The notes below the pieces were generated by a model. That model ran no database searches. It was not told the DNA's origin and saw only the letters and a list, made by a program, of their open reading frames with translations. A stretch of 36,457 nucleotides of DNA, from the NCBI GenBank assembly GCA_017632035.1, contig JAGBSG010000103.1, positions 1-36,457 on the forward strand, read 5' to 3'. Source of the stretch: Oscillospiraceae bacterium (GTDB taxonomy: Bacteria; Bacillota; Clostridia; Oscillospirales; Oscillospiraceae). A program made the position numbers and the translations under genes. This document shows positions 1 to 36,457 of this stretch, one piece after another; within the stretch, counting starts at the first letter, position 1, and every line of letters begins with the position of its first letter.

Positions 1-122
1 TACTGATTCCCGAAGGGTGTTTGTTCCCGCCGGGATGAGGGAATGTAAAAAACAAACTGCACCCGGAGAAGTTCCTAACAAGTTGCTTTCGGACAGGGGT
101 TCGATTCCCCTCGGCTCCACCA
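1..122 (+). ncRNA. ssrA: tmRNA (transfer-messenger RNA), 3' part
   Basis: This is the 3' end of tmRNA, which rescues stalled ribosomes together with SmpB. The sequence shows the T-arm (stem plus TTCGATT loop around 96-110) followed by the acceptor strand and an encoded CCA ending at 122. The preceding GTTGCTTTCGGACAGGGG resembles the conserved 3' domain of bacterial tmRNA, and the segment before it can fold into the late pseudoknot region. The 5' half, with the tag reading frame, lies outside the window. An ordinary tRNA is unlikely because no anticodon or D-arm precedes the T-arm at tRNA distance. Confidence 0.88.
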
Positions 123-188
123 ATAGTAAAGGGTCACCCTACAGGGTGACCCATTACTATTGGTGGAATTAAGTTCGGGGAATCGAAC
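99..188. repeat. Inverted repeat made from the ssrA 3' end
   Basis: The T-arm and CCA end of ssrA recur downstream in inverted orientation. GTTCGATTCCCC (99-110) pairs with 177-188, CCACCAATAGTAA (117-129) with 154-166, and GGGTCACCCT (131-140) with 143-152. Only 111-116 versus 167-176 do not match. The copy on the minus strand again reads like a tRNA 3' end finishing in CCACCA, but its T-stem no longer pairs, so it is not a working tRNA gene. It may be a duplicated attachment-site remnant or an extended terminator. Confidence 0.75.
123..160 (+). terminator. Terminator-like hairpin directly after ssrA
   Basis: The arms 123-129/154-160 and 131-140/143-152 form a near-perfect hairpin immediately after the CCA end. 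No clear U-run follows, so a role in stopping ssrA transcription or in 3' processing is inferred rather than seen. Confidence 0.45.
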
Positions 189-390
189 CCATATAAATGC
201 AACAGCCCAGTGGGCTGTTGCTGCAACCAGTGCAAACACTGGGGAGCGAACCGAGCGCCGCCGGTGGCGGATAAAGCGAGGCGAGCGAGTGGCAGCGGTC
301 GATAAAATCGAGAAAAAGCGCAAGCCCGAAGATTTTATCGGGCACCGCAACAGGAGACTACCATAATTTTTGCCTGCGGCAAAAATGCAA
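189..390. repeat. Palindrome-rich intergenic segment
   Basis: No credible gene lies here. At least five consecutive inverted repeats are visible: GCAACAGCCCA (199-209/211-221), CCAGTG (227-232/237-242), CCGCC (258-262/266-270), CGATAAAATC (300-309/331-340) and TTTTTGCC (367-374/378-385). The density suggests a structured RNA, a REP-like dispersed element or an element end; the sequence alone does not decide. Confidence 0.5.
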
Positions 391-406
391 ATCGATTCCC
401 CTCGGC

Positions 407-532
407 CGGCTCTTTGGCAAACTGCAAAACATTGCCATGGGTCGGGGCACAGTTCTTGACTATGTACGCCCGGAGGCGCAGGCAGTTGTGGACGACTTAT
501 ACGAACTGAACAACGAGGAATACGAGCTGTAA
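407..532 (+). pseudogene. C-terminal fragment of an unknown protein
   Basis: The frame running from the second ssrA-like repeat to a TAA at 530-532 reads RLFGKLQNIAMGRG, then a segment ending in NNEEYEL: about 41 residues, acidic at the end. The only in-frame ATG (437) has no ribosome binding site, and the frame runs without a start into the palindromic segment. It looks like the tail of a gene cut off by recombination at the ssrA-like repeat, perhaps a gene of the lost element. I do not recognise the family. Confidence 0.4.
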
Positions 533-537
533 AGCGA

Positions 538-577
538 AAATTCCAACAGGTCGAACAGTTCGACCTATTTGGAATTT
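538..577. terminator. Bidirectional terminator-like hairpin
   Basis: AAATTCCAA (538-546) pairs with TTGGAATTT (569-577), and AGGTCGAAC (548-556) with GTTCGACCT (558-566). The hairpin lies between the fragment ending at 532 (+) and the gene ending at 613 (-), so it could stop transcription from both sides. The flanks are A/T-rich, but there is no long U-run. Confidence 0.55.
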
Positions 578-612
578 GTTATGCAACACAAATAGTAATG
601 TTGCCTATATAG

Positions 613-1344
613 TTAGTCATACTGTTCTACAGTGGTGAGTTCTCCTGTGCTTTCATCCCGGAATATCCAACTATGTTTAGAACCGATGCGCTTACCTTTC
701 TTTACATAGGTCATAGGTTTTCCGTCTGCACCAATAGGCCAATCAGAAGATTGCACCCAGCACGGATATCCCTTTTCGCTTTTAAACTCTTGGCGTATAC
801 GAGCCTTGGTTTCTTTTATTCGACGAGTTTTGGGCATCGTATCGGGGAAAAGAGGAATAATGTGTTCTTGAATATACATTTCCGCTTGTCCACCACTTAG
901 ATACTCTGGAATCACATCTAACATATAGCAATACGCCTGCCTATATTTTTCTCCGCAATACTCCACTGTGGAGTCATGCTGGTAGAAAATATCAAATACA
1001 CCATCATAGAATTTCCATGCACCGCTGACAGTTTTCACATTGTGTGTCAGCATACGCCATTCTTTTGTAAGAAAGGTCCGTACAGAAGTAAAAGAGTCAT
1101 CCCCGTATACATATCCAGGATAAAGGTCTGGCTGCGCAAAACAATGGAGATAGCGATGTGAAAATGTGATTTTATTGTCAAAATATCGAGGAGTATGAAT
1201 GAATCCCATGCCAGATGAAATACGCGTATCTACAATATTTTGCAAATAGTCATTGATATCGTCATTGGTATCATACTCTTGACGAAATGCAAGTATATCA
1301 ATATTTCCTAAAAGGAATTCTCTGATTTCAGTTTCAGTATTCAT
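613..1344 (-). CDS. Hypothetical protein, AT-rich orphan
   Basis: This encodes a soluble-looking protein of 243 residues that I do not recognise. It has no signal peptide or membrane segment, is rich in Tyr, Phe, Trp and His, and ends in a basic/polar stretch around WPIGADGKPMTYVKKGKR (about 199-216). The start ATG at 1344 follows a good AGGAAG ribosome binding site, and a promoter lies at 1412-1440. The gene is visibly richer in A/T and uses more A/T-ending codons than the housekeeping operons nearby. It stands alone beside an ssrA attachment-site scar, so it is probably cargo of a former mobile element. No function is proposed. Confidence 0.75.
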   Translation of the reverse strand: MNTETEIREFLLGNIDILAFRQEYDTNDDINDYLQNIVDTRISSGMGFIHTPRYFDNKITFSHRYLHCFAQPDLYPGYVYGDDSFTSVRTFLTKEWRMLTHNVKTVSGAWKFYDGVFDIFYQHDSTVEYCGEKYRQAYCYMLDVIPEYLSGGQAEMYIQEHIIPLFPDTMPKTRRIKETKARIRQEFKSEKGYPCWVQSSDWPIGADGKPMTYVKKGKRIGSKHSWIFRDESTGELTTVEQYD

Positions 1345-1411
1345 ACGCAGCTTCCTTTCTTAGAATTCGAGGTTTGTGACCGGTTAGACAATTTCTTATT
1401 TATTGAACAGA

Positions 1412-1440
1412 ATTATATCACAAATAATAACAGAAATCAA
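1412..1440 (-). promoter_or_regulatory. Promoter of the orphan gene
   Basis: On the minus strand TTGATT (1440-1435) and TATAAT (1417-1412) are separated by 17 bases. A TG one base upstream of the -10 makes it an extended -10. The start codon is about 60 bases downstream. Confidence 0.7.
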
Positions 1441-1461
1441 CAGAAGGCAGGATGCCCTGCA

Positions 1462-1490
1462 TTGACACAATTTCCAGTTTATATTACACT
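1462..1490 (+). promoter_or_regulatory. Promoter of the lipoprotein gene
   Basis: TTGACA (1462-1467) and TACACT (1485-1490) are 17 bases apart. The -10 lies inside the 14-bp palindrome at 1477-1507, the usual position for repression. Confidence 0.65.
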
Positions 1491-1507
1491 CATAGTGTAA
1501 TATAAAC
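1477..1507. promoter_or_regulatory. 14-bp perfect inverted repeat, probable operator
   Basis: GTTTATATTACACT (1477-1490), a CAT spacer and AGTGTAATATAAAC (1494-1507) form a perfect palindrome covering the -10 box and expected transcription start. Size and position fit a dimeric repressor site, for example of the GntR/YtrA or TetR kind. The regulator is not encoded nearby. As RNA it could also form a hairpin at the 5' end, but without a U-run. Confidence 0.6.
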
Positions 1508-1538
1508 TAAGCTCAATCAGTATTTGAGGAGGCATCAT

Positions 1539-1916
1539 ATGAAAAGGACTATTCCCGCTATATTGGCAATCACCCTCTTCCTGTTTCTGATATCGGGATG
1601 CAGCAGCGTTACATACAAAGCTCCGTTATCTGCTGTCCGCGTCTTCATAGACAACAACGCCTCCCCCGTCCCTCTCAGCGAGGATGCGCAAACACAGATC
1701 CTCTCTATGCTTAACAATGGTGATTGGACAGAAACTGTACCAAACTGTTTATACGATTTTTCTTTTAACGCAAATGGCCGATTGATCAAATACCATTCCT
1801 GCGGTACTTTTTACGATGTTGAAAACAGGCTTTGGATGAAACTGACAGATGAACAAACTGATTTTGTCAACAAAGCCTTAGGTGTCGACATAGTCAATGC
1901 CCGGACATCACGTTAA
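1539..1916 (+). CDS. Small putative lipoprotein of unknown function
   Basis: The 125-residue product begins with a short basic n-region, a hydrophobic stretch and a lipobox ending FLISGC, so it is predicted to be lipid-anchored at Cys21 on the outer face of the membrane. The remainder is soluble and unrecognised; a central stretch includes YDFSFNANGRLIKYHSCGTF, a beta-strand-like pattern. ATG 1539 is chosen because GAGGAGG (1526-1532) sits six bases before it; a TTG at 1524 in the same frame has no such site. The gene has its own promoter with a palindromic operator, so it is probably an inducible single gene. Confidence 0.72.
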   Translation: MKRTIPAILAITLFLFLISGCSSVTYKAPLSAVRVFIDNNASPVPLSEDAQTQILSMLNNGDWTETVPNCLYDFSFNANGRLIKYHSCGTFYDVENRLWMKLTDEQTDFVNKALGVDIVNARTSR

Positions 1917-1997
1917 AATAGAAGCTGCTCCACGGATGAAATGATTGACTTTTTCCTTCTCGCATATTAAAATAATGCCGAAACGGAGGTAACGCAC

Positions 1998-2777
1998 ATG
2001 GAGGCAATCTTTCAAAAGACCGGCTTTATCTGCGATATGGACGGTGTTATCTACCACGGCAACAAAATCCTGGACGGCGTAGCGGATTTTATCAACTGGC
2101 TTATCGACAACGATAAGAAGTTTGTGTTTTTAACAAACAGCGCCGAAAAGACCCCCCATGAGCTGAGCATGAAGCTGCAGCGCATGGGACTGAATGTTCC
2201 TGCAGAGCATTTCTATACCAGTGCCATGGCAACTGCGGAATTTCTCAACAGCCAGAGACCTAATTGCACAGCCTATGTCATCGGAGAAGCCGCGCTGACA
2301 AAAGCGCTGTACGATGTAGGCATCTACATGAACGATGTAAACCCTGACTATGTAGTCGTCGGTGAGACACGCACATATAGCTTTGAGAAACTCGAAAAGG
2401 CCATTGCATTGGTGAACAAGGGTGCTAAGCTCATCGGCACGAATCCCGATGTCACCGGGCCGACCGAGCACGGCATTATACCTGCAACCGGCGCACTCAT
2501 CGCACCTATCGAGATCGCCACAAACAAAAAGGCCTACTTCGTAGGTAAACCCAATCCCCTTATGCTGCGCCACGGCCTGCAAAAGCTGAACTGCCACAGC
2601 AATGAGATCGCCTTCATTGGTGACAGGATGGATACCGACATTATCGCCGGCATCGAATCCAATGTGGACACCGTACTGGTACTCAGCGGCGTCACTTCTA
2701 TGGAAGATATCGACAAGTTCCCCTACACACCCAAATACATTCTGAACGGTGTTGGTGACTTGGTTAAAAAGGACTGA
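1998..2777 (+). CDS. NagD-like HAD-IIA sugar/nucleotide phosphatase
   Basis: This is a 259-residue phosphatase of the HAD superfamily, subclass IIA (NagD/p-nitrophenylphosphatase group), probably acting on nucleoside monophosphates or sugar phosphates in the cytoplasm. Motif I is DMDGV with nucleophile Asp13 and Asp15, motif II is the FLTNSAEKT stretch, the Lys motif lies in GKPNP, and motif IV is IGDRMDTD, where the Asp residues bind magnesium. The C2-type cap sits between motifs II and the Lys motif. Length matches the family. ATG 1998 follows an ACGGAGG site. The gene is followed by a strong terminator. The exact substrate cannot be read from the sequence. Confidence 0.88.
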   Translation: MEAIFQKTGFICDMDGVIYHGNKILDGVADFINWLIDNDKKFVFLTNSAEKTPHELSMKLQRMGLNVPAEHFYTSAMATAEFLNSQRPNCTAYVIGEAALTKALYDVGIYMNDVNPDYVVVGETRTYSFEKLEKAIALVNKGAKLIGTNPDVTGPTEHGIIPATGALIAPIEIATNKKAYFVGKPNPLMLRHGLQKLNCHSNEIAFIGDRMDTDIIAGIESNVDTVLVLSGVTSMEDIDKFPYTPKYILNGVGDLVKKD

Positions 2778-2787
2778 CATAATACAC

Positions 2788-2831
2788 AAACAGCACTGTA
2801 TCCCAAAAGGTACAGTGCTGTTTTCTCTTTT
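2788..2831. terminator. Bidirectional terminator
   Basis: AAACAGCACTGTA (2788-2800) pairs with TACAGTGCTGTTT (2811-2823), followed by a T-rich tract (2821-2831). It separates the phosphatase gene (+) from the end of the ylxM-trmD operon (-). Confidence 0.85.
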
Positions 2832-3559
2832 CAATCATGCCGCTGGTCAGGATTCTCAAAGGTTTCACAGAACCTTCCTGCAAAGGCAGGCTCTTGACCG
2901 GCAGCATACAAATGGGACACATCCCCAAAAGCGCTCATACGGAAATACGCAATGCCCTCTCGGCGTTCTTCGGTGACAAGTGTTGTCACCGATGTGGGGG
3001 CCGCACAGGTGCCGTGCCAAAGCAGCATGGGAGAAATATGCAGCAGGTGGCTCAGCAGTACACACTCAAGGCCAAAATGGCAGAACAGGACAACCGTATC
3101 CTCATTGGCGTTTTCTGCCCGATACCAGTTACCTTGCCGGATATATCCGTGCTTTGCAAGCAGCGCATCCAAGCCATCCCAAACCTCCCGGGCGTGCGCT
3201 TCCACGCCGGCCTCAACGAAAAGCCGGTGTTCTGCCCAATGGGAAAGATCGAAGAATCGCTTCTCTTCCGTCCAGTCCTGGGGAAGCCAATCCCATGCAA
3301 CAGAGGGTCTGTCAAGGCCAGGTCTCTTTACTCTGGCGGGAAACTCTCGCAGCCACGGCAATATCTCAGCTTCTCTACCCAATTTTTTCAATGTTAAAGA
3401 CGCTGTATCTCTCGCTCTTCCCAGTGGCGACACATAGAATGCCGTTGGGTTCAGCTTTTCCATGCGGGGAACCAGAAGCTCCGCCTCTTTCCATCCCGTG
3501 GGGGTCAGCGAATCAATGGAATAGTCCGGGTCACCGTGCCGCACAATGATCAGTTTCAT
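2831..3559 (-). CDS. Histidine phosphatase superfamily protein
   Basis: The 242-residue protein has the branch-1 (phosphoglycerate mutase-like) histidine phosphatase signature: RHG at 7-9 with nucleophile His8, SPLGRARDTA at 44-53 carrying the conserved Arg, Glu72 in LREFPAR as likely acid, and a second catalytic His161 in LFCHFG. It is longer than the simplest members because of an insertion around 75-150. It is the last gene of the ylxM-trmD operon; its ATG overlaps the trmD stop (ATGA), so the two are translationally coupled. The substrate is unknown; the location beside tRNA and ribosome maturation genes does not by itself assign a role. Confidence 0.85.
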   Translation of the reverse strand: MKLIIVRHGDPDYSIDSLTPTGWKEAELLVPRMEKLNPTAFYVSPLGRARDTASLTLKKLGREAEILPWLREFPARVKRPGLDRPSVAWDWLPQDWTEEKRFFDLSHWAEHRLFVEAGVEAHAREVWDGLDALLAKHGYIRQGNWYRAENANEDTVVLFCHFGLECVLLSHLLHISPMLLWHGTCAAPTSVTTLVTEERREGIAYFRMSAFGDVSHLYAAGQEPAFAGRFCETFENPDQRHD

Positions 3560-4317
3560 AGTTCAGAGCCCTCTTTCAGTCTATCTTCCTCTTCCATTTC
3601 CTGCAGCAGCTTCCAGTCCTGCTTCGAAGAGAGGTCCAGTTTCTCATACATATCCGGGCGGCGTTCCTTAGTGCGCCTCAGGGCCTGCTTACGCCGCCAC
3701 AGGGCCACTTTTTTATGGTCTCCGGAGAGTAAGATAGACGGAACTTCCCGCCCGTGCCAGACCGCAGGACGGCTGTACTGAGGGTATTCCAGCATACCGG
3801 AATAGTGGCTTTCATCTTCAAAGCATTCCGGATCTGCCAGCACACCGGGGACCATGCGGCACACCGCATCGGTCACCGCCATGGCAGCGATCTCACCGCC
3901 GGTCAGCACAAAATCACCAAGGGATATCTCTTCATCCACACATTCATCTATAAAACGCTGGTCGATACCTTCATAATGTCCGCAAACCAGAATGATATTC
4001 TCCAGCTTGCTCAAACGGATAGCATCTGCCTGTTTAAAAGTACGCCCACAAGGAGACAGGTAAACCGTGTGGACGGGTCCACCGGCCTGCTGGCGCACAT
4101 AGTCCCAGCAGCGGTACAACGGGTCAGCCTGCATAACTGCGCCTCTGCCACCACCGTAGGGATAGTCATCTACCTGGCACTGCTTACTGGTAGTATATTG
4201 CCGGATCTGGTGGGTTTCTATGCGGATATATCCCCGCTCCTGGGCCCGGCCCAGAATACTCTCAGAAAGCACATCGCCAACCGTTTCCGGAAATAAGGTC
4301 AGGATATCAATTCTCAT
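3556..4317 (-). CDS. trmD: tRNA (guanine-37-N1)-methyltransferase TrmD
   Basis: TrmD methylates G37 of tRNAs read at CNN-type codons using S-adenosylmethionine, which prevents +1 frameshifting. The 253-residue length fits. The trefoil-knot SPOUT motifs are visible: YPYGGGRGAVM near 53-63, CGHYEGIDQR at 112-121 and EISLGDFVLTGGE at 130-142, where the knot binds the cofactor. The C-terminal domain contains RRKQALRRTKERRPD. The gene follows rimM with an 11-base overlap and precedes the histidine phosphatase with an ATGA overlap, the usual arrangement of this operon in Firmicutes. Confidence 0.96.
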   Translation of the reverse strand: MRIDILTLFPETVGDVLSESILGRAQERGYIRIETHQIRQYTTSKQCQVDDYPYGGGRGAVMQADPLYRCWDYVRQQAGGPVHTVYLSPCGRTFKQADAIRLSKLENIILVCGHYEGIDQRFIDECVDEEISLGDFVLTGGEIAAMAVTDAVCRMVPGVLADPECFEDESHYSGMLEYPQYSRPAVWHGREVPSILLSGDHKKVALWRRKQALRRTKERRPDMYEKLDLSSKQDWKLLQEMEEEDRLKEGSEL

Positions 4318-4798
4318 GGGTGGCCATCCCTTCGATAAGGCGTACCTGCATTATGCCTGCATCCATATCTGTAAAAAGAACAAATTCTTTCACCGCAGGG
4401 ATCATATAGGTATACTCGCCCTTGACAACATAGACCTTGTTTCCGGGATAATCCAGTACATCTTCAACCTTGCCGATCAGCTTCCCATCGGCAAGCACAT
4501 CCACACCGATCAGCTCTGCCACAAAGATCATATTCTCCGGCGCATCGCTGCGATAGACCTCCACAGTCTTGCCTCTCAGCATCTGTGCATCCTCTACAGT
4601 ATCAATACCTATTACCTTCAACAGATTGCAGGTTTTCTGAATCCGACAGGTCTCCACCGCATAGTCTCGCCCATCAATACGGACTCTGGCAAAATCACAT
4701 AGGAATTCAGGGCCGTCAGCCCAGGGAAGCACCTTAAATTCACCGCGGACACCATGGGTGGTAACGATCTCACCCGCCTCTAAATACTGAAGTTTCAT
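4307..4798 (-). CDS. rimM: 16S rRNA processing / 30S assembly protein RimM
   Basis: RimM binds ribosomal protein S19 and helps mature the 30S head. The 163-residue protein has the N-terminal barrel with GEIVTTHGVRGEFKV (about 9-23) and a C-terminal PRC-barrel ending in the characteristic ...VRLIEGM segment. ATG 4798 is selected because AAAGGGGA lies eight bases upstream and homologues begin at this point; the frame stays open upstream to 4843 without a comparable site. It lies between khpA and trmD, overlapping trmD by 11 bases. Confidence 0.94.
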   Translation of the reverse strand: MKLQYLEAGEIVTTHGVRGEFKVLPWADGPEFLCDFARVRIDGRDYAVETCRIQKTCNLLKVIGIDTVEDAQMLRGKTVEVYRSDAPENMIFVAELIGVDVLADGKLIGKVEDVLDYPGNKVYVVKGEYTYMIPAVKEFVLFTDMDAGIMQVRLIEGMATHEN

Positions 4799-4855
4799 AG
4801 AATATTCCCCTTTATACAAAGAAATGCGTGACGCGAACGCCACGCATATCCGTTC

Positions 4856-5086
4856 TCAATCCACGATATCAACCGTCACCTTTTCGCCGGAGCGCTGGGC
4901 AACAGTTTTCACGATGGTACGGATCTCTTTGGCGATCCGACCCTGGCGGCCAATCACCTTGCCCATGTCACCGGGGGCAACATGAAGCTCCAGTACAGTA
5001 CCGTCCTCGTCAGAGATCTCATTCACTGTAACTGCCTCGGGATCGTCAACCAGATTCTTTGCCATATACAGCAAAAGTTCTTTCAT
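4856..5086 (-). CDS. khpA: KH-domain RNA-binding protein KhpA (YlqC)
   Basis: This 76-residue protein is a single KH domain of the KhpA/YlqC family, which binds RNA with KhpB and affects cell division and elongation in Gram-positive bacteria. The GxxG RNA-binding loop is G46-R-Q-G49 within GKVIGRQGR. Length and position between rpsP and rimM are typical for the family. ATG 5086 follows a ribosome binding site reading AAAGGAG on the minus strand. Confidence 0.92.
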   Translation of the reverse strand: MKELLLYMAKNLVDDPEAVTVNEISDEDGTVLELHVAPGDMGKVIGRQGRIAKEIRTIVKTVAQRSGEKVTVDIVD

Positions 5087-5107
5087 TGGCTTACTCCTTT
5101 GAGGTAA

Positions 5108-5347
5108 TTACAGCACGCCGGCCTTCTTCAGCAGACCACGGACAGTGTCGGTGGGCTGAGCGCCGTTCTTGATCCAAGCCTGTGCCTTCTCAGCATCAAC
5201 AGTGATGTTGCCGGACTCCAGCAGGGGGTTGTAAGTGCCGATCTCCTCGATGCAGCGGCCATCACGGGGGCTGCGGGCATCAGCAACAACGATACGGTAG
5301 TAAGGAGCCTTCTTGGCGCCCATTCTTCTCAGTCTGATCTTAACCAT
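5108..5347 (-). CDS. rpsP: 30S ribosomal protein S16
   Basis: S16 is a small primary-to-secondary binder of 16S rRNA in the 30S body. The 79-residue product starts [20 protein letters not shown], the classic S16 N-terminus, and includes [15 protein letters not shown] 5347 is chosen because GGAGGTGA lies upstream and homologues start MVKIRL; an earlier in-frame start would overlap the ribosome binding site. It lies between ffh and khpA. Confidence 0.97.
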
Positions 5348-5410
5348 TCTATTCACCTCCAAAATTGGTTTGTTCTATATCGTAAAAGCGTTTGCTTTCA
5401 GCGAACATAT

Positions 5411-6760
5411 TCAAAAGCCGGGAAATCCCCCAAAGCCACCAAGGCCCTTCATGCGCTTTAGCTTTTTACCGGCACCGGGACCGGAGAACTGCTTGATCAT
5501 GCTGCGCATTTGATCAAAGGATTTCAGCAATCTGTTTACATCCTCCACACGAACACCGGCACCGGCAGCAATACGCTTTTTACGGCTTGCACCGATAATA
5601 CCGGGATTCTCCCGCTCCTTGGGCGTCATGGAAAGGATGATCGCCTCGGTACGACCCATGGCCTTCTCATCCAGCTGCACATTTTTCAGCCCTGCACCGC
5701 CGGGCATCTGTGCAAGGATATCCTGCATAGAGCCCATGGATTTGATCTGTACCATCTGGTCATAGAAATCCTGCAAGGTAAATCTGTTGGACTTCAGCCG
5801 TTCCTCCAGCTCCGCAGCCTTCTTGGCATCGTATGCCTTTTCGGCTTTCTCGATCAGGCTAAGCACATCGCCCATGCCCAAAATACGGGAAGCCATACGG
5901 TCGGGATGGAATGGTTCAATGTCCTCCAGCTTTTCACCCATACCGGCAAATTTGATAGGCTTACCGGTGATCGCCCTGACAGACAGAGCCGCGCCGCCTC
6001 TGGCGTCGCCATCCAGCTTGGAAAGCATGACGGAATCAATATCCAGCCAATCATTGAAGCTCTCGGCGGCATTGACCGCATCCTGACCGGTCATCGCATC
6101 CACAACCAGCATGATCTCATCGGGCTTTACGGCAGCTTTGATGTTTTTCAGCTCGTCCATCAGTGCTTCATCCACATGCAGGCGACCTGCTGTATCCAGA
6201 AACACCATATCATGACCGTGCTGCCGGGCATAGAGCACCGCAGCCTTTGCAATGTTCACAGGGTTCTCCTGGCCCATTTCAAACACCGGTATGCCCAGCT
6301 TTTCACCGCAGACCTTTAGCTGAGTAATCGCCGCGGGACGGTAGATATCGCAGGCAACCAGCAGAGGGTTCTTGCTTTGACGCTTCATAAGCCCGGCGAG
6401 CTTAGAGCCGTTAGTAGTTTTACCGGCTCCCTGCAGACCTACAAGCATAACTACCGTTGGGCCGTTTGGATTGGTCGTAATGTGTTTGGTATCGGAGCCC
6501 ATCAAAGCAGTAAGCTCCTCGTTGACGATCTTTACAATCATCTGTGCAGGTGTCAGACTTTCCAACACATCTGCACCGATACAACGCTCTGTAACCTTCT
6601 TTACAAAATCCTTAACGACCTTGTAGCTTACATCCGCTTCGAGAAGTGCCATGCGGATCTCACGCATGGCCTCCTTTACATCCGCCTCTTTCAGGCGGCC
6701 TTTTCCCCGAAGCTTCTTGAAGGTCGCGGAGATTTTTTCAGTTAAGCCTTCAAATGCCAT
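5411..6760 (-). CDS. ffh: Signal recognition particle GTPase Ffh
   Basis: Ffh, with 4.5S/6S RNA, targets nascent membrane proteins to FtsY and the Sec translocon. The 449-residue chain has the N domain (about 1-100), the G domain with P-loop GLQGAGKT at 108-115, DTAGR at 189-193 and SKLDGDARGG at 247-256, and a methionine-rich M domain (about 300-440) that binds SRP RNA and signal peptides. The C-terminus is Gly/Phe-rich, as in many Firmicutes. It directly follows ylxM, its usual partner. No SRP RNA gene was recognised in the window. Confidence 0.97.
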   Translation of the reverse strand: MAFEGLTEKISATFKKLRGKGRLKEADVKEAMREIRMALLEADVSYKVVKDFVKKVTERCIGADVLESLTPAQMIVKIVNEELTALMGSDTKHITTNPNGPTVVMLVGLQGAGKTTNGSKLAGLMKRQSKNPLLVACDIYRPAAITQLKVCGEKLGIPVFEMGQENPVNIAKAAVLYARQHGHDMVFLDTAGRLHVDEALMDELKNIKAAVKPDEIMLVVDAMTGQDAVNAAESFNDWLDIDSVMLSKLDGDARGGAALSVRAITGKPIKFAGMGEKLEDIEPFHPDRMASRILGMGDVLSLIEKAEKAYDAKKAAELEERLKSNRFTLQDFYDQMVQIKSMGSMQDILAQMPGGAGLKNVQLDEKAMGRTEAIILSMTPKERENPGIIGASRKKRIAAGAGVRVEDVNRLLKSFDQMRSMIKQFSGPGAGKKLKRMKGLGGFGGFPGF

Positions 6761-6763
6761 CGT

Positions 6764-7108
6764 TTACTCCTCAAGTGACTTTGCCAACAGCAGGATCTCC
6801 CGGGCAGCCTGGCATACCTGGCTGTCTGCGCTTGCGGAAATCTCCTGCGCAAGTTGAGCGATCGTTTTGGCAGCCTTGCGGCATTTCACATCACGGCTAA
6901 CACAGCCGGTCTTCGCTTCCATGTTTTTTAACAAGGCTTCTGCCCTGCTCAGGTTGTCAAAAACCCCCTGACGGCTGATGCCCAGTTCTTCACCGATCTC
7001 CCCAAGGGAGAGGTCCTGATTGTAACGCAGCTCAATGCATTCTCTCTGCCGCTGCGTCAGCAGATCGCCGTAATAGTCATACAGCAGGATCATTTCAGCT
7101 CCGTCCAT
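6764..7108 (-). CDS. ylxM: YlxM/p13-family HTH protein, SRP-associated
   Basis: The 114-residue protein belongs to the YlxM (UPF0122) family, encoded immediately before ffh in Firmicutes and shown in streptococci to modulate SRP activity. A sigma-70 region-4-like helix-turn-helix spans about 17-65 (QRECIELRYNQDLSLGEIGE with ISRQGVFDNLSRAE following). The C-terminal third is a helical, Ala-rich tail. It is the first gene of the operon, with ATG 7108 after GGAGG. The stop of ylxM and start of ffh are only three bases apart, implying co-translation. Confidence 0.9.
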   Translation of the reverse strand: MDGAEMILLYDYYGDLLTQRQRECIELRYNQDLSLGEIGEELGISRQGVFDNLSRAEALLKNMEAKTGCVSRDVKCRKAAKTIAQLAQEISASADSQVCQAAREILLLAKSLEE

Positions 7109-7150
7109 ACAGCGCCTCCTGTCAAGCCTTTTCGCTTGATACCTGCGGTA

Positions 7151-7179
7151 TTATAGCACGCGGGCCCACTCTTGTCAAG
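7151..7179 (-). promoter_or_regulatory. Promoter of the ylxM-ffh-rpsP-khpA-rimM-trmD operon
   Basis: On the minus strand a perfect TTGACA (7179-7174) and TATAAT (7156-7151) are separated by 17 bases. The expected start of transcription is near 7144, about 36 bases before the ylxM ATG. This strength fits an operon with ribosomal and SRP genes. Confidence 0.88.
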
Positions 7180-7195
7180 CATTTTTACATGACAG

Positions 7196-7834
7196 CTATA
7201 AAATTTTATACCACCTGGACAGCTCTCCGCAGATTACAAAGCCAAGGGCCTTATAAAATTCGATGGCTTTGCGATTTTCAGAAGCTACTTCCAAATAAAC
7301 CGTATCCTCGCTGATCGCATGGGCAAGCGCACGCACCACATCGACACCGGCCTTAGGATAGCAGGAAGCTACCCAGCGCATCGTACCGCCTGATGCTCTT
7401 CCTATTCCCAATAGGGTATCTCCACGATGCACAAAGTATCCATCACCCAGTCGTAGCATTTCCCTTCCATCGGCATGTGACATCCATGCGGCATTGGGTA
7501 TATTCACTGCTTTGCGGTTGTAGATCGCAAGCCATTGGTCGAGTGTATTTTCCTGAACGGGCCACAACGCCGCATCCGTATCAGAGAGCACACTTTTATC
7601 ACCGCGCATTTGCCATATCGCCGTATGAAACGGATACCCTTCCAAGGCTTCATGTCCGGATGCATAGATCTGCTCTGCACCAACCGCCCTGCAAAACCCT
7701 ACGCACTCTTCCAGCAGAAGCCCCGGATCCAGGGAATCCTGTATGCGTATATAGGCGACCTGCCGGTATGGAATTTCCCTCAACACCAGGCTGGCAGCAC
7801 CATATTCCGTTGCAAACACAGGGATATCCTTCAA
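7196..7834 (-). CDS. GNAT-family N-acetyltransferase
   Basis: The C-terminal part shows the GNAT acetyl-CoA fold signature: the strand-helix segment VYLEVASENRKAIEFYKALG followed by FVICGELSRWYKI. The N-terminal half is less conserved. GNAT enzymes transfer acetyl from acetyl-CoA to an amine; the substrate here is unknown. Start choice: GTG at 7843 overlaps the GGAGGTG ribosome binding site, so the TTG at 7834, eight bases after GGAGG, is preferred, giving 212 residues. A weak extended -10 (TGATATGAT) lies upstream. It points the same way as the ylxM operon but has no visible link to it. Confidence 0.78.
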   Translation of the reverse strand: MKDIPVFATEYGAASLVLREIPYRQVAYIRIQDSLDPGLLLEECVGFCRAVGAEQIYASGHEALEGYPFHTAIWQMRGDKSVLSDTDAALWPVQENTLDQWLAIYNRKAVNIPNAAWMSHADGREMLRLGDGYFVHRGDTLLGIGRASGGTMRWVASCYPKAGVDVVRALAHAISEDTVYLEVASENRKAIEFYKALGFVICGELSRWYKIL

Positions 7835-7996
7835 AGCTGTCACCTCCTGCCGGTATCATATCACACACGCAGTTTAACCGCAAGATTTCATTGAAAAACA
7901 GTAAATATAAACAGCTGCATGAACCACGGTTCTCCTTATTTTTCCACGCCAAAATGTAAAAATAGTGAAAAGATTTTAAACTCACAAGAAAAACCC

Positions 7997-8024
7997 TTGA
8001 TTTTTTATAAAATAATAGTATAAT
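7997..8024 (+). promoter_or_regulatory. Promoter of the 76-residue protein gene
   Basis: TTGATT (7997-8002) and a perfect TATAAT (8019-8024) are 16 bases apart in an A/T-rich tract. The leader is about 30 bases long and carries AAAGGAGG. Confidence 0.75.
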
Positions 8025-8062
8025 ACAGCAGGTTCATAATTTTTCGAAAGGAGGTTCATTCC

Positions 8063-8293
8063 ATGAAGAAGATTATCTGCAAAAAGGAATACGACACCGA
8101 AACCGCTACCTTAGTAAAGAAGTTTGTCTGCGGTTTTTACGGCGACCCTGCCGGCTATGAAGAGACCCTGTATCAGACCCCCGGTGGACTTTACTTCCTG
8201 TATGTCTGCGGTGGTGAGACTTCTCCCTATCCTGTTGAGGATATTCTGCGCCTGGCTAAGACTAAGGTCAACGAGTGGCTTGATACTCACTAA
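8063..8293 (+). CDS. Small conserved-looking protein of unknown function
   Basis: This 76-residue protein is soluble and mixed alpha/beta by inspection, with Tyr- and Gly-rich centre (TPGGLYFLYVCGGE, about 45-58) and a helical C-terminus. It has an own promoter, a strong AAAGGAGG eight to ten bases before ATG 8063, and its own terminator, and its codon use resembles that of the well-expressed ribosomal genes, all pointing to a real and well-expressed gene. Two cysteines (near 7 and 22) and one at about 55 are noted but form no known motif. I recall similar short proteins in clostridial genomes but no assigned function. Confidence 0.82.
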   Translation: MKKIICKKEYDTETATLVKKFVCGFYGDPAGYEETLYQTPGGLYFLYVCGGETSPYPVEDILRLAKTKVNEWLDTH

Positions 8294-8310
8294 TCATTCG
8301 GTACATCATC

Positions 8311-8339
8311 GGCGGTTGCTTTTGCAGCCACCTTTTTTC
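8311..8339 (+). terminator. Intrinsic terminator after the 76-residue protein gene
   Basis: GGCGGTTGC (8311-8319) pairs with GCAGCCACC (8324-8332) with one mismatch and one G-U pair, followed by TTTTTT (8333-8338). Confidence 0.75.
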
Positions 8340-8349
8340 TTGACAAATG

Positions 8350-8358
8350 TGATATAAT
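8350..8358 (+). promoter_or_regulatory. Extended -10 promoter of the zinc uptake operon
   Basis: TG-A-TATAAT (8350-8358) is an extended -10; no good -35 lies 17 bases upstream, as expected for this class. The TTGACA at 8340-8345 is only seven bases from the -10 and cannot serve. The start would fall near 8365, leaving a leader of about 15 bases. No convincing Zur box was found. Confidence 0.55.
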
Positions 8359-8379
8359 CATTGTGGTGATGGACAAATT

Positions 8380-9255
8380 ATGAAACGCCTGCTTTTAATT
8401 TTAACCACGGTACTTATGTCACTATTGGCAAGTGGCTGCACTTCTGCGCAGGGCACGGACCAGATAGCTGCTACTACACTTCCTGTGTATGAGTTTGCCA
8501 GCCGTCTGTGCACAGGCACGGACATTACCGTCTCTCGGTTGATAACGGAGAATGTCTCCTGCCTGCATGATTATACCCTGCAGGTCTCCCAAATGCGCGC
8601 TGTGGGGGGTGCAAATGCAGTGATCCTCTCCGGTGCAGGTCTTGAAGAATTTCTTGAGGACGCTTTGGATCGTGCGCAGCATACGATCGATGCTTCCGAG
8701 GGACTCGCCCTGCCGGAAAGTCCCCATGAGCACGAGCATGACCACGGCCACATCCACGAAACAGATCCGCACATATGGCTTTCCCCTGCCAATGCGGCTA
8801 TTATGGCGCAGAATATCTGCAAAGGGCTGTCAGACCTTTTTCCGGAACACAAAACGACCTTTCAGAAAAATCTTGCCGATCTTCTTACCGACCTTGATGC
8901 GCTGCAGCGCTACGGTCAGGAAACGCTCTCTACCCTATCTTGCCGGGATCTGATCACCTTCCACGACGGTTTTTCTTATTTTGCGGAAAGCTTTAACCTG
9001 TCGATCCTTAAGGCTGTAGAAGAGGAATCCGGATCGGAAGCATCCGCTGCGGAGTTGATCGAATTGATCCGCTTAGTCGACAACAACAACATCCCCGCAA
9101 TCTTTACAGAAACAAACGGCTCTACATCCGCTGCGAATATCATTTCCGCAGAATGCGATGTGCGTGTTTACACGCTGGACATGTGTATGAGCGGTGACAG
9201 CTATTTTTCCGCCATGTACCGTAATATCGATACTATTTGGGAGGCAATGCAATGA
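8380..9255 (+). CDS. znuA: Zinc ABC transporter substrate-binding lipoprotein
   Basis: The 291-residue lipoprotein captures zinc (possibly manganese) outside the cell and hands it to the permease. A signal peptide ends in lipobox LASGC with Cys20. The cluster A-I fold residues are visible: His63 (CLHDYTL), His131 (DPHIWLSP), His195 (TFHDGFSYF) and an acidic fourth ligand near Glu244 or Asp267. A His-rich loop HEHEHDHGHIH at 116-126 is typical of zinc rather than manganese binders. The ATG at 8380 has only a modest GGTGATGG site. The stop overlaps the start of znuC (ATGA). Confidence 0.92.
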   Translation: MKRLLLILTTVLMSLLASGCTSAQGTDQIAATTLPVYEFASRLCTGTDITVSRLITENVSCLHDYTLQVSQMRAVGGANAVILSGAGLEEFLEDALDRAQHTIDASEGLALPESPHEHEHDHGHIHETDPHIWLSPANAAIMAQNICKGLSDLFPEHKTTFQKNLADLLTDLDALQRYGQETLSTLSCRDLITFHDGFSYFAESFNLSILKAVEEESGSEASAAELIELIRLVDNNNIPAIFTETNGSTSAANIISAECDVRVYTLDMCMSGDSYFSAMYRNIDTIWEAMQ

Positions 9256-10007
9256 GCACAAATCTTCACAGCAAAGGCTGCTCAGACTCCTGCTGTCTGC
9301 GTGTCCAGAATGTATCTGTGAGCATTGGCAGCGAACATATTTTGAAGGATGTTAGCCTTCATGTACATTGTGGCGAGCTTGTCGCACTTATCGGTCCTAA
9401 CGGTGCAGGTAAGAGCACTATTCTGAAGGCAATTTTAGGCCAACAGGAATACGAAGGCGTAATCTCCTTTTCCTCTCCGGGCCTGCGCCATCGCAAGCCA
9501 CCGAGGATCGGCTATGTACCCCAAAGCCCTGCCTTTGATCCCAGTGACCCTATCACTGTTGCAGATCTGTTTGCCTGCTGTATGAGCAAGCGTCCGGTCT
9601 TTTTAGGTCTCGGCAAAAAAATGCGGGAAACTGTTCTTACCTGCCTTGACAGAGTGCACGGCCGGGAGTTGATTGACAAGCGGGTAGGCACACTTTCCGG
9701 GGGCGAGCTGCAACGTGTGCTGCTTGCTTTGGCCCTGGAACCACTTCCCAACATCCTAATCCTGGACGAACCCCTTTCCGGTGTTGATGTAGAAGGAATG
9801 GTGACTCTAATGGACATGCTGGATGAGATCCGCAAAACTTACGATCTCTCCATTTTGATGACCACGCACAACTTTGATCTTCTGCCCCGTTATGCAGACC
9901 AACTCATTTTAATTGACAGAACTATTCTTAACCAGGGCGACCCGAAAACTGTTCTTGCCTCTGATGCGTTCTGCCGTGTTTTTCACAGCAAAGGAGGTCA
10001 CGCATAA
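9252..10007 (+). CDS. znuC: Zinc ABC transporter ATP-binding protein
   Basis: This 251-residue ATPase powers the zinc importer. Walker A is GPNGAGKST (48-56), the signature LSGGE (148-152), and Walker B LILDEP (169-174). ATG 9252 is chosen because GGGAGG (9239-9244) lies seven bases upstream and it overlaps the znuA stop; an upstream TTG in frame would start inside that site. The N-terminus carries three cysteines close together (10, 14, 15), which is not standard in this family and might bind metal. The stop overlaps the znuB start (TAATG). Confidence 0.94.
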   Translation: MSTNLHSKGCSDSCCLRVQNVSVSIGSEHILKDVSLHVHCGELVALIGPNGAGKSTILKAILGQQEYEGVISFSSPGLRHRKPPRIGYVPQSPAFDPSDPITVADLFACCMSKRPVFLGLGKKMRETVLTCLDRVHGRELIDKRVGTLSGGELQRVLLALALEPLPNILILDEPLSGVDVEGMVTLMDMLDEIRKTYDLSILMTTHNFDLLPRYADQLILIDRTILNQGDPKTVLASDAFCRVFHSKGGHA

Positions 10008-10846
10008 TGCAACTTTGGTATGCACTTTGGGATCTGCTGCCCATTGAAATGCTCCACTGGGATTTTATGAGGAACGCTCTGCTGGCAGTTCTGTTGATCG
10101 GTCCTTTGTTTGGCCTGTGCTCTACCATGGTCGTTACAGGCCGCATGAGCTTCTTCTCTGACGCACTGGGTCATTCAGCGTTTACAGGCATCGCCATTGG
10201 CTGTATTTGCGGCATGACAAGTCCAACATGGGCAGCGATTCTATTTGCCTTGGGCTTTGCATTGCTGTTCTCTTTTGTGCGTAGCCGCAGCAATCAGGCG
10301 GCAGACACCATTATCGGCGTATTTTCCAGCACCGCTGTGGCTCTGGGTATCTTCATCGCTACCCTCGGCGGCGGCAGCTTTGCCAAATACAACCGGTATT
10401 TGATCGGAGATATTCTTTCTATTACCCCGACACAGATCTGCTTGCTGGCATTGGTGCTGGCAGGAGTTTTCGCTTTATGGTGGTCCATCTCCAACAGGCT
10501 GACCTTGGCTGCCATTCACCCCCAGCTCGCATCCTCTCGTGGTGTGCCGGTACATCTGACGCAAACTCTATTTACAGCTGCCATTGCAATCGTCGTCACC
10601 CTGGCGATCTCCTGGGTAGGTCTTTTGATCCTAAATTCTCTGCTGGTGCTCCCCGGTGCAGCGTCACGAAATATATCCCGTAACCTAAAGCAATACCACT
10701 GCTTTTCTGTGCTGTTTGCCTTAACCGCCGGCATTGCCGGGCTTACAATTTCCTACTATCTCGGTGCTTCCGCAGGCGCCGCAATCTGCCTGGTTCTGGC
10801 TTTGATTTTTGCCATTTGCTTCTGCTTAAGAAAGGTGGTCAGATAA
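10007..10846 (+). CDS. znuB: Zinc ABC transporter permease
   Basis: The 279-residue membrane protein is a metal ABC-3 family permease with eight to nine hydrophobic segments spread along its length, including MRNALLAVLLIGPLFGLCST near the N-terminus and a highly hydrophobic C-terminus. The conserved GRMSFFSDALGHSAFTGIA segment (about 45-63) is characteristic of ZnuB/MntB permeases. The ribosome binding site AAGGAGG lies inside the end of znuC and the start overlaps its stop, so the three transporter genes are translationally coupled. Confidence 0.94.
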   Translation: MQLWYALWDLLPIEMLHWDFMRNALLAVLLIGPLFGLCSTMVVTGRMSFFSDALGHSAFTGIAIGCICGMTSPTWAAILFALGFALLFSFVRSRSNQAADTIIGVFSSTAVALGIFIATLGGGSFAKYNRYLIGDILSITPTQICLLALVLAGVFALWWSISNRLTLAAIHPQLASSRGVPVHLTQTLFTAAIAIVVTLAISWVGLLILNSLLVLPGAASRNISRNLKQYHCFSVLFALTAGIAGLTISYYLGASAGAAICLVLALIFAICFCLRKVVR

Positions 10847-11533
10847 GTGCAGGATGTGACCATTCAAGTGATCGCGCGAATGAAAAGCGATTTTCCTACC
10901 AAGTTTGGCATTCCACGGCAGAGCAGCCTTGTAAAGGAACTTCGCTCCACTATCATCTTTGAGCCGGCGTTTCACAACCCGGATGCCCTGCGAGGCATTG
11001 AAGGCTACTCGCACCTGTGGCTGATCTGGCAATTCTCTGAAGCGGTCCGCCAGGATTGGTCGCCAACTGTCCGTCCCCCAAGACTTGGCGGAAATACCAG
11101 AATGGGCGTGTTTGCCACAAGATCTCCATTCCGGCCCAACAGTCTTGGCCTCTCCAGTGTAAATCTGATCGGATTGGAAGAAACAGAAGAGTACGGCCCC
11201 GTACTCCATGTTGCCGGCGCTGATCTGATGGACGGCACACCGATTTTCGACATTAAGCCTTACATTCCCTATAGCGACTGTCACCCCGAAGCCACGGGCG
11301 GGTTCACAGACGTCGCAGAGAATTATATTCTACATGTAAATTTTCCTGCCCATCTGCTGAGCATGCTCCCGGAAGACAAGCGCGCTGCTGCTATCGGGGT
11401 TTTGACGCACGACCCCAGGCCCTCCTATCAAAAGGATTCCCAACGAATCTACGGACTTACTTTCGCAGGCTTTAACATTCGTTTTGCAGTAGAAAACAAA
11501 ACACTGACCGTATGCGAAGTCACATCGCTTTAA
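10847..11533 (+). CDS. trmO: tRNA (t6A37) N6-methyltransferase TrmO (TsaA family)
   Basis: TrmO methylates N6-threonylcarbamoyladenosine at position 37 of some tRNAs, using S-adenosylmethionine in a beta-barrel fold unlike other methyltransferases. The 228-residue protein contains KFGIPRQSSLV near the N-terminus, RGIEGYSHLWLIW in the middle and the strongly conserved ATRSPFRPNSLGLS. The start is GTG 10847 immediately after the znuB stop, with AAAGGTGG nine bases upstream; an internal ATG (MKSDFP) would remove conserved sequence and lacks a site. Presence of the gene in the zinc operon is probably shared transcription rather than shared function. Confidence 0.9.
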   Translation: MQDVTIQVIARMKSDFPTKFGIPRQSSLVKELRSTIIFEPAFHNPDALRGIEGYSHLWLIWQFSEAVRQDWSPTVRPPRLGGNTRMGVFATRSPFRPNSLGLSSVNLIGLEETEEYGPVLHVAGADLMDGTPIFDIKPYIPYSDCHPEATGGFTDVAENYILHVNFPAHLLSMLPEDKRAAAIGVLTHDPRPSYQKDSQRIYGLTFAGFNIRFAVENKTLTVCEVTSL

Positions 11534-11551
11534 GAAGGGATTGTACAAAAA

Positions 11552-12394
11552 ATGAAAACTATGTTTCTGCGCTTCCCCGGTGGCAAAGCCAAGGCTATTA
11601 CCCTGAGTTACGATGACGGTGTTCAGCAGGATATCCAGTTGATCGAGATCATGCGCCGTCACGGTCTCAAAGGCACCTTCAACATCAACGCAGGTTGTAT
11701 TGCCCCCGATGGAACTGTCTACCCCAAAGACAGAATCAGCCGCCGACTCACTGAGTCCCAGATGCTGAGCGCTTATCCTGAGGACATTTGCGAGATTGCC
11801 TGCCACGGTTACACCCATGAATTTATGAACCACTGCAACAGTGCTGTGGTGTGCAACGAAGTTCTTGAGGACCGCAAGGCCTTGGAAGCTATGTTCGAAA
11901 GACCCATTCACGGAATGGCCTATCCCTTTGGGCCCTTTAATGATACTGTGGTAAGCGCTTTGCCCATGACAGGTATTTGGTACAGCCGCACAACCGTATC
12001 TACAGAAAAATTTGAGATTCCTACAGACTGGCTGCGGATGCCTGCAACCTGCCATCACAAAAACCCCAGATTGATGGAGCTGGCCGAAAACTTCCTCCAG
12101 ATGGCTCCAACCCGCGACGCCAAGCTCTTTTACCTTTGGGGCCATTCCTATGAATTCGAAAGAGACAACAACTGGAATGTGATCGAAGAATTCGCCAGCC
12201 TCATGGGTAATCATGATGACATTTGGTACGCCACCAACATGGAAATTTACCTTGCCTGCAGAGATTATCAACGGCTGGAGACCTCTGCTGACGGCTCTAT
12301 GATCCACAACCCAAGCATCCGTAGCGTTTGGCTCGCTAACAGGCAGGGTGAAACCTTTGAGATCCTTCCGGGTGCTACTATGAAGCTTTCATGA
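11552..12394 (+). CDS. Polysaccharide deacetylase-family protein (NodB homology)
   Basis: The 280-residue protein has the NodB/CE4 signature: LSYDDG with Asp21-Asp22 (Asp21 as candidate base) and the metal-binding CHGYTHE with His85 and His89. CE4 enzymes remove acetyl groups from N-acetylglucosamine in peptidoglycan or chitin-type chains, usually with zinc. No signal peptide is visible, so this member probably works inside the cell or on a soluble substrate; a family member with a different substrate is possible. It follows trmO by 18 bases with AAGAAGGG upstream, and ends the zinc operon at a strong terminator. Confidence 0.87.
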   Translation: MKTMFLRFPGGKAKAITLSYDDGVQQDIQLIEIMRRHGLKGTFNINAGCIAPDGTVYPKDRISRRLTESQMLSAYPEDICEIACHGYTHEFMNHCNSAVVCNEVLEDRKALEAMFERPIHGMAYPFGPFNDTVVSALPMTGIWYSRTTVSTEKFEIPTDWLRMPATCHHKNPRLMELAENFLQMAPTRDAKLFYLWGHSYEFERDNNWNVIEEFASLMGNHDDIWYATNMEIYLACRDYQRLETSADGSMIHNPSIRSVWLANRQGETFEILPGATMKLS

Positions 12395-12400
12395 ACACAC

Positions 12401-12440
12401 AAAGAGCGTGTTACCGATTTGGTAACACGCTCTTTTCCAT
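12401..12440. terminator. Strong bidirectional terminator
   Basis: AAAGAGCGTGTTACC (12401-12415) pairs perfectly with GGTAACACGCTCTTT (12421-12435), flanked by A-run and T-run. It ends both the zinc operon (+) and the purine operon (-), whose last gene purL stops at 12446. Confidence 0.93.
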
Positions 12441-12445
12441 TTGTA

Positions 12446-15400
12446 TCACTTGAAGTATTTAACCGCAGCCTCAAACATGCGGATATCGTAGTTGCCGGGT
12501 ACATTCTTATACAGGCCGGCACCGATACGCTCACTGTGGCCCATCTTACCGAAGACTCTGCCATCAGGAGAGGTAATACCCTCGATAGCGAAAATGGATC
12601 CATTGGGGTTGAAGTGAACGTCCGCAGTGGCATTGCCATCCAGATCCACATACTGAGTAGCCACCTGACCGTTTTCGATCAGCTTGCGGGCAACCTCTTC
12701 ACTGGCATAGAAGCGGCCCTCACCGTGGGAGATCGCCACATTATACACATCGCCCACATTGGTGTTAGCCAGCCAGGGAGAATTGTTGGATGCCACACGG
12801 GTACGCACGATGCGGCTTTGGTGGCGGCCGATCACATTGAAGGTCAGAGTGGGGCAATTCTCATCGGTATCGATGATCTTTCCAAAGGGTACGAGGCCCA
12901 GCTTGACCAACGCCTGGAAGCCGTTGCAGATGCCACACATCAGGCCGTCACGGTTCTCCAGAAGTCTGGTGACCTCCTCCTTGATCGCGCCGTTGCGGAA
13001 GAAGGCCGTAATGAACTTACCAGAACCGTCGGGCTCATCACCGCCGGAGAAGCCGCCGGGAATGAAGATGATCTGGCTTTCCTTGATCTTCTCTGCAAAG
13101 CTCTCAACACTGCAGGCAATGGCCTCGGCAGAGCGGTTCTTCACAACAAAGATCTCAGGTTCTGCGCCTGCATCGGCAACAGCACGAGCAGAATCATACT
13201 CACAGTTGGTGCCAGGGAATACAGGAATCAGCACCTTGGGCTTAGCCACCTTAACAGCGGGCGCCACACGGGGCTTTTCAGGCGTGCTGACAGTCTCAAT
13301 GGGTGTGACCACATCAGGAATATTACAGCTATAGACAGACTCCAGCTTGTCCTCATAGGCCTTCTGGAGCGCACACAGGCTGACTGTCTCGCCGTTCAGG
13401 CTGATAACAGCCTCTGCAACTGTCTTACCGATGACATTGCCGATCTCAGTATCTTCTGCCACTTCCAGTACGAAGCTGCCGTAGCTGTAGCCAAACAGCT
13501 CAGAAACAGAAATGTCTTCCAGCGCCGCACCGACACCGTTACCGAAGGCCATTTTCATAACAGATTCTGCAACACCACCCAGACCGGGGGTATAGGCCGC
13601 AAACACCTTGCCCTGACGCATCGCGTCAGTAACAATACTGAAGTTTTTCAGCAGGCTCTCCGTGACAGGCAGACCGTTCTGATCATAATCAGGCTTCAGC
13701 AGGCACAGCTTATGGCCGGCAGCCTTGAACTCATTGGATACGATATTGGGGATCTTGTCTGTGGTAACCGCAAAGGAAACCAAGGTAGGCGGTACATCCA
13801 GGTCCTCAAAAGTACCGGACATAGAGTCCTTACCGCCAATGGCGGCAATCTTCAGATCCATCTGGGCCTTAAACGCACCAAGCAACGCGGCTGTAGGCTG
13901 ACCCCAACGCTTGGCGTCCTTGCCAACGCGCAGGAAGTACTCCTGGAAGGTCAGATACACATCCTCAAAGCTTGCACCGGTAGCAATCAGCTTGGAAACA
14001 GATTCTACAACCGCCAGATAAGCGCCGTGATAGGGGCTCTTTTCGGTAATGAAGGGGTTGTAGCCCCAGCTCATAACGGAGCAATCATCGGTATGGCCCT
14101 TCTCCAGGCTGACCTTATGGACCATAGCCTGAATGGGTGTCTGCTGGTGGATGCCACCAAAGGGCATCAGCACAGTGCCGGCACCGATAGAGGCGTCAAA
14201 CCGCTCAGACAGGCCGCGCTTGGAGCAGGTATTCAGATCCGTGGCGATCCGGTTCATGTTCTCGGCAAAGCCGCCCTTGATCTCAGGCGCATAGGCATTG
14301 GGGGCAGCCAGTTCCACATTTACATGCTTCTCAGCACCATTAGAGTTCAGGAACTCACGGTTGATATCACAGATCGTCTGGCCGTTCCAGAACATCTTAA
14401 GACGGGCTTCCTCTGTAACAGTTGCTACAACAGTAGCCTCCAGGTTCTCAGAATCGGCAATTTCCAGGAAGCGCTCCACATTTCCTGCAGCAACCACAAT
14501 GGCCATACGCTCCTGAGACTCGGAGATGGCCAGCTCTGTGCCGTCCAGACCTTCGTACTTCTTGGGCACCTTGTTCAGGTCGATCTCCAGGCCGTCAGCC
14601 AGCTCGCCGATGGCAACAGAAACACCGCCTGCGCCAAAATCGTTACAACGTTTGATCATCACAGCTGCCTCGCCGTTGCGGAACAGACGCTGCAGCTTGC
14701 GTTCCTCAGGTGCGTTACCCTTCTGGACCTCTGCGCCGCAGCTGCCCAGGGATTCCACAGTGTGGCTCTTGGATGAGCCGGTAGCACCGCCGCAGCCGTC
14801 ACGACCGGTCTTGCCGCCCAGCAGAATGACTTTATCTCCGGCAGCCGGATAGTCAGGCTTAGAATGATCCTCGTGGACAGCGCCGATCACAGCGCCGATC
14901 TCCATGCGCTTGGCAGCATAGCCGGGATGGTACAATTCGTCGACCATTCCGGTGGCAAGACCGATCTGGTTGCCGTAAGAAGAGTAACCGGCAGCAGCTG
15001 TAGTAACGATCTTACGCTGGGGCAGCTTGCCATGGATCGTCTGATCTACAGGCTTTAGGGGATCCGCAGCACCGGTAACACGCATGGCAGCATACACATA
15101 AGCACGGCTTGCCAAGGGGTCACGAATTGCGCCGCCGATACAGGTTGCAGCGCCGCCAAAAGGCTCGATCTCAGTAGGATGGTTATGGGTCTCATTTTTG
15201 AACAGCAGCAGCCAGGGCTGCTCCTCTCCGTCTACTGTCACAGTCATACGGACCGTACAGGCGTTGATCTCTTCCGATTCATACAGCTTGTCCAGATAGC
15301 CATTCTTGCGCAGATACTTACCCGCCAATGTGCCAATGTCCATCAGGTTGATGGGCTTGGTGCGGTTCAGTGCCTTGCGGGTTGCAAGATAATCCTCATA

Positions 15401-16129
15401 GGCACTCTGCAGCAGCGCATCCTCAAACTTCACATCATCAATGGTGGTATTGAAGGTAGTATGACGGCAGTGATCGGACCAGTAGGTATCGATCATGCGG
15501 ATCTCGGTAATGGTGGGATTGCGGCTTTCTGTCTTAAAATAGGACTGGCAGAAGGTGATGTCATCCAGGTCCATAGCAAGGCCCATATCCTTGACCATCT
15601 TTGCCAAACCGTCGCTGTCCAGCTCCAGGAAGCCCTCGACCGTCGCAACAGATTCCGGAACAGTAACTTCCATCTCCAGCGTTTTGGGCATATCCAGGCT
15701 GGCCTCACGGCATTCTACAGGGTTGATCACATGACGGCGGATGGCAGCAATATCGCCTTCAGACAGCTCACCCTCCAGCACATACACCTTGGCAGTGCGC
15801 ACAAGAGGACGGTCTCCCTGAGAAAGGATCTGGATGCACTGGGCGGCAGAATCCGCTCTCTGGTCAAACTGACCAGGCAGGGGCTCAACCGCAAACACCA
15901 CAGAACCGGCAGGGACTTCATAGCTGACATCATCCACCTGAGGCTCAGAAAACACGGTATTTACAGCATAACGGAACAGCTCCTCGCTGATCTTCTCCAC
16001 ATCATAGCGGTTCAGCATCCGCACGGAAGCAAGACCCTTGATTTGCAGAAATTCCTTTACTTCCTTCAGCAGGCTGTCAGCTTCAACAGTCTGCCCCTTC
16101 TTTTTTTCTACATATACACGATAAACCAA
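12446..16129 (-). CDS. purL: Phosphoribosylformylglycinamidine synthase (one-chain PurL)
   Basis: PurL makes FGAM from FGAR, ATP and glutamine, step 4 of purine synthesis. The 1227-residue chain is the clostridial one-piece type: an N-terminal PurS-like region, duplicated ATP-binding synthetase domains (including SDHCRHTTFNT and NETHNHPTEIEPFGGAATC) and a C-terminal class I glutaminase from about residue 970. The glutaminase is intact: Cys1068 in CGICNGFQ, with His1198 and Glu1200 in MGHSER. The start is TTG 16129, eight bases after GGAGG, which itself lies in the end of purD. It is the last gene of the operon. Confidence 0.96.
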   Translation of the reverse strand: MVYRVYVEKKKGQTVEADSLLKEVKEFLQIKGLASVRMLNRYDVEKISEELFRYAVNTVFSEPQVDDVSYEVPAGSVVFAVEPLPGQFDQRADSAAQCIQILSQGDRPLVRTAKVYVLEGELSEGDIAAIRRHVINPVECREASLDMPKTLEMEVTVPESVATVEGFLELDSDGLAKMVKDMGLAMDLDDITFCQSYFKTESRNPTITEIRMIDTYWSDHCRHTTFNTTIDDVKFEDALLQSAYEDYLATRKALNRTKPINLMDIGTLAGKYLRKNGYLDKLYESEEINACTVRMTVTVDGEEQPWLLLFKNETHNHPTEIEPFGGAATCIGGAIRDPLASRAYVYAAMRVTGAADPLKPVDQTIHGKLPQRKIVTTAAAGYSSYGNQIGLATGMVDELYHPGYAAKRMEIGAVIGAVHEDHSKPDYPAAGDKVILLGGKTGRDGCGGATGSSKSHTVESLGSCGAEVQKGNAPEERKLQRLFRNGEAAVMIKRCNDFGAGGVSVAIGELADGLEIDLNKVPKKYEGLDGTELAISESQERMAIVVAAGNVERFLEIADSENLEATVVATVTEEARLKMFWNGQTICDINREFLNSNGAEKHVNVELAAPNAYAPEIKGGFAENMNRIATDLNTCSKRGLSERFDASIGAGTVLMPFGGIHQQTPIQAMVHKVSLEKGHTDDCSVMSWGYNPFITEKSPYHGAYLAVVESVSKLIATGASFEDVYLTFQEYFLRVGKDAKRWGQPTAALLGAFKAQMDLKIAAIGGKDSMSGTFEDLDVPPTLVSFAVTTDKIPNIVSNEFKAAGHKLCLLKPDYDQNGLPVTESLLKNFSIVTDAMRQGKVFAAYTPGLGGVAESVMKMAFGNGVGAALEDISVSELFGYSYGSFVLEVAEDTEIGNVIGKTVAEAVISLNGETVSLCALQKAYEDKLESVYSCNIPDVVTPIETVSTPEKPRVAPAVKVAKPKVLIPVFPGTNCEYDSARAVADAGAEPEIFVVKNRSAEAIACSVESFAEKIKESQIIFIPGGFSGGDEPDGSGKFITAFFRNGAIKEEVTRLLENRDGLMCGICNGFQALVKLGLVPFGKIIDTDENCPTLTFNVIGRHQSRIVRTRVASNNSPWLANTNVGDVYNVAISHGEGRFYASEEVARKLIENGQVATQYVDLDGNATADVHFNPNGSIFAIEGITSPDGRVFGKMGHSERIGAGLYKNVPGNYDIRMFEAAVKYFK

Positions 16130-16131
16130 TG

Positions 16132-17400
16132 TTAATTCCTCCCGGCCTGTAAGGCTTTCTTACCAATGTCGTTACGGTAATATGCATTGTCAAAATGAAT
16201 GGTCTTTACCATGGCATAAGCATCCGCAATGGCTGCTTCCAGAGAATCCGCTACAGCTGTTGCGCCCAAAACACGGCCGCCGTTGGTTACCAGAACGCCG
16301 TCCTTCACAGCAGCGCCGGCAACATACACATTCTTGCTGATCGACTCAGGGATGTCCATAGGGAAGCCCTTTTCGTAGGAACTGGGATAGCCCTTGGATG
16401 CCATGATCACACAGCAGGCGTGCTGATCCTTAAACTTTACATCCACATCCTTCAGCTTACCGGCAGTCACTGCCTGCATTACAGTCAGAAGGTCGGTTTT
16501 CAGCAACGGCAGCACCACCTGGGTCTCCGGATCGCCAAAACGGCAGTTGTACTCAATGACCTTAGGACCGTCAGGTGTCAGCATCAGACCGAAGTACAGG
16601 CAGCCCTTAAAGGTGCGGCCCTCGGCGTTCATTGCGCGAACGGTAGGCATGAAGATCTTTTCCATACACACCCACGCGATGGTATCGGTGTAGTAGGGAT
16701 TGGGTGCAACTGTACCCATACCGCCTGTATTCAGGCCGGTATCGTTGTCCCCTGCCCGCTTGTGATCCATGGAGGAAACCATGGGCACAAGGCTCTCACC
16801 GTCGGTAAACGCCAGAACACTGACTTCAGGACCGGTGAGGAACTCCTCGATCACAACATTATCGCCGCTGGCGCCAAAGACCTTGTCCGCCATCATGGAA
16901 CGCACAGCATCCTTGGCCTCATCACGGGTCTGGGCAATGATTACACCCTTACCCAAAGCAAGGCCGTCTGCCTTAATAACTGTGGGAATGGGAGCTGTCT
17001 CCAGATACGCAAGTGCCGCATCCATATCACTGAACACCTCGTATGCAGCAGTGGGAATGCCATACTTCTTCATCAGGTTTTTGGAGAACACCTTACTGCC
17101 CTCAATAATGGCCGCATTGGCCCGGGGGCCAAAGCAAGGAATCCCCTTCTCTTCCAACGCATCCACACAGCCCAGCACCAGAGGATCGTCCGGTGCGACA
17201 ACCGCATAATCGACCTGCTCCTTCATTGCAAATTCCACAATAGCCGGAATGTCCTTAGCACCAATGTTAACACAGGTCGCATCCTTTGCCATACCACCGT
17301 TTCCAGGCAGCGCAAAGATCTGCTCAACCGCAGGATTCTCTTTCAGCTTCTTGATAATAGCATGCTCGCGGCCACCGCCGCCAACCACTAAAATCTTCAT
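16132..17400 (-). CDS. purD: Phosphoribosylamine-glycine ligase
   Basis: PurD ligates glycine to phosphoribosylamine (step 2), an ATP-grasp enzyme of 422 residues, the usual length. The N-terminus MKILVVGGGGREHAI is diagnostic. The ATP-grasp core includes TVIKADGLALGKGV and the metal-binding YNCRFGDPETQ. ATG 17400 follows TAAGGAGG. It lies nine bases after the transformylase gene and almost touches purL (two bases), consistent with one transcript. Confidence 0.97.
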   Translation of the reverse strand: MKILVVGGGGREHAIIKKLKENPAVEQIFALPGNGGMAKDATCVNIGAKDIPAIVEFAMKEQVDYAVVAPDDPLVLGCVDALEEKGIPCFGPRANAAIIEGSKVFSKNLMKKYGIPTAAYEVFSDMDAALAYLETAPIPTVIKADGLALGKGVIIAQTRDEAKDAVRSMMADKVFGASGDNVVIEEFLTGPEVSVLAFTDGESLVPMVSSMDHKRAGDNDTGLNTGGMGTVAPNPYYTDTIAWVCMEKIFMPTVRAMNAEGRTFKGCLYFGLMLTPDGPKVIEYNCRFGDPETQVVLPLLKTDLLTVMQAVTAGKLKDVDVKFKDQHACCVIMASKGYPSSYEKGFPMDIPESISKNVYVAGAAVKDGVLVTNGGRVLGATAVADSLEAAIADAYAMVKTIHFDNAYYRNDIGKKALQAGRN

Positions 17401-17409
17401 AGTGCCTCC

Positions 17410-18594
17410 TTAGTGATGGAACAGGCGCATGCCGGTAAAGGCCATGGCAATGCCCCGGTTATTGCACTCTTCGATTACCAGATCGTCACGAATAGAACCG
17501 CCGGGTTCTGCGATGTACTTAACGCCGGAAGCAGCTGCGCGCTTAATATTGTCGCTGAAGGGGAAAAATGCGTCAGAGCCAAGCGCCACATTCTGACGGC
17601 TGGAAAGCCATGCCTTCTTGTCTTCTTCGGTCAGGCGCTCAGGCTGCTCGGTGAAATAATTCTGCCAGATGCCGTCAGCGCAAACGTCCTCTTCGTTGCC
17701 ATTGATATAGCCATCGATGACATTGTCACGGTTGGGACGGCCCAGGTCCTCACGGAAGGGCAGATTCAAAGTCTTGGGATGCTGACGCAGGAACCATGTA
17801 TCAGCCTTGGAGCCTGCCAGTCTGGTGCAGTGGATACGGCTCTGCTGGCCGGCACCGACACCGATTGCCTGACCGTCAACTGCGTAGCAAACGGAGTTGG
17901 ACTGGGTGTACTTCAGGGTGATCAGTGCAACGATCAGGTCGATCTTTGCATCCTGAGGAATATCCTTATTCTCGGTAACAATATTCTCCAGAAGATGCTC
18001 GCCGATCTTGAAGTTGTTGCGGCCCTGCTGGAAGGTAATGCCGAAGACCTGCTTGTTCTCTGCCTCGGCAGGTACAAAGTCAGGGTCGATGGCAACCACA
18101 TTGTAACTTCCTTTGCGCTTAGCCTTCAGAATCGCCAGAGCCTCATCGGTATAACCGGGAGCAATGACACCGTCGGAAACCTCACGGGCAATCAGAGATG
18201 CGGTCATCCCATCGCACACATCGGACAGTGCCACCCAATCTCCGAAGGAGCACATACGGTCAGTACCCCGGGCGCGGGCATAGGCGCAGGCCAGCGGATT
18301 CTCGTCCAGACCATCCACATCATCCACAAAGCAGGCCTTCTTCAGGTCATCATTCAGGGGCTTTCCCACAGCAGCGGAGGTAGGAGATACATGCTTAAAG
18401 GAGGTGGCTGCCACCATACCGGTCGCTTCCTTCAGCTCCTTGACCAGCTGCCAGGAATTCAGGGCGTCCATAAAATTGATATAGCCGGGACGGCCGTTTA
18501 GGATGGTAAAGGGCAGCTCGCTGCCGTCATGCATATACAGCTTCGCAGGCTTCTGATTTGGGTTACAGCCATACTTCAGTTCAAATTCTTTCAT
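17410..18594 (-). CDS. purH: Stand-alone AICAR transformylase (PurH C-terminal domain type)
   Basis: This enzyme transfers a formyl group from 10-formyl-THF to AICAR, giving FAICAR (step 9). The 394-residue protein corresponds to the AICAR transformylase half of PurH. It has the Lys-His pair of the active site in SFKHVSP (Lys67, His68), a CVDD-like segment FVDDVDGLDENPLACAYARA, and the GAGQQSRIHCTRLAG motif. The N-terminal IMP cyclohydrolase domain (about 200 residues in bifunctional PurH) is absent; the neighbouring gene supplies that activity. ATG 18594 follows AAGGAG. The symbol purH is used in the sense of the transformylase only. Confidence 0.93.
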   Translation of the reverse strand: MKEFELKYGCNPNQKPAKLYMHDGSELPFTILNGRPGYINFMDALNSWQLVKELKEATGMVAATSFKHVSPTSAAVGKPLNDDLKKACFVDDVDGLDENPLACAYARARGTDRMCSFGDWVALSDVCDGMTASLIAREVSDGVIAPGYTDEALAILKAKRKGSYNVVAIDPDFVPAEAENKQVFGITFQQGRNNFKIGEHLLENIVTENKDIPQDAKIDLIVALITLKYTQSNSVCYAVDGQAIGVGAGQQSRIHCTRLAGSKADTWFLRQHPKTLNLPFREDLGRPNRDNVIDGYINGNEEDVCADGIWQNYFTEQPERLTEEDKKAWLSSRQNVALGSDAFFPFSDNIKRAAASGVKYIAEPGGSIRDDLVIEECNNRGIAMAFTGMRLFHH

Positions 18595-18608
18595 ATCATT
18601 TTTCTCCT

Positions 18609-19322
18609 TTACTGATGCTTATTGAGGATGCGCTGCTCGTAGGCGCCGGTCTCAATATCGGTATAGCGCACGAACAGAGATATCTTGTTGTCAGGGTTCA
18701 GGTTTTCCCAAAGCATATTAGTGAACGCATCAATGTCGCCATCAATAGCAACGCGCTCGGGCTCACCCTGGAAGGTGGGGATCACAGGATTGCCGTCACA
18801 CACATAGGTGTGGATAAAATGGCCCAGGCCTGCGATACCGGGATACTCGTAGAAGAATCTTGCACAGGCAGAGCCCTCAGAATCAGCAGACTTCAGAATA
18901 GACATTTTGTAGCTGCCGTCACGGCTCAGCAGACCGCTGATTCTGGGGGTCCAGTTGGGGCCATCATCCTCAAACATTCTGGTACGCAGGGCAGCCTCCC
19001 AGCTTTCGCCCTTGGCCAGATACTCCCAGACGGTGTCAGTCTGGTCGCCGTTGGTCACGATCAGGCCACAGCCGGCTTCTCTGACAGGATGGTAGATAAT
19101 GAGGTGCGGATCCTTCATCAGGCTGGGATCATGTGCCTCAGTACGAATGCCGTCAGGCTCCTGCACAAACACACGGTTACGGCTGTTGACGCTGCGGCCC
19201 ATGATAAAATAAGCAGCAACAGCCTTCTTTCCGTCAGGGCTGACACCGAGCACGATGCCACGGCCCGGATAGGTATTGGTAGAAAGCTTCTCATCCAGAG
19301 AACCGATTTCATAAACATTCAT
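18609..19322 (-). CDS. purO: IMP cyclohydrolase, archaeal PurO-like type
   Basis: The 237-residue protein closes FAICAR to IMP, the last step. It matches the IMP cyclohydrolase family first known from archaeal PurO, not the PurH domain: TYPGRGIVLGVSPDGKKAVA near the N-terminus, YFIMGRSVNSRNR (about 38-50), VTNGDQTDTV (about 89-98) and TPRISGLL. It sits directly upstream of the stand-alone AICAR transformylase, exactly where the missing half of PurH is needed. ATG 19322 follows GAAAGGAAAG. Similar split pairs are known in clostridial genomes; activity is inferred from family and context. Confidence 0.88.
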   Translation of the reverse strand: MNVYEIGSLDEKLSTNTYPGRGIVLGVSPDGKKAVAAYFIMGRSVNSRNRVFVQEPDGIRTEAHDPSLMKDPHLIIYHPVREAGCGLIVTNGDQTDTVWEYLAKGESWEAALRTRMFEDDGPNWTPRISGLLSRDGSYKMSILKSADSEGSACARFFYEYPGIAGLGHFIHTYVCDGNPVIPTFQGEPERVAIDGDIDAFTNMLWENLNPDNKISLFVRYTDIETGAYEQRILNKHQ

Positions 19323-19341
19323 ATTTCTTCTTTCCTTTCTG

Positions 19342-19944
19342 TCAGCTCATCAGCTGTTTACTCACAATTTCCACCGCTTCAGGCAATATCTTCCACTCCG
19401 CCTGCTCCATAACACGGCGCTGCAGGATCTCCGGTGTGTCACCGTCCTGAATCTCAACTGCTTTTTGGAAGATGATCTTTCCGCCATCGGGAATCTCATT
19501 CACAAAATGTACCGTTGCACCAGTTACCTTCACACCGTAAGCAAGAGCCTCCTCATGGACGCGCAGTCCATAATAGCCCGCCCCGCAAAAAGAAGGTATC
19601 AGAGACGGATGTACATTCAAAATTCGCTCCGGATATCTGGAGGTAAAGTCCTCGCTCAGGATCGACATAAAGCCTGCCAACACGATCAGGTCAATATTGC
19701 TATTTTCCAATGCCTGCACAACAGCTTCCTCAAAGGCCCGCTGTGACCCGCAATGCTTCCTGGTGATCACTACAGAAGCGATCCCGGCATTGGCAGCTCT
19801 GGTCAGCGCATAGGCATCAGGATTATTGGATATGACCAGTTCAATTCGGCCACTGTTGATAATACCGTTGTTCTGGGCATCGATCAACGCCTGCAGATTC
19901 GTACCACCGCCGGATACCAGCACGGCAATTCTGGCTATTTTCAT
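19342..19944 (-). CDS. purN: Phosphoribosylglycinamide formyltransferase
   Basis: PurN formylates GAR to FGAR with 10-formyl-THF (step 3). The 200-residue length is typical. Visible are the N-terminal VLVSGGGTNLQALID phosphate-binding loop, LAGFMSILS, the catalytic NVHPSLIPSF stretch with its His, and the Asp in VNEIPDGG. ATG 19944 follows CGGAGG. It lies between purM and the IMP cyclohydrolase gene, separated from purM by 70 bases that contain a stable hairpin. Confidence 0.96.
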   Translation of the reverse strand: MKIARIAVLVSGGGTNLQALIDAQNNGIINSGRIELVISNNPDAYALTRAANAGIASVVITRKHCGSQRAFEEAVVQALENSNIDLIVLAGFMSILSEDFTSRYPERILNVHPSLIPSFCGAGYYGLRVHEEALAYGVKVTGATVHFVNEIPDGGKIIFQKAVEIQDGDTPEILQRRVMEQAEWKILPEAVEIVSKQLMS

Positions 19945-19972
19945 AATGATCCTCCGTGATTTATGTACGACG

Positions 19973-20007
19973 AACCGCCTGTGGGCAAGAAAGCCTCACA
20001 GGCAGTT
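19973..20007 (-). other. Intercistronic hairpin between purM and purN
   Basis: On the minus-strand transcript AACTGCCTGTG (20007-19997) pairs with CACAGGCGGTT (19983-19973), eleven pairs including one G-U. No U-run follows, so this is more likely a processing or stability element, or a weak pause, than a terminator. Confidence 0.5.
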
Positions 20008-20014
20008 CTGACAG

Positions 20015-21061
20015 TTATTCAATGATGATCTTATCCTCGGAAGCAATGATCTCACCGATAACATAACAGTCCTCACCATTGGCTTTGAGGATGTCCATTG
20101 CCTTTTCAACCTGGTCAGCGGGCACTACGATGCTCATACCAACACCCATGTTATAGGTGTTGAACATGTCACGCTCAGGAATATTGCCAACCTTGGCTAT
20201 CAGATCAAAGATAGGCAGAACCTTCACTGCGCTTCTGGATATCTTCGCACCCAAGCCATCAGGAATGGATCTGGGAATGTTTTCGTAGAAACCGCCACCG
20301 GTGATATGGGAAATACCCTTTACATCCACCTGCTCCAGCAGAGCCAGTACAGGTTTCACATAGATACGGGTGGGGGTCAGCAGGGTCTCAGCAATAGTCT
20401 TGCCGCCCAATTCCTCCCTCGCAACATACAGTTCCGGATTGTTATTGTCAATATCAAAGACTCTGCGGCACAGGCTGAAACCATTGGAATGGATACCGGT
20501 GGAAGGCAGTGCGATCACAACATCTCCAGCCTTCATTCTGGTGTTATCAATGATCTTCTTTTTATCCACAATGCCAACAGCGAAGCCTGCCAGATCATAA
20601 TCCTCAACAGGCATCATGCCGGGATGCTCAGCTGTTTCGCCGCCGATCAGAGCAGCACCGGACTGCACACAGCCCTCTGCAACGCCACCGACAATGGCTG
20701 CGATCTTCTCGGGGATATTCTTGCCGCATGCAATATAATCCAGGAAGAACAGTGGCTTTGCGCCAACACAGATAATATCGTTAACGCACATTGCAACCGC
20801 ATCGACACCAATGGTATCATGCTTGTCCATCAGGATGGCCAGCTTCACCTTGGTGCCGCAGCCGTCGGTACCGGAAACCAGCACAGGTTCCTCCATACCG
20901 GCAACAGGCAGGCTGAAGCAACCGCCGAAGCCGCCTACATCATCCAGACAGCCTTCATTCTTGGTACGGGCAACATGCTTCTTCATCAGTTCCACCGCGC
21001 GATAGCCTGCAGTGATGTCCACGCCTGCAGCGGCGTAGCTTGCGGAATAACTCTTTTCCAT
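20015..21061 (-). CDS. purM: Phosphoribosylformylglycinamidine cyclo-ligase
   Basis: PurM converts FGAM to AIR (step 5). The 348-residue protein has the family landmarks [57 protein letters not shown] and [15 protein letters not shown] 21061 is preferred to in-frame starts further upstream because GAGAGGAG sits eight bases before it and homologues start at MEKSYS. It lies 14 bases after purF. Confidence 0.97.
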
Positions 21062-21075
21062 GTTACATACTCCTC

Positions 21076-22500
21076 TCATTCTTTGCCTGTCCAGCAATAG
21101 GTACACAGCTTGCACTTATCGATACCAATGGAATTGATCACACCATCCAGTGTCTGGAAGCCAAGGGAAGCAAACTTGAATTTCTCGCAGATATTCTTAC
21201 GCATGGCCTTTCCACGCTCGGTATTGCCGTCAGCGTACTCATCAATATGCTTCAGGCCCTCCTCCCCTTCCAGCTCCACAATGACCCGACGGGAGATCAG
21301 ATCCATATCGCTGGTGGAACGGGAGAAATTCAGATATTTGCAGCCATACATGATGGGCGGGCAGGCAGAACGCATATGCACGGATTTTGCACCGTTCTCA
21401 TACAGAAACTCTACGGTCTCTCTGAGCTGCGTGCCGCGGACAATGGAATCGTCCACAAACAGCAGGTTTTTGCCGGTGATCAGCTCGTGGACAGGGATCT
21501 GCTTCATTTTCGCGATCTTATTCCGATCTGCCTGCTTTGCGGGTGTAAAGCTTCTGGCCCAAGTGGGCGTATACTTGATAAAAGCTCTTGCAAAAGGCTT
21601 TCCGGTGCGATTGGCATAGCCGATAGCATGAGGCGTTCCGGAATCGGGCACACCGCCCACATAGTCGATCTCCATGGATCTGCCCTGGGCCATGTCACGC
21701 TCAGCAATTGCCGCGCCATTGCGGTAGCGCATAGCCTCCACATTCACACCCTCATAGGTAGAGGTTGGATAGCCGTAATAGCTCCACAGAAAGGCACAGA
21801 CGCGCATTTCCTCACCGGGTGCTGCCAGCTGGGTCATACTCTCAGAGGTAAGCTCCACGATCTCGCCGGGGCCCAGTTCCTTTACCTTCTCATAGCCGAG
21901 CTTGGTGAAAGCGAATTCCTCAAAAGAAACACAGTAGCCATCCTCGTTCCTGCCGATCTGCACGGGAATTCTACCCAGCCGGTCTCTGGCGGCGATAAGC
22001 TTGCCGTCATCGGTCAGCAGCAGAATATTGGCAGTTCCCTCAATCACGCTCTGGGCATACTGGATACCCTCAACAAAACTGTCCTTCTGGTTGATCAGGG
22101 CAGCTGCCAACTCTGTGGAGTTGACCTTGCCGCCGGTCATAGCATCAAAATAGACACCGTTATGCGCCAGACATTCCTCAATTAAAGCTTTGTAGTTGTT
22201 GATAATACCCACCGTGGTGATGGCATAAGTGCCCAGCTTGGAGCGGATCAGCATAGGCTGCGGATCGGAATCGCTGATGCAACCGATCACAGAGGTGCCC
22301 TTCATCTCGTCGAAAATGTGCTCAAATTTGGTTCTGAACGGTGAATTTTCAATATTGTGGATCCTTCTTTGCAGTCCGATCTCCTTATCGTAGGCTGCCA
22401 TACCACCACGGCGCGTGCCCAGGTGGGAATGGTAGTCAACGCCAAAGAACACATCCACCATACAGTCCTGCTTGGATGCTATTCCAAAAAATCCTCCCAT
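21076..22500 (-). CDS. purF: PurF-type amidophosphoribosyltransferase lacking the glutaminase cysteine
   Basis: PurF normally forms phosphoribosylamine from PRPP and glutamine (step 1). This 474-residue protein aligns along the whole family, with the PRPP loop [14 protein letters not shown] (346-359) intact and probable iron-sulfur ligands Cys235, Cys387, Cys466 and Cys469 (CTYCWTGKE). However, it starts MGGFFGIAS instead of M-C-G-I/V: the catalytic Cys2 is Gly. HRGQEG is replaced by TRRGGM (29-34), and the oxyanion Asn-Gly by Val97-Gly98. ATG 22500 is sure (AAGGAG nine bases upstream, no in-frame alternative restoring Cys). I recall other Clostridia and Bacteroidetes proteins beginning MGGFFG, so it is a subfamily, not a sequencing error. 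It probably uses ammonia or a partner glutaminase. Confidence 0.9.
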
Positions 22501-22536
22501 GAGGTATACTCCTTTTGCTTGTGTTAGTAGTGCGTA

Positions 22537-23223
22537 TCAGGCAAAGAACAGCTTGTTCAGGGTCATGGGATCGATATACTGACCGTCCTTGTAAACACGC
22601 ATATTACCGGAAGCGATCTCGTCAATGAGCATGACATTGCCGTTGGCATCGTAGCCGAACTCGAACTTAATGTCATACATATCCAGACCCTTTTCCTTCA
22701 GATCATCAGCCACGATCTTGGTGATGGCCTGGGTCATAGCCTTCAAGTCATCATACTGCTGAGCAGTCATAACGCCCAGATCCACCAGGCCGTCCTTGGT
22801 GACCAGAGGATCGCCCTTGGCATCGTTCTTGAAGGTAGTCTCTACATAGGCGGGCAGGTCCTGACCCTCGGTGCAGTAGTCGGAGTAGCGGCGGTAGAAG
22901 GAACCCACAGCCTTATAACGGCAAATGACCTCCAGGCCCTTACCGAACACCTTGCCGGGCAGAACTTCCATAGTGGTATTTGCCAGATCAGCACTGACAT
23001 AGTGAGTCAGAATGCCGGCAGCATTGATCTTTTCAAAGAAATAAATGGACATGCGCAGATTTACATCGCCGACGCCCTCGATGGTCAGACCAACGGAGTT
23101 CTCACCGGGATCAAACACACCGTCCTTGCCGGTGCAGTCGTCCTTGAACTTCAGCAGATAGTTACCGTTTTCCAGAGCGAAAACATCCTTAGTTTTACCG
23201 GTATAAACAAGCTTCTTTTCCAT
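22537..23223 (-). CDS. purC: Phosphoribosylaminoimidazole-succinocarboxamide synthase
   Basis: PurC joins aspartate to CAIR giving SAICAR (step 7). The 228-residue length is typical of the small bacterial form. It begins [15 protein letters not shown], the common PurC start, and has [25 protein letters not shown] and [13 protein letters not shown] near the C-terminus. ATG 23223 is selected over an in-frame ATG at 23241 because that one contains the ribosome binding site (GAAGGAGA) itself. It follows purE by 42 bases. Confidence 0.96.
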
Positions 23224-23265
23224 GTTGATGATCTCCTTCATATTGTGATGGTATATAACCAGGGT

Positions 23266-23754
23266 TTACAGACGGTCCATAACGCCAGCATCCTTAGCAA
23301 GAACTGCCGCCGCGTCAGAAGCGCGCTTGGCATCCAGCTTTGCGGCCAGCTCAGGATCTGCTACAGCCAGGATCTGAATGGCCAGCAGGGCCGCATTGGC
23401 ACCGCCGTTTATGGCAACGGTAGCTACAGGAATGCCCGTGGGCATCTGTACGGTTGCCAGCAGCGCGTCCATGCCATCCAGCACAGGGCCCTTGCAGGGA
23501 ATACCAATTACCGGAAGAGTCGTATTGGCTGCCACAGCACCGGCCAAATGAGCCGCCATACCGGCAGCGGCAATGATCACGCCGAAGCCGTTGGCTCTGG
23601 CATTTACTGAAAAATCTCTGGCTTCCACAGGAGTTCTGTGGGCAGAATAAATGTGCACCTCATAAGGAACATCAAAGGCCTTCAGGGTATCCACACACTT
23701 TTGGATGATCGGCAGATCGCTGTCGCTGCCCATAACAATGCCAACTTTTTTCAT
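23266..23754 (-). CDS. purE: 5-(carboxyamino)imidazole ribonucleotide mutase / AIR carboxylase PurE
   Basis: PurE makes CAIR (step 6). The 162-residue protein has GSDSDLP (9-15), SAHRTP (37-42), [12 protein letters not shown] and the [13 protein letters not shown] stretch. The usual Trp after GSDSD in many PurK-dependent enzymes is Leu here, and no purK lies in the operon. A class II enzyme that uses CO2 directly is therefore possible, but the sequence does not settle this. ATG 23754 follows AAGGAGAAC; it is the first gene after the riboswitch. Confidence 0.95.
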
Positions 23755-23767
23755 GTTCGTTCTCCTT

Positions 23768-23812
23768 AAAAACAAAAAAGGGCGCACTCAGCCTATGCAG
23801 CTAAATGCGCCC
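23768..23812 (-). terminator. Riboswitch expression platform: intrinsic terminator
   Basis: GGGCGCA (23812-23806) pairs with TGCGCCC (23786-23780) on the minus strand, followed by TTTTTTGTTT. The 5' arm is shared with the end of the conserved CTGGGC box of the ZTP aptamer, so ligand binding should prevent the terminator. Confidence 0.88.
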
Positions 23813-23890
23813 AGACGGTCGACCGGTGTACACACACCTACACTTCCTGTTTCCCTGTGGTGCTCCACATAATCCGTCAGTCGCAGAAAG
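23806..23890 (-). promoter_or_regulatory. ZTP/ZMP (pfl-motif) riboswitch aptamer
   Basis: The minus-strand RNA carries the landmarks of the pfl motif in order: GACTGACGG (23882-23874), GTGG-AGCA-CCAC hairpin (23868-23857) followed by AGGGAAACA, a variable hairpin (GGTGT/ACACC, 23838-23825), then CCGTCTGGGC (23818-23809), where ACGG and CCGT can pair. This class senses ZTP/ZMP, the AICAR nucleotides that build up when 10-formyl-THF is scarce. Here it precedes purE and the whole purine operon, including both folate-dependent steps. Inference: ligand binding blocks the overlapping terminator and turns the operon on. Confidence 0.82.
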
Positions 23891-23910
23891 CGTTTTTTAC
23901 TTACTGTGTC

Positions 23911-23939
23911 ATTTTATCATGGGGAAAAATGACTGTCAA
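23911..23939 (-). promoter_or_regulatory. Promoter of the purine operon
   Basis: On the minus strand TTGACA (23939-23934) and TAAAAT (23916-23911) are 17 bases apart. Transcription would start near 23904, giving a leader of about 150 bases that holds the riboswitch. It lies only about 110 bases after the end of pyrB on the same strand. Confidence 0.85.
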
Positions 23940-23982
23940 GAACCAGATAAAGGCTTTCGACAAATTTTACTAATTCAACACG

Positions 23983-24041
23983 AAACCCCGCAGTTCCGCA
24001 CCTGTTTTTGTGTAACATTTGGCCGCTGAACTGTGGGGGTT
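23983..24041 (-). terminator. Imperfect inverted repeat after pyrB
   Basis: AACCCCCACAGTTC (24041-24028) pairs, with small imperfections, with GAACTGCGGGGTTT (23996-23983) on the minus strand, enclosing about 31 bases. It lies between the UMP operon and the purine promoter. There is no clean U-run, so termination is only probable. Confidence 0.4.
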
Positions 24042-24047
24042 CTACAA

Positions 24048-25136
24048 TTAGTTCTTTTTCTTTTTTGCCTCGCAGTAGATGCAGCGATAAATACCGTTTT
24101 CAGGATTGACACACCTGAACACATGGGGCAGCTCCTGCTCGCAGGAGGAGATACATCTTGGGTTATCACAGAACAATTCATCTACCGATGTATTCTCTTC
24201 CACAGGCATCTGGACACCTTCCTGGGCCTCCTTAAGGAGCTTCAGGATCAACGCCATACGCATATACTTACCGTTCAGTGCCTGCCGGAAATAGGCCGCT
24301 CTGGGATCGTCATCTACCTTTACGCTAATCTCATTGACTCTGGGCAGCGGATGAAGGACTCGCATGGTGGGCTTGGCAGTCTGAAGCTTTTCTGCAGTCA
24401 GAATATAGCTATCCTTCAGCCGTTCATATTCATCAAAGCTGTCAAAGCGCTCACGCTGAATGCGGGTCATATAGAGCACATCCAGCTCCGGCATTGCTTC
24501 TTCCAGAGAGGTAGTCTCTACATATTCCATGCCATTCTTATCCAGAATCTCGTACTTGACATAGTTGGGAAGCTTGAGTTCCTCCGGAGAGATCAAAACA
24601 ACCTTGATATTGGAATAGCGGCTCATCGCAGAAATCAAAGAATGAACTGTACGGCCATATTTCAGGTCACCGCAGCAGCCGATCACAAGATTGTCCAGCC
24701 GGCCAATCTCCCGATAGATGGTCAGCAGGTCCGCCAGGGTCTGGGTAGGATGACAGTGCCCGCCGTCGCCTGCGTTGATCACAGGGATAGATGCCGCCTT
24801 GGCTGCCACATAGGGCGCGCCCTCCTTGGGGTGACGGATTGCCATAATATCCGCATAGCAGCTGATCATCTTTGCCGTATCTGCCATGCTTTCGCCCTTG
24901 GCAGCAGAAGATGAGCTAGCCTCGGAAAAGCCAAGAACATTGCCGCCCAGCTCCATCATGGCCGCTTCAAAACTAAGTCGTGTACGGGTAGAAGGCTCAA
25001 AAAACAATGTAGCCAATTTCTTTCCTTTACAGGCTTCCGCATATCTTCCGGGGTTTTCTACGATGTCGCAAGCAGTGTGCAGAAGATCGTACAGTTCCTC
25101 TACGGAAAAATCCACAATATCGATCAGACTTCTCAT
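24048..25136 (-). CDS. pyrB: Aspartate carbamoyltransferase with C-terminal PyrI-like zinc module
   Basis: PyrB joins carbamoyl phosphate and aspartate (step 2 of UMP synthesis). Residues 1-305 form the catalytic chain: phosphate-binding STRTR (49-53) after [14 protein letters not shown] in the middle and HPLPR near 286. A further 55 residues hold FCDNPRC, a spacer, and YRCIYCEAK: Cys323-x4-Cys328 ... Cys352-x2-Cys355, the zinc site of the regulatory chain PyrI, with [10 protein letters not shown] between. The nucleotide-binding allosteric domain of PyrI is absent. The module could rigidify or pair catalytic trimers. ATG 25136 overlaps the pyrE stop (ATGA). Confidence 0.92.
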
Positions 25137-25789
25137 GCTTTTGCTCCATTCACGGCCAGATAGTTACGAATACGGGTTACATTCTCGGCATTTGCCTCGT
25201 CTTCCTCCAAGTACTCGATAATATCATACACATCGACTACAGAGTACACAGGGAAACCGAACTCCTCCTCGATCTCGGCCATAGCGCCCTTTTCGCCCTT
25301 ACCCTTTTCCTTACGGTCTACCATCACAAAGGTAGCCGCAACCTTTACGCCTTCCAGGCTGCTGAGGATCGCCATGCTCTCCCGGATGGCGGTACCGGCA
25401 GTGATCACATCCTCAACGATGACCACTTCCTCCCCCGCCTGAGGAACATAACCAACGAACACGCCGCCTTCACCGTGATCCTTTGCCTCCTTACGGTTGA
25501 AGAAGAAAGGAACATCCAGGCCGTTCTTGCTCAATGCAATAGCCGCAGAAACCGCAATGGAAATACCCTTATAGGCAGGTCCGTACAGCACAGTTTTCTT
25601 GTTACCGACCTTCTCAAAATAGGCCTTGGCATAGAACTCGCCCAGCTTGGCGATCTCCTCACCGGTCTTGATCATACCCGCATTGATAAAGTAAGGGATC
25701 TTTCTGCCGCTCTTGGCAGTAAAATCGCCAAACTTCAGCACACCGGCACTCTGCAGGAACTGAATAAATTCTCTCTTGTAATTTTCCAT
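25133..25789 (-). CDS. pyrE: Orotate phosphoribosyltransferase
   Basis: PyrE converts orotate and PRPP to OMP. The 218-residue protein has the type I PRTase PRPP loop [16 protein letters not shown] (about 115-130) and the substrate-side segments [11 protein letters not shown] and [14 protein letters not shown]. Length is typical. ATG 25789 follows AAGGAG. It lies 32 bases after pyrF and overlaps pyrB by four bases. Confidence 0.96.
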
Positions 25790-25821
25790 AGCAGTTTCTC
25801 CTTATATGTAAAATGTTGAAG

Positions 25822-26520
25822 TTAATCGCAGAATTCTGCCACGCAGCGCTCATAGGCTGCTACAGGATCGGCAGCAGCTGTGATGGGACGGCCTACCACG
25901 ATGTAATCAGAGCCGATAGCCTTCGCCTGGGCCGGTGTCATGACACGCTTCTGATCGCCCACATCACCATCAGCGAAACGGACACCGGGGGTGATGGTCA
26001 GAAATTCCTTGCCGCAGGTATCGTGGACCTTGCCTGCTTCCAGCGGAGAGCAGACGATACCGTCCAGGCCCGCGTTCTTGGCAGTCTTGGCATAGTGCAT
26101 GACCACCTGATCGATAGGCTCTTTGATGAGGATATCCCGCTCCATGCTCTGCTGATCGGTAGAGGTCAGCTGGGTCACGGCGATAAGCAGAGGTCTACTG
26201 CCGTCAGGCCGGGTCAATCCCTCCAGAGCGCCCTGCATCATAGCAGTCGCACCGGCTGCGTGCAGATTGGTAATGTCCACATCCAGATTGGAAAGGACCG
26301 CCATTGCCTTCTTGACAGTGTTGGGAATGTCATGCAGCTTCAGGTCCAGGAAGATCTTGTGTCCTCTGGCCTTGATCTCTCTTACGATGGCAGGACCTTC
26401 CGCATAATAAAGCTCCATGCCGATCTTCACAAAGGGCTTCTTGCCTGTAAACTTGTTCAGAAATGCGAAGGTTGCCTCAGCAGAGGAAAAATCACATGCT
26501 ACGATTACATCCTTACCCAT
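25822..26520 (-). CDS. pyrF: Orotidine-5'-phosphate decarboxylase
   Basis: PyrF decarboxylates OMP to UMP, the final step. The 232-residue protein is a TIM barrel of the pyrF type 1 family with VACDFSSAEA at the N-terminus, the catalytic Lys-Asp network in FLDLKLHDIPNTVKKA (about 57-72), VTQLTS, and the C-terminal phosphate site IVVGRPIT. ATG 26520 overlaps the last base of the pyrD stop (TAATG), with AGGAGG just upstream. Confidence 0.96.
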   Translation of the reverse strand: MGKDVIVACDFSSAEATFAFLNKFTGKKPFVKIGMELYYAEGPAIVREIKARGHKIFLDLKLHDIPNTVKKAMAVLSNLDVDITNLHAAGATAMMQGALEGLTRPDGSRPLLIAVTQLTSTDQQSMERDILIKEPIDQVVMHYAKTAKNAGLDGIVCSPLEAGKVHDTCGKEFLTITPGVRFADGDVGDQKRVMTPAQAKAIGSDYIVVGRPITAAADPVAAYERCVAEFCD

Positions 26521-27431
26521 TATTTCGCGCCTCCTATTATTTCACTTAGTGTGTTGATCCCGTATTTATCCATGACCCGAGGCAGGTCCGCAAGGATATC
26601 CCGGCAGGCATAGGGATTTACCAGATTGGCAGCACCCACCTCAACAGCAGTTGCGCCTGCCAGCATCATCTCCACCACATCCTCGGCACAGCTGACACCG
26701 CCCATGCCGATCACGGGGACCTTGACGGCATTTGCCACCTGATACACCATGCGCACAGCCACCGGGAAAATGGCGCTGCCGGAAAAACCGCCCATTTTAT
26801 TAGCGATCACAGGCTTTTTGTTCTTCAGGTCGATCCGCATACCAAGCAGTGTATTGATCAGGCTGATGCCGTCCGCGCCTGCATCCTCACAGGCCTTAGC
26901 GATAGACACAATATCTGTAACATTGGGAGACAGCTTCAGGATCACAGGCTTCTTCGTTACCTTCTTGACAGCTGCCGTAACCTCAGCAGCTGCCTTTGGG
27001 TCAGTGCCGAAGCTCATACCGCCGCCATGGACATTGGGACAACTGACATTGACCTCCAGCCAGCTAACCTGCTCACAGGCATCCAGGCGCTCGCAGGTAT
27101 AAGCATAATCCTCCACAGCAAAGCCGCTGACATTGGCCATCACAGGCTTGTGGAAGCATTTCTTAAGCTTCGGAAGCTCCTCGGCAATGACCTTGTCCAC
27201 ACCGGGATTCTGCAGGCCCACCGCATTGATCATACCGGCAGTGCACTCAGCGATTCTGGGTGTGGGGTTGCCAAAGCGGGGATCTTTTGTTGTTCCCTTA
27301 AAAGAGAATGTTCCCAAGCAGTTGATATCATACAGCTGCGCAAATTCATAGCCGTAGCCAAATGTACCGGAGGCAGGGATCACCGGATTATCCAGCTCAA
27401 TACCGCACAGATTTACACTCAGTTTTCCCAC
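26520..27431 (-). CDS. pyrD: Dihydroorotate dehydrogenase B, catalytic subunit
   Basis: PyrD oxidises dihydroorotate to orotate; this is the class 1B, NAD-linked type that works with PyrK. The 303-residue FMN barrel shows PASGTFGYG, the active-site Cys in NVSCPNVHGGG (Ser/Cys position characteristic of class 1B), LKLSPNVTDI, and IGMGGVSCAEDV near the phosphate site. The start is GTG 27431, seven bases after GGAGG. It overlaps the end of pyrK by 13 bases, so electron-transfer and catalytic subunits are translationally coupled. Confidence 0.96.
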   Translation of the reverse strand: MGKLSVNLCGIELDNPVIPASGTFGYGYEFAQLYDINCLGTFSFKGTTKDPRFGNPTPRIAECTAGMINAVGLQNPGVDKVIAEELPKLKKCFHKPVMANVSGFAVEDYAYTCERLDACEQVSWLEVNVSCPNVHGGGMSFGTDPKAAAEVTAAVKKVTKKPVILKLSPNVTDIVSIAKACEDAGADGISLINTLLGMRIDLKNKKPVIANKMGGFSGSAIFPVAVRMVYQVANAVKVPVIGMGGVSCAEDVVEMMLAGATAVEVGAANLVNPYACRDILADLPRVMDKYGINTLSEIIGGAK

Positions 27432-28153
27432 AGAATTTCCTCCTTCCGCATAACAGGGCCATCCTTGCAGATGCGCTTGTAGCCGGTCAGGGTCTTGCAG
27501 GAGCAGCCCATACAGGCACCGAAACCGCAGCCCATCCGTTCTTCAAAGCTCATCTGTCCGGAGGTAGTGCTTGCGCGGTACACCGCCTTCAGCATAGGCT
27601 CAGGGCCGCAGGTATAAAAGTGTGTATACTCCACTTCCTTCAGCGCATCAGTCACAAAGCCCTTGATGCCGTAGGAACCGTCAACAGTAGTCACCAGGAC
27701 CTGACAGCCCAGGGCTTTAAACTCCGCCTCATAGAACACTTCCTCAGCCTTATTGAAGCCCAGGATGACTGTGACCTTCTTGCCCTGCGCCAAAAGCTGC
27801 TTGGCCAGCAGATACATAGGCGGCACACCAACACCGCCGCCCAGAAGGACAGGCTTCTCCCCTGCCACAGTCAGATCATAGCCATTGCCCAAACCGGTCA
27901 GGATATCCAGCTTGCCGCCGGTCATTTTGCTCATAGCCTCTGTACCCTTGCCCACCACTTTATAGATGATGGTCAGCACATCGCCCTGCACATCGCAGAC
28001 AGAGATGGGTCTTCTCAGGAACATGCCATCCAGCTGTATGTTCACGAATTGGCCGGGGGCAGTGATGTCTGAGGTATCGCCCTGCAAACGCATTTTGTAC
28101 ACACCCGGCGCAAGCCGGGTGTTATCTATGATTTCGAACAGACTCTGTTTCAT
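27419..28153 (-). CDS. pyrK: Dihydroorotate dehydrogenase B, electron transfer subunit
   Basis: PyrK carries electrons from PyrD to NAD. The 244-residue protein has an FAD domain with RRPISVCD (48-54), an NAD-binding part beginning LLGGGVGVPPMYLLA (103-117), and a [2Fe-2S] site of Cys209-x4-Cys214-x2-Cys217-x11-Cys229. An additional Cys219 sits inside the loop. Length and motif order match the family. It follows carB by 12 bases, with GAGGAGA upstream of ATG 28153. Confidence 0.95.
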   Translation of the reverse strand: MKQSLFEIIDNTRLAPGVYKMRLQGDTSDITAPGQFVNIQLDGMFLRRPISVCDVQGDVLTIIYKVVGKGTEAMSKMTGGKLDILTGLGNGYDLTVAGEKPVLLGGGVGVPPMYLLAKQLLAQGKKVTVILGFNKAEEVFYEAEFKALGCQVLVTTVDGSYGIKGFVTDALKEVEYTHFYTCGPEPMLKAVYRASTTSGQMSFEERMGCGFGACMGCSCKTLTGYKRICKDGPVMRKEEILWEN

Positions 28154-28165
28154 TCCATTCTCCTC

Positions 28166-31100
28166 TTACGCATCGATAGTAGAGATGGTCAGGGTGGTTT
28201 CCTCCAGTACATCCAGCAGGACGCGGACAGTATCCAGCGCCGTGAAGATGGTCACATTGTTTTCCGTAGCAAACTGGCGGATCTGGTGGCCGTCGCTTTC
28301 AGGGCCGTCAGTGCCAATATCCTTGGTGTTGATCACATAGGCGATGTGGCCCTGGCGCAGTGCCTCAGGAATCTCCTCGCTGCCGTCGCTGATCTTGCCC
28401 AGCACATGGGTGCGGATTCCGTTGCTCTTCAGGAACATAGCCGTACCGATCGTTGCCTCAATATTGAAGCCAAGGTTGTAGAACCGGCGGATCAGGGGCA
28501 GGGCCTCATCCTTGTCCTTATCCGCAATGGTGACAAAGACAGTGCCGTAGTTCTGCAAACGCATACCGGAGGCCTGCAAAGCCTTGTACAGGGCACGGTT
28601 CAGCTTGTCATCATAGCCGATGGCCTCACCGGTGGACTTCATTTCAGGAGACAGGTAGGCATCCAGACCACGCAGCTTATTGAAGGAGAACACGGGTGCC
28701 TTGACATAGAAGCGGTCCTTCTCATCGGGATAGATGTCGAAGATACCCAGCTCCTTCAGGCTCTTGCCCAAAATGACCTCTGTGGCGATATCTGCCAAAG
28801 AGTAACCGGTGGCCTTACTCAGGAAGGGCACGGTACGGGAGGAACGGGGGTTGACCTCGATGATATACACATCGTCCTTATCATCCACGATGAACTGAAT
28901 ATTGTAAAGACCCACGATGCCGATGCCCAGGCCCAGCTTCTTGGCATACTGCAGGATGATGCCCTTGACCTTATCGGAAATGGAGAAAGGCGGATAGACG
29001 CTCATGGAGTCACCGCTGTGAACACCGGTGCGCTCGACCAGCTCCATAATACCGGGAACGAAGACATTATGACCGTCGCAGATGGCATCCACCTCGACCT
29101 CACGGCCTTCGATATACTTATCAACCAGAACCGGCTTATCCTCGTCGATCTCAACAGCCGTACGCAGATAGGTGCGCAGCTGGCGCTCGTTGGCAACGAT
29201 CTGCATTGCCCGGCCTCCCAGAACGAAGCTGGGGCGCACCAGAACGGGATACCCGATCTCCGCCGCAGCATCCAGACCGTCCTGGATCTTGGTAACGGCA
29301 CGGCCCTTAGCACGGGGAATATCCAGTTCATTAAGCAGGTTTTCAAAGGCGTTGCGGTCCTCGGCCTTGTCAATGGCAGCACAGTCAGTACCGATGATCT
29401 TCACACCCCGATCCGTCAGAGGCTGAGCCAGGTTAATGGCTGTCTGACCACCCAGAGACGCAATAACACCCTCAGGCTTTTCAAACTCAATGATGTTCAT
29501 AACATCCTCAGGAGTCAGAGGCTCAAAGTACAGCTTGTCGGCAGTGGTGTAGTCCGTGGAGACTGTCTCAGGGTTATTGTTAATGATGATAGCCTCGTAG
29601 CCAGCCTTCTTAATGGTCATGACCGCATGGACAGTAGAGTAGTCAAATTCCACGCCCTGGCCGATACGGATAGGACCTGCGCCCAGCACCACGATCTTCT
29701 TCTTGTTGGTCAGGACAGAAGCGTTCTCACCGGTGTAGGAAGAATAGAAGTAAGGGATATAGGCACCGGTATGGCAGGTATCCACCATGCGGAACACAGG
29801 GAACAGGTTATGTTCCTTGCGGAAGTGATACACATCCAGCTCATTGCACTTCCACATCCGGGCAACATACTTATCGCTGAAGCCCATTTTCTTGGCGGCA
29901 GTCAGAGTCTCCAATTCAAAAGGATGGACCTTCAACGTCTCTTCCATGTCCACAATGCGCTTGATCGCTTCCAGGAAGAAGGGCGTGATCTGGGTGATCT
30001 CATGGAGCTTCTCTACGGTGACACCGCGGTAGACCAGCTCTGCAATGGCGAAGATATTATCATCCCGGAACTGGCTGATATATTCCAGGATCTCCTCGGT
30101 GGACATATCGTCAAACTTGTGATGATAGATATGGTTGACACCGACTTCCAGTGAGCGGATGCCCTTCAGCAGACATTCTTCCAGGGTAGAACCGATGCCC
30201 ATGACCTCACCGGTAGCCTTCATCTGGGTACCCAGCATATTGGAGGCAGAGGTGAACTTGTCAAAGGGAAATCTGGGCAGCTTGGCGATCACATAATCCA
30301 GGCTGGGCTCAAACTCAGCGGTGGTATTGGCAATTGCAATATCTTTCAATTCCATACCAACAGCGATCTTGGCAGTTACCCGGGCAATGGGATAACCACT
30401 GGCCTTGGATGCCAGTGCGGAGGAGCGGGAAACTCTGGGGTTGACCTCGATCAGGTAATACTCACTGGAGTTGGGATTCAGGGCAAACTGGACATTGCAG
30501 CCGCCCTCAATTTTCAGCTCACGGATGATCTTAATGGCAGAGTCATTGAGCATCTTCTGGTCATGATCAGAAAGAGTCATAATAGGGGCAACGACCAGAC
30601 TGTCACCGGTGTGCACACCGACAGGGTCAATGTTTTCCATGCCGCAGATGGTAATGGCATGGTCGGCAGAGTCACGCATGACCTCAAACTCGATCTCCTT
30701 ATAGCCCTTGACGCTCTTCTCAATGAGCACCTGATGCACAGGAGAAAGCTTGAATGCGTTCAGGCCGACTTCGATCAGCTCTTCTTCACTGTAGGCAAAG
30801 CCGCCACCGGTACCTCCCAGGGTAAAGGCAGGACGCAGCACCACAGGGTAACCGATCCGCTTTGCAGCTTCCTTCGCTTCCTCAATACTGTAGGTGATCT
30901 CAGAAGGGATAACAGGCTCGCCGATAGACTGGCACAACTCCTTGAACAGTTCTCTGTCCTCAGCCCTTTCAATAGACTCAGAGCTTGTACCCAGCAGTTC
31001 TACCTGACACTCCTTCAGAACACCCTTCTTCTCCAGCTGCATAGCCAGATTCAGGCCGGTCTGACCACCGATGCCGGGAACGATGGCATCCGGGCGCTCA

Positions 31101-31339
31101 TAGCGGATGATCTTGGCGATATACTCCAGAGTCAAGGGTTCCATGTAGACCTTGTCCGCAATGGTGGTATCGGTCATGATCGTGGCAGGGTTGGAATTGC
31201 AAAGGACAACCTCATAGCCCTCTTCCTTCAGTGCCAGACAGGCCTGGGTGCCTGCATAGTCAAACTCGGCAGCCTGACCGATGACGATCGGGCCGGAACC
31301 GATGATCAAAATTTTCCGAATATCTGTTCTTTTAGCCAT
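28166..31339 (-). CDS. carB: Carbamoyl phosphate synthase, large subunit
   Basis: CarB makes carbamoyl phosphate from bicarbonate, two ATP and ammonia that is normally fed by the small subunit CarA. The 1057-residue chain has the duplicated ATP-grasp halves: ILIIGSGPIVIGQAAEFDY at the start of the first, VLGAGPIRIGQGVEFDYS at the start of the second, and the ATP-grasp signatures EVNPRVSRSSALASKA and EVNPRSSRTVPFLSKA. A C-terminal MGS-like allosteric domain follows (about 930-1057). ATG 31339 follows AGGAGG. Notably carA is not next to it. Confidence 0.97.
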   Translation of the reverse strand: MAKRTDIRKILIIGSGPIVIGQAAEFDYAGTQACLALKEEGYEVVLCNSNPATIMTDTTIADKVYMEPLTLEYIAKIIRYERPDAIVPGIGGQTGLNLAMQLEKKGVLKECQVELLGTSSESIERAEDRELFKELCQSIGEPVIPSEITYSIEEAKEAAKRIGYPVVLRPAFTLGGTGGGFAYSEEELIEVGLNAFKLSPVHQVLIEKSVKGYKEIEFEVMRDSADHAITICGMENIDPVGVHTGDSLVVAPIMTLSDHDQKMLNDSAIKIIRELKIEGGCNVQFALNPNSSEYYLIEVNPRVSRSSALASKASGYPIARVTAKIAVGMELKDIAIANTTAEFEPSLDYVIAKLPRFPFDKFTSASNMLGTQMKATGEVMGIGSTLEECLLKGIRSLEVGVNHIYHHKFDDMSTEEILEYISQFRDDNIFAIAELVYRGVTVEKLHEITQITPFFLEAIKRIVDMEETLKVHPFELETLTAAKKMGFSDKYVARMWKCNELDVYHFRKEHNLFPVFRMVDTCHTGAYIPYFYSSYTGENASVLTNKKKIVVLGAGPIRIGQGVEFDYSTVHAVMTIKKAGYEAIIINNNPETVSTDYTTADKLYFEPLTPEDVMNIIEFEKPEGVIASLGGQTAINLAQPLTDRGVKIIGTDCAAIDKAEDRNAFENLLNELDIPRAKGRAVTKIQDGLDAAAEIGYPVLVRPSFVLGGRAMQIVANERQLRTYLRTAVEIDEDKPVLVDKYIEGREVEVDAICDGHNVFVPGIMELVERTGVHSGDSMSVYPPFSISDKVKGIILQYAKKLGLGIGIVGLYNIQFIVDDKDDVYIIEVNPRSSRTVPFLSKATGYSLADIATEVILGKSLKELGIFDIYPDEKDRFYVKAPVFSFNKLRGLDAYLSPEMKSTGEAIGYDDKLNRALYKALQASGMRLQNYGTVFVTIADKDKDEALPLIRRFYNLGFNIEATIGTAMFLKSNGIRTHVLGKISDGSEEIPEALRQGHIAYVINTKDIGTDGPESDGHQIRQFATENNVTIFTALDTVRVLLDVLEETTLTISTIDA

Positions 31340-31368
31340 ATATAAAACCTCCTGAAAGTAGATAGAAA

Positions 31369-32580
31369 TTACAAATTCTTATAAACGATCTTGCCGTCGC
31401 AGACGGTCAGGACACATTTTCCGTAAAGGGGCACGCCCGCAAAGGGTGTTGCCTTGCCCATAGAGAGAAACTTCTCCGGATCCACAGGCTCACAGGATCC
31501 CAGATCCCATACTGAGTAGCTATCCCCCAACTCGATACCAAACCGCTTTCTGGGGCTCGTCACCAGCAATTCCTTCAGTCGCTCCATGGACAGAATACCC
31601 GGCCTTACCAGATAGGTATACAGCACAGGAAAAGCAGGTTCCAGGCCTACAATGCCAAAGGCACTTCTTTCCAGCCCTTTGGCCTTTTCTTCCGCGCTGT
31701 GGGGTGCATGATCGGTAGCGATCATGTCGATCGTGCCATCCAGAATGCCCCGCACCAGGGCTTCCCGATCTTCCTTGCTGCGCAGTGGTGGATTCATTTT
31801 GAACCGGCCTTCCTCACGCAGATCGCTGTCATCCAGCACCAGATAATGCGGGCCGGTTTCACAGGTCACATCCAAGCCTTCGGCTTTTGCCTTTCGGATC
31901 AGCTCCACACTCTCCTTTGTGGAAATATGACACACATGGTAAGCACAACCGGTTTGTCGGACAAGCTCCAAATCTCTGGCGATCTGCCCCCATTCACTTT
32001 CAGAGCAGATACCCTTATGGCCGTGCTCTCGGGCATATTCTCCGTCATGGATATATCCGCCGCGAAGCAGGCTGTTATCCTCGCAGTGGGCAACGATCAG
32101 CTTGCCCAAAGCTTTGGCACGGAGCATAGCCCGGCGCATCATTTCGTCACTCTGAACGCCTTTTCCGTCGTCAGAAAAACCAATGACATTGGCCGCCATA
32201 CCCTTCAAATCCGCCAAGGTTTCACCTTGCTCTCCTACCGTGATCGCACCGTAGGGATACACATGGATGCAGGCATTTTCCCGGATCAGCTCCAGCTGCT
32301 CAGTCAAGTGCTCCACACTGTCTGGCACGGGCTTCAGGTTGGGCATGGTGCACACATCAGTGTAGCCGCCGGCTGCAGCCGCCAGACTTCCTGAGGTGAT
32401 GGTTTCTTTATAAGAAAATCCCGGCTCACGAAAATGCACATGCACATCGCAAAAACCGGGAAAAACAGAATATTTATTTGAATCAAAAGGAAGCAATACT
32501 TCTGCCACGGAGTCGGTTGCAAAGGAAACAACTTCCCCCATAGGACAACCGATGCTCTTCAGCTTCTGTGTGCCGCTCAT
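31369..32580 (-). CDS. pyrC: Dihydroorotase (class I)
   Basis: PyrC closes carbamoyl aspartate to dihydroorotate. The 403-residue amidohydrolase has metal-binding DVHVHFREPG (His47, His49), substrate/metal residues in VAHCEDNSLL and HVCHISTKES, and catalytic Asp in MIATDHAPHS. Length matches class I bacterial dihydroorotases. The start is ATG 32580, seven bases after AAAGGGGA; the longer in-frame start at 32622 would begin inside the -10 box and is rejected. It is the first gene of the UMP operon. Confidence 0.95.
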   Translation of the reverse strand: MSGTQKLKSIGCPMGEVVSFATDSVAEVLLPFDSNKYSVFPGFCDVHVHFREPGFSYKETITSGSLAAAAGGYTDVCTMPNLKPVPDSVEHLTEQLELIRENACIHVYPYGAITVGEQGETLADLKGMAANVIGFSDDGKGVQSDEMMRRAMLRAKALGKLIVAHCEDNSLLRGGYIHDGEYAREHGHKGICSESEWGQIARDLELVRQTGCAYHVCHISTKESVELIRKAKAEGLDVTCETGPHYLVLDDSDLREEGRFKMNPPLRSKEDREALVRGILDGTIDMIATDHAPHSAEEKAKGLERSAFGIVGLEPAFPVLYTYLVRPGILSMERLKELLVTSPRKRFGIELGDSYSVWDLGSCEPVDPEKFLSMGKATPFAGVPLYGKCVLTVCDGKIVYKNL

Positions 32581-32613
32581 AGTGATCCCCTTTCTGCAAA
32601 CCGTATTTTTGAC

Positions 32614-32642
32614 ATTATACAATATCCGCCACAGTTTGTCAA
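32614..32642 (-). promoter_or_regulatory. Promoter of the UMP operon
   Basis: On the minus strand perfect TTGACA (32642-32637) and TATAAT (32619-32614) boxes are 17 bases apart. Transcription would start near 32607, leaving only about 27 bases before the pyrC ATG. That is too short for a PyrR-binding attenuator. Confidence 0.9.
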
Positions 32643-32661
32643 AGGGTTTTCTTCACGAAAT

Positions 32662-33606
32662 TTAGGGAAATTCTTCCACATCCAGATCACGGTAGGGATA
32701 TACTCGCTTCCAGCCCTCAGCCGTCTTCTGTACAGAGCTTCTGTGGCTGCTCAAAAGGCGCACGATATCATACACATCGATCCAGATCTCAGAATTGCAT
32801 TCCTTCTGGCTTTCATCAAAGATCAGTTCCATGCCAAAATGCAGATGAACAGTCTCAATATTATTCACATTCTCTTTGTCTGAATAACCGGTGCGGCCCA
32901 TGAACCCAATCAAATCGCCTGCCTGCACGGTATCCCCTACTGCCAGTCCCTGCGCAAAAGGATGGTCCTTCTGCAAATGGGCATAGTAATAGTAGCGTTT
33001 GGAATCAAAGGATCGAATGCCAATCCGCCAGCCGCCGTACCGGTTCCAGCCCATTGCCTCGATGACGCCGCCCTCTACCGCCACGATCGGGGTCCCCAGA
33101 CCACCCATCAGGTCATTGCCCAGATGTTTTCTTTGAAATCCGAAGGAACGGCCCACTCCAAAGTCAGAGCAATGACTGTAGCCGTAGCCCGCTCCGATAG
33201 GTGAAAAGGCCTTCAGGCCGTATTGCTGCTTCCACTGACCGGCCACCTGGATCTCATAGCTCCCCAACAGCCCCCCAAGGGCAGCACTGTAGGCCTGGTG
33301 ATAATAGCTGTAGTATTTCCATGTGGTGCCCAGCAGTTCTTCCGCAGACTTATCCCCCTTAAGGTCGTCAGTGGCCTTTTTTACCGATGTCAGGCCGCAC
33401 TTGCCACCCGACCGACATGCAGCCAATGCCAGGATATCGATCCATCCGATATGCTTTTCCTGTTCAAAGGTGGCAATGTCCTGCTCCATCGCATATTTCA
33501 GCGATTCATAGGGAACACCAAAATCCACCCATTTTATGGTCTGCGCCTGTACAGGCACAGCCAGCGCCAACACAAGCACCAAAACAAAACTGATCCGCCG
33601 CTTCAC
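32662..33606 (-). CDS. Secreted M23-family (LytM-type) metallopeptidase
   Basis: The 314-residue protein has a Sec signal peptide (basic start, hydrophobic VLVLVLALAV, likely cut after VQAQ near residue 22) and a C-terminal M23 domain with the zinc motif HLGND (His161, Asp165), YYYYAHL (His210) and VHLHFG (His254, His256). These enzymes cut glycyl or other cross-bridge peptides of peptidoglycan, or act as wall-remodelling factors. A helical 110-residue N-terminal region precedes the domain. The start is GTG 33606 with GAGGTGAGG five bases upstream. It follows dusB on the same strand. Confidence 0.88.
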   Translation of the reverse strand: MKRRISFVLVLVLALAVPVQAQTIKWVDFGVPYESLKYAMEQDIATFEQEKHIGWIDILALAACRSGGKCGLTSVKKATDDLKGDKSAEELLGTTWKYYSYYHQAYSAALGGLLGSYEIQVAGQWKQQYGLKAFSPIGAGYGYSHCSDFGVGRSFGFQRKHLGNDLMGGLGTPIVAVEGGVIEAMGWNRYGGWRIGIRSFDSKRYYYYAHLQKDHPFAQGLAVGDTVQAGDLIGFMGRTGYSDKENVNNIETVHLHFGMELIFDESQKECNSEIWIDVYDIVRLLSSHRSSVQKTAEGWKRVYPYRDLDVEEFP

Positions 33607-33659
33607 ATCCTCACCTCATCATGTAGGATGCACTGCGGCGGACCATCGATTCCATGTAA

Positions 33660-34625
33660 TTACTGGAGGTCACGGCGTATACCATCGGCAATTCGGTAAA
33701 CATCCTCCATAGAACTGATACTGGATATCTGTTCCTTATAATAACTGCTGTGAGAAACCCCTCTGAGATACCAGGCAAAATGCTTTCTGGCTTCCAGACA
33801 GGCGATATGTTCACCCTTATCCTCTCTGGCAAGCTCAAACTGACGCACAGCTACATCCACACGCTCCTTAAGGGCAGGACGCTGGGGAATCTCCTTGCCT
33901 GCCAGAGCCGCAGCTGTCTGTGCAAAGATCCAAGGATCGCCAAAGGATGCCCTGCCGATCATAATACCGTCGGCACCGGTCCACTTTCTACAGCGCAGTG
34001 CGGCCTCCGGCCCCGTAATGTCGCCATTGGCGATCACAGGAATGGATAGCTGCTCCTTGACCTTGCGGATGGTATCCCAATCCGCCGTACCGGAGTACAG
34101 CATACTCCTGGTCCTGCCATGGACAGCCACCATAGCCGCACCGGCCTGTTCCATCCGCTTAGTAAATTCCAGCACATTAATACTGCCCTTGTCCCATCCC
34201 AGGCGGCACTTCACAGTTACCGGCACATCTACAGCAGCTACCACAGCGCGCAGAATGTCCTCCGCCAGCTCCGACGTACGCATCAGGCCGCAGCCGTCGC
34301 CGGAATTGGCGATCTTCGGCATAGGGCATCCCATATTGATATCCAGAAAGTCACAGCCCGAGATCTCCAGTGCTAGCTGGGCTGCCTGGGCCATGAACCG
34401 GGGATCGTTTCCAAAGATCTGGGCACCGCAAATACCCACAGGGGTCTTTTTCAGCAGTGCCGCGCTCTTTTTATCCTGATACACCAGTGCCCGGGAGGAC
34501 ACCATCTCTGTTACGGTAATATTGGCCCCAAGCTCCGCACACACAGTACGGAAAGCCCTATCGGTCACGCCGGCCATAGGACCCAATACCAAAGGATTCT
34601 CTATTTCTATATTCCCTATACGCAT
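33660..34625 (-). CDS. dusB: tRNA-dihydrouridine synthase
   Basis: Dus reduces uridine to dihydrouridine in tRNA D-loops using FMN and NADPH. The 321-residue barrel shows GPMAGVTDRAFR (15-26), the catalytic Cys100 in INMGCPMPKIA, VKCRLGWD and HGRTRSMLYSGTADW. ATG 34625 after GGGAGGAG is chosen; a start further upstream has no site. The family is sure; B-type is the best guess for a single Firmicutes Dus. It is followed by the M23 gene. Confidence 0.92.
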   Translation of the reverse strand: MRIGNIEIENPLVLGPMAGVTDRAFRTVCAELGANITVTEMVSSRALVYQDKKSAALLKKTPVGICGAQIFGNDPRFMAQAAQLALEISGCDFLDINMGCPMPKIANSGDGCGLMRTSELAEDILRAVVAAVDVPVTVKCRLGWDKGSINVLEFTKRMEQAGAAMVAVHGRTRSMLYSGTADWDTIRKVKEQLSIPVIANGDITGPEAALRCRKWTGADGIMIGRASFGDPWIFAQTAAALAGKEIPQRPALKERVDVAVRQFELAREDKGEHIACLEARKHFAWYLRGVSHSSYYKEQISSISSMEDVYRIADGIRRDLQ

Positions 34626-34682
34626 TAGCCAGCTCCTCCCGGTTTTTAGGGGATTATACCATACCAAAAGGATTTTCGCAAG

Positions 34683-34943
34683 TCAAAGCAAGCAGCTAAG
34701 CAGCCACAGAAGTCCGGTAAGCGCAGCGCCGCCGCAGGCCCATACAGGTCCGTAGAGAGAAAGCTTTCTGCCGCTCTTCCTTTCACTGCTGTGCAGCAGC
34801 TGTTTAGCTTCCTTGAGCAAGGCTTCATCTGTCACACCCTCCTGCCCTACCGCACTGTCCTTCAGAATAAAGATCGCCTGTTCAAACATTTTCGGCTCCG
34901 GTGCGTGGACCACGATCACCTGCCGGGATATGCCTTTTACCAT
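34683..34943 (-). CDS. Small protein with C-terminal membrane anchor, unknown function
   Basis: The 86-residue product starts MVKGISRQVIVVHAPEP, followed by an amphipathic stretch (EQAIFILKDS), a helix with Glu/Leu repeats (about 37-55) and a basic linker (RKSGRK) before a single C-terminal membrane segment (64-86) in a tail-anchor-like position. ATG 34943 has AGAGGTGG five bases upstream; a TTG further upstream in frame is not needed. It lies between ttcA and dusB on the same strand, in a cluster of tRNA-modification genes. I have seen similar proteins next to ttcA-type genes but know no function. Confidence 0.72.
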   Translation of the reverse strand: MVKGISRQVIVVHAPEPKMFEQAIFILKDSAVGQEGVTDEALLKEAKQLLHSSERKSGRKLSLYGPVWACGGAALTGLLWLLSCLL

Positions 34944-34986
34944 TTCTACCACCTCTTGGAAACAGTATGTCCCCAAGCCGGTCTTT

Positions 34987-35739
34987 TCATTCAGGTATAT
35001 CTCCAGTATCTACCGGACGCTTGTATCGACCTTTTGGTCCCCACTCCGGCAAAGGAAGCCGCTGCATAGCCCCAAATATCCGCTCCTTCAGGTCAGGATA
35101 CTGGCCGCTCATATCAAAAATCAGCTTTTTGATCTCTTCGCGTTTGGTCTGCTTATCCACAGGGCACCGGTTTTCGATCACCGGCAAAGCCTGGCGGGAT
35201 ACAAAATTGTCGATGGTTTTCTCATGGATGTACAGCATGGGCCGGATCTGGATTACCCCGGACCTGTCCAGATTGGTCACCGGCTGAAAGCAGCTGATAC
35301 GACCTTCAAACAGTAGCGACATCAAGAAAGTCTCCACCGCATCGTCGTAATGATGTCCAAGGGCCAGCTTATTCAGGCCCCGTTCCAGCAACGCCTGATT
35401 CAGAGCGCCCCTACGCATTTTGGCGCACATTGAGCAGGGGTTCTTTTCTTTACGGTGCTCAAAGATCACCGGACCGATCTGTGTGGGCACTACAGTATAC
35501 GGGATCTGCAGCTGTGTGCAAAGTGCAGCGATTTGAGAATAATCCATACCCAGACCCATATCGATGGTAATGGCCTCAAGCTCGAAAGCATTGTGATTAT
35601 ACCTGCGCAGCTCGGCCAGAAACACCAAGAGTGCAAGAGAATCCTTGCCGCCGGATACACCGACTGCGATCCTGTCCCCAGCCTCGATCATATGATAGTC
35701 CTCCACACACCGGCGAACCAATCCAACAAGCCTTTGCAT
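34987..35739 (-). CDS. ttcA: TtcA-family tRNA sulfurtransferase (PP-loop ATPase)
   Basis: TtcA-type enzymes activate tRNA with ATP and insert sulfur, making 2-thiocytidine at position 32. The 250-residue protein has the PP-loop SGGKDS (29-34), Cys102-x2-Cys105 in NPCSMCAKMRR and Cys192 in ENRCP, the three residues that hold the [4Fe-4S] cluster in this family, and the LGHHYDDAVET motif. It begins the minus-strand group ttcA-small protein-dusB-M23. It may also be a related family member modifying another position; the tRNA target is not readable from sequence. Confidence 0.9.
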   Translation of the reverse strand: MQRLVGLVRRCVEDYHMIEAGDRIAVGVSGGKDSLALLVFLAELRRYNHNAFELEAITIDMGLGMDYSQIAALCTQLQIPYTVVPTQIGPVIFEHRKEKNPCSMCAKMRRGALNQALLERGLNKLALGHHYDDAVETFLMSLLFEGRISCFQPVTNLDRSGVIQIRPMLYIHEKTIDNFVSRQALPVIENRCPVDKQTKREEIKKLIFDMSGQYPDLKERIFGAMQRLPLPEWGPKGRYKRPVDTGDIPE

Positions 35740-35785
35740 AGGCCGACATCCTCCAAAATCAGTAAAAATAGAAGTTAAGCATTTC

Positions 35786-35820
35786 AGAGCTTTTAAGAGT
35801 ATTTAGGAGCTTTTGAGAGT
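35786..35820. repeat. Two 15-bp near-identical direct repeats, 20-bp period
   Basis: AGAGCTTTTAAGAGT (35786-35800) and GGAGCTTTTGAGAGT (35806-35820) differ at two positions and are spaced by two helical turns, between divergent ttcA and rplM promoters. They could be a regulator site or an A/T-rich upstream element. Confidence 0.5.
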
Positions 35821-35856
35821 TCTTTTCCATTTTCGCAAATTTCTTCAAAAAAGCCG

Positions 35857-35885
35857 TTGACATTTTAAAATACTTATGGTATAAG
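35857..35885 (+). promoter_or_regulatory. Promoter of rplM-rpsI
   Basis: TTGACA (35857-35862) and TATAAG (35880-35885) are 17 bases apart; A/T-rich sequence lies upstream. The expected start is near 35892. Confidence 0.85.
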
Positions 35886-35891
35886 AATCTG

Positions 35892-35930
35892 GCGTCTTGG
35901 GAGTTATTGTACTCCCTACACAAGAATTTG
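35892..35930 (+). promoter_or_regulatory. Structured leader, probable L13 leader element
   Basis: CTTG (35896-35899) pairs with CAAG (35921-35924) around an inner stem GGAGT/ACTCC (35900-35904/35911-35915). The structure begins at the transcription start and precedes rplM, the position and shape of the Firmicutes L13 leader, an autoregulatory ribosomal-protein leader. Assignment from memory of the family, not from a covariance search. Confidence 0.6.
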
Positions 35931-35961
35931 TCAAAATATTTTACCTATCGGAGGAACGAAT

Positions 35962-36393
35962 ATGTCCACTACACTCGCTAAGAAGGAGACCGTTCAGCGT
36001 AAGTGGTATGTCCTCGATGCCGCCGGTAAGCCTCTGGGCCGTACCGCCGTCATCGCTGCCAACCTGCTGCGCGGCAAGCACAAGGTCGATTTCACCCCCA
36101 ACGTTGATTGCGGTGACTTCGTCATCATCATCAACACTGACAAGGCTATTCTCACCGGCAAGAAGGCCGATCAGAAGGTCTACTACCGCGTTTCCGGTTG
36201 GATCGGCGGTCTGAAGGAGACCAAGGCTCGCATCATGATGGAAAAGCGCTCTGACTATGCTGTCGAGCTGGCCGTCAAGGGCATGCTGCCCAAGAACAGC
36301 CTGGGCCGCAACTGCATGACCCGTCTGCATCTGTACAAGGGTGCTGAGCATCCCCATGCTGCCCAGAAGCCCGAAGCCTGGACCCTGGACTGA
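35962..36393 (+). CDS. rplM: 50S ribosomal protein L13
   Basis: L13 is an early assembly protein of the 50S subunit. The 143-residue product has [39 protein letters not shown] and [13 protein letters not shown], all diagnostic. ATG 35962 follows CGGAGGA. Codon use is strongly biased to C-ending and high-usage codons, as expected for a ribosomal gene. rpsI follows after 17 bases, the standard pair. Confidence 0.98.
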
Positions 36394-36410
36394 TTTGGAG
36401 GTAAACGATT

Positions 36411-36457
36411 ATGTACGAGAGCAAGAAGAAGTATAACTACGGCACTGGCCGTCGTAA
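36411..36457 (+). CDS. rpsI: 30S ribosomal protein S9 (5' end only)
   Basis: ATG 36411 after TTGGAGG opens a frame MYESKKKYNYGTGRR that runs off the window. The GTGRR segment is the conserved N-terminus of S9 (tRNA-contacting protein of the small subunit), and S9 always follows L13 in this operon. Confidence 0.93.
   Translation, partial: MYESKKKYNYGTGRR

Follow-up and report, generated by a model that had tools for sequence, protein, structure and literature searches.

The crenarchaeal protein PurF′ has been described as a PurF paralogue that lacks the N-terminal Cys and is encoded near purine genes (Brown et al., 2011; PMC3261824). According to that paper, every crenarchaeon studied there also holds a normal PurF, with purF and purF′ close together. 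The authors suggest an ammonia-dependent aminotransferase role for PurF′, left untested there, and cite the observation that E. coli PurF deprived of its Cys still uses ammonia. De Ingeniis et al. (2012; PMC3376133) provide evidence for ammonia as the physiological donor of the single-domain NAD synthetases. No report of a glutaminase-dead bacterial PurF was recognised in a literature search that covered listings and the beginnings of abstracts, with most subscription journals outside it. The locus analysed here encodes a PurF variant that is likely to be an ammonia-using PRPP aminotransferase, performing the first committed purine step and retaining a glutaminase-dead Ntn domain; both the catalysis of this step and the use of free ammonia are deduced from sequence comparison.

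The window (the whole stretch of DNA analysed, 36,457 nucleotides of contig JAGBSG010000103.1 from an Oscillospiraceae bacterium) carries a purine operon on the minus strand in the order ZMP/ZTP riboswitch, purE, purC, purF-like, purM, purN, purO, purH, purD, purL. The riboswitch (RF01750; 23802..23894, minus strand; 55.7 bits, gathering cut-off 39) lies upstream of purE (23266..23787, minus strand; PF00731), which is followed by purC for SAICAR synthetase (22537..23241, minus strand; PF01259). Beyond the purF-like gene, PurM was assigned to its longest ORF (20015..21115, minus strand; AIRS and AIRS_C), whose true start is probably located past the point where the purF-like gene ends. PurN (19342..19944; PF00551), a PurO-type IMP cyclohydrolase (18609..19322; PF07826) and a PurH-type AICAR transformylase (17410..18594; PF01808) follow on the same minus strand. 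Domain matches identified PurD, the consumer of phosphoribosylamine (16132..17400, minus strand), and PurL (12446..16129, minus strand), whose own glutaminase domain retains its Cys as read by eye. The purF-like gene had been predicted to head a complete purine pathway; it is the third gene of the operon and not the first, and the window genes span the steps to IMP except purB, which is absent from the window. The archaeal-type PurO adjoins a PurH-type protein without a listed MGS domain match (17410–19322, minus strand), here in a bacterium. A pyrimidine operon lies beyond purE on the same strand and includes PyrB with a C-terminal PyrI-like metal-binding domain (24048..25136, minus strand) and CarB (28166..31339, minus strand). 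CarA was not recognised among the scanned window ORFs and had no match in the host genome, which is 87.5% complete. The 3′ part of a tmRNA gene occupies positions 1–122 of the plus strand and is cut by the window edge.

The PurF relative is a 474-residue ORF with an ATG start (21076..22500, minus strand), in which sequence and alignment place a dismantled Ntn glutaminase domain before an intact PRPP phosphoribosyltransferase domain. The start is sound, as originally proposed, because AAAAGGAG sits 8 bases 5′ of the ATG and only 12 codons, none of them Cys, separate the ATG from the upstream in-frame stop. A misread start that had missed an N-terminal Cys was ruled out by the same 12 codons. 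The score against the PurF model TIGR01134 was 167.9 bits and did not reach the curated cut-off of 350. B. subtilis PurF (1ao0) aligned over most of the length of the protein (E = 7e-41; profile E = 5e-58). Matches among solved structures comprised eight distinct sequences, all named as PurF-type amidotransferases, and none of these eight is close to the variant clade.

Site residues were compared in a family alignment of 110 variant rows (the G053 variant is counted twice) and 28 canonical rows; 44 members were used for the Gly2 and Cys columns. A start-motif filter removed three of 84 variant ORFs (L073, L100, L107) and two of 30 canonical ones (L020, L023). Residues are numbered as in E. 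coli PurF without its Met. The catalytic N-terminal Cys1 is absent from the variant, and residue 2 is Gly in 44/44 aligned members. Arg26 is replaced by Leu in 110/110 variant rows, and the glutamine loop with Arg73 and Tyr74 is deleted, so that Arg73 is missing in 110/110. The oxyanion residue Asn101 corresponds to Val97 of the window protein (Val, Ile or Thr in 110/110 variant rows) and Asp127 to Ser (Ser, Ala or Thr in 93/110). Arg26, Arg73, Asn101 and Asp127, which we take to have their roles in the glutamine site of PurF, are intact in 27–28 of the 28 canonical rows, with a single exception at Asp127; Cys1 and the loop with Tyr74 are likewise retained in the canonical rows. The original prediction had named the changes of Cys to Gly and of the oxyanion Asn to Val, and both are confirmed for the window protein, the loop deletion and the change at Asp127 being additional to it; its pairing of HRGQEG with TRRGGM does not, the alignment partner being H26-L-G-T-R-R of the window protein. 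Cys13 and Cys74 in the N-terminal domain were considered as alternative nucleophiles and rejected, with Cys found in only 28/44 and 39/44 members, respectively.

In the phosphoribosyltransferase half, residues K326, R342, K349, D366, D367, S368, R371, G372 and T373 are conserved in 110/110 variant rows and R332 in 108/110; these ten are presumably the PRPP-binding and catalytic-loop positions of PurF. The four Fe–S cysteine columns of the variant are those of 28/28 canonical PurFs, and no other position carries Cys in every one of the 44 variant members. The PRPP loop and the four cysteines are thus kept, as first noted for the single protein. Tyr329 is replaced by Thr and Ile335 by Met or Thr in the variant. 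Both are assumed here to line the ammonia channel of PurF, and on that assumption their replacement would suggest a changed ammonia route.

A tree was calculated from a subset of 67 rows (38 variant and 29 canonical; unrooted, with the G053 variant entered twice). The two groups are parted by a fully supported branch (100/100), and in each of the 200 bootstrap trees a single change accounts for the split between variant and canonical. The family tree called for at the outset resolves the variant proteins as one fully supported clade apart from canonical PurF. Leaving the root aside, the topology agrees with the variant having arisen once, as one clade across Clostridia; genomes that carry it and lack canonical PurF are spread through 14 families. 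Selection was estimated from 15 chosen close relatives, with usable dS in 90/105 pairs and dS near saturation. Median ω was ∼0.08 in the glutaminase-derived domain and 0.05 in the PRTase domain. Both are thus under purifying selection, which rules out a decaying purF-like gene and indicates that the disabled domain still serves some purpose. The judgement that the gene is not a dead relic is upheld by this selection, by the operon with its ZTP riboswitch and by the company of PurD in 22/23 variant-only genomes.

The host metagenome-assembled genome (MAG; 1.85 Mb, 116 contigs, 87.5% complete) was searched for a second PurF with TIGR01134, a model that exceeded its cut-off in 13/14 control genomes. 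No other PurF was found, in keeping with the gene having been the only one in view; the sole further match was a distant AsnB-type protein with its Cys kept. The search for a second, Cys-containing purF, advised in the original prediction, was thus negative in the incomplete host MAG and positive in many variant-carrying relatives. The survey was extended to a class sample of 293 Clostridia genomes, consisting of the host plus 292 further genomes with a completeness of at least 95%, with group lists compiled by hand from the search tables. Canonical PurF was lacking in 60/292 of the other genomes by table reading; G183 and G218, with partial canonical matches only (E about 1e-80), were excluded from the 60. 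An automatic tally placed 231/293 genomes over the cut-off and 62 below it, and the table reading gives 63 with the host, G183 and G218, a difference of one. Both PurFs were present in 59/292 genomes and the canonical form alone in 171. The variant is carried by 23 of the 60 genomes without canonical PurF, from 14 families (that of G283 is in two pieces on two contigs).

PurD was found in 22/23 variant-only genomes, G241 being the lone exception, versus 0/37 genomes with neither PurF, or 1/37 if a weak match in G093 is counted (Fisher p = 4e-14 with G093 counted). With one vote per family the association gave p = 2e-7 (14 versus 15 families, two of them on both sides). The variant most likely makes phosphoribosylamine, because PurD uses this compound and accompanies the variant in genomes that lack canonical PurF; in those genomes it is probably the only enzyme to do so, judging from gene content. 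The one-contig genome G247 has purE-C-F′-M-N-B-H-D-L and no canonical PurF, G011 and G018 of the host genus repeat the order of the window, and in G021 of the same genus the variant stands at the contig edge and is followed by purM-N-O-H-D-L. Canonical PurF occupies the same purine-operon slot in G006, in which no variant was found. In G001 (99% complete) the canonical purF is split into two frames and the variant is one open frame.

Two alternatives bear on these counts. The host species might hold a canonical PurF that its MAG has missed, with the variant as an accessory there. The host assembly consists of 116 contigs with a completeness of only 87.5%, and PurF, CarA, GlmS and PyrG can share one island, so that one gap could remove all of them. 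However, no canonical PurF was found in the genus members G021 (99% complete), G011 (97%) and G018 (92%) or in one-contig G247. We consider this explanation quite improbable for the host, and an assembly gap is unlikely to account for the missing canonical PurF across the 23 further genomes. Alternatively, the variant could be a non-catalytic or regulatory PurF paralogue, with phosphoribosylamine supplied by side reactions or by ribose 5-phosphate reacting spontaneously with ammonia. Such a paralogue would suit the 59/292 genomes in which canonical PurF stands alongside the variant, and the variant could have another role in those genomes because the canonical enzyme is also present. It would also suit the tandem copies of G035, G053 and G207, which resemble the nearby purF and purF′ of Crenarchaeota; the pair lies within the purine operon in G035, a member of the same genus, and in G053, which belongs to another family. 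Against it, the ten PRPP-site residues are conserved in 108–110 of 110 rows and PurD is not retained without either PurF; its occurrence in 0–1 of 37 such genomes argues against a source of phosphoribosylamine independent of both PurFs. We hold a non-catalytic or regulatory variant to be very improbable.

As an aminotransferase, the variant would convert PRPP and NH3 to phosphoribosylamine and PPi, performing the first committed purine step from an operon position that is also open to canonical PurF. The Ntn domain would hydrolyse no glutamine and might be retained for structure, assembly or regulation. Free ammonia and ammonia from a separate glutaminase had both been put forward as the source; the former is favoured, short of proof. 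Amidotransferases split into subunits exist, for example CarA/CarB, and phosphoribosylamine could likewise be made by the variant with ammonia from a separate glutaminase subunit docked on the disabled domain. The strong conservation of that domain is as expected of a docking face. Yet the purine operon of the window holds no recognisable separate glutaminase, and among named purine, pyrimidine and amidotransferase genes none was seen in the purine operons of G011, G018, G021 and G247. In a search confined to the PF00117 glutaminase family, the host and G011 each gave one domain, in both cases HisH in the histidine operon, with the Cys kept in the host protein; G018 gave two, which are PuuD-like by reading. 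We therefore regard a docked glutaminase as unlikely. Free ammonia appears to be the likeliest donor, and it is preferred to a separate glutaminase because other glutaminase-bearing enzymes are also absent in variant-only members of the genus.

This absence was followed in 36 other genus members, of which 16 are variant-only and 16 canonical-holding; G001 (split canonical purF) and G008, G025 and G027 (neither PurF) were left out. Genus variants were identified by TIGR01134 scores of about 144–171 bits and not by the A1 model. CarA was found in 4/16 variant-only versus 13/16 canonical-holding genomes. GlmS was called from TIGR01134 matches by length and position and, among the matches listed (down to ∼41 bits), was found in 4/16 versus 14/16. 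Without G020, a variant-only genome with a short canonical PurF piece, the variant-only values become 4/15 for CarA (p = 0.004) and 3/15 for GlmS (p = 0.0002). CTP synthase and GuaA were looked for in 14 of the 16 variant-only and 8 of the 16 canonical-holding genomes; CTP synthase was present in 3/14 versus 8/8 and full-length GuaA in 5/14 versus 7/8. In 25 genomes searched for CTP synthase (PF06418) it was not found in 12, namely the host (G000), G011 (97% complete), G018 (92%) and nine others. Among the matches listed, GlmS went undetected in 12/16 variant-only members. Only a 334–399-residue GuaA frame, starting near the synthetase domain, was seen in eight variant-only genomes, G011, G012, G016, G017, G018, G028, G029 and G033; the enrichment of short GuaA by itself is not significant (p = 0.19). 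GMP synthetases without a glutaminase domain were observed at L223–L231 and L233–L235. That of L230 scores 428 bits to guaA_Cterm, and no neighbouring glutaminase gene was found in the roughly 3 kb short-GuaA loci L224, L228, L230, L234 and L235. Neither a full-length nor a short GuaA was detected in the host genome, which retains AsnB, HisH and PurL, each with its Cys.

Of the 12 variant-only genus members that lack CarA, at least 11 have CarB-sized ATP-grasp frames, so the loss of CarA in the genus is not plainly a loss of the pathway. The genes concerned are partly linked. Among ten loci with canonical PurF compared within the genus (L146–L155), PurF lies with CarA–CarB in 7/10. The fullest islands (L147 and L152) hold AsnB, PurC, PurA, PurB, GuaA, GlmS, PyrG, PurF, CarA and CarB; that of L148 has the same set minus GlmS and lies beside an ammonium transporter. 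L153 and L154 have PurC–PurF alone, and in L155 (G006) the canonical PurF is inside the purine operon. Because of this partial linkage the genus losses are not independent, and a joint absence can represent one event or one assembly gap. Across the class, CarA was absent (E worse than 1e-60, from a table read by eye) in 12/22 variant-only PurD-positive genomes versus 38/171 canonical-only genomes (p = 0.003), and in 0/59 with both PurFs. This class-wide absence may reflect pathway loss, CarB having been followed in the genus only. Proteins of GuaA and PyrG size, complete with glutaminase domains, are retained in one-contig G247. The pattern of absent amidotransferases is weaker outside the genus, and a wider shift is perhaps limited to part of one genus.

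These observations lead to a broader and tentative proposal, for which we place the chances somewhat short of even. A group of gut Clostridia may depend on free ammonia for most steps that bring nitrogen into nucleotides and amino sugars, or at least for many of them, having set aside or lost the partly linked amidotransferases (PurF, CarA, GlmS, full-length GuaA and CTP synthase) for glutaminase-free versions that include an ammonia-only PurF. The genus itself seems to possess a glutamine-dependent enzyme set, often in one island and once beside an ammonium transporter, and a second, ammonia-tolerant set comprising the variant PurF, CarB without CarA and GMP synthetase without a glutaminase domain. 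Some species hold both sets and others mainly the ammonia-tolerant one. Under the broader proposal, members without a detected CTP synthase might depend on an unknown ammonia-dependent enzyme or on cytidine salvage. If the variant does use ammonia, such bacteria should need it for purines and resist PurF-acting glutamine analogues, and they would illustrate that several amidotransferases are dispensable in an ammonia-rich habitat. Naming by homology alone gives PurF and would mask the changed nitrogen donor. A test of the archaeal proposal of 2011 is confused by the normal PurF in the same genome; the proposal of an ammonia aminotransferase is directly testable here because these Clostridia have the variant by itself, in purine operons that are ordinary in other respects.

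Canonical PurF (TIGR01134; B. subtilis 1ao0/1gph and E. coli 1ecb) resembles the variant in its alignment over most of the length, its PRPP-site residues, the B. subtilis-type Fe–S cysteines and the operon slot shared in G006. The variant differs in lacking Cys1, Arg26, Arg73, Asn101, Asp127 and the glutamine loop, in its score of 167.9 against the cut-off of 350 and in forming a separate clade. Like crenarchaeal PurF′, as described in PMC3261824, the window variant is a PurF homologue without the N-terminal Cys that is encoded near purine genes. Unlike PurF′ as described there, it occurs without a detected canonical PurF in the host MAG and in 23/292 other genomes. The variant is also comparable to the single-domain NAD synthetase, an ammonia-dependent member of an otherwise glutamine-using family (PMC3376133). 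According to the same paper, that enzyme has no glutaminase domain and the ammonia-dependent form is most likely ancestral, whereas the variant PurF keeps its disabled domain.
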